From a virus, in the IMG/VR virus record IMGVR_UViG_3300037189_010251, positions 1-45,915 of that record: 45,915 nt of DNA, one strand, 5' to 3'. A program made the translations under genes and the position numbers. The stretch's first letter is position 1. The number at the start of each line of letters is the position of its first letter. The notes beneath the pieces are model-generated. The model was given only the letters and a program-made list of their open reading frames with translations. It searched no databases and was not told the origin of the DNA. Below are positions 1 through 45,915 of this stretch, one piece after another.

Positions 1-51
1 TCTTCGTCTACTCCAGGCGAACTAATCCCAGTTCTACTGGCCGCCCGATAA
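1..51 (+). CDS. 3' end of an unidentified head gene (partial)
   Basis: The first 48 bases read as an open frame ending in residues TPGELIPVLLAAR and a TAA at 49-51. It sits just before the major capsid gene, where a scaffold, protease or decoration gene is expected. A second frame stays open to a TGA at 60-62 but uses rarer codons (AGG), so the choice of frame is uncertain. Too short for a function. Confidence 0.35.
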   Translation, partial: SSSTPGELIPVLLAAR

Positions 52-71
52 GGAATAGGTGAAATAGAAAA

Positions 72-1139
72 ATGCCAAATCCATCACAATCCGATCTGCA
101 CGTAAATGTGCCGCTGACTAATGTATCTATTGCATACATGCAGTCAGCTGATGCTTACATTGCAGACAAGGTGTTCCCTAAGGTTCCTGTTAAGAAGCAG
201 TCGGACCTTTACTGGAAGTACAGCAAGAGCGATTGGCGTCGTACTGACGTTGCTCGCCGTGCTCCTTCTACCGAGACTCCTGGTGTCGGTTGGAACGTAA
301 CCACCGAGCAGTACTTTGCTCACGTCTACGGCGTGCACAAGGACATTGACGATCAGTTACGCGCCAATGCTGACAGCAACTTCATCTTGGACCGCGACAG
401 CACCGAATTTGTTACTAATCAGCTTTTGCTGAAGCGTGACGTTGACTGGGCTAACACATTCTTTAAGACTGGTGTTTGGGATGTTGACTTCACTGCAGGC
501 TCTGTTGCTTACAATGGTCTTACTCAGAATGGTTACTCTGGAGCAGGCTTTGCTTCTAAGTGGTCAGATGCTGGTTCAGATCCAATTGGTGACGTTGCTC
601 GTTCTGTTATTGCTTTCCGCAAGCAGACTGGCTTTGCTCCAAACGTAATGGTTCTTGGTGCTGATGTTATGACTGCTCTTAAGCAGCATCCAGATATCAT
701 TGACCGTATCAAGTACACTCAGCGCGGTATCGTGACTGAAGACTTGATTGCGACAATGTTTGGTGTTAAGGAACTTTATACCTCTTACGCTACTGCTACT
801 ACTACTGCTACTGAAGTTAGCAATGGTACTGCAGCTCAGGGTAATGGTATTCAGGTTCCAGATGTTCGTGCGCAAGATGCTAACGCTTCTTTCAACTTCA
901 TCAATAACTCAAAGGCTGCGCTTTTGTGCTACTCACCTGCTAGCCCGTCTCTTATGACTCCAGCTGCAGGCTACACCTTTACTTGGAATGGCTACCTTGG
1001 TGGCAACTCTGAAGGTATCAAGATTAAGCGCTTCCGTATGGAGCACATTGCATCTGATCGTATCGAAGCAGAAATGACTTACGATATGAAGGTTGTTGCT
1101 CCAGACATGGGTGCTTTCTTCTCAAACGTGGTTGCATAA
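72..1139 (+). CDS. Major capsid protein
   Basis: A 355-aa protein that builds the icosahedral shell. The N-terminal stretch (residues about 20-100) with ADAYIADKVFPKVPVKKQSD and a following region of charged strands ending in YGVHKDIDDQLRAN is typical of the HK97-fold capsid proteins annotated as major capsid protein E-like in phages. Length fits the family. Codon use is strongly biased to AAG, AAC and C-ending codons in the first half, unlike the T-ending codons of the following head genes, as expected for the most abundant virion protein. Start chosen at the first ATG; an AGGAATAGGTGA stretch lies about 10 bases upstream. It is followed 2 bases later by an Fn3-containing protein, then connector genes, the usual order in siphoviruses. 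Assignment rests on recognisable sequence style and gene order, without an alignment. Confidence 0.85.
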   Translation: MPNPSQSDLHVNVPLTNVSIAYMQSADAYIADKVFPKVPVKKQSDLYWKYSKSDWRRTDVARRAPSTETPGVGWNVTTEQYFAHVYGVHKDIDDQLRANADSNFILDRDSTEFVTNQLLLKRDVDWANTFFKTGVWDVDFTAGSVAYNGLTQNGYSGAGFASKWSDAGSDPIGDVARSVIAFRKQTGFAPNVMVLGADVMTALKQHPDIIDRIKYTQRGIVTEDLIATMFGVKELYTSYATATTTATEVSNGTAAQGNGIQVPDVRAQDANASFNFINNSKAALLCYSPASPSLMTPAAGYTFTWNGYLGGNSEGIKIKRFRMEHIASDRIEAEMTYDMKVVAPDMGAFFSNVVA

Positions 1140-1141
1140 CC

Positions 1142-1759
1142 ATGTACCGTCCTGCAACCGTTCTTCGCTTGGCTAAGGCTCTCACCATTGCTGGTGTTAG
1201 CCGTTCCAAGGGATATATTCTTACTGATGCTGAAGTGCTGGGTATGAAGACGTTGCAGTCACTTCTTGCGAAGCGGTGGGTGGTCCCTGTTCCGGGGCCA
1301 TCCGCCATTCGCTTGGCTACTGCTCGTCAGCAGTCTCCTCAGGGTATTTTTAACAAGGGTATTTTGGATACTACTGTTATGACGGATTCTTCGTCTAATA
1401 ACTCAGTAAAGTACACTCCAATGCCTACTTATCTAAACCCTCAGGTTATTCGGGAGTATGCTAAGGATAATATTCCTTATGCTTTGACGGGTACTACGGG
1501 TAGTACTCAGGTTGTTTTGAACTGGTATGCGCCTGTTAATAGCCCTACTGTGACTGATTATGTTGTTCAGTATCGTACGTCTGCCACTGGTTCTGCTGCT
1601 GCAGGATCTTGGAATACTTTTTCTGATGGTACTTCTACGGCAGTCACAGCGACTGTTACTGGTTTGACTACTGGTACTAATTACGACTTCCAGGTCGCTG
1701 CTGTTATCGGCGGTACTACTGGTACTTATTCAAACATCTTTACTACTACGTGTAAGTAG
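1142..1759 (+). CDS. Head-associated protein with C-terminal Fn3 domain
   Basis: A 205-aa protein starting 2 bases after the capsid gene. Residues 1-75 are basic with a short helical part (SKGYILTDAEVLGMKTLQSL). Residues about 115-205 form a fibronectin type III domain: the core strand pattern VVLNWYAP, then VTDYVVQYRT, then TVTGLTTGTNYDFQVAAV is classic Fn3. Fn3 and Ig-like domains on phage head proteins usually decorate the capsid surface and may bind glycans weakly. A head fibre or decoration role is therefore likely, but the N-terminal part is not one I recognise. It is clearly cotranscribed with the capsid gene. A second Fn3-like domain is found on the major tail protein of this phage. 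Confidence 0.7.
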   Translation: MYRPATVLRLAKALTIAGVSRSKGYILTDAEVLGMKTLQSLLAKRWVVPVPGPSAIRLATARQQSPQGIFNKGILDTTVMTDSSSNNSVKYTPMPTYLNPQVIREYAKDNIPYALTGTTGSTQVVLNWYAPVNSPTVTDYVVQYRTSATGSAAAGSWNTFSDGTSTAVTATVTGLTTGTNYDFQVAAVIGGTTGTYSNIFTTTCK

Positions 1760-1767
1760 GACTTATT

Positions 1768-2067
1768 ATGCCTCAGACCAAGGCCGCTAATGGCAAGACT
1801 CAAACTCCTATTAAGAAAGCTACTTCTACTACTGCTCGCGCTGCTACGGTAACGCAGCAGGATGTTTCTGTGGCTGATAAGGAGTTGCAGCGTATTGCTA
1901 CGCGTAATGCAATAATTGCGGATACGACTAAGGCTAAGACTTATAAGGCTATGAAGCCTATGAGTGTTGGTAGTAATACTTATGCCGTTGGTGACATTGT
2001 TACTGAGGCACCTAATTGGCTTCGTTTGGAGTCATGGATTATGGCCCGCTGGATTGAGGAAGTTTAA
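1768..2067 (+). CDS. Small head-module protein of unknown function
   Basis: A 99-aa protein with a Thr/Ala/Lys-rich, probably disordered N-terminus (residues 1-45) and a compact C-terminal part containing VGSNTYAVGDIVTEAPNWLR and ending WIMARWIEEV. The C-terminal half resembles short beta-rich phage proteins in which a residue stretch reading AVGDIV precedes a Trp-rich end, but I cannot name a family. Position between the Fn3 head protein and the connector genes suggests a structural or assembly role. It starts 8 bases after the previous stop and ends 1 base before the next ATG, so it belongs to the same transcript. Confidence 0.6.
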   Translation: MPQTKAANGKTQTPIKKATSTTARAATVTQQDVSVADKELQRIATRNAIIADTTKAKTYKAMKPMSVGSNTYAVGDIVTEAPNWLRLESWIMARWIEEV

Positions 2068-2068
2068 T

Positions 2069-3160
2069 ATGTGTGCTTCGTGTGGTTGTGGTTGTAAGCA
2101 TGGGATTGCAGCAAAGGGCTGTAAGTGTAAATGTAAAGATTGCCGGGAGGCTCGTACTATGTCTGTAGAAAAGTTTCATTTAGTTAATAAGGCTCAGCGC
2201 GGCTTTGATGCAATTGCTGATGCTCTGCTTGATGATGATTATGAAGACGACTTGCTTGTTGACGAAGAGGGTAATGTTTACATGCTCGTTGATGAGGAAG
2301 AAATCGAGAAGGGCATTCCTAAGGCTATTCAGGCGCGTGGCACTGGCGGTGCTTATGGTACTGCTCGTCGTAAGGCTTGGCGTACTGGCCATCAAGCTGC
2401 TCGTTTAAATTCTGGCGAAAAAGATGCTTTTGGACAGGCTTTGGTAGATTGGCGCAAGGCTCGTGGTGCTAAGGCTCGTGTGGAAGCACGCGATATTGTT
2501 AATGGTGTTCAGAAAGCTGATGATTCTCATCGTAACGCTAAACTGGGAGCGGCTGGTGGCGCTATAGGTGCTGCTGGTTTAACTGCTTTGCAGGCTAAGA
2601 AGATTGCTAATGGTTATGCTTTTGCTCGCGCAATTGGTGTGCCAAAGAACGAAATGAATCGCGCTATGGCTGGCGGTCTTGGTCGACGTTTTGGCGCAGC
2701 TACTGGTGGTGGTGCTCTTGGCGGTGCTGCAGTTGATTACGCACGCAGCAAAAATAAAGTTGAGAAGGGTCTTCCTTCTGTGCAGCGTAATTTGTTAAGG
2801 GAAGCGCAAAAGACTGGTAATTTTGATCGCATTAATAGTCACTGGGGTCATAGTCTTAAAATTGATAATAAGCGCATTGGTCAAGAAGTTGCTGGTAAGC
2901 GTGGACTTTATCCTCATCAAGAGCCAATAACTCCAGATCGCGCGCTAAGACTTAAGAGTATTGGTTCTGATAAAGCAGTTCGGCGCAAGGAACTTTTATC
3001 TGAAAAAACCGGTAAGACTGGTTTGCGCCCATCAACAATTCAGCCGGGTAAAACTGTTGGCGAAAGCCGTAATGAGTTGGCTGGTATTCGTGAAAGTAGA
3101 TTGCGCAGTCAACGTCCTGTTAATATTCGTGGTGGCACGCAAAACCGTCCTGCCTGGTAA
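2069..3160 (+). CDS. Cys-rich N-terminus head-module protein, possibly membrane-active
   Basis: A 363-aa protein when read from the ATG at 2069, which follows the previous TAA by one base and has GAGGAAG about 7 bases upstream; an ATG at 2159 is the alternative. Residues 2-25 hold eight cysteines (C2, C5, C7, C9, C18, C20, C22, C25), a metal-binding-like knot. An acidic patch with DDDYEDDLLVDEEGN follows (about 48-70). The middle (about 165-230) is rich in Gly/Ala with hydrophobic stretches such as AAGGAIGAAGLTALQ, and the rest is basic and repeat-poor. Gly/Ala-rich segments in head-module proteins are sometimes internal or ejection proteins that insert in membranes. No family is recognised. 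Placed between the capsid and connector genes, so it is probably a virion component. Confidence 0.6.
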   Translation: MCASCGCGCKHGIAAKGCKCKCKDCREARTMSVEKFHLVNKAQRGFDAIADALLDDDYEDDLLVDEEGNVYMLVDEEEIEKGIPKAIQARGTGGAYGTARRKAWRTGHQAARLNSGEKDAFGQALVDWRKARGAKARVEARDIVNGVQKADDSHRNAKLGAAGGAIGAAGLTALQAKKIANGYAFARAIGVPKNEMNRAMAGGLGRRFGAATGGGALGGAAVDYARSKNKVEKGLPSVQRNLLREAQKTGNFDRINSHWGHSLKIDNKRIGQEVAGKRGLYPHQEPITPDRALRLKSIGSDKAVRRKELLSEKTGKTGLRPSTIQPGKTVGESRNELAGIRESRLRSQRPVNIRGGTQNRPAW

Positions 3161-3180
3161 ATCTAAGTTAGGATTGTCCT

Positions 3181-3681
3181 ATGTCGTGGACTTATAGTGG
3201 TAATCCGGGTGCTTCTGAAAAGGATCAGGTTCGGTTTTATGTTGGTGACGTTGATGAAACGTTTCCTCTTTTAACTGACGAAGAAATTACTTTCCTGCTG
3301 ACTCAGTGGGATGATGCTTACAATGGTCCTTTGTATGTTGCGGCTGTTGCTGCCGAGGTTATTTCTGGTCGTTTTGCTCGTGAGGTGAGCGTTTCGGCTG
3401 ATGGTGTTTCTGCTCAAATTGGTGAGTTGCAGCAGCGTTACGATACTTTGGCTTCTTCTTTGCGTGACCAGTACAAGGCTTTGTATGGCTTCTTTGATCC
3501 TGTTACTGCAGCTAATATCTTGAACGATACGTTTGATCCTTCGATTAAGCCTCTTATTTTTGCTATTGGCTTTAATGATAATTATCTTGCTGGTCGCCAA
3601 AATTATGGTGATTTCCATCCGGGTAGGTCGATTGACTGGTGGTCTGGCGATATTCAAAACGAACCTGTTGTGTGGGGTTAA
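3181..3681 (+). CDS. Head-tail connector protein (gp6-like adaptor)
   Basis: A 166-aa protein opening with MSWTYSGNPGASEKDQVRFY and VGDVDETFPLLTDEEITFLL, the hallmark start of phage head-tail adaptor proteins that dock as a ring under the portal. The following helices (VAAVAAEVISGRFAREV, and a coiled segment IGELQQRYDTLASSLRDQYK) match the all-helical fold of this family. It is followed by small head-completion genes and the tail terminator, as expected. The ATG start at 3181 is followed by codon use typical of this region; the preceding gap of 20 bases carries AGGATTG. Confidence 0.85.
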   Translation: MSWTYSGNPGASEKDQVRFYVGDVDETFPLLTDEEITFLLTQWDDAYNGPLYVAAVAAEVISGRFAREVSVSADGVSAQIGELQQRYDTLASSLRDQYKALYGFFDPVTAANILNDTFDPSIKPLIFAIGFNDNYLAGRQNYGDFHPGRSIDWWSGDIQNEPVVWG

Positions 3682-3683
3682 TT

Positions 3684-4079
3684 ATGGGTAAATCAATTGT
3701 CGCTAGGACTTTTAAGGTTGATGCTAGGCGCGCTCAAGATTTGAAGATGTTGGCTGAGCGAGCTAAGACCCAGAAAGAGTTGAAATCATATGTTGCTTCT
3801 GGCAAGTTTGGCACTTCTTTTACTGATAAATATGGCTATGTAGGTAAGGTTTATCAAGAGTATCAGGTTATTGATCCTGGTAATCCTGGAAAACCTCACT
3901 CTGGTATTCGAGGCAAACTTGGCATGAAAAAGGGATACCGCAAGGCTCAGTATTTATTGGCTTCTGATGACATGGAGCCTTTTGTCCACGAGCAGGCTCC
4001 TGGCAAGTATCTTTACGGCAAGGAAGTTAAGAGTTTTAGCCGTCATGTCATGAAACCAAGTGCAAATCGGAGTTATTAG
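3684..4079 (+). CDS. Small head-completion region protein, unknown
   Basis: A 131-aa basic protein read from the ATG at 3684, two bases after the connector stop, with GGGGTTAATT just upstream; an upstream in-frame codon would overlap the connector by 43 bases and is less likely. It has a Lys/Arg-rich N-terminus, a helix with ARRAQDLKMLAERAKTQKEL, then a Gly-rich part with GKLGMKKGYRKAQYLL. I do not recognise a family. Its place between connector and head closure genes suggests a minor capsid or assembly role. Confidence 0.55.
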   Translation: MGKSIVARTFKVDARRAQDLKMLAERAKTQKELKSYVASGKFGTSFTDKYGYVGKVYQEYQVIDPGNPGKPHSGIRGKLGMKKGYRKAQYLLASDDMEPFVHEQAPGKYLYGKEVKSFSRHVMKPSANRSY

Positions 4080-4081
4080 CA

Positions 4082-4282
4082 ATGGAACTCGTTGAACTTG
4101 GTCGCATTGCTAAAGCTAATGACCTTGTGAGCGAGCGTGTTAAGGCTGGTATGTCACCTAGTCCTATTTCTGCTCCAGCAAGGGCTAAGAATGGTCGTCT
4201 GCTAAACTTGGCTTCGATGGGTGATCGTCAGCCTGTTTTGGGTCGAGGCAAGCCGTTTAGAAATGGGAAGGTCGTTCCGTAA
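4082..4282 (+). CDS. Small basic head-module protein
   Basis: A 66-aa protein starting 2 bases after the previous stop and overlapping the next gene by one base (TAATG). N-terminal helix with VELGRIAKANDLVSERVKAG, then a Pro/Arg-rich tail. No recognisable family. Tight coupling on both sides supports it as a real gene. Confidence 0.55.
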   Translation: MELVELGRIAKANDLVSERVKAGMSPSPISAPARAKNGRLLNLASMGDRQPVLGRGKPFRNGKVVP

Positions 4283-4749
4283 TGTATAGGGTTAATACTG
4301 GTCTTGTTCGCCGGTATGCCCAGCGGTATTCAGAGATGAATATGACTGCGACTGTTCGGATTGACCGCCCTGATGTAGCCTCTCTAAACGCCTCTACGGG
4401 CGATGTAACGGCTCAGGTACTCAAGACTGTCTATGAGGGTAAAGGGCGCATAAGTGGCGTTTCTGGCCCCGTACAGTACTCCTTGGGCGAGGAGCCACAG
4501 TATTTTTCTAGTGGCACTGTTTACATTCCTTTGGCTGATGCTGATGGTACGCCTACTACTCCTCAAGTAAATGATATTGTTATTGTTACTTCTCATCCTG
4601 ATGTGTTAATGGTTAACAGGGCTTTTCGTGTGATGAACGTGGCTGCTTCTGGTCAGTTTATTGCGGCTCGTGAGTTGAGCGTGACTGGTGTTCAGCGTTG
4701 GGAAGCGTGGACTCCGACTAATAACATTCCGCCGGAGTGGTATGTATGA
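4282..4749 (+). CDS. Head closure-like protein (DUF6093-like)
   Basis: A 155-aa protein whose strands (TATVRIDRPDVASLNASTGD, then a mostly beta core with VYIPLADAD, VNDIVIVTSH and FRVMNVAASGQFIAARELSV) fit the small beta-barrel head-closure proteins of actinophages, often listed as DUF6093. These form the ring between connector and tail terminator. Length is as expected. It overlaps the previous stop by one base and the next gene by 4 bases (ATGA), so translation is coupled. Family assignment is from sequence style and gene order. Confidence 0.6.
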   Translation: MYRVNTGLVRRYAQRYSEMNMTATVRIDRPDVASLNASTGDVTAQVLKTVYEGKGRISGVSGPVQYSLGEEPQYFSSGTVYIPLADADGTPTTPQVNDIVIVTSHPDVLMVNRAFRVMNVAASGQFIAARELSVTGVQRWEAWTPTNNIPPEWYV

Positions 4750-5024
4750 GTTTTGAGTCGGCAATAAAAATGCTTAAAACTATGCAGGTTAACAGTAAGC
4801 ATCTTAATGTGGCTATGCATAGTAAGGCTGCGCAGTTGGCTAGTCATAGTCGTTTAAAGAATGTGGCTACTGTTATTAGTAATAAGCCTCATGGGGTTGA
4901 GATTGTGTTTAAGCCTATGGTTGGGGCTACTGTTGAGACTGAAAAGGTTGCTAAGACTGCTAAGGCTTTGGCTGTTAAATTGGCTGCTGATAGCAAAGGT
5001 ATTGTTAAGGATGTGATGAAGTGA
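4746..5024 (+). CDS. Minor tail-joining protein, HK97 gp10-like position
   Basis: A 92-aa basic protein read from the ATG at 4746, which overlaps the upstream TGA (ATGA); an earlier in-frame ATG at 4737 would overlap more. The sequence is helical and Lys/Ala-rich (KVAKTAKALAVKLAADSKGI). In siphoviruses the gene between head closure and tail terminator is often a small HK97 gp10-type neck protein, and length and position fit, but no motif proves it. The GTG of the next gene overlaps its stop codon. Confidence 0.5.
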   Translation: MSFESAIKMLKTMQVNSKHLNVAMHSKAAQLASHSRLKNVATVISNKPHGVEIVFKPMVGATVETEKVAKTAKALAVKLAADSKGIVKDVMK

Positions 5025-5488
5025 TTGATCATGGTGCTTTGACTGACAAGATTCTTACCCAATTAGCTACTTCTGGTGAACTTATTGGTGATGGCGTTGC
5101 GCCTGTTGATGGTGGGTGGCTTCAGGGTCAGCCTAATCAGAGCGTCTTTGTCCCTTATACGGTTCTAGTTTCTACTGGGTCTAATGTCATGATTAATGAT
5201 TTTGACGGAAATTTAGACTGGACTATTAACTTTAACCTTAGGCATTTTGGTGGATCTCGCAAGCAAGTCGATTGGGTGGCTAATAAAACAAGGGCTGTTG
5301 TTGATGCAGGGGTTAATACTTTACTTCATGCAACCTTTGGTACCACTGAAGTATATAAAGTTACGGCTATTCAATGGCAAGCATTGGGCGCTGTTAACCG
5401 CGTTGACACAGTAAATCCTGCTTTTTGGCAGTGTTTTGATACCGTAGGATTTGTTTGTTCGCGCAATAGTTTTACTCCAACTTTGTAG
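5021..5488 (+). CDS. Tail terminator protein
   Basis: A 155-aa protein starting at GTG 5021, inside GTGA overlapping the previous stop. N-terminal helix LTDKILTQLATSGELIGDG, then the phrase GWLQGQPNQSVFVPYTVLVS and strands LDWTINFNLRHFGGSRKQVD followed by a helix, matching the alpha/beta fold of tail-terminator (tail-to-head joining) proteins just upstream of the major tail protein. It caps the tail tube and joins it to the neck. Gene order supports the call strongly. Confidence 0.75.
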   Translation: MIDHGALTDKILTQLATSGELIGDGVAPVDGGWLQGQPNQSVFVPYTVLVSTGSNVMINDFDGNLDWTINFNLRHFGGSRKQVDWVANKTRAVVDAGVNTLLHATFGTTEVYKVTAIQWQALGAVNRVDTVNPAFWQCFDTVGFVCSRNSFTPTL

Positions 5489-5545
5489 TAGTATCGGAAG
5501 TACCGGTTATTATTTCGTACGAATTGGCTTAGGAGGCCACAAACC

Positions 5546-6463
5546 ATGGCAAGAATTATTCCGAATAACAATACTTGGATTGGATTCATTCCAGTCACAG
5601 GTGCGTTCGCTGGTCTCAGCGGATATTCAACTACTTGGAACTCTGTAAGCAGTGCCGCTGCTACTATTTCACAGGCAGAAATTGATTCAGCATACGACAT
5701 CACGCCTTTCTTGATTTCGCTAACTGCTCAGTCAACTGGTAACACTGTTCCAACCCCTACCCTTGATTCACTTTTTGAAGGTAACATCCCAGGTACTGTA
5801 AACGCTTCGTTTACTATGGATCTTTACCGCGATGACGCAACTTACACAGATGCTAATACTTCTACTTCTGACACTGACTTTGCTTGGAACAAGCTTGCTC
5901 GTGGACAAAAGGGTTATGTCATTGTTAGCCGTTACGGTGGTTCTGGTACTAACCAAGAGCCTGGTGCTGGTAATCTTGTTGAAATCTGGCCTGTTATTGT
6001 AACTGCTCGTACTGCGGGCGCTATTACTTCTAACACTGTTCAGACTTTCACTATTACTGCTGCTGTTCCTCAAGAACCTGCTGAATCAGCTACTGTTTCT
6101 GGCTCTACTGTTCCTTCGAAGCCTAACAATCTTGCTGTTTCTCTTGCTAGTGGTCAGCCTTCAGCTGCTGCTGCTGCAGGTATTACTGCCGCAACTGTAC
6201 TTACCTTCGACTGGGATGCTCCACAGATTGGTGCTCCAATCACCGGTTACAAGATCTACAAGGCTAGCAACACTTTGTTGACTACTGGCGTTGTTGAACT
6301 TACTTCTGGCGTAGTTAAGTCTGGTACAACTGCTGTTGTTACTACCTCAAGCAACGCTGCTAACTTCACAGCTGCTGGTACTTGGTACGTCTATGTTGTT
6401 GCTACCAACGCTACTGGCGATGGTGCTAAGTCAAGTTACGTAACCATTACGGTTTCTGCATAA
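5546..6463 (+). CDS. Major tail protein with C-terminal Fn3-like domain
   Basis: A 305-aa protein that polymerises into the tail tube. Residues about 1-175 hold the tube domain, with the strand region LFEGNIPGTVNASFTMDLYR and the phrase GQKGYVIVSRYGG typical of siphoviral tail tube proteins. Residues about 190-305 form an Fn3 domain, with LTFDWDAPQIGAPITGYKIY then GTWYVYVVATNATGDG. Such C-terminal domains project from the tail surface. An AGGAGG ribosome site lies 9 bases upstream of the ATG. The codon use is richer in C-ending codons than its neighbours, as in the capsid gene, in line with high expression. A 15-bp stem terminator follows directly. Confidence 0.85.
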   Translation: MARIIPNNNTWIGFIPVTGAFAGLSGYSTTWNSVSSAAATISQAEIDSAYDITPFLISLTAQSTGNTVPTPTLDSLFEGNIPGTVNASFTMDLYRDDATYTDANTSTSDTDFAWNKLARGQKGYVIVSRYGGSGTNQEPGAGNLVEIWPVIVTARTAGAITSNTVQTFTITAAVPQEPAESATVSGSTVPSKPNNLAVSLASGQPSAAAAAGITAATVLTFDWDAPQIGAPITGYKIYKASNTLLTTGVVELTSGVVKSGTTAVVTTSSNAANFTAAGTWYVYVVATNATGDGAKSSYVTITVSA

Positions 6464-6472
6464 CCTAGTTTT

Positions 6473-6515
6473 GTATAGGGGAGGTGCTTTGCCTCTCTCG
6501 GCATCTCCCCTATAC
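6473..6515 (+). terminator. Rho-independent terminator after major tail gene
   Basis: Stem 6473-6487 (GTATAGGGGAGGTGC) pairs with 6501-6515 over 15 bp with one G-U, loop of 13, followed by TTGCTTTA. It sits right after the major tail protein, where partial termination would keep tube protein levels above those of the chaperones and tape measure. The T-tract is short, so read-through is likely. Confidence 0.75.
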
Positions 6516-6585
6516 TTGCTTTATGTCAGCACCGACTCCGCCTAATAAGCGGAAAATTAAAAAGACCAAACAGAGGAAATATAAC

Positions 6586-6972
6586 ATGGCTCGCAAAATT
6601 GCTACCCTTGAAGATCTATTAAAGAAGCCTGCACGCACCAAGGAACTAGTTATTAATGTTCCTACTGGTAAGTCTGGCTCTACTGATTTTATTGTTACGC
6701 TTAAGGCTATTGGGTCTAAAGCTTATGATGATTTGATTGCTAATCATCCACCAACAAATGAACAAAAGCGTGAAGGCCAGACTTACAATGCTGAATCGTT
6801 TGCACCGGCACTTATTGCTGCCTGTTCGGTTACTCCTGAACTTACTGAAGATCAGGCTAACCAGATTTGGACTTCTAATGAGTGGTCTCGTGGCGAACTT
6901 ACTCAGCTTTTCTTGGGCTGCGTGGAAGTCAATTCTAAGGGACTAGATGTCCCTTTCATCGACGCCGACTGA
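6586..6972 (+). CDS. Tail assembly chaperone, N-terminal (gpG-like)
   Basis: A 128-aa protein read from ATG 6586, preceded by AGAGGAAA; ATG 6523 is an alternative that would add a Lys-rich leader. It contains LEDLLKKPARTKELVINVP near the N-terminus and a helical body ending in LFLGCVEVNSKGLDVPF, as in gpG-type chaperones that bind the tape measure during tail assembly. Close to its stop lies the slippery heptamer CCCTTTC (6951-6957) in the correct phase for a -1 shift into the following frame, which would make the longer GT-type product. Position between major tail protein and tape measure is diagnostic. Confidence 0.8.
   Translation: MARKIATLEDLLKKPARTKELVINVPTGKSGSTDFIVTLKAIGSKAYDDLIANHPPTNEQKREGQTYNAESFAPALIAACSVTPELTEDQANQIWTSNEWSRGELTQLFLGCVEVNSKGLDVPFIDAD
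6951..6957 (+). other. Programmed -1 ribosomal frameshift site
   Basis: CCCTTTC in phase C CCT TTC of the gpG-like frame fits X_XXY_YYZ. A slip back by one base moves the ribosome into the frame that continues as residues HRRRLRYDHTFYMEVQW and on to the stop at 7313, while the zero frame stops at 6970-6972, only four codons after the site. Such a slip is conserved in siphovirus tail chaperone genes. Confidence 0.75.
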
Positions 6973-7313
6973 GGTATGACCACACCTTCTACATGGAGGT
7001 TCAGTGGTGTTCTGACCACGGTTTGCCTCATTCGGCTTTGCTTGATTGGGAAGAGGAAGACCGCGCTAAGTTGGCTGCGTACTTACTTGAGCATAATGAT
7101 AGATGTCAAATGTGTGGTACGGCTGGTTGGGAATGGGAAGAGGACCGTCATGCGTACGAGCCTATGGCTAAGCAATGTTGGGGTTGTTATCTAAAGGATC
7201 GTGCTACAGACGAGAATGACCGTTTACCTGGTAGTACAATGACATTAGTGCCTTCTGCGCAGGCTGAAAAACTGAGGTCTAAGGCAAATAATTTGCCTAC
7301 ACGAAAGGGTTAG
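6957..7313 (+). CDS. Tail assembly chaperone, frameshifted C-terminal part (gpT-like)
   Basis: The -1 frame opened by the CCCTTTC site; the first codon after the slip is at 6957 and an internal ATG lies at 6993. The 118-aa extension includes LRYDHTFYMEVQWCSDHGLP, then CQMCGTAGWEWEEDRHAYEP and CWGCYLKDRA, a two-CxxC zinc-ribbon-like pattern that is highly typical of the actinophage second tail assembly chaperone. The residues upstream of ATG 6993 (RYDHTFY) are part of the conserved family pattern, so the protein is almost surely made as a fusion to the previous frame and not from the internal ATG. The fusion binds the tape measure and recruits tail tube subunits. Confidence 0.8.
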   Translation, partial: HRRRLRYDHTFYMEVQWCSDHGLPHSALLDWEEEDRAKLAAYLLEHNDRCQMCGTAGWEWEEDRHAYEPMAKQCWGCYLKDRATDENDRLPGSTMTLVPSAQAEKLRSKANNLPTRKG

Positions 7314-7315
7314 AC

Positions 7316-10300
7316 GTGTATAACGAAGACGTCTCCATTGACTTTAGTGCTAATGTTGCGCCCTTTTCAGCTTCTCTATCTCAGGCTGTCAAAGGCCTTG
7401 AAAACATGTCTGCTTCGGCTGACACTACTTTGGCTAAAATTGGCAAGTTGGACAATGTGGCTTTGGCTGCGGTCAAGACTTTTGGTAAGTTTCTTGATCT
7501 TAACAAGGCTTCTACTGTTCAGGCTGCGGCTTATCAGCAAAAATTAGCTGGTCTGGCTACTGTTACTGCTTTGAATGAGAAGCAGTTTAAGGGTCTTTCT
7601 GAAGTTTCTTTAAAGTTTACTCGCGAGTTTCCTATTGGGCTTGATAAATCTATTGGCTTAATTGATACTCTGCGCACGTCTGGTGTTACTACTACTAAGT
7701 CTATTAAAGAGCTTGGTACTGCTTTTATTAAGATTCAGCAGGCTTCTGGCGAGTGGGGGTCTGAGTTTGTTTCAGACATGCTTTCTGTCAATCGTTCTTT
7801 TGGTGGCTCTCAGTCTTCTGCTATTAAGTTTGGCGATTCGTTAGTTTCTGTTTCTAACAAGTTTGGCGCTTCTGCTAGTTCTGTTGTTGGTTTTACTAAA
7901 GCTTTGGCGCCAGTTGCTTCGGCTATGGGTTTGAATGCTACTCAAACTATGGGGTTCTCTACTGCTTTTGCTCGTCTTGGCGAGGATGGCAATAGGTCTG
8001 CTAACGCTTTGGCTAAGGTTATGTCTGATTTGACTAACTCTGCTAAGACTGGCTCGCCTCAAATTGGCGAGTACGCACATGCTATGGACATGTCTGTTGA
8101 TTCGTTAAAGAGTCTTGTTGATACTGATCCTGCTGAAGCGGTTATTCGTTTTACTGAGGCTATTGCCAAGCAAGGCCCTAAAGCTATTGATACTTTGAAC
8201 CGTCTTGGTATTGATGGTGTTCAAAGTTTTAAGTCTATTCAGGCTCTTGGTAAGTCTAAAGATATTCGTGAGATTTTACAGACTAGTGCAGATTCTTTTG
8301 GCAATAAGTCTGCCACTGAGGGCGCTAAAGAGGCTTTTGGCGGTGTTAATGACCAGATGACTCGTCTGGGCGACACTATGAATCAAACTGTCGCAGCGGC
8401 TGGTACACCGTTCTTAAACATGATTGCTGGTTTGCTTAAGGCTGCTAATAGTTTTGCTGAGGCTATTCATAGCGCCGTTCAGAGTGTTTCTAGTATGGCC
8501 GGTAAAATTGCTCCTCTTTTGGCTGTTCTTAAATTGCTACATTCTGCGTTTCAGGGAATTATGCTTTTGCGTTTTGGACAGTATTTGTCAAATATGGCAA
8601 TTAATAGTGCTGCTGGTCGTTCTTTTGCTCTTGGTCGCGCTGAGGCTTCTTATGGCCTTAAAGATGAGGGCGGCAACAGAATGTATAACATGGGCCAGCG
8701 CTTTCAAAACAATTTGGGCGGAATTATGGGTCGCCCTATTGGTGAAACAGTTAGGAATGTTTTTTCTGGCGCTAGGGGTTTGGTTGCTTATGCCGGCGCA
8801 GGATTAATGAATCTTAACGCCAGTATGATGCGAGGCGACCCTTCAGAGGTTGCTAATCGCCAAGCAACTACTAGAGCTTTTACTGAAAATATAACTAGAG
8901 GTCGTCAAGGTTTAGCGCCTTTAACTACTGAGCAAAAACTTAATCGCGAGCAGATGAATGAGCGTCGTGTCGCCGCGGGAATGAAACCTATTGGCGATAA
9001 GCCAAATGGTCCTATGGTTGGTGCTGCCGAACAGTTTAAAGGCATAGGCGCTGCATTAAAACAGTTTGGTTCTGAGATCAAGGGTGCGGGTAAGTTAGCC
9101 AGCCTGATGGGTGTACAGGCTGGTACGGCTGGTGGCGAACTACGAATTGCTTTTGCTGGTCTTAGCTTGGCTACTCTTCGTGCGACTGGTGCGCTTACTA
9201 TGATGGCCGTTAAAGCTATTGGGTCTCTTATTGCCTCTATGGGTATGCAAATGGGCATGATGCTGGCTATGATGGCTGCTTTTCAAGCTTTCAACAGTAT
9301 TAAAGAGGGAACTTCTAAGGCTCATGCGCTTCGCGATGAAGGCATTAAGAATGGCTTGGAAACACCTGGCAGTGTTTATAATGATTTTGCTCAAAAGGCT
9401 GGTCTTGCTACACGTAACGTTGATTCGTTGGCTAAGTCTGCGCAAAATGCTGCGCACCAGTTGGTTGTTAATACTAAATCTATGGCTGAGGCAAATGATC
9501 TTACACAGGCTCGTATTGCTGCTGCCCGTAATCCGGGGTATCAGCAAGCGTGGAAGTTTGGCGAAAAGAAGAATGCCCAGCAGTTAGCCAATGAGATTAT
9601 TAACTTAGAGGGTAATACTCCAAATCCTCAGGCTAGGGCTCAGCTTCTTAATGATTTGATTAAGCAGTATGGTGCTGGTACTGCTCAGCAGGTTACTAAT
9701 ATTTTGGCTCCAGAATCTATGGGTCAAAGAAATGGTAATAATGAGCGTCAAAGAACTTCTGGTGATGTTTATGTTGCTGGCTTGAATGATGTTAAAGATA
9801 AGCATGAAGACAAATGGTGGAGTAGTACTTACAGATTCCTTTCAGGAACTCAAGATGGCGCTTTGTCTAAAACTTTTGGTTTGCTTGGTTTAGGCGCGAC
9901 TGGCGGTTGGAATAGTAACTGGAAGCAAAATAACGGCCAAGGTAAGTATGACACTGAAGCGTCACGCGACGCAATGTCTTCTTTGATTACTAACATTGCG
10001 TCTACAGCAATGAATACTGGCAACATTTATGGCGCTAGGGCTGGTCAGTTATCGCAGTTTGCTGAAACTTCTAAACTGTACAATACTGGCAAAAATACAG
10101 GCCAGCTTGGTGATGTTGCAGCGGTTATTAACGGCATGTACGGCACCAACTATAAAGGTTCAGATGTTGGCGATTACAACACTTTAAGTGACCTTTTAAA
10201 GAATACTCTTAAAGAAGGTAATGATGACCAAAAAGCTTTGTATGAAGAAATGTTTGGTAAGAAAACCAAGGAGAATCCTTCGGGTGGCTATGCTGTAGGC

Positions 10301-12421
10301 CAGAATCTTTCTGATCCAAATTTCATGAAAGTTTTCATGGAAAATGCTGCTAAGACTTTAATGGTTAGTCTTGATGAGCAGTTTGCTAAATCTCATCCTG
10401 AATCTACAGGCGGCTTGACTAAAATTGCTTTTGCTGCAACTGATGCTGCTCAGCGTACTGGTTTCAAACTTGAAGACATGACTAGCAGTAGCGCTAATAC
10501 TGCTGCACGTAATGCTTATCTTGGTATTGGTAAAGGTAAGGATGCTAAAAATAATTTAACTCAAGAAGAACGTATTGCTGTTGATGCGGCTAATCGTCCT
10601 AATGATCCTGTAGCGCAGGCTTTGCGAGGAACGTCTTTGGCGATTGAGGCTATGGACAAAAATGGTCAAAATTATACGGATGCAATGGTAGCGCTTACTA
10701 ACGCCATGCGATCTACAGAATCTGGAACTGCTGAGCAAGCACAGTATCAGCGAGCAATTGCTCAGGTTAAAGGCATTGGTAATGTTATGGACGCTGGGCT
10801 TGGGTCTATTACTATTGCTACTAGAAACGTTCAAGTTGGTAAAGAAGCTCAAGCCGGTCCGCTTCCAAAGAATGATGAAGAACAGCAGCAATACGATGAC
10901 AAAATTGCGGCTATGCAGCAGGGCGAGGCTACTATTATTGGTTTTGTTAAGGCTGCCGCCGAAGCGCGTTACCAGTTAGATATTCAAACCCAACGTCAAA
11001 ACGAGCAGTACCAAAAGAGTGTTATGCGCTCTAATCGTGATTTTAATTATCAGATGGCTAATCAGGATGAGGATTACCGTACCTCTGTTAAGCGCGCTAA
11101 TGAAGAATTTAGGATTCAGCGTAAGCGCCAGTCTGAGGATTTTGCTAAGTCTGTTTATAGCCCTTATCAGCGTATTACTGCCGTTCGTACGTCTGATGCT
11201 TATAGTCTTATCGGTAACTTAAAGAATCAAAATAAAGTCCTTAAGACTCAAATGTCTAATGTTGCCAAGCTTAAAAAAATGGGTTTGTCGCAGCAATCTA
11301 TTGATACTTTAGATTTGTTTAATCCTGCTAATGCGCAAGAAGTTGCTCGACTTGTTATGGATTTTTCTAGCAATAAGGCTTTGATTGAATCGACTAATAA
11401 AGAGGTTGCCACACGTAACAGGTTGGCTACACAGCATGAAAATAGTACGTTAAATCAGAGTACTGTTCGAGCGGATCAAGATTTTGAGCGTCGCAGGACT
11501 ATTGCTGAGAATGATTACAACAAGAGCGTTCGGCGTGCTGTGCATCTTCATAAGCAGGCTTTGCATGATATGAAGGTTGACCTTAGGGATTCGCAAACTT
11601 ATGCTATGGAAGACTTGGCTAATTTTGGGCATGAGATTGATGTAACTGCGACTACCCTTGAATCTACTTTAGAGGGTGTTTTTAAAGGCATGCCAGCGGT
11701 AGCTAAAACTAACATTAGTGCTGCTCTTACTGCCGTTCAAACTGCGGTAAAAGAATTTAAGCCAACAACCATTCATTACAGTTCTGATGTTGACGTTCCG
11801 CGTATTAGTAGTTACCAAAAGAAATCAGGCAAGCCCACATCTCCTCCAGTTGCAGATTCTCTTTACTGGCAGAATACTGCTGAGGCTGGTAGTTGGTATC
11901 AAGATCCAGCGTACACAGATTATTACTGGAAACTTGGCAGGGGTATGAAATTTGACCTTAATACTGGCGCTGTTACTTTGGCTGATATTAACAAGAACAA
12001 GTGGGTTGGCCGTAATAATGGTGTGTTTGATTATGGGGCTGAGGGCTATGCGCTTCATAAAGCTGCGGGTGGCTACATTACTGGTCCAGGAACTAAAACG
12101 TCTGATTCAATTCCAGCAATGTTGTCGCATGGCGAATATGTAGTTAAGGCCGATGCTGTGAGTAAGTATGGTGCTCATTTCCTTGATAACATTAATAATT
12201 TGAATTTTAAGTCTGGCAGTTATGTTCACGGCAGGGAATCTAAAATGTCTGCAATGCAAGGTTATGCTACTTCTATTACGCATAATACGTCTACGCAGTA
12301 TGACCATTCGACTCAAATTAATGGTCCTATTACTGTTCAGTCTACGGATCCTAATCAGTTTATGCGTCAGATGCAGGCTAAGAAGCGTCTTAGTCGTTTG
12401 AATCAACCAGTGGGTAACTAA
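7316..12421 (+). CDS. Tail tape measure protein
   Basis: The longest gene in the window (1701 aa), starting at GTG 7316 two bases after the chaperone stop. Residues 1-330 resemble the phage tail tape measure domain (TP901 type), with repeated short helices such as LDKSIGLIDTLRTSGV and GLNATQTMGFSTAFARLGED. Hydrophobic stretches near residues 395-425 and 635-665 (including MQMGMMLAMMAAFQAF) are likely membrane-active parts used on DNA ejection. A charged coiled coil with tandem RDFNYQMANQDEDYRTS-like units lies near 1235-1285 and again near 1375-1435. The C-terminus carries GGYITGPGTKTSDSIPAMLS and HGEYVVKADAVSKYG, a motif shared by many tape measure proteins. At about 1.5 angstrom per residue the tail would be near 255 nm. 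Confidence 0.95.
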   Translation: MYNEDVSIDFSANVAPFSASLSQAVKGLENMSASADTTLAKIGKLDNVALAAVKTFGKFLDLNKASTVQAAAYQQKLAGLATVTALNEKQFKGLSEVSLKFTREFPIGLDKSIGLIDTLRTSGVTTTKSIKELGTAFIKIQQASGEWGSEFVSDMLSVNRSFGGSQSSAIKFGDSLVSVSNKFGASASSVVGFTKALAPVASAMGLNATQTMGFSTAFARLGEDGNRSANALAKVMSDLTNSAKTGSPQIGEYAHAMDMSVDSLKSLVDTDPAEAVIRFTEAIAKQGPKAIDTLNRLGIDGVQSFKSIQALGKSKDIREILQTSADSFGNKSATEGAKEAFGGVNDQMTRLGDTMNQTVAAAGTPFLNMIAGLLKAANSFAEAIHSAVQSVSSMAGKIAPLLAVLKLLHSAFQGIMLLRFGQYLSNMAINSAAGRSFALGRAEASYGLKDEGGNRMYNMGQRFQNNLGGIMGRPIGETVRNVFSGARGLVAYAGAGLMNLNASMMRGDPSEVANRQATTRAFTENITRGRQGLAPLTTEQKLNREQMNERRVAAGMKPIGDKPNGPMVGAAEQFKGIGAALKQFGSEIKGAGKLASLMGVQAGTAGGELRIAFAGLSLATLRATGALTMMAVKAIGSLIASMGMQMGMMLAMMAAFQAFNSIKEGTSKAHALRDEGIKNGLETPGSVYNDFAQKAGLATRNVDSLAKSAQNAAHQLVVNTKSMAEANDLTQARIAAARNPGYQQAWKFGEKKNAQQLANEIINLEGNTPNPQARAQLLNDLIKQYGAGTAQQVTNILAPESMGQRNGNNERQRTSGDVYVAGLNDVKDKHEDKWWSSTYRFLSGTQDGALSKTFGLLGLGATGGWNSNWKQNNGQGKYDTEASRDAMSSLITNIASTAMNTGNIYGARAGQLSQFAETSKLYNTGKNTGQLGDVAAVINGMYGTNYKGSDVGDYNTLSDLLKNTLKEGNDDQKALYEEMFGKKTKENPSGGYAVGQNLSDPNFMKVFMENAAKTLMVSLDEQFAKSHPESTGGLTKIAFAATDAAQRTGFKLEDMTSSSANTAARNAYLGIGKGKDAKNNLTQEERIAVDAANRPNDPVAQALRGTSLAIEAMDKNGQNYTDAMVALTNAMRSTESGTAEQAQYQRAIAQVKGIGNVMDAGLGSITIATRNVQVGKEAQAGPLPKNDEEQQQYDDKIAAMQQGEATIIGFVKAAAEARYQLDIQTQRQNEQYQKSVMRSNRDFNYQMANQDEDYRTSVKRANEEFRIQRKRQSEDFAKSVYSPYQRITAVRTSDAYSLIGNLKNQNKVLKTQMSNVAKLKKMGLSQQSIDTLDLFNPANAQEVARLVMDFSSNKALIESTNKEVATRNRLATQHENSTLNQSTVRADQDFERRRTIAENDYNKSVRRAVHLHKQALHDMKVDLRDSQTYAMEDLANFGHEIDVTATTLESTLEGVFKGMPAVAKTNISAALTAVQTAVKEFKPTTIHYSSDVDVPRISSYQKKSGKPTSPPVADSLYWQNTAEAGSWYQDPAYTDYYWKLGRGMKFDLNTGAVTLADINKNKWVGRNNGVFDYGAEGYALHKAAGGYITGPGTKTSDSIPAMLSHGEYVVKADAVSKYGAHFLDNINNLNFKSGSYVHGRESKMSAMQGYATSITHNTSTQYDHSTQINGPITVQSTDPNQFMRQMQAKKRLSRLNQPVGN

Positions 12422-12864
12422 TGTCTAGTAGTGCTTATGTAAAGGTTGAGATCCAGCAAAGCAATAATACTTGGCTGGATGTAAGTGACGGAATTGTGTA
12501 TAGGGTTAACAAAGCTTCTTTTGAGAATTCTGCAGTTACTTTTCGCCGCGATGAGGTGACTAACGCTTTTATTGAGGGTAAGTTTTTGGTTAATGCTTTG
12601 CGCGATAATGTTACTGAGACCTTGGCTGTTTATGCTTATGGTGCTACTTCTGCCGCAGTAAAGTCTGCAGTTGATGCTGTTACTAATGCTGTGAGTCAAG
12701 TCAATTTTATGGTACGAGTCACTTTGGATAACTCACAAAAACTTTGGGAGTGTTTTTCTTCAGATTACACAATCAATGTGTCTAAAGAATTTTTGGTTAA
12801 TAAGCAGGCTTTGATTACTGTACAATTACATCGACTTCCTAGTGAAACGGTAACAACGGTGTAG
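12421..12864 (+). CDS. Minor tail protein
   Basis: A 147-aa, mostly beta protein that overlaps the tape measure stop by one base (TAATG). It opens with VKVEIQQSNNTWLDVSDGIV and closes with strands KQALITVQLHRLPSET. The position right after the tape measure is where small distal-tail or tail-tip proteins are found, but no motif names the family. Its phasing with the next gene is close (2-base gap). Confidence 0.6.
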   Translation: MSSSAYVKVEIQQSNNTWLDVSDGIVYRVNKASFENSAVTFRRDEVTNAFIEGKFLVNALRDNVTETLAVYAYGATSAAVKSAVDAVTNAVSQVNFMVRVTLDNSQKLWECFSSDYTINVSKEFLVNKQALITVQLHRLPSETVTTV

Positions 12865-12866
12865 TT

Positions 12867-13721
12867 ATGGCTTCTATTTCTATTTACGGTAATCAGTTAT
12901 TGCTTAGTGCAGTTTTTACCAAAGACACTGCAAACTTTCCAATTCCAAGCAGTTTTAGCGTTGCTTTGCTTAATTCTGTCCCTGATCGTAATGCAGTATC
13001 ATCTTCTCTTGTTGAACCGCCTTTAACTGTTGCTGGCTCTACAAACATTGCTTCTGGTAATTACTATGATGGAACTTTGGCTGGTCTTCCAGGTGGTACT
13101 TTTCTTAATTACTTCTTGTCTTCACCCATGTCTTATTCTTTTTCAGATGGTCAGTCGGTCACTATTACTAATACTGCTGCTGGGTACAACACGACTGGTA
13201 TTGTCAAAAATACTGTCTTGACTAACACTAATACTGTTAGTGCTTGGGTTGCTGGAGTTTCTGCTTACAGTATTGATGACGTAGCTACTTATAATGGCGC
13301 TTATTATGTTAATTTAACAGGCACTAATGGTACTGGCGCTAATCACCCAGATGTCGATAATACAAACTGGGAATTTTTACCTTTTTGTGACTATTCGCAA
13401 TTTACTATTTATGTAGCGGCTACTGTTTCAACTACTTTTACTGGAGCTACCGGTACTGTTGTTGCTAACACTGGTTATTCTCGTAAAACTATTAGCACTG
13501 GTAGCGATTGGACTGCTGGCCAGTCTTCTGTTTATAACACTTCTGTTATTGAATGGCCAGTCGCTTATGTGGATTGGGGCAGTATTGTTGGGTGGGCTTT
13601 GCTTGATGACCAAGCCACACCAAACATTATTGCTAGTGGTGAGCTACAGCAAATTCTTTTGGTTAATCAAAACTCTTTGGTTTCCTTACCATCTGGATCA
13701 CTTAGATTGTTTCTGAACTAA
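12867..13721 (+). CDS. Minor tail protein with carbohydrate-binding-like module
   Basis: A 284-aa protein. Residues 1-100 are beta-rich and end in a DUF-like tail part. Residues about 126-171 form a short module AWVAGVSAYSIDDVATYNGA followed by YYVNLTGTNGTG and NTNWEFL, which follows the CBM5/12-like pattern W-x-G-x-Y-x-x-D/G-D-V-x-Y-x-G-x-x-Y ... W. Residues 185-284 carry a beta region with VEWPVAYVDWG-type strands (here VIEWPVAYVDWGSIVGWALL) typical of tail-tip proteins that face the host. Overlaps the next gene's ATG by one base. A glycan-binding role at the tail tip is inferred. Confidence 0.6.
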   Translation: MASISIYGNQLLLSAVFTKDTANFPIPSSFSVALLNSVPDRNAVSSSLVEPPLTVAGSTNIASGNYYDGTLAGLPGGTFLNYFLSSPMSYSFSDGQSVTITNTAAGYNTTGIVKNTVLTNTNTVSAWVAGVSAYSIDDVATYNGAYYVNLTGTNGTGANHPDVDNTNWEFLPFCDYSQFTIYVAATVSTTFTGATGTVVANTGYSRKTISTGSDWTAGQSSVYNTSVIEWPVAYVDWGSIVGWALLDDQATPNIIASGELQQILLVNQNSLVSLPSGSLRLFLN

Positions 13722-15991
13722 TGGCTAATACGACCAATGATTATAATTACGCCACTACAGATACTGGCGCAGCTATTGGCAATACTGTTGCCAAGATTAG
13801 CAAACCTGCTGGCGGTGTTTTTAAAATATTTAATAGCGCTTTTGATGTAAGAAACGACCCAAATGGACTGTCAATATCTGATTTTTTAGATACTGATTAC
13901 AATTTAATTTCTTTGGCGTTTAAGGACGCGGCATTAGACGGAACACTGCTTGGTGCTATCTGGAATCAGTTTGCGTTAAGCGGTGGCGGATTTAATACTA
14001 CTAGCTGGAACCCGGCTAGCACTTATCTTGCCTCAACGCCTGAGTTTGTTTTTTACAATACGGGATCTAGTGTAAATATTTACAAGTGTATTCTTAACAT
14101 CTCTACACCTTCTGCAGTCACTCCAGATGTTGATGTTACTCACTGGCAGTATATGAGCCAGGCGTTTAAGTTGCGGCTGATACCTGATGAAAATTCTTAT
14201 GTTCCAGATACTTCTGGCGGTGAAAGATTTAAGCATTATGTGACGTGTTATGTGCCGTTTATCGATGATGTTACTTTTAGTCCTCTTTGGAATATTGCTT
14301 TTGCGGCTAAAAGTTACTCGTCCGTGTATACGTCTAATGGCTTGGAAGATGCTGTAGTTACAGATGGCACTACTGCAAGTAATAACATGATTGTCGCTGG
14401 AATTTCAAGCACTTGGAACTCTAATGCTTTTACTTGCACGCACCCTAATACTGGGTATTTGAAACTTATTACCGGCACTAAGGTTCGCGTAAGGGGCTTA
14501 ACTCTTGGGGGTGTTTCGATACCTTTTACTGTAACCGTAGCTTCGTCTACTACTACTGGTTTTACTGGAACTATTGCATCGCTTGGTACTTATTCGTCAG
14601 GCACTTCTTACAATTATGGTGATTTTGTTACTTACACGACTGGCGGCAACACGAGTGTTTATTACCATTACAGCGCTAGCACTACTACTGGTACTGTTCC
14701 TACCAGTACAGGTACTTGGAAAAAAGTAGTTGGCACGATATCTAGTGGTACTGCTGACACTATTTTTTCTAAATGGACTCTTTATTTAGATACTAATTTT
14801 TTCCAGGCTGCCGTTGAGCCGGTCCCTGCTGGATCTACATCTTCTTCTAAAGCTAAACCGCGTCATACTATTAATAGTTTTGTTTATAACGAACACATTG
14901 TTAATCAAAAGCAAACACTTTTTTCTACTGGTGATTACATTATTCATGATGGTTTTCCTTTTGATAAGGATTCTATTACTGGCGGAACAATGAACATTAC
15001 TGCTGGTATTTTGCCTGACGCTATCAGTTCTGTTGCGCGGCCTCCTATTACTACTACTTACACAGGCTCTCTGCCACAGTCAGATAATCGCTGGATTTCT
15101 ATTTCAGGAGATGTTAGTGGCTGGGCTTATCCTGCTAACACTAATTTAGTATGGACTAGCCATAACGGTAGTACTTCTAGGAATCTTCAAGCGTTCAACG
15201 ATACTAGCCATACATATTTGCCAGAACTTTTAGATGGATTTGGTACTAGCAACCAAAGTGATACTACTAATCAATTAATGCTAATGAGTCCAGACACATC
15301 TACTCCACCAATGTCAGCAGCTAGGTCTTTATCTTTTGCTAACAAAGACTTTTTGTATACTGGTTTTAATCCTTTTAAAATTGATGGATCTAGCTCTAAT
15401 GCTTTTACATCTTTGGTTGTGGCTTATTTAGATTATGTTCCAGGCACTGTGATGTCTACTACTTTGGGTGCTGAAGAAACTAATTGGTATGGAATTATGA
15501 GTGAGGCTGTTTTTAGTGCGTCGCCTACGTTAGCAACGGATGTAGCCACTCTTAATACATACACTCAATATCAGCCAAGATTATCCGTTAGATATAAATA
15601 TGATGGAACTATTACATTAAATCTTGGCGATACTTTACTGACAGGAATTAAGGCTAAGAATGGTATTGCTAGGCCTTTTCAGCCAATTATTGTTGGTCTA
15701 ACTGTCGAGCCTCCAGATGCTAATGGCGTATGGACTGCTAAGTTAACTGTGGTTGATACTGACATTAATCGCACTTCTGTTAGGTTTAAGCGTAATTGGC
15801 TTGGCTATTCTGCTCAAACACATAACGTAATGCTTTATGGAGCTACTCCTTTTAACAAGCGCTGGCACGGGGCAAAAATGTTTGTTATGGAAATTAACCA
15901 TTATTACAGTTCACAAACAAGTCAGTTTTTTAACAATGAAATTAAAACTATGGATAAGATGTACGCAGTGACTAGCGGGAGAGTTTCATGA
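13721..15991 (+). CDS. Large minor tail protein with two carbohydrate-binding-like modules
   Basis: A 756-aa protein. Two inserted modules follow the same Trp/Tyr pattern as in the previous gene: residues about 93-148 (FNTTSWNPASTYLASTPEFV ... VTHWQYMS) and about 285-340 (YSSGTSYNYGDFVTYTTGGN ... GTWKKV). The C-terminal 150 residues include a beta region LSVRYKYDGTITLNLGDTLL ending in a Tyr/Asn-rich tail, consistent with a laminin-G/lectin-like fold on a tail-tip protein. No catalytic motif was seen. It overlaps the next ATG by 4 bases (ATGA). Likely part of the receptor-binding tip complex. Confidence 0.6.
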   Translation: MANTTNDYNYATTDTGAAIGNTVAKISKPAGGVFKIFNSAFDVRNDPNGLSISDFLDTDYNLISLAFKDAALDGTLLGAIWNQFALSGGGFNTTSWNPASTYLASTPEFVFYNTGSSVNIYKCILNISTPSAVTPDVDVTHWQYMSQAFKLRLIPDENSYVPDTSGGERFKHYVTCYVPFIDDVTFSPLWNIAFAAKSYSSVYTSNGLEDAVVTDGTTASNNMIVAGISSTWNSNAFTCTHPNTGYLKLITGTKVRVRGLTLGGVSIPFTVTVASSTTTGFTGTIASLGTYSSGTSYNYGDFVTYTTGGNTSVYYHYSASTTTGTVPTSTGTWKKVVGTISSGTADTIFSKWTLYLDTNFFQAAVEPVPAGSTSSSKAKPRHTINSFVYNEHIVNQKQTLFSTGDYIIHDGFPFDKDSITGGTMNITAGILPDAISSVARPPITTTYTGSLPQSDNRWISISGDVSGWAYPANTNLVWTSHNGSTSRNLQAFNDTSHTYLPELLDGFGTSNQSDTTNQLMLMSPDTSTPPMSAARSLSFANKDFLYTGFNPFKIDGSSSNAFTSLVVAYLDYVPGTVMSTTLGAEETNWYGIMSEAVFSASPTLATDVATLNTYTQYQPRLSVRYKYDGTITLNLGDTLLTGIKAKNGIARPFQPIIVGLTVEPPDANGVWTAKLTVVDTDINRTSVRFKRNWLGYSAQTHNVMLYGATPFNKRWHGAKMFVMEINHYYSSQTSQFFNNEIKTMDKMYAVTSGRVS

Positions 15992-18900
15992 TTTCACCAT
16001 CGATGTCAGGTACTCAGCCTGTCGATTCTGGGTATTGGCGAATTATTGTTGATCCTAGACCTTCATCTTCTACTAATGAAGCGGTTGACGTAACGTTTGT
16101 TCGCGGCGCTGCTACTACTGTCAGTAACTTGTCAACAATGGACCCTTTTGGTCCAGGTGCTGCGACAATTGTTTTTACGTCTGTCACTTTGCTCGATAGG
16201 CCTGGTACTGGCGATTTGTCTTGGCTTGTTCCCGAAGCTAATGTTGATATTTGCTGGATGAAACCTCAAATAAATATTGGTTCAGCAACTACGTGGGATA
16301 AAACAAGTACTTATTTGAAGGGCGCCATTGTAAAGTTTAATGGTAGTTATTACACAGCTAAAAATACTGTTGGGCCGTTTCCTCAATCTTGGTCTGTTTG
16401 GAATCGTTTTGATGATTTTGTTGTTGGCGATAAAGTTATTTCAACAAATGGTTTGGTGTATGTATGCATATTAGATCGCTTGCATACAACTAGTACTCCG
16501 CAAGCCGATACTACCCATTGGAGTCTATTTAACTGGCAGCCTAGTACTGACACTGACAATTGGATTTCTAATGGAACAGGAAACCAAACTGAGGATGACG
16601 TTGTTTATCGCTGGGAAGGTTATTTTGTTTCTTTTGAATATGGCGAAGATGATGCTGGCGGTACTTTAACTGTTGCGTGTAATGGTGCTATGAAGCAGAT
16701 GGATAATTATCTTGCGTATCCTGAGCATCTTACGCAACCTATTAGTTATGAATACGCTATTGAGCGTCAATTTAATACTACGAATAGACCTGATAGCCGT
16801 TTGCGTGATTGTATTCCTTTTAAGGAAACTGCTATTTCTGATCCTGATTTTGCTTTTTTGGGTGATAATCCAGACAACATTTTTAGGTCTTCTGATTACA
16901 CTAACTACAATTCTAAAGACGCTATATATAACAAAACTATGTCGTCTTACTACAAGCCTATTAACTTGCAAACTGGGGATTTGTGGACTGGTTTGCTTAC
17001 TAGATCTACGGGCAACTTTGAGCCTGTGCTCACTAACTATATACAAAATTTGCTGGAGAGTATGCAGACTCCTACTGGCAGTTTTACTCTTTTGTTGGGT
17101 CCTGGTCGGCAGCCTTACTTTAAACATCGTAAGCGATTGACTGCTCCTGATGAAAATACTTTGGTGGTAGACGTTTTGTGGCCGGGCGTTAAAATTAGCG
17201 TTACGCAAGATTTTTCTCAAAAAGTTAATGTTGTTTATGGTTCTGGTAAAGCTTTGAATGGCGATACTTTTACCAACATTGTTTATGATGCAGATGGCTC
17301 ACGCAGCCGTTACGAACCTTTTGCGTACAAGCAAGAAAATTATCCTAGGGTTAAGTCCAACGATTCATTTAATGCTGACAAAATGAGTAAAGAGGTTTCT
17401 CTTAATTTTTGGGCTGGTCTTAATACTGCTGATGCTAAATTAGTGGCCGAAAAGCATTTAGAGCTTTTTTCTGATCCTGGTATTACTGCTCAGTTGACTC
17501 TTAATGTTGATCCTCAGTTGATGGATGGCACTGGGGTTGCTCGGCAAACTTTGACTGCTGGCCGAAGTATTCTTGTTAAGGGTTTATTTGGTAATCGTCA
17601 GGGTATTTTGTTTCACATTACTGAGCATTCTTATTCTGGTGCTGAAAATACTGTGTCTTTGACTTTGGATTCAAAATCTCGCAGCCAGTTGACTGTTCAA
17701 GAAGTGCGCCAGCGTGGTAAAGATTCTCTTGTTGTTTCTCGTTTGTTGGGTGTGGGTCAGTTTAAGCCAAACATTGATGATTTGCTTTTCCCGTGGTCGT
17801 ACGAACAGGGCTCTGGTTTTGTTCCTCTTGGGTCTAAATTCTTGTGGGATGTTGCTAACAGAAATAACATTTCTATTGGAGATTTTCCTTGGTCTAATTT
17901 AACTACTGCTTATCCTCCTAAGCATTTTAATGCAGCAGCTAAAGCTGATGCGTCTACGCATTATGTTGGTATTCCTGGGGCTGCTGATACTGAGAATGCT
18001 GATAACAATTGGAGTGCTGTTGCACCAGTAATGTTTAGCGCCGCAGGATCTATTTCTTCTGTGCGTTTTGTGGCTGTTAAAGCTGATGGCACGCCTTACA
18101 AGGTGCCTTTTCATGTGTCTTTGTGGATGGAAGATGCAGCTGGTGGCTTGTCTTTTTACACTACTCCTGCTCTTACTACGCCAGAAAATTTTGGCGTTCA
18201 ATTGCGTAAGGCAACGATAAAAGCCGTTAATCAAAGTGGTGCTGGTTTGTCTGCAACTGTAACTACATCTAAGACGGTTAATACTGGTGCTGCTAAAGGC
18301 ACTATTACTGCTACTTTAAAGTTTTCTGCTAAGGATGCTTCTTACATTTTTGACAGAATTTCTAGTGCTGGAAAGATTCAAGTTAGAGATATGAAAAATG
18401 TTTCTAATTCTGCTAACACTTGGTTTACTGTTAAGAGTTACGATGCTGATAACAGAACAATAACTTTTAATATTGCCAAGTCTTTGTGTAAATCTTTTAC
18501 TCAGCAAGCAAACCAAACTGAAACTGTTAAAAATATCTGGATTGTCGGCAACTATGCTCCGTCTGCATCGGATGCTGGTATTGTTCCGGCAGCTTTTAAT
18601 TACAAATGGGGACAGCATTATCCTCTTTACCAGCGTGCGTGGGAACGCATTGAGCCTGAAGGCAATAACGCTGGGCCTTTGGCATATTACGGACCTAACT
18701 CACCTATTGCTGGTTGGGGTACTTATTATGAGATGGCTGGGTTTTACCCTAATAATGGTGGCATTGAGCAGTATTCTCCTGCTACTGGATTGTTTGCTGA
18801 TGACACACCTTTTTCTTATGACTTTACGGCAGGCAATCAAACTAGCGCTATTGATACTAATCACACGCCTACGGCTAATACTTTGCCTAGTTCTGATGGG

Positions 18901-19053
18901 TCTTACAGTAACGAAGGCAAGAAACACGCTACGGGCTATGCAATGTTTTATTGTGATCAAGAGTATGACGAGGCTACTGGTACACTAGTTCCGCGCAAGC
19001 AAAGTGTTTATTTTATTGGCCGTTTGTATCGTCAAAACCCTGGGAGTTCATAA
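15988..19053 (+). CDS. Baseplate hub-like minor tail protein
   Basis: A 1021-aa protein. Residues 1-90 form a beta domain; residues about 100-195 hold two tandem Trp/Tyr carbohydrate-binding-like modules (TTWDKTSTYLKGAIVKFNGS, then FDDFVVGDKVISTNGLVYVC). The part from about 195 to 580 (FVSFEYGEDDAGGTLTVACN, FSQKVNVVYGSGKALNG, GRSILVKGLFGNRQGILFHI) resembles the hub proteins that close the tail tube in siphoviruses. The C-terminal third is Gly/Asn/Tyr-rich beta structure (residues about 640-1000). It ends one base into the next ATG. In siphovirus order this is a component of the tip that contacts tape measure and fibres. Confidence 0.65.
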   Translation: MISPSMSGTQPVDSGYWRIIVDPRPSSSTNEAVDVTFVRGAATTVSNLSTMDPFGPGAATIVFTSVTLLDRPGTGDLSWLVPEANVDICWMKPQINIGSATTWDKTSTYLKGAIVKFNGSYYTAKNTVGPFPQSWSVWNRFDDFVVGDKVISTNGLVYVCILDRLHTTSTPQADTTHWSLFNWQPSTDTDNWISNGTGNQTEDDVVYRWEGYFVSFEYGEDDAGGTLTVACNGAMKQMDNYLAYPEHLTQPISYEYAIERQFNTTNRPDSRLRDCIPFKETAISDPDFAFLGDNPDNIFRSSDYTNYNSKDAIYNKTMSSYYKPINLQTGDLWTGLLTRSTGNFEPVLTNYIQNLLESMQTPTGSFTLLLGPGRQPYFKHRKRLTAPDENTLVVDVLWPGVKISVTQDFSQKVNVVYGSGKALNGDTFTNIVYDADGSRSRYEPFAYKQENYPRVKSNDSFNADKMSKEVSLNFWAGLNTADAKLVAEKHLELFSDPGITAQLTLNVDPQLMDGTGVARQTLTAGRSILVKGLFGNRQGILFHITEHSYSGAENTVSLTLDSKSRSQLTVQEVRQRGKDSLVVSRLLGVGQFKPNIDDLLFPWSYEQGSGFVPLGSKFLWDVANRNNISIGDFPWSNLTTAYPPKHFNAAAKADASTHYVGIPGAADTENADNNWSAVAPVMFSAAGSISSVRFVAVKADGTPYKVPFHVSLWMEDAAGGLSFYTTPALTTPENFGVQLRKATIKAVNQSGAGLSATVTTSKTVNTGAAKGTITATLKFSAKDASYIFDRISSAGKIQVRDMKNVSNSANTWFTVKSYDADNRTITFNIAKSLCKSFTQQANQTETVKNIWIVGNYAPSASDAGIVPAAFNYKWGQHYPLYQRAWERIEPEGNNAGPLAYYGPNSPIAGWGTYYEMAGFYPNNGGIEQYSPATGLFADDTPFSYDFTAGNQTSAIDTNHTPTANTLPSSDGSYSNEGKKHATGYAMFYCDQEYDEATGTLVPRKQSVYFIGRLYRQNPGSS

Positions 19054-19505
19054 TGTTAGGTGCGCCTACTGGCACTCTTATTGGCAATTTTTTGTCATAT
19101 ATTTCTACGACTAACACTACTTATGTAGCTTTGCACAGTGGCACTCCTTCTATGTTTACTCCTGGATCTAATGAGATTGGCATTCGTCAGCTAGTAACGT
19201 GGAACGTTAATGCTGAGACTGCTAGTAACGCGTCAGATTTAGTTTTTACAGGATTGTCTACTACTAATATTTCTTATGTCACTATTAACGATGCTTTAAC
19301 TGGCGGCAATGTTTTGTTTATGATTCCGTTAAGCGCTCCTTATAGTTTGGTGGCTACTGGGTCTACTGGTATTTATAAGATTTCCGCTAATTCATTGTTT
19401 TTGAGTTTTGAAACTAATGCATCTGTTTATTCAATGGATGGTGGAACGCCTTATACTGTGTGGTCTACGCCTACTGTTTCTGTTGGCGATGGCGGAACTC
19501 CGTAA
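19053..19505 (+). CDS. Small tail-fibre-associated beta protein
   Basis: A 150-aa protein with the phrase TYVALHSGTPSMFTPGSNEI near the N-terminus. It shares this YVxLHS...P...G..E pattern with the protein encoded at 21290-21643 (YVSLHSADPGTTGASELSGG), so the two are probably distant paralogues of a common phage tail-tip/fibre protein type. The body is Ser/Thr/Asn-rich beta structure. No enzymatic motif. Confidence 0.6.
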   Translation: MLGAPTGTLIGNFLSYISTTNTTYVALHSGTPSMFTPGSNEIGIRQLVTWNVNAETASNASDLVFTGLSTTNISYVTINDALTGGNVLFMIPLSAPYSLVATGSTGIYKISANSLFLSFETNASVYSMDGGTPYTVWSTPTVSVGDGGTP

Positions 19506-19519
19506 GGTAGGATTGGATT

Positions 19520-20473
19520 ATGTCTACTAAAATACAGGTTCGTCGTGGTACTGCGGCTCAATGGACTTCTGCTAACCCTACTTTGGCGTCTGGCGAGGTT
19601 GGGTTTGAAACCGATACTGGTAGGTTCAAAATAGGTACTGGTGCTTTATGGGGGTCTACAGTTTATGCCAGCACAGCGGTTGCTGATACTGCTTTGCTTT
19701 CTGCTGCTAATGTTTTTGCACAAGGCCAGACGGTTTCTTCGACAGGTAACGCTATTTTGTCGCTTAATTCTGGTGTTGGTGGTACTGCCGGCAATCAAGT
19801 TTCTGGGATTGATTTTCTTCTTAATGGAACTCTTAAGGGAAACATTGATGTATTTGAGTCAACATATAGCGAAGCGTTATTCTTAAATAGCGGTACGAGC
19901 AATAATGTGGTTTTGGCTTTTGGTGGCGGAAACGTTGGTATCAGCGTTATACCAACTGTAAAGCTAGATGTTAATGGAGCGGTAAAAGCTACTACGTTTA
20001 ATAACTTGACTTTGACTGCTAATACAACGGGCTTTTCTGTTGCAGGTGGATCTCTCACTTCTAAAACTTTGCAAGTCAATAACACACTGACTCTTGCTGG
20101 TACTGATTCTACAACTATGACTTTTCCAGCCGCTTCAGGAACTGTTGTTACTAAAGATTCTACGGATCAGTTAACTAACAAAACTTTTGCTTCCAATACT
20201 TATTCATCCGCTACTACACTGACTACTGCAAACGACATAGTTTTTATTTCTGCCACAGTGGCTTGGACACTAACTTTGCCCACTCCTACTGCAGGTAAGG
20301 TTTTACATATTGTTAGAACAGACGCTACTGGTGTTGTTATTACCGTTGCTGGTCACATAAATAACGTTGCGTCCACTACTAACTCCGCTTGGTTTGCTGC
20401 TTCATCTGCACGTAAAGCTATTTTGGTATCCAACGGCACAACTTGGTATGCAACTTCTAACGGAGCGTTCTAA
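19520..20473 (+). CDS. Tail fibre with Mtd-like N-terminal domain
   Basis: A 317-aa protein starting with STKIQVRRGTAAQWTSANPT, LASGEVGFETDTGRFKIGTG and LWGSTVY, the pattern of the short N-terminal attachment domain found on many tail fibres (Mtd_N or hyaluronidase-type). Residues 60-230 hold repeated beta strands and end with a compact C-terminal domain (FISATVAWTLTLPTPTAGKV ... AILVSNGTTWYATS) common at the ends of fibres. It is likely to act in host recognition and trimerise. AGGATTGG lies about 7 bases upstream of the ATG. Confidence 0.75.
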   Translation: MSTKIQVRRGTAAQWTSANPTLASGEVGFETDTGRFKIGTGALWGSTVYASTAVADTALLSAANVFAQGQTVSSTGNAILSLNSGVGGTAGNQVSGIDFLLNGTLKGNIDVFESTYSEALFLNSGTSNNVVLAFGGGNVGISVIPTVKLDVNGAVKATTFNNLTLTANTTGFSVAGGSLTSKTLQVNNTLTLAGTDSTTMTFPAASGTVVTKDSTDQLTNKTFASNTYSSATTLTTANDIVFISATVAWTLTLPTPTAGKVLHIVRTDATGVVITVAGHINNVASTTNSAWFAASSARKAILVSNGTTWYATSNGAF

Positions 20474-20817
20474 TGGCTAATGCACATCCTTACCCAATAA
20501 AGATAGATCAAGGTGGTACCTGGACTCTTTCTTTTACATACAAAATTAACAATGCTGCTGTTAGTTTTAACGGTTTTACTGCTTCTATGATGGTTCGTAA
20601 GAACTACACGGATACTGATCCTGTTTTATCGTTAACAACCGAAAACGGCGGAATTACGTTGGGGGCTAATGGTTTGGTAACTATTACTGCTTCAGCTGCT
20701 TTAACTGCCACTATGCCTCCTGGTACTGGTGTTTATGATCTTGAACTGTACACAGGTAGTGAGGTTCGCAAGCTTCTTCGCGGTGATGTAACTATCGTGC
20801 CTGAGGTTACTCGATGA
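20473..20817 (+). CDS. Baseplate/fibre protein (BppU-like N-domain)
   Basis: A 114-aa all-beta protein with IKIDQGGTWTLSFTYKINNA near its N-terminus and GTGVYDLELYTGSEVRKLLR, GDVTIVPEVTR at the end. This layout (dipping strand pairs ending in a ...RLLxGxVxVxPEVTR phrase) is typical of small phage fibre-attachment domains related to BppU. Overlaps its neighbours by 1 and 4 bases, so it is translated with them. A connector between fibre and tail tip is inferred. Confidence 0.65.
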   Translation: MANAHPYPIKIDQGGTWTLSFTYKINNAAVSFNGFTASMMVRKNYTDTDPVLSLTTENGGITLGANGLVTITASAALTATMPPGTGVYDLELYTGSEVRKLLRGDVTIVPEVTR

Positions 20818-21281
20818 GTGAAATCATTGAAATTGACAAAGATAGCGTCACCCTGACAGTTGTTGACAATAACATCACTCTTGATGTCCAGACGTCCACT
20901 GTAAGCCTTACAACGGCTTCTGTGGGGCCTCAGGGGCCTCAGGGGCTTGCTGGGTCTAATGCCCAGTCTTTCCCTGTATTCTCGCTACAGGGGCAGATAG
21001 CGCCTTACACAGGTACTAACAGGTTCTATTTTGAGAACGCTTACACGCTTACAAAGATTAGGGCTTCTGTAGGAACGGCACCTACTGGGTCTGGAATTGT
21101 CGTGACTGCTTTTATTAATGGTTCTTCTGTAGGTACTGTTACGATTCCTGCTGGCAGTAATAGTGGTACCACAGTGGTATCAAGTGCGCTTGTAGCAGGG
21201 GATTATGCTACGATTTCTATAACAAGTGTCGGGTCAATAGTTGCTGGGTCTGACTTGACTGTTTCATTAACAATTGGCTAG
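20814..21281 (+). CDS. Tail protein with short collagen-like stretch
   Basis: A 155-aa protein: a beta N-terminus (VTLTVVDNNITLDVQTSTVS), a short GPQGPQGLAGS collagen-like segment at about 33-43, and a C-terminal beta domain (residues 50-155) with GSGIVVTAFINGSSVGTVTI. Collagen-like spacers are common in trimeric fibres. It overlaps the previous gene by four bases (ATGA). Probably a fibre component. Confidence 0.65.
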   Translation: MSEIIEIDKDSVTLTVVDNNITLDVQTSTVSLTTASVGPQGPQGLAGSNAQSFPVFSLQGQIAPYTGTNRFYFENAYTLTKIRASVGTAPTGSGIVVTAFINGSSVGTVTIPAGSNSGTTVVSSALVAGDYATISITSVGSIVAGSDLTVSLTIG

Positions 21282-21289
21282 GAGTTGAC

Positions 21290-21643
21290 ATGGCACGTAT
21301 TTCCACTACAGAGGCAAACCAAGCCCTATCTACTACAGGTTGGGCTTATGTGTCTTTGCATTCTGCTGATCCTGGCACAACGGGTGCTTCTGAGCTTTCT
21401 GGTGGCACGTATGCACGCGTAGCAGTCTCGTGGAGTACCCCAGCATCAGGAGCAACTTCTAATACGGGTGCTTTGACAATTAACATTCCGGCATCAACTA
21501 CAGCGGCTTACTTTGGTGTTTGGTCTGCTTTGACTACAGGTACTTATTACATTGGTGGCGCGTTGTCGCCAACTATTACTACTGGCACTTCAGCAGGTAC
21601 GGTCACTATTGCTGTTGGCGCTTTGTCGGTCACTGCGTCGTAA
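21290..21643 (+). CDS. Tail fibre-like protein (YVSLH family)
   Basis: A 117-aa protein carrying WAYVSLHSADPGTTGASELS and GGTYARVAVSWSTPASGATS, a pattern recurrent in phage tail-tip proteins encoded near fibres. Paralogue of the protein at 19053-19505. Beta-rich, Ser/Thr/Gly-rich, no transmembrane part. AGGAGTTGAC precedes the ATG by 5 bases. Confidence 0.6.
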   Translation: MARISTTEANQALSTTGWAYVSLHSADPGTTGASELSGGTYARVAVSWSTPASGATSNTGALTINIPASTTAAYFGVWSALTTGTYYIGGALSPTITTGTSAGTVTIAVGALSVTAS

Positions 21644-21665
21644 TTTTGAAGGGAGGTAATCCCTC

Positions 21666-22709
21666 ATGGCTGTAAATGTTGTTGGCACGACTTTAACTGC
21701 ATTTAACACTAGTTCCTCAACACCAATTACTTTTACTATTCCTGCGGCAGTTACCCCTTGTCTTGCAGTTGTTGTTTACGATGCTGGTATTAACGTTGGT
21801 TCTGAACCAGTTACATCTATCACAGACACTGCAAGTAATGTTTATACAAAAGTAGGCCCTTCCCTATTTCAGGGAAGTGTTCCTACTGGTATGACTCATG
21901 GTGTTTATACAGGAAAAATAGCCACAAGTGCTACTGCAGTTACAGTAACTCTTAACGGTATTGCTGGTTATGGTGCTAAATCTGCTTTAATGTTTTTCCT
22001 GCAAGGCGTTAACTATGCAACTCCTGCTTTTACTACAAAAACTGCTGCTAGCACCACAGGTGTAGGTTCTCTAGTTACCCCACCAGCTAGTAATGGTGAC
22101 CTTGTTGTCATGACAGGCACAGCTACAGGTACGGGTATTCCTCAATCTGGCGCTAGCGATACTACGAATGGCACGTGGGGTACTGTAACTAACGTTTATG
22201 CCGTAGGCGGATCTATTAACGCTAACCTTGCCATTCAAGCAAAAACTATTACTTCAGGTACTAACGTAACACAAACGGGTGTAATGACAACAGCTGCAAC
22301 TGTGTCTTACTCAACAGGTTTTGCTTTAGTTTTTCAAAGTAACGCATCTAGCGGTACAGGCGCAATTGGGTTAAACGCTAGCGTTCCAGGACCTAAAGGT
22401 GCAATTAGTTTAACTGCAACGGTTACTAATGCGCTTAAGTTTTCTCAAACTGGTTCGGGTTCAATCGGGTTGGTTGCGTCTGCTACAAGCGCACTGCGTT
22501 ATCCTGCTACTGCATTAGGAGCAATAAGTCTTACTGGCACATCAAGCAATGCCAGTGTCAAATACACATCTACTGGTAGTGGGTCATTAAGTCTTTTAGG
22601 GGCATCTAATGGCGTTGCTTCACTTACTGGCACTGCTGCTATTGATTTAATTCTTTCAGGTTCTGGCTCTAAAAGAGACCTTTTTGTTGGCTGGGGCATA
22701 CCTTTGTGA
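21666..22709 (+). CDS. Adhesin-like tail protein with repeats
   Basis: A 347-aa protein. Residues 1-225 form a beta domain with TSSSTPITFTIPAAVTPCLA and YGAKSALMFFLQGV, similar to tail-associated concanavalin-like domains. Residues about 230-335 are a tandem series of about 22-24-aa units of the type GxGSIGLxASxTxALRYxxT (seen as TGSGSIGLVASATSALRYPA, TALGAISLTGTSSNASVKYT, TGSGSLSLLGAS), giving a repeating beta stalk. GGGAGGT lies 8 bases before the ATG. Probably the last fibre gene of the late operon; the repeats could vary in number between relatives. Confidence 0.65.
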   Translation: MAVNVVGTTLTAFNTSSSTPITFTIPAAVTPCLAVVVYDAGINVGSEPVTSITDTASNVYTKVGPSLFQGSVPTGMTHGVYTGKIATSATAVTVTLNGIAGYGAKSALMFFLQGVNYATPAFTTKTAASTTGVGSLVTPPASNGDLVVMTGTATGTGIPQSGASDTTNGTWGTVTNVYAVGGSINANLAIQAKTITSGTNVTQTGVMTTAATVSYSTGFALVFQSNASSGTGAIGLNASVPGPKGAISLTATVTNALKFSQTGSGSIGLVASATSALRYPATALGAISLTGTSSNASVKYTSTGSGSLSLLGASNGVASLTGTAAIDLILSGSGSKRDLFVGWGIPL

Positions 22710-22746
22710 TAGGCTTTTGCTGACCATTTAACCTAGGAGTAAAAAC

Positions 22747-22971
22747 ATGGCCATTGATTATGACGCTTATCTTTCTGCAGATCAGAAGAAAGCAATTGTT
22801 GAAAACCGTCTGCAGCAGTTTGCTTCAGAGGCGTACCAGACTGAATTGAATCAAGAGATTCAAAAGCGTTCTGGTAATGATGAAGTTGCTGCTGGATATG
22901 AAGAAACCTTGGCGCTTATTGAAGCTGCTATCGAGGTTCATGCCGAAGAGCTTGCAAAACTAGAAGCATAG
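22747..22971 (+). CDS. Small acidic helical protein, end of late operon
   Basis: A 74-aa helical, Glu/Gln/Ala-rich protein (DYDAYLSADQKKAIVENRLQ, NDEVAAGYEETLALIEAAIE) with AGGAGT 6 bases before the ATG. No known family; last rightward gene before the terminator at 22986. Could be a tail chaperone or host-modulating protein; nothing in the sequence decides. Confidence 0.6.
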   Translation: MAIDYDAYLSADQKKAIVENRLQQFASEAYQTELNQEIQKRSGNDEVAAGYEETLALIEAAIEVHAEELAKLEA

Positions 22972-22985
22972 ACCTGTTTTTGGGC

Positions 22986-23037
22986 AAAAAAAAAGACCAC
23001 ATGGGGCGCTCCCGAAGGAGCGCCCCATTGGTTTTTT
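22986..23037. terminator. Strong bidirectional terminator
   Basis: A perfect 12-bp stem (23001-23012 with 23017-23028) and a CGAA tetraloop, flanked on the left by A9 and on the right by GGTTTTTT. It can end transcripts from both sides and lies between the rightward late genes and the leftward genes. Confidence 0.95.
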
Positions 23038-23039
23038 AT

Positions 23040-23197
23040 TTCCGTCACACGAAATTGTAATAGCCAAACAGCCTTCAAAGGTAAAGCGAAACAAAGACAG
23101 GCTTTTTTATGCTAATCTGCTTAACGCCCAAGTCAAAACGTTAAGCAAACAGGCTGTCGTTCACGCGATAGGTGGCGCGTCAGGCGTTCACTACAAT
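23040..23197. other. Convergent intergenic region with hairpins, no gene
   Basis: No supported gene. It holds an inverted repeat TGCTTAACG (23118-23126) with CGTTAAGCA (23139-23147), a possible second rightward terminator (AGCCT ... AGGCTTTTTT ending near 23107), and a GTTCACG/CGTTCAC pair near 23160-23191. These could be ends of overlapping terminated transcripts. Confidence 0.4.
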
Positions 23198-23554
23198 TTA
23201 CGGAAACGTGACAGCGGGTGCTGTCATCTTAGGCGGTAAGCCTAAGTCTTTTCCAACAGGATCGTCAATGTAGAAGTCGCTAACTGGCATTGGTTGTACT
23301 GCTGGTCGTGGTGTAGGCGCAACTGGCGTAGCAGGCTTAGCAGGCATTGGAACCGATAAAGGTCCTTGTCCTTGCTTTCCGCCACTAAACCAGATTGCTA
23401 TTTGTCTTAATGCGTCGAATACCGTGAGAACTCTAGTGAGAACTCCTGCGGCATTTCCAAATTGATTCAAGCGGTCAATGCCTGCAGGTCCCTGAAACTT
23501 TGCCCAGGTAAACCCGAAAACGGTGATTGCGCTTGCTGCCAGTAAGAGGCCCAT
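23198..23554 (-). CDS. Small membrane protein with Pro-rich tail
   Basis: 118 aa when read from the ATG at 23554, which has AAGGAGAAG immediately upstream; this start overlaps the upstream gene by 88 bases. Residues 1-20 form a transmembrane helix (MGLLLAASAITVFGFTWAKF), a second amphipathic stretch lies near 35-55, and residues about 68-92 are Pro/Ala-rich (PAKPATPVAPTPRPAVQP), ending in DFYIDDPVGKDLGLPPK. No family is recognised. It is the last gene of a three-gene set with the next two entries, apparently under one promoter. Confidence 0.55.
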   Translation of the reverse strand: MGLLLAASAITVFGFTWAKFQGPAGIDRLNQFGNAAGVLTRVLTVFDALRQIAIWFSGGKQGQGPLSVPMPAKPATPVAPTPRPAVQPMPVSDFYIDDPVGKDLGLPPKMTAPAVTFP

Positions 23555-24399
23555 TCTTCTCCTTGGTGTGCTGTGTCGGCAATTACTTGCCAACCGTCGT
23601 AGAAACGATTGACTGCTGATTGCCATGTTTGCTTGGTCATATCGTCCATGTATTCTTCAACCTTGATAGGGTACCTATAAAGATTTTCAATCTTGGTCGA
23701 TATTTGTTCGTAAATGTTACAGGTACATGCAGCTCTGTAGTCAGTTGAACGAGCGCAACTATCGTCACATGGTACTCCGTCAATGGTGCACCAGCATTCC
23801 GACAGCATGCCTAGGTCGGTTTCTGTTTGCAGCTTTCTTATTGATTTTTGCAAAGCAATTGTTCTTTCTTGCGTGAACATAGGAACAACTGACCATAAAG
23901 GGGCAAGTCCAATAACGTTAGACTCGCCTACTCGAATGCGATCATCATTAGGGTAGTAAGACATTCTATCTGTTTCAGTTTCATAGTTCACGTTATTGAG
24001 TGACCAGCGAAACTCGTCTATTGCTGAGTTAACGTGAGTTAACGCAACTGCCGGATAGTCGATGTCAAAATTCTTAATGAAATCAATGTGTGGAAATTCA
24101 TTAACCATTATTGATTTCCAAGTAACTAAACTAGGAAATAGCCAAGGGTTATTGTCGTTTTTATATACGGCTTGCACGTGTGCATCACCGTAATAACCAC
24201 AACAGCATTCTGGATCAAAGAGATGACCGACGTGTAATCCCACACCTTCGGCTCCTGGATTCAGCATGCTCCACATTGTTCCGTCGTCAATTGACTGGAA
24301 TCGCATGTAACCTGCGTACAGTTCTTGCGCGAATGGTGACAGGTAGGACGGGTCGTCTTCACGACCCGTCCACCCTTTCATGCCCCAGGGCATTATCAC
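23467..24399 (-). CDS. Unknown Cys-rich protein of the 23-25 kb module
   Basis: A 310-aa protein with several cysteine clusters: ECCCGYYGDAHV (about 69-80), CWCTIDGVPCDDSCARS and ACTCNIYEQI (about 204-232), plus many Trp and Tyr. These suggest metal binding or disulfides. An N-terminal MPWGMKGWTGREDDPSYL precedes them. No family was recognised and no catalytic pattern is clear. It overlaps the upstream 330-aa gene by 4 bases (ATGA) and shares its long region with the downstream small membrane protein, so the three are probably made together. Confidence 0.6.
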   Translation of the reverse strand: MIMPWGMKGWTGREDDPSYLSPFAQELYAGYMRFQSIDDGTMWSMLNPGAEGVGLHVGHLFDPECCCGYYGDAHVQAVYKNDNNPWLFPSLVTWKSIMVNEFPHIDFIKNFDIDYPAVALTHVNSAIDEFRWSLNNVNYETETDRMSYYPNDDRIRVGESNVIGLAPLWSVVPMFTQERTIALQKSIRKLQTETDLGMLSECWCTIDGVPCDDSCARSTDYRAACTCNIYEQISTKIENLYRYPIKVEEYMDDMTKQTWQSAVNRFYDGWQVIADTAHQGEEWASYWQQAQSPFSGLPGQSFRDLQALTA

Positions 24400-25388
24400 T
24401 TCTTCTTTTTGTTCTTACTCTGGTTTTGGTTGCGAGGACCTTGTGGGCGAGGAGCCTGCGGCCTAACCAATTCTCGTACGGCTTTTTCAGCGACTACGAG
24501 TTCCTGAGCGATGTGCTGTTCAGCAATTTCAGTAGCTTGGGCAGTTGTTACATTGCCTTCTACTTCTACGTGAACAACGCCATTGGCAATGTCTACAATC
24601 TCGGAGATTGCGATGGCTTCTTCGATTGTCTCTGACAAGACCTTAGCTTGAACGCCGTTAACAATCTCGTCGCTCTTGAGTGCGAGGCTGATGCCTGCAC
24701 CCAGCATTGCTACACCAGCTACGCAAAGGATTGCTGGCACGCCGCCTGCTAGGGCAGCAACAACGTACTTGCCTGCGACTGGGATAAGCGAAGCAAAGGT
24801 GCTAACTAGGCCACCAGTGAACTGGTTGACTACGAAACCAACACCAACAATAGAGGACCAAATTGGAACAATGGTTGCGGTAATGGTGTGCTCGAAAGCG
24901 CCCTTAAGAATACGACCAAAGTTGGCTGTGTATGATCCAACCTTCATCCAAGCACGCTCGCGGAAGTCAGTTACCTTGTAACCAAAGTTTGCCATCTTTG
25001 AACCAGCAGACGCATTAATCTTTCCAACACCCTTAGCGAGTAGCTGGAAGCCGTAGTCGTAAATGTCTGTTGACTTACGACGAATGCTACCAAGAATGCT
25101 AAATGTCTTCTTGATAACAGAACTGATAAATCCGGTAACCATTCGGTAGCCGGACTTGGTAGCGGTCAGACCGCTGATCAGTGCACCGCCAAGGCTTACA
25201 GGGATGATTCCCCATGAGCGACGCATGAACGTCACAGTGCTTGCAATTCCCTTGCGGGATGAGGCGACTAGCTTCGTTGCGAGTGAACGCAAGTAATCTA
25301 GCTTAACGGAGGCCGCGTTGCGGACCTTAATGACAGTTGCCTTAGCATCTGCCTGCGCACCTGTTGGTGCCAAAGTGGCTGTAGCCAT
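24396..25388 (-). CDS. Large membrane protein of unknown function, codon-adapted
   Basis: A 330-aa protein. Residues 60-100 and about 175-240 hold hydrophobic segments (IIPVSLGGALISGLTAT; IVPIWSSIVGVGFVVNQF; YVVAALAGGVPAILCVAGVA; MLGAGISLAL), the last two forming a likely hairpin. A helical part follows, then a C-terminal Pro/Arg/Lys tail with RPQAPRPQGPRNQNQSKNKK. AAGGAGAAAACAAA precedes the ATG. Its codons (mainly AAG, AAC, C-ending) resemble the capsid and the 302-aa ssDNA-binding gene and not the neighbouring small genes, which hints at high expression. No family recognised; a holin-like or host-membrane role is possible but unproven. Confidence 0.6.
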   Translation of the reverse strand: MATATLAPTGAQADAKATVIKVRNAASVKLDYLRSLATKLVASSRKGIASTVTFMRRSWGIIPVSLGGALISGLTATKSGYRMVTGFISSVIKKTFSILGSIRRKSTDIYDYGFQLLAKGVGKINASAGSKMANFGYKVTDFRERAWMKVGSYTANFGRILKGAFEHTITATIVPIWSSIVGVGFVVNQFTGGLVSTFASLIPVAGKYVVAALAGGVPAILCVAGVAMLGAGISLALKSDEIVNGVQAKVLSETIEEAIAISEIVDIANGVVHVEVEGNVTTAQATEIAEQHIAQELVVAEKAVRELVRPQAPRPQGPRNQNQSKNKKKK

Positions 25389-25413
25389 TTTGTTTTCTCC
25401 TTGTGAGTGTTTT

Positions 25414-25425
25414 GTACGTACGTAC
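25414..25425. promoter_or_regulatory. 12-bp palindrome GTACGTACGTAC (operator candidate)
   Basis: A perfect palindrome in the leader of the 330-aa membrane protein, 26 bases before its ATG and downstream of the HTH gene. A dimeric regulator such as the neighbouring HTH protein could bind here. Not linked to a known site. Confidence 0.35.
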
Positions 25426-25461
25426 TTGGTTTTAGTTACTTCTGTTTCACTAATTCCCCTA

Positions 25462-25491
25462 GATGCTCAACCGGGGAAGTGGCTGAGCATC
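25462..25491. repeat. Inverted repeat GATGCTCA/TGAGCATC
   Basis: An 8-bp perfect inverted repeat (25462-25469 with 25484-25491) between the HTH gene stop and the membrane gene. Could be a weak terminator stem or an operator; no clear T-tract follows in either direction. Confidence 0.4.
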
Positions 25492-25499
25492 GTAGGCAA

Positions 25500-25745
25500 T
25501 CAGCGCTTGGAAGGCTTGACGACTTCTAACGCGATGAGCAGTTCTTCGTACGACACATCTAAAGCCGCACACAACGGTGGCATCATTTCAATGCTTGGTC
25601 GTGTCTCGGCGGTAAAGTATCGATACAGGTTGCCTCGGTTGATACCTACAGCGTCTGCAACTTCTTGCAGTGAAGCGTATTCAAGTAGCGCCATGCGATC
25701 GCGCAGCCACTTCATGATTCGCTTACCTTGGTTGTTCATTGCCAT
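25500..25745 (-). CDS. HTH transcriptional regulator (Cro/CI-type)
   Basis: An 81-aa protein, mostly one HTH_XRE domain: LEYASLQEVADAVGINRGNL, then YRYFTAETRPSIEMMPPLCA and ALDVSYEELL. The helix-turn-helix lies near residues 24-45 (SLQEVADAVGINRGNLYRYF). GGAGTAAC stands 2 bases upstream of the ATG. It is a small DNA-binding regulator of the Cro type; alone it is short for a repressor with a dimer domain. Neighbouring palindromes at 25414 and 25462 are possible targets. Follows the 126-aa gene by 3 bases, so it may share that gene's promoter. Confidence 0.8.
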   Translation of the reverse strand: MAMNNQGKRIMKWLRDRMALLEYASLQEVADAVGINRGNLYRYFTAETRPSIEMMPPLCAALDVSYEELLIALEVVKPSKR

Positions 25746-25748
25746 TTG

Positions 25749-26129
25749 TTACTCCTTTTTGTGATGTGGATGGCAGTCAATGCACACGCAAACTTCTTTG
25801 TCGTAGTTTTTGATGGCATTTTTTATTTGCATAGAAAAATGGCTGGTGTAATCTTCCACCAGCCGTATTGCGTTGTCTTGCGTGTCGTTAATCATGTCAG
25901 TAAGTACACCGCGCATGTCGTTAACGATTTTGGAAGCTACAGCCATTGCCGCTTGTGGCGGCAGGAATGACTCTAGGTGATGCACAACCATTTGCTCGAT
26001 GTTGTCGAGAAATTCTGGGTTGAGTGTATCTCGTGTTTTGCTAGAAAAATTACTGAGCATTGCTTTACCGAGCATTTGGTTTTTGCGCTTCTCTTTTGTA
26101 ATAATTTCTGTAACTGCAGATGTTGCCAT
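25749..26129 (-). CDS. Unknown protein, first gene after leader promoter
   Basis: A 126-aa helical protein with MLSNFSSKTRDTLNPEFLDN, VVHHLESFLPPQAAMAVASK and an end CVCIDCHPHHKKE that has a possible metal-binding Cys/His group. GGAGAAAC precedes the ATG. It is the first gene after promoter 26272-26301 and the leader hairpin at 26145, so its level may be set by that hairpin. No family recognised. Confidence 0.6.
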   Translation of the reverse strand: MATSAVTEIITKEKRKNQMLGKAMLSNFSSKTRDTLNPEFLDNIEQMVVHHLESFLPPQAAMAVASKIVNDMRGVLTDMINDTQDNAIRLVEDYTSHFSMQIKNAIKNYDKEVCVCIDCHPHHKKE

Positions 26130-26144
26130 GTTTCTCCTTAAATA

Positions 26145-26176
26145 GAAAAAGCCCCGACACGGTTTGTGTCAGAGCT
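26145..26176 (-). terminator. Leader terminator hairpin
   Basis: On the minus strand a stem of 11 pairs (26166-26176 with 26150-26160; two G-U) is followed by TTTTT. It sits about 90 bases after the promoter at 26272 and 15 bases before the ATG at 26129, so it would stop most transcripts unless overridden. Confidence 0.65.
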
Positions 26177-26271
26177 AAGATGTCTTGAGGTTTGTCCGGT
26201 CACTCTCTGTGTGACTTAGGTTATCCTTCTAGACTGCATTTGGGTTAGGTGTGCCCTACCCGAATACATCT

Positions 26272-26301
26272 ATTATAGCACAGATGAACAACGCGATGCA
26301 A
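26272..26301 (-). promoter_or_regulatory. Extended -10 promoter
   Basis: Minus strand TTGCAT (26301-26296), 18-base spacer, TGC-TATAAT (26277-26272). Same arrangement as the promoter at 29018. Transcription would start near 26264 and yield a 134-base leader with several small hairpins (for example a GGGTTAGG/CCTACCC pair at 26242-26261) before the gene at 26129. Confidence 0.75.
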
Positions 26302-26302
26302 G

Positions 26303-26482
26303 TTAATGTGAGTGGTAATTATTAACTAGCTCGTACCACGCGTCTTGTTCTGTCTTGGCAAGATCAACATGATCATTGTGTTCTTCGGTTTTTGATTTAA
26401 CTGTATGCACAACAGTTATTGCAACAACCGTTACTGCGCCTAAAGCAAGAAACATTATCATGTATTTGACGTTATCATTCAT
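26303..26482 (-). CDS. Small single-pass membrane protein
   Basis: 59 aa from ATG 26482 (a TTG 15 bases upstream would be an extension that is not needed). GAGGTTTAGAGTT is upstream. Residues 6-27 are one transmembrane helix (YMIMFLALGAVTVVAITVVH), followed by a charged cytoplasmic tail with DLAKTEQDAWYEL. No family recognised. Located four bases after the stop of the next gene. Confidence 0.5.
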   Translation of the reverse strand: MNDNVKYMIMFLALGAVTVVAITVVHTVKSKTEEHNDHVDLAKTEQDAWYELVNNYHSH

Positions 26483-26486
26483 AACT

Positions 26487-26786
26487 CTAAACCTCAAATA
26501 TTTCTTTTAAGTTCTTGATGTGCACGTCAAGCTCATCAATTAACTCATTAAGGTTAGCATCACTTATTCCAGTAGCGTCTTCAATTTCTTGCTGAATGGT
26601 GTTGATGTCGCCTAAGTGCGGGCGAAGGCAACGCCAAGAGTTGAACCTTTCTGCTGAAATTTCTGCTTGCATTTTCCAAGCAGCAAGACCATCTTCTAAG
26701 TCTCTAATGGTGTGGCGCTTGTAGAGATGGCATGCAATTGATCCAAGAATAAAAAAGATAATTGCAATGAATGGTGTATTACTCAT
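26487..26786 (-). CDS. Small membrane-anchored helical protein
   Basis: A 99-aa protein with an N-terminal transmembrane helix (FIAIIFFILGSIACHLY, residues 6-22) and then helices with EDATGISDANLNELIDELDV. Overlaps the upstream gene by 4 bases (ATGA). No family recognised; the tail may be a coiled coil. Confidence 0.55.
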   Translation of the reverse strand: MSNTPFIAIIFFILGSIACHLYKRHTIRDLEDGLAAWKMQAEISAERFNSWRCLRPHLGDINTIQQEIEDATGISDANLNELIDELDVHIKNLKEIFEV

Positions 26787-26971
26787 TTAATTACTCCAAT
26801 TTTTGTAAGGTAGGCAACGCAAAATTCAGTGAGCCTGTCTTCTGCGCTTTTCTTGTCGTTCTGAAGGATTGGTATCAAGTCTTTATGCTTTGCCAGCAGG
26901 ATTGCTAGTTCAGCCTGAGATACCTTGGGTTTCTTGATTATCACTCGGCACTCTCCGTACTTGCTGACCAT
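26783..26971 (-). CDS. Small basic protein, unknown
   Basis: A 62-aa protein with KKPKVSQAELAILLAKHKDL and LTEFCVAYLTKIG. It overlaps the upstream gene by 31 bases and shares an ATGA with the downstream one, which supports coupled translation. No family is recognised and no strong ribosome site is visible. Confidence 0.45.
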   Translation of the reverse strand: MVSKYGECRVIIKKPKVSQAELAILLAKHKDLIPILQNDKKSAEDRLTEFCVAYLTKIGVIK

Positions 26972-27465
26972 TCTTTAAGTTCAGCTTGTACGCATGACGA
27001 GCAAACATTGTTATTCATGTAGCGACTGTCTTCGTATGTCTCTTCGCACTCAACGCAAGTAGCTTCTTTTAGGATTACATCTTGCGTTAAGTTTCTGGTA
27101 GATACGCTGTCTTGAATAATGTTGTATTCATCTACCCACACTTGAATGTAAAACGGTTCCACATACCAGTTATTTTCACGAGCAATAGTTGCCCAGTGAT
27201 TACGAGCTGCTTCAATGTCTTGACCAAACTTACTTGCTTCTAACTTTATTTGGCCTTTGCAGTGTGGTGAATCCCAGTCGTTGTGGTACTGGCATTCGAT
27301 GGTGTCTTCGCAAAACTTACATTGAGCAACCATTGCGTTTGGCTCACCACAGCAAACTAAACTGTTGTCGGTAATCCAAACATACTTGGTTTGGTCGATT
27401 GCCCATGCAGGCTTTTGGTCTTGCTGGTCTTCCATTATTTTTTCTAGAACGCCATGATCAGCCAT
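26941..27465 (-). CDS. Cys-rich zinc-binding-like protein
   Basis: A 174-aa protein with two Cys groups: SLVCCGEPNAMVAQCKFCED (about 35-54, with C-x2-C) and TCVECEETYEDS ... NNVCSSCVQAEL (about 136-162, C-x2-C twice), each like a zinc ribbon. Helices between. It overlaps the upstream gene by 8 bases. No enzyme motif. Part of a run of Cys-rich small proteins 26941-28525. Confidence 0.55.
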   Translation of the reverse strand: MADHGVLEKIMEDQQDQKPAWAIDQTKYVWITDNSLVCCGEPNAMVAQCKFCEDTIECQYHNDWDSPHCKGQIKLEASKFGQDIEAARNHWATIARENNWYVEPFYIQVWVDEYNIIQDSVSTRNLTQDVILKEATCVECEETYEDSRYMNNNVCSSCVQAELKEWSASTESAE

Positions 27466-27832
27466 TGCGCTTCTCCTTCATGATGTGCAGTTGGGTGTCT
27501 AAATGTTTGATTGCTTCTTCTAACTGAACCATTAGTGCTTTGGCCTCGTTAAACTTTAGTGAAATCTGTGAGTAATTGACCTTAGCGTGGCCTTCCCACT
27601 TTTTGATTTCGATAGTGACAATGCCTTCAACAAGTCCGTCTGGCGTATAAACGGTTGAGCCGACTGCTTCTTTGAATTGCGTGCGTTCAGCCTCTTGCAT
27701 AATGTCTAACTTGTTCTTATTCACTTTCGTGCCTTTCTCTATGGAACATGCGATGCATGTCGCGTTGTCGTGAGGAAGTTTGTCGATGTGTAGCATCAAA
27801 TCATCGAATGGATTCTTTTTTGGCGTGTACAT
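27458..27832 (-). CDS. Unknown protein with N-terminal CxxC and C-terminal coiled coil
   Basis: A 124-aa protein: NATCIACSIEKGT near residue 25, a beta part VYTPDGLVEGIVTIEIKKWE, and a C-terminal helix with KALMVQLEEAIKHLDTQLHI. AGGAGAGAC precedes the ATG. Starts 15 bases beyond a minus-strand terminator, so it may be driven by read-through. No family recognised. Confidence 0.55.
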   Translation of the reverse strand: MYTPKKNPFDDLMLHIDKLPHDNATCIACSIEKGTKVNKNKLDIMQEAERTQFKEAVGSTVYTPDGLVEGIVTIEIKKWEGHAKVNYSQISLKFNEAKALMVQLEEAIKHLDTQLHIMKEKRNG

Positions 27833-27846
27833 GTCTCTCCTAATGT

Positions 27847-27879
27847 AAAAACCCCCTAAACCGTGTTGTCTAGGGGGGT
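27847..27879 (-). terminator. Intercistronic terminator
   Basis: On the minus strand ACCCCCCTA (27879-27871) pairs with TAGGGGGT (27858-27851) with a 12-base loop, followed by TTTT. It lies between the 102-aa gene and the 124-aa gene, whose ribosome site follows almost at once. Confidence 0.65.
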
Positions 27880-27889
27880 GTAGTGGGTG

Positions 27890-28198
27890 TTACGCTCTGC
27901 GTCCGCCACAGTTAGCGGCGCATGTATTGCGGTGGTAGTCATAAGTGCAGTCTTCAACAACACCAGTGCGATATCGGCAGTTTGCTTTGCATTCGCCAAA
28001 CTCGTGCTTTTGACATTCAAGCACTTCAGTTTCTTCCGGAGTAACTGCACAAATTTCGCAGTACTTTGAATCGTGCTCTTCGCCGCGCAAGTGCGCAAGT
28101 GTCATTTTTTCTTTACGCTGCTGAATGGCCAGTTCGGTCTTTTCAATAGCGTCTGTAACTTCTTCAAGAACCTTGAAGATTTTCTTGCCTATGCCCAT
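27890..28198 (-). CDS. Cys-rich protein with helical N-terminus
   Basis: A 102-aa protein. Residues 1-40 are a charged helix (VLEEVTDAIEKTELAIQQRK). The second half has many Cys: YCEICAVTPE, VLECQKHEFGECKANCRY, EDCTYD, TCAANCGG, eight to nine Cys in about 55 residues, suggestive of zinc or disulfide binding. GGAGATCATC precedes the ATG. No family named. Confidence 0.55.
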   Translation of the reverse strand: MGIGKKIFKVLEEVTDAIEKTELAIQQRKEKMTLAHLRGEEHDSKYCEICAVTPEETEVLECQKHEFGECKANCRYRTGVVEDCTYDYHRNTCAANCGGRRA

Positions 28199-28207
28199 GA
28201 TGATCTC

Positions 28208-28525
28208 CTAATCAATCTCTGCGCAGTTACCGCACCAAGTATTTCTTGATGCTGTCTTGCATGTGCCGTGCTTGTGTATTGTGTCTTCGTGTTCAGGGCA
28301 ATGGCAACAGTTGATGCAATAACCCTGATCTGAGTGACATGCCCATACTTCAACGCTTACGCGTTCACAGAATAGGCATTTCTTGTCGTTATTAACAGCG
28401 CCTTTAATGTCGCTCTTAATCTCTGCTAATTCTTGCTTTATCAAGTGATAAACAACAACTAGCATGACTGGTAGTAAAACAATACAAAATGCTCTTTGTA
28501 TGTAGGTAGCTATTGTCCAGCCCAT
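28208..28525 (-). CDS. Membrane-anchored Cys-rich protein
   Basis: A 105-aa protein with an N-terminal transmembrane helix (AFCIVLLPVMLVVVYHLI, residues 12-29) and a Cys/His-rich soluble part: CLFCERVSVEVWACHSDQGY, CINCCHCPEHEDTIHKHG, CKTAS, WCGNC (at least nine Cys). This is a zinc-cluster-type layout tethered to the membrane. Directly follows the 94-aa gene's stop. Function unknown. Confidence 0.55.
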   Translation of the reverse strand: MGWTIATYIQRAFCIVLLPVMLVVVYHLIKQELAEIKSDIKGAVNNDKKCLFCERVSVEVWACHSDQGYCINCCHCPEHEDTIHKHGTCKTASRNTWCGNCAEID

Positions 28526-28810
28526 TTATTCACCTCTTACTTTGTGGTCGGAATCCTGATACTTTTCGTGTCGAGGATTTTCGAAGTATTCTGCAATTGA
28601 AATGTCTACCAATCCGCTAAGCGAGTGGATAACATCCATGTGATTTGCCTTTGTCATGTCAAATACGTTGACGTATTTGATTGGTTCGTACTCCCAAGGA
28701 ATGATGGTGATCGTAACTTCTTGATCGTAATCAATTTCGGCAGTTACTTTGTACAAACCTCTAAGTGGTTTGTACGTTACTTGAGTTTCGTAGGTTTCTT
28801 GATTTGTCAT
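28526..28810 (-). CDS. Unknown beta-rich protein
   Basis: 94 aa from ATG 28810, preceded by AAGGAGAAAATC; longer readings would run through the 36-aa gene and the hairpin and are rejected. It has strands TYETQVTYKPLRGLYKVTAE and VTITIIPWEYEPIKYVN, then a helical end. No family recognised. It is probably translated right after the small membrane peptide whose stop codon touches its ribosome site. Confidence 0.55.
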   Translation of the reverse strand: MTNQETYETQVTYKPLRGLYKVTAEIDYDQEVTITIIPWEYEPIKYVNVFDMTKANHMDVIHSLSGLVDISIAEYFENPRHEKYQDSDHKVRGE

Positions 28811-28820
28811 GATTTTCTCC

Positions 28821-28931
28821 TTATTTACCTGTTTTACGTAATACTTGCTTAATCCAATAGATAGGACTACCAAGTAATACGCGCAATGTAATAGCTGAAA
28901 CAGCGATAACTGCGATTTGTGTGTGTGACAT
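28821..28931 (-). CDS. 36-aa membrane peptide, first gene of a leader operon
   Basis: A small gene: ATG at 28931 preceded by AGGAGAAAAAC, 36 residues beginning MSHTQIAVIAVSAITLRVLL and ending QVLRKTGK. It has one hydrophobic helix (residues 5-27) and a basic end. The stop overlaps TAAGGAG of the next gene. It follows promoter 29018 and the leader hairpin at 28950, so it could be a true product or a leader-like peptide; its ribosome site supports translation. Confidence 0.55.
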   Translation of the reverse strand: MSHTQIAVIAVSAITLRVLLGSPIYWIKQVLRKTGK

Positions 28932-28949
28932 GTTTTTCTCCTGTAATAG

Positions 28950-28981
28950 AAAAACCCACCAAACGGGGTGTTTAGTGGGTT
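28950..28981 (-). terminator. Leader terminator hairpin
   Basis: On the minus strand a 12-bp stem (28981-28970 with 28964-28953; one G-U) is followed by TTTTT. It lies about 30-35 bases after the start expected from the promoter at 29018 and 19 bases before the ATG at 28931. Confidence 0.7.
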
Positions 28982-29017
28982 ATTTTCAGGCAGCACAATA
29001 ACTGCTTGAATACTTCT

Positions 29018-29047
29018 ATTATAGCACACTTACACACCTATTTGCAA
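29018..29047 (-). promoter_or_regulatory. Extended -10 promoter
   Basis: Minus strand TTGCAA (29047-29042), 18-base spacer, TGC-TATAAT (29023-29018). Matches the spacing and both boxes of the promoter at 26272. Confidence 0.75.
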
Positions 29048-29093
29048 CACATAGGAACAAAAAAAAAAGAGTAAATACCCATTAGGCTGTAAA

Positions 29094-29119
29094 TACAGTA
29101 AAACTGGTCATTTACTGTA
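29094..29119. promoter_or_regulatory. Inverted repeat operator candidate
   Basis: TACAGTAAA (29094-29102), 8-base spacer, TTTACTGTA (29111-29119), a perfect 9-bp inverted repeat. It lies about 50-70 bases upstream of the -35 box of the promoter at 29018. The octamer GTAAATAC also recurs at 29071 and 29089. A dimeric regulator is a reasonable guess. Confidence 0.45.
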
Positions 29120-29158
29120 GTAAGGAGGGTGGTTTTCCGTGTTTCCCACCCTCCTTAC
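29120..29158. terminator. 13-bp hairpin after the DUF932 gene
   Basis: Stem 29120-29132 pairs perfectly with 29146-29158 (13 bp), loop 13. The T-rich side (GCTTTTATTT) is on the plus strand, while the gene that ends here (29167) is on the minus strand, so it is an imperfect fit to a terminator for that gene; it may act as a transcript-end stabiliser. Confidence 0.5.
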
Positions 29159-29166
29159 GCTTTTAT

Positions 29167-30159
29167 TTACAGTTTAGACACAATACTTAGCGCCAAAGAC
29201 TTACTTGGATCAACTCTTGTAAGGGTACGACCTACACGAGTATCAAGGTTGTGTGCTGGCTGGAAATGGTCAACCATTTCAATAGCAGCCTGCAAAATGC
29301 CCCATTTAGTGCCTGCAATACCCTCGCATGTAGGACCTGTGTACAGCTCAATGAACTGTGAACGCCTATTGCTCATGTTTCGACGCTGCAAGTCTGTCAT
29401 GTTTGTTGAAAACGGAAGCCACTTGTCCATAAAATCCTCAACTTCTGGTAGCCAAACTGGATATTTGGCAAAATTAGTTGCCATAACTTCCCAGTCTTTA
29501 AAAGCCCCAATGTTTGACGCAACTGCGATACGTGCCTGCTCAATACGGTCAGCCCAGTTGTTTGTGTGGCGAATAGTAAACACAAAGCCGTGCTTGTCCA
29601 TTTCTCGCTCAGCAATTGCTTGGGTGTTTGCGCAAACTACGCGAACTGCCGTTGGCCCTAGCTTCATTCCGCCCAATCCATCATGGCGTGAAACAAACAC
29701 CATGTATGGGTATGTTTCTGATGGATCACCTGGCAAACTAATTGGTTCGTCTAGGTACATGGTGGCAATGATTTGCTTACCGCCGTGAAGGCTAATGAGG
29801 GTTTCAAACTTGAGGTTTGATGTGCCTTGAATGTGACCATTCATTACATAGTCAATAATGTTGCCAAACTCCCCGTTTCCAATGACTGCGTATGAGTCTT
29901 TTTGAATGGAAAGAATAGCCCCAGTGTCGTTGCGGGTAATGCGCTGCCAGCCGTCAATCTGCTGATAAGACCTGTTGTAGACCGGTTGACCTTCCGAATC
30001 TGTGTCTAGCGCATAGATTGGTGATGATTCAACATCCCAAGTGAGTCCTGCGAACTCTCGTGCTTGCTCAAATGTTCCTGGCCAGTCTGGCAGTACATTG
30101 CCTAACTGATGCCACGCCGGCTGGCGTACGAACATTCCTGATTCAAAATGGTGTGCCAT
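29167..30159 (-). CDS. DUF932 family phage/plasmid-like protein
   Basis: 330 aa from the ATG at 30159, preceded by AAGGAGAATAAAA; a longer reading is unlikely. It begins AHHFESGMFVRQPAWHQLGN and has the family phrases LRYDGWQ-type (here IDGWQRITRNDTGAILSIQK), IATMYLDEPI, FVSRHDGLGGMKLGPTAVRV and TIRHTNNWADRIEQAR. This is the DUF932 (TIGR03299) fold, common in phages and plasmids, whose role is not settled. Length is usual. It stands near the promoter-distal end of the group from 31291. Confidence 0.85.
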   Translation of the reverse strand: MAHHFESGMFVRQPAWHQLGNVLPDWPGTFEQAREFAGLTWDVESSPIYALDTDSEGQPVYNRSYQQIDGWQRITRNDTGAILSIQKDSYAVIGNGEFGNIIDYVMNGHIQGTSNLKFETLISLHGGKQIIATMYLDEPISLPGDPSETYPYMVFVSRHDGLGGMKLGPTAVRVVCANTQAIAEREMDKHGFVFTIRHTNNWADRIEQARIAVASNIGAFKDWEVMATNFAKYPVWLPEVEDFMDKWLPFSTNMTDLQRRNMSNRRSQFIELYTGPTCEGIAGTKWGILQAAIEMVDHFQPAHNLDTRVGRTLTRVDPSKSLALSIVSKL

Positions 30160-30170
30160 TTTTATTCTCC

Positions 30171-30410
30171 TTAGAGATTGATTGTGTGTGTGTAGTTGAA
30201 GCCACAATTTTTAAGCAAATCGTTGGCATGTCTTTCGGCATCTGACCAAGCAGTTTCAGTGTCAAATATTCTTGACAAAATGATGTGCTTGCCCCAGCCA
30301 GTTTTGTTCTTTTGGATTACCCAGTATTTACCAGATACGCCTTGTGTTTCGTCGTAATCAACTTGAATGATTGAATCATCATTCTCCCTGATTGCTATTT
30401 GCTTTCTCAT
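30171..30410 (-). CDS. Small beta protein, unknown
   Basis: 79 aa from ATG 30410 with GGAAAGGCTAAAG upstream; it overlaps the end of the upstream gene by 32 bases. Strands KYWVIQKNKTGWGKHIILSR and a helix with TAWSDAERHANDLLKN. It resembles no family I can name. Tight spacing with DUF932 (11 bases). Confidence 0.5.
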   Translation of the reverse strand: MRKQIAIRENDDSIIQVDYDETQGVSGKYWVIQKNKTGWGKHIILSRIFDTETAWSDAERHANDLLKNCGFNYTHTINL

Positions 30411-30957
30411 CTTTAGCCTTTCCGTACCTTTGAGCAAAGGATTCATAGTCTCTTAGCCGTTTTTGATGTTCTTTTTCTATTTCACTTTTAATGTGAATAG
30501 TTTTCCAGTGTCTAGCAGCTTCTAATCTTTTTTCGTCGCGAGTAGCAACTGATTTAATACCAGCATTAAGAACTAAATCTTCAATATCTAGTTCTTTGTC
30601 AAAGCATCCCATACGGCGAAAAAACTCATCAGTAAAAGATTGCACGTCACTAATTACATGCTTACCATCAAAATAAATGTCTCTAGCATGTCGATTCCAA
30701 TAATGGTCTGAATTATCTTGCGTATTAACTACAATACGCACCATTAATGGCGGGTCTTTTGCTAGCGGATCAGAATTTGACTCTCTAAAAACTTTTAATG
30801 TCCAAAGTTTTCTTTGTGCTCTGTGCGCATATGTTACTTGATGATAACCAAAATGATACTCAACGCTAGGTATTGTTCGCGAGTCTGTTTTTGGGTCTTT
30901 TATTTCTCCAAAATAATTGGATTCATCAATTGCTTCTAGTATTTCTTCCGGTGTCAT
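30379..30957 (-). CDS. Unknown protein of the DUF932/HNH group
   Basis: A 192-aa protein with EEILEAIDESNYFGEIKDPK, YHFGYHQVTYAHRAQRKLWT, HYWNRHARDIYFDGKHVISD and a C-terminal basic helix EIEKEHQKRLRDYESFAQRY. AAGGATGTAG precedes the ATG. Overlaps the HNH gene by 32 bases and the next gene by 32. No catalytic motif recognised. Confidence 0.5.
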   Translation of the reverse strand: MTPEEILEAIDESNYFGEIKDPKTDSRTIPSVEYHFGYHQVTYAHRAQRKLWTLKVFRESNSDPLAKDPPLMVRIVVNTQDNSDHYWNRHARDIYFDGKHVISDVQSFTDEFFRRMGCFDKELDIEDLVLNAGIKSVATRDEKRLEAARHWKTIHIKSEIEKEHQKRLRDYESFAQRYGKAKDEKANSNQGE

Positions 30958-31291
30958 CTACATCCTTAGGAGTTTGATAACCTGCATATTCACCATCTGG
31001 CGTGAGAATAACTAACCAGTGGTGCGTAAGGTTTAGTGGTGTTGTTTTGGGGTCGGCCCAAGAGCGCACCATAAATCCGTCATCGTATGATTTTTGTGGA
31101 TTTAAGTGAACGCTATTGGTGCCTAGGTTGTGACATTCATGGTGTAGAGCTACTACGTTGTCAAGGTCGTCTTTTCCGCCTTGTGAACGTAGTTTGCGGT
31201 GATGCGCCGCCCAGTTTTCAGACAACACACCACCGCAAAACTCACACATACCTTTACAGCGTTCATAAAGCGCTTTGCGGTTGATTGTCAC
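30926..31291 (-). CDS. HNH endonuclease
   Basis: A 121-aa protein with an HNH nuclease core: C16 and C19 (MCEFCGG), then NWAAHHRKLRSQGGKDDLDN (H30, H31 and N45) and VVALHHECHNLG (C53 and H54), a beta-beta-alpha-metal site with two CxxC/CxxxxH zinc ligands. Small HNH proteins in phages aid packaging near the terminase or act as homing or nicking nucleases. It overlaps both neighbours (4 and 32 bases), which argues for function in this operon and not for a mobile intruder. Confidence 0.85.
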   Translation of the reverse strand: MTINRKALYERCKGMCEFCGGVLSENWAAHHRKLRSQGGKDDLDNVVALHHECHNLGTNSVHLNPQKSYDDGFMVRSWADPKTTPLNLTHHWLVILTPDGEYAGYQTPKDVDDTGRNTRSN

Positions 31292-31632
31292 GTAACAAAG
31301 CCGCCTAGAGCCATTTCTGATCTAGTCATGGCTGATAGTGACCTGGCTACGTCAATACGGGTTCTTACACCGTCTAGACGGGCTTTAGCGGCTCTTAGGA
31401 CCTGCTTGGCTACTTCTGAGTCCCAGCGTTCTTGCTCGGACGCTAATAGCGCTACAGTCTCTTTGACTGCCACAGCCCCAGATGCTTCCATGAATGCCCT
31501 AGCGTACGCCAGTTTGTAGGTATGTTCTGTTTCTACAGCGTGTGCATCGGCCTCTACGAGGTCTTCTGTGGCTTGATCTAAATCTGCTGACAGCAAGCTA
31601 AGGTCTCTGGCTATGGAAATTAGGTCTGTCAT
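31288..31632 (-). CDS. Coiled-coil protein of the early arm
   Basis: A 114-aa protein, almost all helical: ISIARDLSLLSADLDQATED, EADAHAVETEHTYKLAYARA and SEVAKQVLRAAKARLDGVRT. Similar helical proteins occur in many phages near recombination genes, but I cannot fix a role. It overlaps the HNH gene (4 bases) and the next gene (4 bases). Confidence 0.6.
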   Translation of the reverse strand: MTDLISIARDLSLLSADLDQATEDLVEADAHAVETEHTYKLAYARAFMEASGAVAVKETVALLASEQERWDSEVAKQVLRAAKARLDGVRTRIDVARSLSAMTRSEMALGGFVT

Positions 31633-31913
31633 TTCCTTTTGCTCAATTCTTTTAATAGTTTGGCAATGATGTCAATCAGATCTTCAACAATTTCATCGTA
31701 AACACTCAAAGTTGGCTTGGCATCCTCTTTGTGTTCGCGCTTACCTTCAAACCATTCATCGTAATGATCAATAGTTTTAGGCTTGTTATTCTTGTAGTTA
31801 TTTTCAAATTGCTTGTCTGGATAACGGTTTTTATTAAAAAACGGCACTTTGGGCTTGTCTTTATCGTTATCATCAGGTACATTTGGTGGTGGAGTCGTGT
31901 TGTTCTCGTCCAT
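31629..31913 (-). CDS. Charged Asn/Pro-rich protein
   Basis: A 94-aa protein with a disordered N-terminus (NNTTPPPNVPDDNDKDKPKV), a basic middle with NKNRYPDKQFENNYKNNK and a C-terminal helix VYDEIVEDLIDIIAKLLKEL. AAGGAGAAAG is placed 5 bases before the ATG. No family named. Confidence 0.5.
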   Translation of the reverse strand: MDENNTTPPPNVPDDNDKDKPKVPFFNKNRYPDKQFENNYKNNKPKTIDHYDEWFEGKREHKEDAKPTLSVYDEIVEDLIDIIAKLLKELSKRK

Positions 31914-31945
31914 TGCGGTTCTTTCTCCTTGTGTGTGTTGAGTGG

Positions 31946-31973
31946 AAGGCCCCTTAGTTTTCTAGGGGGCCTT
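31946..31973. terminator. Terminator hairpin before a small gene
   Basis: A 12-bp stem (31946-31957 with 31962-31973) with a TTTT loop and one G-T. It overlaps the end of the 43-aa gene and is followed by T residues on the plus strand; it can also act on the minus strand after that gene, though its T-tract there is poor. Confidence 0.6.
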
Positions 31974-32105
31974 TTACATTACTGCAGTTATTTTAATGTC
32001 TGAGCAGTGATTTTCCAATTCTTCTTCAACTCGTTCTGAAGCTGTTTCTGGATTTGGAGCATCTAGTGTTACTCGAACTATTGCTTCGACTTCGTATGTC
32101 GGCAT
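31974..32105 (-). CDS. 43-aa ferredoxin-fold-like small protein
   Basis: 43 aa from ATG 32105 with AAAGGAGAAACACC upstream. Sequence PTYEVEAIVRVTLDAPNPET then helix SERVEEELENHCSDIKITAV, a beta-alpha-beta layout. It is the first gene of its leftward group and stands divergent from the rightward island at 32183. Unknown role. Confidence 0.5.
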   Translation of the reverse strand: MPTYEVEAIVRVTLDAPNPETASERVEEELENHCSDIKITAVM

Positions 32106-32125
32106 GGTGTTTCTCCTTTCATTTC

Positions 32126-32153
32126 TTGACACGGCTTCCTCTCTGTGTATGCT
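32126..32153 (+). promoter_or_regulatory. Promoter of the rightward island
   Basis: TTGACA (32126-32131), 16-base spacer, TATGCT (32148-32153). Downstream genes begin at 32183, ahead of which lies AGAAAGGACTGAC. Confidence 0.6.
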
Positions 32154-32182
32154 AGTAGTACACACCGACAGAAAGGACTGAC

Positions 32183-32410
32183 ATGGCGCTCACACTTGAC
32201 GCACCAACTGTAAAGAAAGAACGAATCTGTTCTTTACAAAAACTCCGCAACAAACTTGAAGCAGAGGATCAATCCACACTTGATAGTTGGATTGAAAACA
32301 AAGTAACTCCTTACAAAGTATTTATGGCTTTGAAGAGGGAAGGTCATGCAATCGGCAGGCAAGTAGTCTATGAACACATGAACGGATGCTGTATCTGCGA
32401 TGGCTCTTAA
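32183..32410 (+). CDS. Small HTH-like protein
   Basis: A 75-aa protein with LQKLRNKLEAEDQSTLDSWI and VTPYKVFMALKREGHAIGRQ then VVYEHMNGCCICDG. The middle part looks like a helix-turn-helix (PYKVFMALKREGHAIGRQVV) and the end has CCIC. Function unknown; a DNA-binding role is probable. It overlaps the metallophosphoesterase by 11 bases. Confidence 0.55.
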   Translation: MALTLDAPTVKKERICSLQKLRNKLEAEDQSTLDSWIENKVTPYKVFMALKREGHAIGRQVVYEHMNGCCICDGS

Positions 32411-33587
32411 AGATTTTGTTGACATGGGCCCTGGTAGTCCAGATCCTAGAGGAAAGCACCCAAACATTCCTAAAGGCTGGGAGCCTCGCCTTGAATGCGA
32501 TAACGCTACTGGCGGCTTTCTTGTCACCAAACCTCGCGAGGCGTCACAAAGCGACCCCAGCACTTTGGAAATCTTTGACCAGTTTGGGTTAAACCCAGAT
32601 AACTGGAAGATTACTAACTTACGCCGCTCTACTTGGCAAAACCATGCCGGTGAGTGGCTTGAGTCATATAGGGCTACTTTTGTTCCTCAAACAATGTATG
32701 GTGCTGTTCTTAAAGCAGATGCAGACGAACTTATTAAAATGGTTAAGTCACATAAGCCGGGAAAGAAGCCAGCGCCCACTGGTAACGCTAGCGGTATCTT
32801 TGCTGTTGGCGATACCCAAATCGGTAAAGTAGACGGCGGAGGCACTGAGCAGATACTGCAAAACACCCTCAGTCGTTTTGACATGTCCGTAGACAGGCTC
32901 AAGACTTGGCGCAAACTCGGCTACGAGATTGGTGAAGTTATCGCACCTTGGCTCGGCGACTGTATCGAGGGCAACCAGTCTCAACATGGAGACGCTGCTG
33001 CCGCTGGGCGTATCGACCTGACCATTACTGAACAGGTCCGTGTATTGCGCCGTCTGATGATGTATCAAATCAAGACTCTCGCTCCCCACGTTGAGCGTCT
33101 CATTGTCCCTATCGTTCCGGGCAATCACGATGAGGCTGAGAGGCGCGGAAGCATTGTCCGAAGCTACACTGATTCTTGGGCAATCGAAGCAGGATCTGCC
33201 GTTGCAGACGCATGCGCGGAGAACCCGGAGGCTTACGGACATGTTTCTTTCCTTTTCCCTCATAAAGATGAGTTAACTATTACTTTAAAAACTAACGACA
33301 CCATTATTGGTATGGCTCATGGCCACCAGTTTGGCAAAGACCCTGTTAAATGGTGGCAAGAACAGTCACACGGCAGGCAACCAGTAGGTGAAGCTCATAT
33401 TCTACTAGGTGCTCATCTTCATCATCATAAAATGCAAGATTGTGGCAAAGATCGTGTGTTTATCCAAACCCCTGCGCTTGATGGTGGGTCCACTTGGTAT
33501 CGCCACCGCCGAGGTGAAGTAAGTAAAGCTGGTCTGCTAACCTTTGTAGCATCCAACGGTACATGGCAGGAAATGAGCATTCTCTAA
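32400..33587 (+). CDS. Metallophosphoesterase
   Basis: A 395-aa protein with calcineurin-like phosphoesterase motifs: AVGDTQIGKVDGG (about 137), GDCIEG (about 186), PGNHDEAERRG (about 241) with the N-H-D-E signature, HGHQFGKD (about 306) and GAHLHHHKMQ (about 337). Metal-binding Asp, Asn and His residues are all present. Substrates in phages are DNA ends or nucleotides; the SbcD/Mre11-type DNA role is possible but the partner gene is not next to it. Residues 1-125 are a separate N-terminal part with DPRGKHPNIPKGWEPRLECD, often seen in actinophage versions. Ends one base into the next gene. Confidence 0.85.
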   Translation: MALKDFVDMGPGSPDPRGKHPNIPKGWEPRLECDNATGGFLVTKPREASQSDPSTLEIFDQFGLNPDNWKITNLRRSTWQNHAGEWLESYRATFVPQTMYGAVLKADADELIKMVKSHKPGKKPAPTGNASGIFAVGDTQIGKVDGGGTEQILQNTLSRFDMSVDRLKTWRKLGYEIGEVIAPWLGDCIEGNQSQHGDAAAAGRIDLTITEQVRVLRRLMMYQIKTLAPHVERLIVPIVPGNHDEAERRGSIVRSYTDSWAIEAGSAVADACAENPEAYGHVSFLFPHKDELTITLKTNDTIIGMAHGHQFGKDPVKWWQEQSHGRQPVGEAHILLGAHLHHHKMQDCGKDRVFIQTPALDGGSTWYRHRRGEVSKAGLLTFVASNGTWQEMSIL

Positions 33588-33784
33588 TGAAACGGCAAAT
33601 CGTCATCAAACTGTTTGGTGAAGAGATTGTTAATGTTCTCATAGACGAAACTGAAGACGAAGCAGAGGAAACAGAAGAAGTTGAGTCTAATGGGTCTAAT
33701 AGCATTGAAACGGCCATTTCAAGTTTAGGAACTATTGGCTTTGGCACGCCTTGGTCTGTTGAATACTGGGATAACGAAGATTAG
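33587..33784 (+). CDS. Small acidic protein
   Basis: 65 aa from the ATG at 33587 overlapping the previous stop (TAATG). Acidic middle (EDEAEETEEVESNG) and an end GTIGFGTPWSVEYWDNED. No family named. Last rightward gene of the island; it abuts the converging adhesin-like gene at 33785. Confidence 0.5.
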   Translation: MKRQIVIKLFGEEIVNVLIDETEDEAEETEEVESNGSNSIETAISSLGTIGFGTPWSVEYWDNED

Positions 33785-34279
33785 CTATTCGTCAGGGTTT
33801 TGCGAAACCATTCCTGTTGTGTCGGTTGATAAAATTTGTATAGCGTGCCAGTTAACTAACAAGCCAGATGCGACAGTAGTTTGGGTTGCTGACGCATTGT
33901 AAATGTAGATGTTAAAAGCACTGCTGTTTACTGTGTTAACTCTAGGCACTAAACTTGCTGACCCAGTTAAAATATTGCCAAAAGATACGGTAATAATTGG
34001 ACCTGTTGAAAACTTTGAGTTAATTCCAAATGTGCTGGCAAAGTTTACGTTAATTGCTCCGCTATTGCCACCACCAGCAATTGTCATTGCTCCGCAAGTT
34101 ATCTGACCAGCGGCAATAGTGTAGGGTAACGCGCCGGTTGCCACCCACACACCATTTTTTAAAACTAACGTATCTCCGTCAGTTCCAGATGCACCAATGT
34201 CATTTAGTTGATAAATACTATGTGTGTGTCCTTCTGGGCCTGAGGCTGGAAGGATGCGCCCTCGGTTGCTAAAACTCAT
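33785..34279 (-). CDS. Adhesin-like protein with H-type-lectin-like end
   Basis: A 164-aa protein. The N-terminus (GPEGHTHSIYQLNDIGASGT, DGDTLVLKNGVWVATG) is the typical stem of phage tail-tip fibres. Residues about 75-160 follow the H-type lectin pattern: strand VNFASTFGINSKFSTGPIIT, then FNIYIYNASATQTTVASGLL and VNWHAIQI. It lies among early genes on the opposite strand from the tail module, overlapping the upstream gene's TAATG. It may be a second virion-binding protein or an exported binder. Family assignment is by pattern only. Confidence 0.6.
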   Translation of the reverse strand: MSFSNRGRILPASGPEGHTHSIYQLNDIGASGTDGDTLVLKNGVWVATGALPYTIAAGQITCGAMTIAGGGNSGAINVNFASTFGINSKFSTGPIITVSFGNILTGSASLVPRVNTVNSSAFNIYIYNASATQTTVASGLLVNWHAIQILSTDTTGMVSQNPDE

Positions 34280-34776
34280 TACAGTTCCTCGTGATCAATC
34301 ATTGGTAATTCAGATACTCGCTTAAGCGCTGCAACATATTCTTCAGATGTTCCTGCTACAACAATAGTGTTATTAGTAACAGTGCTTGAAGGAATAGTTT
34401 CCAATCCAAGGACTTTGGCTCTTGCTTGAATAATTTTTAGTGCTGTTTCAATTGCTTGACGGTCACCACCAATAGCATCATTCCAAATTGCTTGCTGGAG
34501 AGTATCCAAGCGATCTACTTCCATGGCTAACATAGTGCGCTTAGTTCCTTCATCTACAAGTTTGGCAGCTTCTTTAATGCGGTTGTGCACAAGCATTCCT
34601 GCTTGTTGTTCACTAATTTTAAGATCTTCTGCAATTTGCCACCAAGAAGCGCCCGCTTTGCGCATTTGAAATGCTTTCATGGCTAAAGCATTTTGCTCTT
34701 CCTGCAGTACAGCAGCGCTATTGGCTTTTTTAACACGCGCAACGCTTTTGCTTGGTGTTTTCTTTGCTGCGGTCAT
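34279..34776 (-). CDS. HTH DNA-binding protein (possible small terminase)
   Basis: A 165-aa protein with a lysine-rich start, a helix-turn-helix near residues 36-62 (MRKAGASWWQIAEDLKISEQ then QAGMLVHNRIKEAA), a long helix region with VDRLDTLQQAIWNDAIGGDR and a C-terminal tail with NNTIVVAGTSEEYVAALKRV. The order HTH, helix bundle, ..TIVVAGTSEEYVAAL.. tail recalls small terminase subunits and related phage DNA-binding proteins. The large subunit is not in this window. Overlaps WhiB by 4 bases. Confidence 0.6.
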   Translation of the reverse strand: MTAAKKTPSKSVARVKKANSAAVLQEEQNALAMKAFQMRKAGASWWQIAEDLKISEQQAGMLVHNRIKEAAKLVDEGTKRTMLAMEVDRLDTLQQAIWNDAIGGDRQAIETALKIIQARAKVLGLETIPSSTVTNNTIVVAGTSEEYVAALKRVSELPMIDHEEL

Positions 34777-35081
34777 TTCTTTCTCTTTCTAGGCGACACA
34801 AACTTTTTATCATCATAGTCATTCATAGCGCCTTTAAAGTTTCCTTTGTTGCGGGCTATGGCTGCTCTTCGTTCAAAACTTGTAAATCCACCCCATACAC
34901 CAAACTCTTCTTTGCTTTTTAGTGCAGTAATTAAGCAATCTCTTCGTACATCACATTGATTACAAATTGTTTTTGCTGTTTTTATTTCTTGTGAAGTCAT
35001 TGGTAATTCATTTTTACCGTAGAACAGTTCGGATGGCATTCCGTTGCAGTATGCGTCGTCACGCCAATCTCTGCGAGCCAT
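34773..35081 (-). CDS. WhiB-family regulator
   Basis: 102 aa from ATG 35081. Four Cys at 12 (DDAYC), 40 and 43 (ICNQCDV) and 49 (RRDC), then GVWGGFTSFERRAAI (61 on), the full WhiB iron-sulfur signature with its GVWGG turn. Binds a [4Fe-4S] cluster and interacts with the primary sigma factor of actinobacteria. Phage WhiB proteins can mimic host ones and alter gene expression. An in-frame longer reading from 35210 would give a 43-aa N-terminal addition inside the RuvC gene and is less likely; the overlap of 23 bases with RuvC remains. Strong evidence for an actinobacterial host. Confidence 0.9.
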   Translation of the reverse strand: MARRDWRDDAYCNGMPSELFYGKNELPMTSQEIKTAKTICNQCDVRRDCLITALKSKEEFGVWGGFTSFERRAAIARNKGNFKGAMNDYDDKKFVSPRKRKK

Positions 35082-35526
35082 ATATTGCCAGGCAGGTGGC
35101 GTCGATTGCGTCTTGAGGTTTTTTGAGATGCTGGCAGGCGTCATAGTAATTAGGATGCTTGGAGGCGAGCCATCTTGCGACGGCATCTTTATCCGAGTGT
35201 CCATTACCAATTACCGCCTTTTTCCATGATGAAGGTCCTATAAATATTACTTCTGAGTCTACTCTTTGAGCGGCTACTGCTAAAGCACCAGCCACCATTC
35301 CCATGGATATGCCTGTACGAATGTTGCGGCTAGCGCCCTGAATTGCCTGCTCAATAACAGTCAACTCAGGGCACGTAGCCCACATTTGGTCTGTCAACCA
35401 ATCAGACAGGACTACAAGGTTTTTGACATCATCTTTACTGGTCAAAATGAGTTCTTCAAAAACCATGTGACTAGGGTGTGAGTACGCAATGCGCCTTACG
35501 CCATAGTCAACTCCTGCTGAATCCAT
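35059..35526 (-). CDS. RuvC-like Holliday junction resolvase
   Basis: A 155-aa protein with RuvC-type RNase H fold acidic residues: D7 in GVDYGVRRIAYS, E59 in ELTVIEQ, and D139/D142 in KKPQDAIDATCLAIYGS; also SWKKAVIGNGHSDKDAVARW (100-119), the RuvC phrase. It would resolve branched DNA before packaging. TAAGGT precedes the ATG. Shares 23 bases with WhiB. Confidence 0.9.
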   Translation of the reverse strand: MDSAGVDYGVRRIAYSHPSHMVFEELILTSKDDVKNLVVLSDWLTDQMWATCPELTVIEQAIQGASRNIRTGISMGMVAGALAVAAQRVDSEVIFIGPSSWKKAVIGNGHSDKDAVARWLASKHPNYYDACQHLKKPQDAIDATCLAIYGSQRLA

Positions 35527-35535
35527 ACCTTATTT

Positions 35536-35613
35536 CTACCAGTTACCGCGATCAATGTACAATACGACGCCCAGCAGTAAAGCTAGAACAATTCCCAAGA
35601 ATACGTTAAACAC
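35536..35613 (-). CDS. 25-aa membrane peptide
   Basis: GTG start at 35613 preceded by GGAGAAAAAC; 25 residues, beginning with N-formyl Met-Phe-Asn and continuing VFLGIVLALLLGVVLYID, RGNW. It is one transmembrane helix and has a TAG at 35536. It overlaps the stop of the upstream gene. A real coding gene is likely because of its ribosome site. The function is unknown. Confidence 0.5.
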   Translation of the reverse strand: MFNVFLGIVLALLLGVVLYIDRGNW

Positions 35614-35788
35614 GTTTTTCTCCGTCTACTGGTGGTCCCCACGAAGTCCATGCTTGTGGTCGCCAGGCGACTCGGCAAATCTTATTGTCAAATACAGTGA
35701 TTAATAGTTCGCCACCCTCAGGCGACGGAATACTATCTTGATCATCTAAATTGACGACAAAGGTTGACATTACTTCTTGGTTAATCAT
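35606..35788 (-). CDS. Small unknown protein
   Basis: 60 aa from ATG 35788, preceded by GAGAGG; the start lies within the end of the upstream 48-aa gene (8-base overlap). A start at 35770 is an alternative. Sequence has MSTFVVNLDDQDSIPSPEGG, LLITVFDNKICRVAWRP and ends WTSWGPPVDGEKRV. No family recognised. Confidence 0.5.
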   Translation of the reverse strand: MINQEVMSTFVVNLDDQDSIPSPEGGELLITVFDNKICRVAWRPQAWTSWGPPVDGEKRV

Positions 35789-35927
35789 CTTGATCATCCT
35801 CTCGTCCAGCATCTTCGTTATCCTCCCGTGCTTCTGCTGAGCATTCCCAGCAGTTGATGATACTAGCAACACCGCCATGCCTACGGCAATTTGCGTACTG
35901 TTCGTCAGTTAATTCAATGTTTGTCAT
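35781..35927 (-). CDS. 48-aa Cys-containing acidic protein
   Basis: ATG 35927 to TAA 35781-35783. It has LTDEQYANCRRHGGVASIIN and CWECSAEAREDNED, a pattern with C-x(n)-C-x2-C that may bind a metal, and an acidic end. It lies 5 bases after the preceding stop. No family recognised and the ribosome site is poor; support comes from gene packing. Confidence 0.45.
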   Translation of the reverse strand: MTNIELTDEQYANCRRHGGVASIINCWECSAEAREDNEDAGREDDQDD

Positions 35928-35932
35928 TGATG

Positions 35933-36277
35933 TCAAGCTTTCAACAAATCGCAAAGTTTTTGAATTTGCAATTCAGTAAGGCCTAAAGTTTCGCCTTTTT
36001 CATCTGCTTCACCGGTAAACACAACATTTCCTAGAATTGAATCAAACATTTTGTATTCTTTTTGAAACAAAAAAGTAGCAAAAACGTTTTGCGGTAAATT
36101 AATTATTTTGCCGTATTCATTTAGCCACATGTCTACACCGAGCGACTTTAATTGCACTCGCTCAATGTTTCCGTCAACTGCATCGTGCAATACGATGTGT
36201 GCATCATCTGCAGTAAATGTCTTAATTTCTGCATTCATGTCAGTAGTAATAACTAGCGCTTCTCTAACGTTGGTCAC
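35933..36277 (-). CDS. DUF3846-like protein
   Basis: A 114-aa protein starting at GTG 36277, inside GTGA overlapping the upstream stop. It has VLHDAVDGNIERVQLKSLGV, MWLNEYGKIINLPQNVFATF and SILGNVVFTGEADEKGETLG, matching the phrasing of DUF3846 (LNExGKLxxLPxNxxAT ... DxIxGxVVxTG), common in actinophages and antirestriction-type contexts. Its function is not firmly known. Confidence 0.7.
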   Translation of the reverse strand: MTNVREALVITTDMNAEIKTFTADDAHIVLHDAVDGNIERVQLKSLGVDMWLNEYGKIINLPQNVFATFLFQKEYKMFDSILGNVVFTGEADEKGETLGLTELQIQKLCDLLKA

Positions 36278-36567
36278 GATTTTCTCTCTTTCTGAGATGT
36301 TTGTTGGTTGTTATTTATTTCTTCGTCTAACAATTTAATTGTTGGACAAGGGTATAGCCAAGATCCGTCTACTTCATTCCCACAATGGGAGCAAAGCTGC
36401 AGGTCCTCTTGGTATGGGTGTGGGACTGGCTTGTGCAGTTCCCTTATTGGTGCGGTTACCAAATCAATCATTCTTTGATACACCATGTAGTGCGGCATGT
36501 TTGAGGCGCATGATATTGCTACCATGCACCCCTTGCCGTGAACATGCTTTCCGGCTGTCTTAATCAT
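36274..36567 (-). CDS. Small zinc-finger-like protein
   Basis: 97 aa from ATG 36567, overlapping the upstream stop (ATGA); an ATG 12 bases earlier is possible. The middle carries QLCSHCGNEVDGSWLYPCPT, a C-x2-C ... C pattern like a zinc knuckle, seen in many phage small proteins. The C-terminus is Asn/Gln-rich. Function unknown. Confidence 0.55.
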   Translation of the reverse strand: MIKTAGKHVHGKGCMVAISCASNMPHYMVYQRMIDLVTAPIRELHKPVPHPYQEDLQLCSHCGNEVDGSWLYPCPTIKLLDEEINNNQQTSQKERKS

Positions 36568-36980
36568 TGGGAAGACCAATCATTAAGAGTTTTAATAGTT
36601 GTACAGGGCCACGTCTCGTCATCGACCAAACAATAATCTGCATCATCTAAAGCAGGTTGAGCTCTATGCAAATGTCTAACTTGCCTAATTTGGTCAGACA
36701 TTTCTCGGTTAAGAGAAGCGTATGGCTGAATGGTATCAAACAAATCAAGCGCTTCGCCCATGGTGTATTTCATTTCGTTCATTCTTGATCTCAAGTGAGC
36801 CAAGTAAACAATTGAATCGTCTATCTCTTCAATGGTTTCTCGAATAATTTCAGAAGGTTTTTTAAGTTCAATTTTTTGAACATTTCCTTCGTCATACTGA
36901 TCAGCACCAACACCTAAAATTCTGGTGCGTAAACTGGCAATGATTGCTTCAATCTGGTCAGCTAAATCATTCGCTTTCAT
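36564..36980 (-). CDS. Helical protein of nuclease-polymerase operon
   Basis: A 138-aa mostly helical protein with DLADQIEAIIASLRTRILGV, KKPSEIIRETIEEIDDSIVY, LAHLRSRMNEMKYTMGEALD. The part EIIRETIEEIDDSIVYLAHL has an E-x3-E-x-x-D rhythm reminiscent of all-alpha NTP pyrophosphohydrolases but is not a proven match. Overlaps the downstream and upstream genes by a few bases. Confidence 0.5.
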   Translation of the reverse strand: MKANDLADQIEAIIASLRTRILGVGADQYDEGNVQKIELKKPSEIIRETIEEIDDSIVYLAHLRSRMNEMKYTMGEALDLFDTIQPYASLNREMSDQIRQVRHLHRAQPALDDADYCLVDDETWPCTTIKTLNDWSSQ

Positions 36981-37743
36981 CTTTCCTCCATTTAACGGTT
37001 GGGCAAACTTCAGCCCAATTACAGTAAGTAAAGGCAGAGCCTTTTTGTTGAATGCAAGAAGGAATCATTAATGGCAATGTTTGTTCTTTGATATGTCCAT
37101 GCAAGTTAGCCATGAGGTTATCAAGTTCAGCATCAATTTCTTCCATACGTGCAATACGGAATTCTTTCCATGTTGCAGTGTCCCTATTTTCATACACAAT
37201 AGAAAAATGTGACAAATCCAAGGCTCGCATGTATGCGTGTGTTTGCATAAGATGAGCATGAACTGGAATGTTATCTTTCAAAATTTCAGCAAACTTACGG
37301 CTGTTGGTTGTTTTAAGTTCCCAGCCTGATCCATCACTAATTATTCCGTCCATAGCACCACGCAATTCCCATGGTTCGTAAGACACTTGAATTTCAATGT
37401 CTTTTAGCCAACCTTGCGAAAGACCGGCAAGTTGCCAACGGTAATGGCCCCAAGTGCCAGCATCCATAACATCATTACCGCCATCGCTGGTTTCACGCTG
37501 ACCAATGCCCATGTAGGAAAACAAATGCTTACGTTCACACTTGTCTCCAATTAGGGATGGGCGCATACGACCCGCACCGCTTGCGCGATTACTATCTAAC
37601 GAGTCTTTTGACAGCACTTCGAACAAACGTTCTAATGCTTCTGGAGTGACGACCGAACCGCCTTCTCTCCATTTGCTCATGCCAAACGTAACTGGCATGG
37701 CATCATTCTTCATTATGCTTTTCAGCAAATTAGTGATGCTCAT
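36967..37743 (-). CDS. Cas4-like RecB-family exonuclease
   Basis: A 258-aa protein of the PD-(D/E)XK fold: H100, D132 in RGAMDGIISD, E142 and K144 in GWELKTTNSRK form the nuclease core; C69 (IGDKCERKH) and C230, C241, C247 (SCIQQKGSAFTY, CNWAEVCP) would hold a [4Fe-4S] cluster as in Cas4. Likely a 5'-to-3' DNA nuclease in phage replication or recombination. It overlaps the polymerase by 4 bases (ATGA). No CRISPR array or cas1/2 is nearby, so this is a phage-type orphan. Confidence 0.85.
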   Translation of the reverse strand: MSITNLLKSIMKNDAMPVTFGMSKWREGGSVVTPEALERLFEVLSKDSLDSNRASGAGRMRPSLIGDKCERKHLFSYMGIGQRETSDGGNDVMDAGTWGHYRWQLAGLSQGWLKDIEIQVSYEPWELRGAMDGIISDGSGWELKTTNSRKFAEILKDNIPVHAHLMQTHAYMRALDLSHFSIVYENRDTATWKEFRIARMEEIDAELDNLMANLHGHIKEQTLPLMIPSCIQQKGSAFTYCNWAEVCPTVKWRKDESE

Positions 37744-40403
37744 ATCAATGATTCTCTCTCTAAGCCCTTAAGGGCTCCTGCTTCGTGTAATGCCGCGATG
37801 ATTCCACCGCATGCTTCTGGATGGTGACCTTTACCAAGATCCTTGGAGCCAGTCACTCTTTGTTTGCTTACTCGCCTCGCTAAGTCATCTAGTGAAGTGT
37901 ATGGAGCATGTCTGACAATTTCGTCAGCTGCTTTATCGCCCAAACCTTTAATAGTGGTTAGACCTTTACGGATAGAGTTTGTTGTTGTGTCTGCTGTGTA
38001 ACTTTTTGTTGAAATGTTTACGTGTGGTGGGAACAACTTAATTCCGGCCTCACGTGCTGCGGTAACGTATTGGGTCTCTTGCTTGGCACCCGAATAGGCG
38101 CGTAGCATTCCAGTCCAAAACGCTAATGGGTGATGAACAGCAAAATAGCCTGTGATGTATGCAAGAACACCGTATGCAGTGGCGTGTGCTTTGTTAAAGC
38201 CGTAACCAGCGTATGCGTGTAATGCTTCTTCCAACCAATCAAGGTCTTTTGCGTTCATTCCCTTTTCTGTACCAAGTTTTCTAATGCGCCCCATGAGGTT
38301 AGCCAAATCTTTAGCGGCTGTGCCTACGCTGGCATTAGATGCCTTGATAGCCTTGCGTGCTTTTTCAATCTCTTCATTGTCCAAGCCCACATTGCGCATA
38401 ACACCAATAACTTGCTCTTGGTAAAGCAATACGCCGTATGTTTCTTTGGTCTCATCAGAGATAATCTGGTGTCTTTCTGGCAATGCCAGGCTTCCTTGAC
38501 GACGATTGATAAAATCGTCTGTTGCGCCAGACTCCATGGTGGCTGGGCGGAACAAAGCCATTGCCGCAATGACGTCAGCAATCTTTCGTGGCTTTAGCCG
38601 CTTAACGCCCATTCGACTTGATCCGCCTTCTAACTGAAACAAGCCCATGGTTTTGCCTGCTGACATGGCTTGGTACACCGCTTTGTCATTAAGTGGAATA
38701 GTGTCTATGCTTATTCCAGTTTGTTCTCGCATGATTCCAACGGCTGTCAGTGTCTTAAGGCCAAGCAAATCAAGTTTGACTAGCCCTAATCGTTCAATGT
38801 CGTCTTTATCAAATGACGTAACCATAGTTTTACTGGAGGATACGTACTGCAGTGGTACTGCAGCGGCTGACTGTGCATTTGGTGCAACTAGCATGCCTGC
38901 TGCATGAACGCCATAACCAAGAAACGCTTTCTTGTCTGCAAGCATTTTCATGGTTTTCCACTCAGCGCTTGTCAGTTCTCGATTAGGATCTTCGCCCATC
39001 TTTCTGGCATTCATTTTCCAGCGAACCATTAGGCTTCCCTTCTGTTCGCCATCATCTTCGTTAGATAGACCCATTTGTAGCCATGTTCCAATTTTGATGG
39101 TGTAGAAGTTTTCACCTAGCCATTTTTCAACATCTTCTTTGCGCTCATGCTCAATGTCGATGTCAATGTCTGGTGGTTTTGTTCGGTCTTTGGATAGGAA
39201 GCGGTCAAACCGTAAGCCCCAAATAATTGGGTCAAACGATGTGATGCCAAGTAGCCAACAGATTAGTGAGCCTGATGCTGATCCTCGAATGTTGTAAAAA
39301 ATGTTCTTGCTATCCATGTATTCACATACATTTTGAGCCAGCAGTAGGTAGCCTGAAAAACCAGCACCAACAATCACATCAAGTTCTTTGTTTAGACGCT
39401 CGTAATAAGCCTTTGACTTGGCAGTTTTGATGCTACCTTCTTCAATGCGTTTTTTGAGCAACGCATTTGTGGAGTCAGTCAGTTCTTTGTCGGGGTCTCC
39501 GGACACTGTGGTGTCTGGTACTAACAGTGAGAACTTGTCTAATTGTGGTATTACTACTTTAGCTTTGGATTCTAGGTCAGCTAGGCCTTCCATTCCGGCG
39601 TTAAAGATGTACGGGGGATGATGGTCTTTCATCCATTCTTCATCAGCCATGTGGTAGCCATCGCCAGGAAACACAGCGTCTTCTACATCGTTTGACCATG
39701 AGACTAAGCGTTTCATTGTGTCGTGTAACGCTTGTTCTTCTAAGTTGATGTAGTGCGAATCTTGACCAATGACCATTGGTAGGCCATGCTTTTGGGCTAT
39801 TCGGTAAATGATTTCTGAATGCGCGTCGCTGTCTTGATCTTCTTTGTAGACTGCATGGTTTTGTGCTTCTATGTAGAACCCTGATCCGAACCAACCTGCT
39901 AGAGATGTGATTATGTTAGATACTTTTGTGTCAACATGAGAATCTGGTTTTTTGAGCATTTCGGATAGTAACCCAAACCAGCATCCTGATGTTGCCGCAA
40001 TACCGTCTAAGCGCCCGTCTTCTGCGGCCTCTGCAAGGTCTGTCAAGTCAAGAATTGCTTTGTATGTTTTGTGCTCTGCCCAGTTTTTGTGGGCTAGGTT
40101 TGACATGCCTACAAGGTTGTAGTAACCCTGTTCTGTTGTGGCTACCATTCCTAAGTGCATTGTTTGGCGTTTTTGTGTTATTTTGTCAAACGAAATGTAG
40201 GCTTCAATACCTGGTAATGGTTTAATTCCTACTTTTTTACATTCTGTGTATAGTTGCGCGACACCGCCCATGTTTCCGTGGTCAGTTAAAGCAAGCGCTG
40301 GATATTCTAGCTCTTTTGCTTTTTGTACTATTGAACTAACTGACGGAAACGCATCTTTTGCGGAATACTTACTATGCGTGTGTACGCTCCAGTATTTACT
40401 CAT
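37740..40403 (-). CDS. dnaE: DNA polymerase III alpha-like polymerase (shortened)
   Basis: An 887-aa C-family polymerase. PHP domain at 1-230 with VHTHSKYSAKD (7-17), TDHGNMGG and LPGIEAYIS; palm signature RTKPPDIDIDIEHE with D412, D414 and D416; RGSASGSLICWLLG before it; finger and thumb parts; a helix-hairpin-helix end (TIKGLGDKAADEIVRHAPYT). It is about 270-290 residues shorter than cellular DnaE because the OB fold and the tau-binding C-terminus are missing. Acts as the phage replicase, with the helicase and primase of the same arm. Start follows the 57-aa zinc finger by ATGA overlap. Confidence 0.95.
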   Translation of the reverse strand: MSKYWSVHTHSKYSAKDAFPSVSSIVQKAKELEYPALALTDHGNMGGVAQLYTECKKVGIKPLPGIEAYISFDKITQKRQTMHLGMVATTEQGYYNLVGMSNLAHKNWAEHKTYKAILDLTDLAEAAEDGRLDGIAATSGCWFGLLSEMLKKPDSHVDTKVSNIITSLAGWFGSGFYIEAQNHAVYKEDQDSDAHSEIIYRIAQKHGLPMVIGQDSHYINLEEQALHDTMKRLVSWSNDVEDAVFPGDGYHMADEEWMKDHHPPYIFNAGMEGLADLESKAKVVIPQLDKFSLLVPDTTVSGDPDKELTDSTNALLKKRIEEGSIKTAKSKAYYERLNKELDVIVGAGFSGYLLLAQNVCEYMDSKNIFYNIRGSASGSLICWLLGITSFDPIIWGLRFDRFLSKDRTKPPDIDIDIEHERKEDVEKWLGENFYTIKIGTWLQMGLSNEDDGEQKGSLMVRWKMNARKMGEDPNRELTSAEWKTMKMLADKKAFLGYGVHAAGMLVAPNAQSAAAVPLQYVSSSKTMVTSFDKDDIERLGLVKLDLLGLKTLTAVGIMREQTGISIDTIPLNDKAVYQAMSAGKTMGLFQLEGGSSRMGVKRLKPRKIADVIAAMALFRPATMESGATDDFINRRQGSLALPERHQIISDETKETYGVLLYQEQVIGVMRNVGLDNEEIEKARKAIKASNASVGTAAKDLANLMGRIRKLGTEKGMNAKDLDWLEEALHAYAGYGFNKAHATAYGVLAYITGYFAVHHPLAFWTGMLRAYSGAKQETQYVTAAREAGIKLFPPHVNISTKSYTADTTTNSIRKGLTTIKGLGDKAADEIVRHAPYTSLDDLARRVSKQRVTGSKDLGKGHHPEACGGIIAALHEAGALKGLERESLI

Positions 40404-40573
40404 TTTCGACCTGCGCTAGACCAATGATACGTGCCGTAATTGATTGGCTTGTCGGGGTGACGCTTTTTAATGTGTCTTGTAACAGATCCTGTTAAAAGTT
40501 CTTTATTGCAATAAACGCATTGGTTATAAGCCTGAGAAATATTTCGTTTATCCAACTTTGAAGGTTTTGGCAT
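40400..40573 (-). CDS. 57-aa C2H2 zinc finger protein
   Basis: ATG 40573 with TCAGGAGAAAAA upstream, 57 aa, overlapping the polymerase start (ATGA). Contains C19-x2-C22-x11-H34-x4-H39 (CVYCNKELL ... RHIKKRHP), a single classic C2H2 finger, and basic flanks. Rare in bacteria but found in phages as small DNA-binding proteins. Its coupling to the polymerase gene argues for a replication link. Confidence 0.65.
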   Translation of the reverse strand: MPKPSKLDKRNISQAYNQCVYCNKELLTGSVTRHIKKRHPDKPINYGTYHWSSAGRK

Positions 40574-40589
40574 TTTTTCTCCTGAGATG

Positions 40590-40622
40590 TGTAGAAGACA
40601 AAGGAGGCTGCCCCGTAGGACA
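40590..40622 (-). terminator. Terminator hairpin after ssDNA-binding gene
   Basis: On the minus strand an about 13-pair stem (GGGGGCTGTCC with GGGGCAGCCTCC, two G-U) with a TAC loop lies between the 302-aa gene and the zinc finger gene. The T-tract is short (TTGTCTT), so it may reduce polymerase expression relative to the ssDNA-binding protein. Confidence 0.6.
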
Positions 40623-40642
40623 GCCCCCTTCGTTGTTACGTC

Positions 40643-41551
40643 TTAGACGTTGTGTGCTACTGCAAGTTCGATAAGAGTAGCGTGTGTTGAGCGAGGTGGA
40701 ATGGATACTCCAGCCTTAGTCAGCAGGGTCTTGAGACGCACTGGTGATACTGCGCTGTACTTCATGCGCACATCTTCTTCGATGTCGATTGATGCAACTG
40801 TTTCCTCAAACGTTTCTGCAACTGCATAACTATCTTCTTCAATCAACTCGTCTTGTTGAGTGTCGCCGCTTAGACCGTTAACGTAATTTTCAACTTCCTT
40901 GCGGATGTCGCTAAATACCTGAACTAAGTCGTATGGTTCTGGCAAGTCCACTGGAGGCTCATCGCGCAATGGCTTTACGGACAGCGTGGTGGTTACGCCA
41001 GTACCTGATACGGTGAGCTGCCATGGGTAGGCAGTGCAAGTGAAGTTAGGATCCATTTCGCTGTACAAATTGAATGCAGTGAATAGTTCCTTGGCGCGTG
41101 CACCACTCATCTTGAGGATGATGTGCTTACCTTCTTCGTTGAGAACGTTAACTGCAACCTTGTCCGCAGCCTTTACAATACCGTCAACTGGCGGGTACTT
41201 GCTTGATGGTGCAACAAGTTCAAACAGCGGGTCAGTTCCACGGGGTCCCTTGCGACGCTTGCGCTCTCCAGTCTCAGGATCAATCACGATGATTTGATCG
41301 TTGACCGGGAATTCCTTGATACCGTTAGGTAGTTCAAAACCACCCTTGAGACCGTCAAATGCGGCTACTTCACGGTAGATAAACCAACCGTGATCATCGT
41401 TCATTGTGTCCTTGTCTGTAAGGAAACGAACAATTGTGGTGCCCTTGGCTAGTCGCCAAATTGGACGGTATGTTGTTGATTCTGACTTGGCGTAACCGTC
41501 AAGTCCTGCGAGTAATAGATCTTCATCCATTGGTGTGTAATCGATAGGCAT
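40643..41551 (-). CDS. Candidate ssDNA-binding protein (gp32-like)
   Basis: A 302-aa protein with YRPIWRLAKGTTIVRFLTDK and WFIYREVAAFDGLKGG, a beta-rich core and KHIILKMSGARAKELFTAFN; the middle has an acidic stretch (QQDELIEEDSYAV) and the end PVRLKTLLTKAGVSIPPRST is SAP-like and may touch DNA. This recalls phage ssDNA-binding proteins of the T4 gp32 kind with a replaced tail, but no zinc Cys set is seen. Its codon bias resembles that of the capsid gene, which suits an abundant protein. Placed between primase/helicase and polymerase. Confidence 0.6.
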   Translation of the reverse strand: MPIDYTPMDEDLLLAGLDGYAKSESTTYRPIWRLAKGTTIVRFLTDKDTMNDDHGWFIYREVAAFDGLKGGFELPNGIKEFPVNDQIIVIDPETGERKRRKGPRGTDPLFELVAPSSKYPPVDGIVKAADKVAVNVLNEEGKHIILKMSGARAKELFTAFNLYSEMDPNFTCTAYPWQLTVSGTGVTTTLSVKPLRDEPPVDLPEPYDLVQVFSDIRKEVENYVNGLSGDTQQDELIEEDSYAVAETFEETVASIDIEEDVRMKYSAVSPVRLKTLLTKAGVSIPPRSTHATLIELAVAHNV

Positions 41552-41553
41552 GA

Positions 41554-41835
41554 TTATGCTCCATTTTCTGTTTTGTTTTTCATTTGCTGTTGACGTCGTG
41601 CGTCAATGTTGGCAGCCAGAATATCTGCATTCTGGAATACCGTTTCTTGTGCTAGCGCAGAACAACGATCAATTGCTTCATCGCTGGTTTCTTCTGGTAG
41701 TACAGCTATTTGCCATTCTCCTGCAGCCCATTGTGTCTGGCCGTTTACAAGGAATGTGTGTGTCAGTTTGACTGTCAGTCGGTCCCCATCACTTACTGGA
41801 ATGGGTTCGTAAACGTCTTCGTCGTTTTTACTCAT
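41554..41835 (-). CDS. Small acidic protein of the replication arm
   Basis: 93 aa from ATG 41835, which overlaps the upstream stop by 8 bases; longer readings use no clear site. A beta part DRLTVKLTHTFLVNGQTQWA and GEWQIAVLPEETSDEAID, then a helix. No family recognised; it is 2 bases from the ssDNA-binding gene, so they are probably made together. Confidence 0.55.
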   Translation of the reverse strand: MSKNDEDVYEPIPVSDGDRLTVKLTHTFLVNGQTQWAAGEWQIAVLPEETSDEAIDRCSALAQETVFQNADILAANIDARRQQQMKNKTENGA

Positions 41836-42214
41836 TTGAGTCCTCACTCTGTTCTTTGACTTCATTTATCGAAACCCATGCTTTGCGGTCTTTGATAATG
41901 ATTATTTGTTGGGCTAGTTCAGCCTCAAGTTCACCGTTAGTTACTATACGGTTAAATGCTGTCTTGTCCAAAACTTTCTTGGTTACGCGGTTGTAAAGGT
42001 CGATGTCGTTAGCTTTAAGAGCTGCCAAATCAACATCAGACGTTTCACTCCTGACAACTTTTGCTTTAAAAACGCGATTATCTGCTCTAAATTCGACTTG
42101 ATCAAAAAGAGTTGAGACATAGCGTTGAATATCTTCGATTTCATGTTCAATTTCTGCTTTCTGTGCTTTGAGTTGCAGTAACCGATAAAGGTCTTTCTCG
42201 ATTTCTGGTTCCAT
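41828..42214 (-). CDS. Coiled-coil protein of the replication arm
   Basis: A 128-aa protein: coiled coil EIEKDLYRLLQLKAQKAEIE, HEIEDIQRYVSTL, then VFKAKVVRSETSDVDLAALK and TKKVLDKTAFNRIV. Such helix plus small beta proteins are common in phage recombination and replication loci. GAGGAAC precedes the ATG by a few bases. Function unknown. Confidence 0.55.
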   Translation of the reverse strand: MEPEIEKDLYRLLQLKAQKAEIEHEIEDIQRYVSTLFDQVEFRADNRVFKAKVVRSETSDVDLAALKANDIDLYNRVTKKVLDKTAFNRIVTNGELEAELAQQIIIIKDRKAWVSINEVKEQSEDSNE

Positions 42215-42222
42215 TGTTCCTC

Positions 42223-43053
42223 TTAACTTGTTGCGTGTTTTTTGTACGGACTGTTCAGTATTGTGTTGTTGATACTGGTTATCCGGTGTTGAGGTGATAC
42301 ATCACCTGGGTCGTTTGCACCAACTGTAGACCATTGGTGTGACAGAACTGGTGCTATGTCGTGTAGCTGGAATGTCGCTCTTTCTGACGCTCCCCATCCC
42401 GCTTCGTCATCGTCAAATGCTGCTATGACCAGTTTTGGTGCTAAGTCAGCAATGAGTTGGACTTGCGGTGAGTGCAGGCCTGAACCAAAGCAACCGAGTA
42501 CGGTCCAATGGTCTGGTATGCCTGCTTGCTCTAATGCCATTACATCTCCGGCACCTTCGACAAGTACGACTACTTGCGAGGGCTTGTAAGCCCCGTAGAA
42601 GGTTGCAGAGGTTCTTACCCCTGCTGGATACATGTATTTGGCTTTCTGTCCTTCATGGCGTGTTACTACGCCTAGAAGTCGACCTAGTGAGTCGCGCATT
42701 GGATAGGTTGGCATGCCATTTTCATAGCTTGTACCGCACCGATGCTTATTGGCTGTTTCTTCTCCAAAACGCGTAGCCCAGTATTCACTTGGGCCGTGCG
42801 CGTCAAATAGATCTAGCCATGATTCTGGGTATGTTCGGGGTTCTACTTCCCCTGCCAGAATTTTGATGATTTCTTCAACGCTTGGTACATGTCCTTCGAC
42901 TGTTCCGTTTGCTTTGCATGCGTGGCAATACCACACACCTTTGCCTACGTTGAGTGATGCTGATGCATTGCTATCGTCATGCACTGGACAACAAAAGGCT
43001 CTTTCTGTGCCTCGTCCGTGTGATAGCGCTTCATCTAGTGTTATCTTTTTCAC
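42223..43053 (-). CDS. DnaG-like primase
   Basis: A 276-aa primase with an N-terminal CHC2-type zinc finger (C22, H25, C43, C46 in FCCPVHDDSN and WYCHACKANG) and a TOPRIM domain with E166 (VVLVEGAGD) and D214-D216 (AAFDDDEAGW). Length is short, because the helicase-binding tail is missing. It synthesises primers for the phage polymerase and lies 2 bases downstream of the helicase. Confidence 0.9.
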   Translation of the reverse strand: MKKITLDEALSHGRGTERAFCCPVHDDSNASASLNVGKGVWYCHACKANGTVEGHVPSVEEIIKILAGEVEPRTYPESWLDLFDAHGPSEYWATRFGEETANKHRCGTSYENGMPTYPMRDSLGRLLGVVTRHEGQKAKYMYPAGVRTSATFYGAYKPSQVVVLVEGAGDVMALEQAGIPDHWTVLGCFGSGLHSPQVQLIADLAPKLVIAAFDDDEAGWGASERATFQLHDIAPVLSHQWSTVGANDPGDVSPQHRITSINNTILNSPYKKHATS

Positions 43054-43055
43054 GG

Positions 43056-44354
43056 TTATCCTAACTGCGACGCATCGCTTTCATCGTCTTCTACTTTCAT
43101 TTCCGTGGCTCTGCTGATACTTAAATCACCTAGCAAACCGCGTCCTGGCTCAAATTGGGTAAACCATTTTGCTCCAGACTCACCGTGGCGGTATTTCGTC
43201 AATGAGTTGACTAGTACACGCTTTGAGTGTTGCTTGAGAGTGATTACTGCATCAGCATCCTGACCTAACGCATCAGATTGTGCAAGATGCTCGGTTCCTG
43301 GACTTCTATCAGAGTTACCGCCTGCACGGTTGATTTGTGCAGCGGCAATGATTGGTACGTTTCGGCTGAGTGCTACTTCTTTAACTTGGTTAGAGATGGT
43401 AGCCATTGCACGCCAGTCTTCGATTGCTCGTGATCCTGACGTTGTGTGCATTAATCCGATGTAGTCAATAATTACTAGTGTTTTTTCGTTTGCGATGGCT
43501 GATAGTACTGATGCATCACATCTTCCCTTTGTGGGGTCGTAAACACTAATTGTTCCTGAGTCTTGCGCCCATTCTTCGAGCATTTCCGAGCGTCTATCTA
43601 AATCTAGATTTGCCCATGGCTCTCGCCATTGTTTTAGTGCTACTCGGTGTATGCGGTCTAAGACTGACTTGGCTGGCATTTCAAGGCTAAAGAACGCTAC
43701 GTCCCATCCGCCTTCTGCGGCTGATACGGCATGTTGTATTAATCGCCATGATTTACCAATACCTAGTCTGGCTGCAATTATCCACATGTCACCTGAGGCT
43801 ATTCCGCCGGTGGTTGAATGTAGCATTCCTTGCGGTACAGGACACATTTCTAATTCGCCTATGTCTTCAAGCAGCGTAAGATCTGTGGCATCTACGCCCA
43901 TTCCTACTGCTGGTTGAATTCGAGATAATCCGTCTTGAAGGATACCAATTGCTTCATCGTTTGCATCTTCTGCTAGCGATGCTGAAGCTCTAGACATTGT
44001 TTGCCTAAGTACACGGTTAGTGTGTGCTTCAGATAGTACAGATGCCGCCCAAACTGGGTTTGCTTCGGCAATGTATGGAAACTGTGGGTATTTTTCTTTC
44101 AAGATGTGGATTGGCGGAGCACCATGCGATACCTCTTGGTATTTCATGCAAAACTCATGAATTGGCTTATGGCCAATTATTTGTTCTGATCTAACCCCAT
44201 AAATGCCTGGAATGTAGATTCCTGTATCTATTAGGGCTGAGATGAATTGTGCTTCTGGTGAATGGTCTGCTGATGAGCCATAATTTATCTGAGTGCTTCG
44301 GTCATTTACTAGATGAGCATAGGCATCCTTTTCTACTTTGTTGAATCTGCCCAC
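43056..44354 (-). CDS. DnaB-like replicative helicase
   Basis: 432 aa from GTG 44354 (GGAG eight bases upstream); a TTG start 45 bases earlier is weaker and lies next to the leader hairpin. N-terminal domain at 1-155, RecA-like ATPase core with Walker A around K201 (IAARLGIGKSW) and Walker B D297 (TLVIIDYIGLM); VPIIAAAQINRAGG is the DnaB motif III/4 region and SDALGQDADAVITL the R-finger part. First gene of the leftward operon, driven by the promoter at 44501 with the hairpin at 44386-44439 between. Confidence 0.9.
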   Translation of the reverse strand: MGRFNKVEKDAYAHLVNDRSTQINYGSSADHSPEAQFISALIDTGIYIPGIYGVRSEQIIGHKPIHEFCMKYQEVSHGAPPIHILKEKYPQFPYIAEANPVWAASVLSEAHTNRVLRQTMSRASASLAEDANDEAIGILQDGLSRIQPAVGMGVDATDLTLLEDIGELEMCPVPQGMLHSTTGGIASGDMWIIAARLGIGKSWRLIQHAVSAAEGGWDVAFFSLEMPAKSVLDRIHRVALKQWREPWANLDLDRRSEMLEEWAQDSGTISVYDPTKGRCDASVLSAIANEKTLVIIDYIGLMHTTSGSRAIEDWRAMATISNQVKEVALSRNVPIIAAAQINRAGGNSDRSPGTEHLAQSDALGQDADAVITLKQHSKRVLVNSLTKYRHGESGAKWFTQFEPGRGLLGDLSISRATEMKVEDDESDASQLG

Positions 44355-44385
44355 TAAAGGGTCTCCATTTCTGTGTGTGTAACGC

Positions 44386-44439
44386 CAAAAAGCTCTCAAG
44401 CGTTAGAGTCGGATTACCGATACTAGTACCTGAGAGCTT
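44386..44439 (-). terminator. Leader terminator-like hairpin before helicase
   Basis: AAGCTCTCA (44390-44398) and TGAGAGCTT (44431-44439) form a 9-bp inverted repeat with a smaller TCGG/CCGA stem inside. On the minus strand the second arm is followed by TTTTTGG, as in an intrinsic terminator. It stands between the promoter at 44501 and the helicase gene, so it would control entry into the replication operon. Confidence 0.6.
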
Positions 44440-44500
44440 ATTTAGGGAAGTCTTTTACTGACTGTAAGAAGGCATACTGCCCCCTCCCCTTGTGAGAGCA

Positions 44501-44530
44501 ATTATAGCAGATAAAAGTTAACAGAAACAC
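44501..44530 (-). promoter_or_regulatory. Leftward promoter of the replication operon
   Basis: Minus strand TGC-TATAAT (-10 at 44506-44501), the same extended -10 as the promoters at 26272 and 29018. The -35 region (about 44525-44530) is poor, which an extended -10 can offset. Confidence 0.65.
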
Positions 44531-44559
44531 CACATAAGAACTGAACACAAGGCATATTA

Positions 44560-44577
44560 GATAACAATTTCGTTATC
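44560..44577. promoter_or_regulatory. Inverted repeat in divergent control region
   Basis: GATAAC (44560-44565) and GTTATC (44572-44577), 6-base spacer. Upstream of the leftward promoter; candidate operator. Region 44531-44910 has no supported gene. Confidence 0.4.
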
Positions 44578-44611
44578 AAAAGCAAAACACTGTGTTTACT
44601 GACCCCCAATG

Positions 44612-44641
44612 GTTTTGCAATTAGGTGACGTGTGATAAAAT
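44612..44641 (+). promoter_or_regulatory. Weak rightward promoter candidate
   Basis: TTGCAA (44615-44620) and TAAAAT (44636-44641) with a 15-base spacer, shorter than optimal. It would give a long leader before the M23 peptidase gene. Confidence 0.25.
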
Positions 44642-44698
44642 AAAGCGTCTAGCTGCTTGCTGATAGACAAACCTCAACAAATAACAATTCAGCAGATC

Positions 44699-44765
44699 AA
44701 GAGTTAATCTTAATCAACTGAAAGCGCGACAGCAAAGACGAGGAATTGCTGGCTAAGAGTTAATC
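44699..44765. repeat. Direct repeats AAGAGTTAATC
   Basis: An 11-mer occurs at 44699-44709 and at 44755-44765, 56 bases apart. They lie in the noncoding divergent region. Could be origin or regulatory sites. Confidence 0.45.
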
Positions 44766-44832
44766 AAAGCCTTGCAGGCAGCGGGAGACGTATATTTAGC
44801 AGGAAAATACAAGAATTCCGTTATATCTTTAT

Positions 44833-44899
44833 ATACAGATATACAGATATTCATATTCAGTTATATCTGTATTATGTATATATAGATATATACAGATAT
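44833..44899. repeat. Four-copy ATACAGATAT repeat cluster
   Basis: Direct copies at 44833-44842, 44841-44850 and 44890-44899, and an inverted copy (ATATCTGTAT) at 44863-44872, in a very AT-rich 100-base stretch. The last copy touches the ribosome site (AGGAG) of the peptidase gene. Fits a regulator-binding or melting (origin) element. Confidence 0.6.
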
Positions 44900-44910
44900 A
44901 GGAGATATTC

Positions 44911-45357
44911 ATGGCTTGGCCACTTAAGAAAACACGTAAGGTCACATGTCCCTACGGGACTAAAGGTACTCAGTGGATGTCAGGTTGGCACCAAGGAGTA
45001 GATATTGGTGCTCCAGTTGGTGATCCAGTTTTTGCTGCAGCTGATGGAGTAGTTATCGGTGTAGGTATCTGGGGCAAGAGCTTTGGTAAATACTCACCGG
45101 TTATCAAGCATGGAAAGCATTACACAATTTATGCACATGTTGCTAAGTCTCTTGTTAAAGAAGGTGACAAAGTAAAGCTTGGTCAGCACATTGCTGATGT
45201 TGGCATTGAAGGTAACAGCGGTGGTCCGCATCTTCATTTTGAAACCCAGTACAGCCCTAACTGGACTGTTGGTGGTTCGCATGATCCTAAATGGCTTCTT
45301 GCTTACAAGGGTCGTCATCCACTAAAGCGTCTTATTGCTGCAGTCAAGAGTAAGTAA
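44911..45357 (+). CDS. M23 family peptidase (endolysin candidate)
   Basis: A 148-aa zinc metallopeptidase of the LytM type: WHQGVDIGAPVGDPVFAAAD (H27, D31), YTIYAHVAKS (H76), GGPHLHFETQYS (H107, H109). All zinc and catalytic residues are present. It would cut peptidoglycan crossbridges. No signal peptide, so it needs a membrane partner such as a holin; the 33-aa peptide next to it may help. TATAGGAG precedes the ATG. Confidence 0.9.
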   Translation: MAWPLKKTRKVTCPYGTKGTQWMSGWHQGVDIGAPVGDPVFAAADGVVIGVGIWGKSFGKYSPVIKHGKHYTIYAHVAKSLVKEGDKVKLGQHIADVGIEGNSGGPHLHFETQYSPNWTVGGSHDPKWLLAYKGRHPLKRLIAAVKSK

Positions 45358-45458
45358 TGAAAGTCATTGCTTGGATAGCTGTTGCATGGGCCGCAGTGTC
45401 TTTGTTTTTGTTGTTAGATACGTTGTACTGGATGAAAACTGGCCATAACTTTTGGTAA
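45357..45458 (+). CDS. 33-aa membrane peptide next to endolysin
   Basis: Starts at ATG 45357 (TAATG overlap with the peptidase stop), 33 residues beginning MKVIAWIAVAWAAVSLFLLL, then LDTLYWMKTGHNFW. One transmembrane helix. Coupling to the endolysin gene suggests a lysis-related role (holin-like or pinholin-like), but it is short for a holin and not proven. Confidence 0.55.
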   Translation: MKVIAWIAVAWAAVSLFLLLDTLYWMKTGHNFW

Positions 45459-45507
45459 TGTTTTCTTAGTGTGGGTTGCCTAGGATAAGCCTTCACTAAC
45501 CTGCAAG

Positions 45508-45558
45508 ACCCCTGTTGCGGTGCTCGATTTTAAACCTTTGAGCCCGGACAGGGGTTTT
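45508..45558 (+). terminator. Terminator after lysis genes
   Basis: ACCCCTGT (45508-45515) pairs with ACAGGGGT (45548-45555), followed by TTTG; an internal GCTC/GAGC stem (45522-45525 with 45540-45543) stacks inside. Ends the peptidase transcript. Confidence 0.7.
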
Positions 45559-45564
45559 GTGCTT

Positions 45565-45598
45565 TTAGTAGCGTAGACCCTGTGAAATTAGTAGCGTA
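45565..45598. repeat. Direct repeats TTAGTAGCGTA
   Basis: Two copies at 45565-45575 and 45588-45598, 23 bases apart (about two helical turns), just upstream of the -35 at 45601. Candidate activator sites. Confidence 0.5.
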
Positions 45599-45600
45599 AC

Positions 45601-45628
45601 TTGGAAAGTAACAAGTAAGTGTTACTAT
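45601..45628 (+). promoter_or_regulatory. Rightward promoter of the mini-tmRNA region
   Basis: TTGGAA (45601-45606), 16-base spacer, TGT-TACTAT (-10 at 45623-45628). An inverted repeat AGTAAC/GTTACT (45607-45612 and 45621-45626) overlaps the spacer and -10, like an operator. Confidence 0.55.
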
Positions 45629-45640
45629 TGAAGCATAAAC

Positions 45641-45675
45641 ACCCAGTCCTCTGTTAATTCATGGCTGGGTTTTGT
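45641..45675 (+). terminator. Leader terminator after promoter 45601
   Basis: ACCCAGTC (45641-45648) pairs with GGCTGGGT (45663-45670; one G-U), loop 14, followed by TTTGTTAT. It lies close to the start expected from the promoter, so only a short leader RNA would be made unless read through. Confidence 0.55.
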
Positions 45676-45732
45676 TATATTTATTGCGTTGAAATGTAAC
45701 AAACGTAACTTAAATGTTGCAATGTAATGCAA

Positions 45733-45812
45733 GGGGCAGGAAGGTTTCGACTAGACATTAAGACCCCAAGAGGGTATTGTTTAGGACCAGAGTTCAATTC
45801 TCTGCTGCTCCA
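45733..45812 (+). ncRNA. Miniature tmRNA-like RNA (tRNA-like domain only)
   Basis: Acceptor arm GGGGCAG (45733-45739) pairs with CTGCTCC (45805-45811), with G-U at the third pair, the alanine identity element of tmRNA. A D-loop-like GGTTTCGACT follows without a D stem, as in tmRNA. CTAGACA (45751-45757) pairs with TGTTTAG (45778-45784), like the P2 helix, closed by an ACCC/GGGT hairpin (45763-45766 with 45772-45775). GGAC then leads to a T arm CAGAG-TTCAATT-CTCTG (45788-45804) and a discriminator A (45812). The ends closely resemble actinobacterial tmRNA, but the roughly 280-base messenger and pseudoknot part is missing. CCA is not fully encoded. Could be a decoy of SmpB/AlaRS or a degenerate tmRNA; a normal tRNA does not fit. 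Confidence 0.75.
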
Positions 45813-45840
45813 CAAGGGGCCACGACCGTAAGGAACACAC

Positions 45841-45915
45841 ATGTCAGAAGAAAAATATGCCTATGAAGTCATTGAGTACGTAAGTATTGATGAACTAAAT
45901 GACGAAAATAGAGAA
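45841..45915 (+). CDS. Small acidic protein, 5' part (partial)
   Basis: Starts at ATG 45841 with GTAAGGAACACAC upstream; 25 residues visible, SEEKYAYEVIEYVSIDELND and on, running off the window. Too short for assignment. It follows the tmRNA-like gene by 28 bases. Confidence 0.6.
   Translation, partial: MSEEKYAYEVIEYVSIDELNDENRE

Follow-up and report, generated by a model that had tools for sequence, protein, structure and literature searches.

The window, as we call the whole 45,915-nucleotide stretch of viral DNA analysed here (positions 1 to 45,915 of IMG/VR record IMGVR_UViG_3300037189_010251), belongs to a tailed phage with genes for a major head protein, tape measure, DNA polymerase, DnaB helicase, primase and endolysin. 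The polymerase has its nearest phage relatives among proteins annotated as DnaE-like. A WhiB gene at 34863-35066 (73.6 bits) makes an actinobacterial host likely; among 14 control genomes, WhiB was detected in Corynebacterium only. Near the right-hand end, an 80-base RNA gene on the plus strand (45733-45812) lies between an endolysin/peptidase gene (44911-45357, plus strand, matching PHROGs endolysin and peptidase families) and the start of an unidentified gene cut by the window end (45841-45915, plus strand). No conserved promoter was found directly upstream of the element. About 60 bases upstream, at 45642-45673, CCCAG...CTGGG forms an inverted repeat with TTTT after it, which by eye resembles a terminator; the scanner made no call there.

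The original prediction had described the element as a tmRNA reduced to its tRNA-like domain (TLD), and the parts that it named are present in the sequence. The acceptor arm pairs GGGGCAG (45733-45739) with CTGCTCC (45805-45811) and includes the expected G-U third pair, G3-U70, formed by 45735 and 45809; the discriminator A73 follows 3′ of the stem at 45812. Pair counts support the stem, and positions 70 and 73 were also scanned in viral relatives. The D-loop without a D stem, read as GGTTTCGACT, is confirmed, with its stemless GGTTTCGAC motif at 45743-45751, a region that contacts SmpB in known TLD–SmpB structures (PMC3968760). P2, a 7-bp helix as foreseen, joins CTAGACA (45751-45757) to TGTTTAG (45778-45784) and pairs in relatives. 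It is closed by the predicted 4-bp hairpin, ACCC-CAAGA-GGGT (45763-45775), which is supported by the fold and by relatives and occupies the site where a tag frame and pseudoknots would otherwise be. The TAGGAC linker and the 5-bp T arm with its TTCAATT loop (CAGAG-TTCAATT-CTCTG, 45788-45804; paired in relatives) complete the domain. The RNA folds at −27.5 kcal/mol and is more stable than its shuffles (z = −2.66). A 3′ CCA is not encoded in the window, where the bases after A73 read CAA, so the host would have to add CCA to the RNA.

Covariance searches bear out the assignment to the tmRNAs. The Rfam model RF00023 (gathering score 47 bits) matches 45733-45815 with 61.3 bits (E 1.2e-21), the match end at 45815 being the CCA position that reads CAA, and RF00023 is the only RNA family that Rfam detects in the whole window. 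Our own model R1, which has the element itself among its 38 sequences, scores it at 86.4 bits. The full-window RF00023 match spans model positions 1-374 with the interior deleted, so that the messenger part and all pseudoknots are missing; no tag reading frame with a stop codon is present, merely 20 bases between the P2 strands, occupied by the hairpin. ARAGORN made no call for the element in the window, presumably because it expects a messenger part. A split or permuted tmRNA with its messenger part elsewhere was considered and rejected: the halves stand in normal order, 5′ then 3′, unlike those of a permuted two-piece tmRNA, no second above-threshold tmRNA occurs in the record, and the permuted tmRNA models have no match anywhere in the window. 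Forcing RF00023 onto the upstream DNA aligned a short stretch at 34.9 bits, below the cut-off. The prediction would have been refuted by a complete or split partner, and across 51 virus records only TLD-only matches lie above threshold. A phage gene with a complete tRNA-like domain and no messenger part, the element meets the criterion for a TLD-only tmRNA, and its identity as a tmRNA reduced to its tRNA-like domain is confirmed.

Related elements are abundant in viral DNA. A first scan of IMG/VR with a 22-base pattern and a short spacer gave 16 exact matches; wider patterns gave at least 120 loci with the GGTTTCGAC D-loop and 26 loci with GGATTCGAC. From these IMG/VR DNA-pattern scans we extracted at least 155 viral loci in addition to the window, representing at least 113 distinct element sequences, 75-82 nt long with few exceptions among the matches listed. 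The length of the spacer, or insert, is bimodal in IMG/VR: matches cluster at 24-54 bases (at least 120) and, for the full-length ones, at 285-315 bases (at least 120), and only 8 fall at 55-85 bases, of which about five are apparently genuine. These rare loci (L185, L186, L187, L188 and L191) have a full acceptor stem and a 55-85 base insert between D-loop and GGAC, and are possibly intermediates or carriers of very small tag frames. At two others (L184 and L190) the pattern had matched an upstream hairpin containing GGTTTCGACC, which is followed by an apparent TLD-only element with a variant D-loop. ARAGORN called full tmRNAs at L084, L131, L132 and L152, and these calls were set aside; in L131 and L084, for which the sequence was inspected, the called 5′ half has no tmRNA-like D-loop, and a 5′ half that perfectly fits the TLD-only form can be read about 80 bases away from the 3′ end.

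The majority of relatives are uncultured phages. Cultured carriers comprise six Streptomyces phages (Shaeky, LuckySocke, GiJojo, BRock, pSt2308 and Alone3) and Stenotrophomonas phage Jojan60; no close relatives of the window were found among cultured phages. All five records opened (Shaeky, LuckySocke, BRock, pSt2308 and Jojan60) leave the element unannotated, and each time it lies inside or beside a tRNA array. Two of the Streptomyces phages have the D-loop variants GGUUUUGAC and GGGUUCGAC. Two further cultured phages gave separate observations. In Microbacterium phage Armstrong (L177), a weak TLD-like match at 1438-1527 (R1 37.2 bits, no Rfam tmRNA match) directly upstream of two tRNAs could be either a diverged relative or a chance match. 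Synechococcus phage S-CRM01 (L176) has an unannotated permuted tmRNA at 1458-1679 (RF04321 82.5 bits; cyano_tmRNA 74.3 bits) that adjoins tRNAs.

The conservation and covariation on which the prediction depended are found in these relatives. In a 38-sequence alignment, 96.0% of cells over 22 pairs hold standard pairs, a value that drops to 35-52% when partners are slid by 1-3 columns as a control, and 17 of the 22 pairs have changes on both sides. All four stems covary: acceptor stem, P2, cap hairpin and T arm. Within this alignment, 92% of P2 cells and 100% of T-arm cells are paired, with both-side changes in six of the seven P2 pairs; the cap hairpin is retained in relatives, with such changes at all three pairs counted. 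Among the matches listed, the 113 distinct sequences are 99-100% paired in the T-arm and acceptor pairs and 90-99% paired in the first five P2 pairs, which show 62-75 double changes per position; the acceptor stem is fully paired in 155 of 156 loci. The search patterns themselves prescribed the D-loop, GGAC and most of the T loop, so conservation there does not count as independent evidence. Among loci of the window's own lineage, the 80 bases of the element hardly change, and the flanks are wholly different between locus groups. Judged by this comparison of sequences, the element is a selected RNA. It might still be asked whether a phage or host tmRNA is decaying here as a pseudogene, given the missing messenger part and the existence of full-length phage tmRNAs, but there is next to no room for that reading: nearly all of the 113 distinct sequences among the matches listed are fully paired in acceptor stem and T arm, the bimodal insert lengths leave only about five genuine intermediates, and the invariance of the G3-U70 and A73 identity elements, in a conservation pattern that contradicts decay, rules it out.

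The surroundings of the element vary in its relatives. About 30 loci have a tRNA no more than 1 kb from the element, in many cases at a distance of 1-9 bases (four 'tmRNA' rows in the tRNA-proximity listing are the element itself), and at 24 loci a putative major head protein gene, recognized by eye without a profile, starts about 200 bases downstream. Two relatives (L014 and L005) have the terminase large subunit within about 500-650 bases after the element; in L014, a close relative of the window, the order is DnaB (minus strand), endolysin (plus strand), element, tRNA-Trp and terminase. The record that holds L005 and L007 (IMGVR_UViG_3300027749_000047, 136 kb) contains two TLD-only elements and two WhiB genes about 67 kb apart; assembly may have fused two related phages there, each of about 67 kb. 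No SmpB is encoded in any of the 51 virus records, including the window, so host SmpB would have to serve.

Integration at ssrA is known for some phages, which bring along the 3′ end of that gene (PMC10865867), and the element could on that precedent be an attachment-site relic, a piece of host ssrA in an integrating phage. Fragments resembling the 3′ end of tmRNA do lie by tyrosine integrases in Gordonia phage Yeezy (L178) and Tsukamurella phage TPA4 (L179), where they are probably attachment sites in host ssrA, but they score only about 23 bits with R1 against 86 for the window. The element moreover retains its 5′ half as well as its 3′ half, with compensatory changes between them. No tyrosine integrase was found in the window, and only 5 of the 51 TLD-only records have one. 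With covarying halves and no integrase in the window, we regard an attachment-site relic as ruled out, its residual likelihood being very slight.

Cellular genomes contain few copies. The main pattern gave 15 matches in 84,980 cellular genomes, five of them true TLD-only elements with 7-bp acceptor stems. Two of these five lie beside phage head or terminase genes, including one that adjoins a terminase gene in a Bacteroidota (Sinomicrobium) MAG, and one lies beside a phage-family glycosyltransferase. Matches in Microvirga, SAR92/Porticoccaceae, Cyanobacteria, Bacteroidales and Spirochaetes in GTDB were set aside, with acceptor pairing at only 2-5 of 7 positions; they are most likely parts of larger tmRNAs. 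Each of the five genomes with a TLD-only copy has a second, longer tmRNA match apart from that copy, 367-398 nt in length, at 130-154 bits in four genomes and 69.9 bits in the fifth, an Acidimicrobiales MAG (G051, L316) in which this match is 390 nt long. In the Mycobacterium MAG, the acceptor sequences of the TLD-only copy and the full-length tmRNA differ (both lie in the same orientation), so the former did not arise by recent duplication of the host gene, which again speaks against a pseudogene. Model R1 found matches in 2 of 296 Actinomycetota chromosomes, one being the centre genome itself and the other a tRNA-like sequence. The TLD-only tmRNA is a viral element.

Alanylation by AlaRS hinges on G3-U70 and A73 (PMC3968760). 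Because the main search pattern fixed U70 and A73, though it left G3 free, both fixed positions were scanned separately with other bases. With an otherwise identical pattern, any base but T at position 70 gave zero IMG/VR matches, as did any base but A at position 73, compared with at least 120 matches having U70 and A73. G3 is present in 113 of 113 distinct sequences among the matches listed, although A3-U70 would pair too. This invariant G3-U70 is the strongest mechanistic clue that base conservation offers, and argues that charging matters beyond titration of SmpB. For mycobacteriophage DS6A, a TLD-only tmRNA has been reported that inhibits the endogenous tmRNA when present in E. coli (Mao et al. 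2009, as described in PMC11915505 and PMC4131195), and a DS6A-like molecule is reported to be inhibitory whether or not it was chargeable (PMC4131195). Since inhibition of that kind does not need charging, selection on the phage elements probably sees something charging-dependent, and the strict alanine identity may reflect another role. It separates simple SmpB titration from models with a charged RNA on the ribosome.

The observed anatomy, RNA conservation, invariant alanine identity, lack of a phage SmpB or messenger part and viral distribution suggest a function that we can only infer: the element, alanylated and bound to SmpB, probably competes with host tmRNA at stalled ribosomes. Its expression is an inference, in which the element would share a transcript with adjoining phage genes or tRNAs and be cut to size as tRNAs are, the host supplying CCA where the DNA encodes none. 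Host AlaRS would then charge the RNA with alanine, and host SmpB and EF-Tu would bind the charged form; for neither the element nor its relatives are there data on expression, charging or binding. Competition with host tmRNA for SmpB and stalled ribosomes, and the benefit to the phage, are likewise inferred. A nascent peptide might be accepted onto the element's alanine, and as no tag frame or stop codon is offered, we propose that host trans-translation would be inhibited or diverted. The absolute retention of G3-U70 and A73 strengthens the inference of an alanylated, SmpB/EF-Tu-bound, tagless and inhibitory RNA. We also count in favour of the competitor model the placement with tRNA genes, head-to-tail or close by at many loci and in or beside the tRNA arrays of cultured phages, and the separate longer tmRNA in cellular genomes that have a TLD-only copy; the inhibition reported for DS6A agrees with it. 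It counts against the model that complete tmRNAs occur in other phages, so that opposition to trans-translation is not uniform among phages.

Strict conservation of G3-U70 and A73, unneeded for titration alone, would suit a tagless but working rescue factor, in which Ala-TLD–SmpB takes the nascent chain and lets the ribosome be cleared or adds one or more untemplated alanines (alanine capping or tailing). A role of this sort has been suggested for mitochondrial tmRNAs without a tag frame, which are conserved with SmpB and thought to help with incomplete mRNAs (PMC11915505). No termination step is apparent, however, and the sole in vivo datum, from DS6A in E. coli, is inhibition of endogenous tmRNA; we consider rescue unlikely, though worth keeping in view. 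A more speculative and rather doubtful idea is that the widespread phage RNA class is no passive inhibitor but an active re-programmer, entering stalled ribosomes repeatedly with host SmpB and EF-Tu to add untemplated alanines, or one alanine cap, in place of the degradation tag. SmpB with a TLD fragment is cited as supporting template-free polyalanine synthesis in vitro (Shimizu and Ueda 2006, cited in PMC3929946), and active alanine addition would explain the invariant alanine identity although inhibition reportedly needs no charging.

Phages also carry tRNA genes against tRNA-cleaving defences. The frequent position of the element among tRNA genes would fit some other role for an RNA that resembles a tRNA and carries alanine, such as that of a decoy for a defence enzyme which the host directs at tRNA or tmRNA, but we think this improbable: no specific evidence points to it, the element has no anticodon to bait anticodon nucleases, and its retained tmRNA-type core fits SmpB binding.

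The findings imply interference with bacterial trans-translation, or its re-use, by many phages. In the literature found, the TLD-only phage tmRNA is a curiosity of one mycobacteriophage; the data here reveal a large phage RNA family, missed by ARAGORN and unannotated in cultured Streptomyces and Stenotrophomonas phages. The cultured carriers are natural, lab-ready phages for testing, and a natural TLD-only RNA could seed inhibitors of trans-translation, a current antibiotic target.

Like standard bacterial and phage tmRNAs (RF00023), the element has an acceptor stem with G3-U70, A73, the D-loop, P2 and a T arm; unlike them, it has only a short hairpin between the P2 strands, the region that in those RNAs holds a tag frame and pseudoknots. 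Jakobid and oomycete mitochondrial tmRNAs (RF02544) have also lost the messenger part and kept the tRNA-like domain, and co-occur with nucleus-encoded SmpB, but they are usually circularly permuted organelle genes and their function is thought to be rescue, not inhibition. The tmRNAs of Mallomonadaceae plastids, about 65 bp long (PMC11915505), are similarly CDS-less but are plastid genes known from just two sequences. The closest precedent, absent from the original prediction as was the wide spread of the class, is DS6A: the element joins the kind known from that phage, with no sequence comparison made between the two, and the kind is widespread. Whereas the DS6A type was described from a single mycobacteriophage, the window phage has WhiB, with an actinobacterial host likely, and no tyrosine integrase, and the relatives are mostly uncultured phages, with one Stenotrophomonas phage and one Sinomicrobium MAG copy by a terminase. 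No report of a wider phage family of TLD-only tmRNA was found in the open-licence literature; new here are the scale, the additional cultured phages and the strict alanine identity, an extent previously unrecognised in the literature found. The TLD is bound by each of SmpB, AlaRS and EF-Tu (PMC3968760), and fragments engineered from it attach to SmpB and are taken into the ribosome together with EF-Tu (PMC3929946, PMC3968760). A UUCG-capped engineered TLD has been crystallised with SmpB, and an alanyl-TLD–SmpB–EF-Tu complex has been solved on the ribosome (PMC3929946, PMC3968760). In design, the natural phage RNAs match these engineered constructs.
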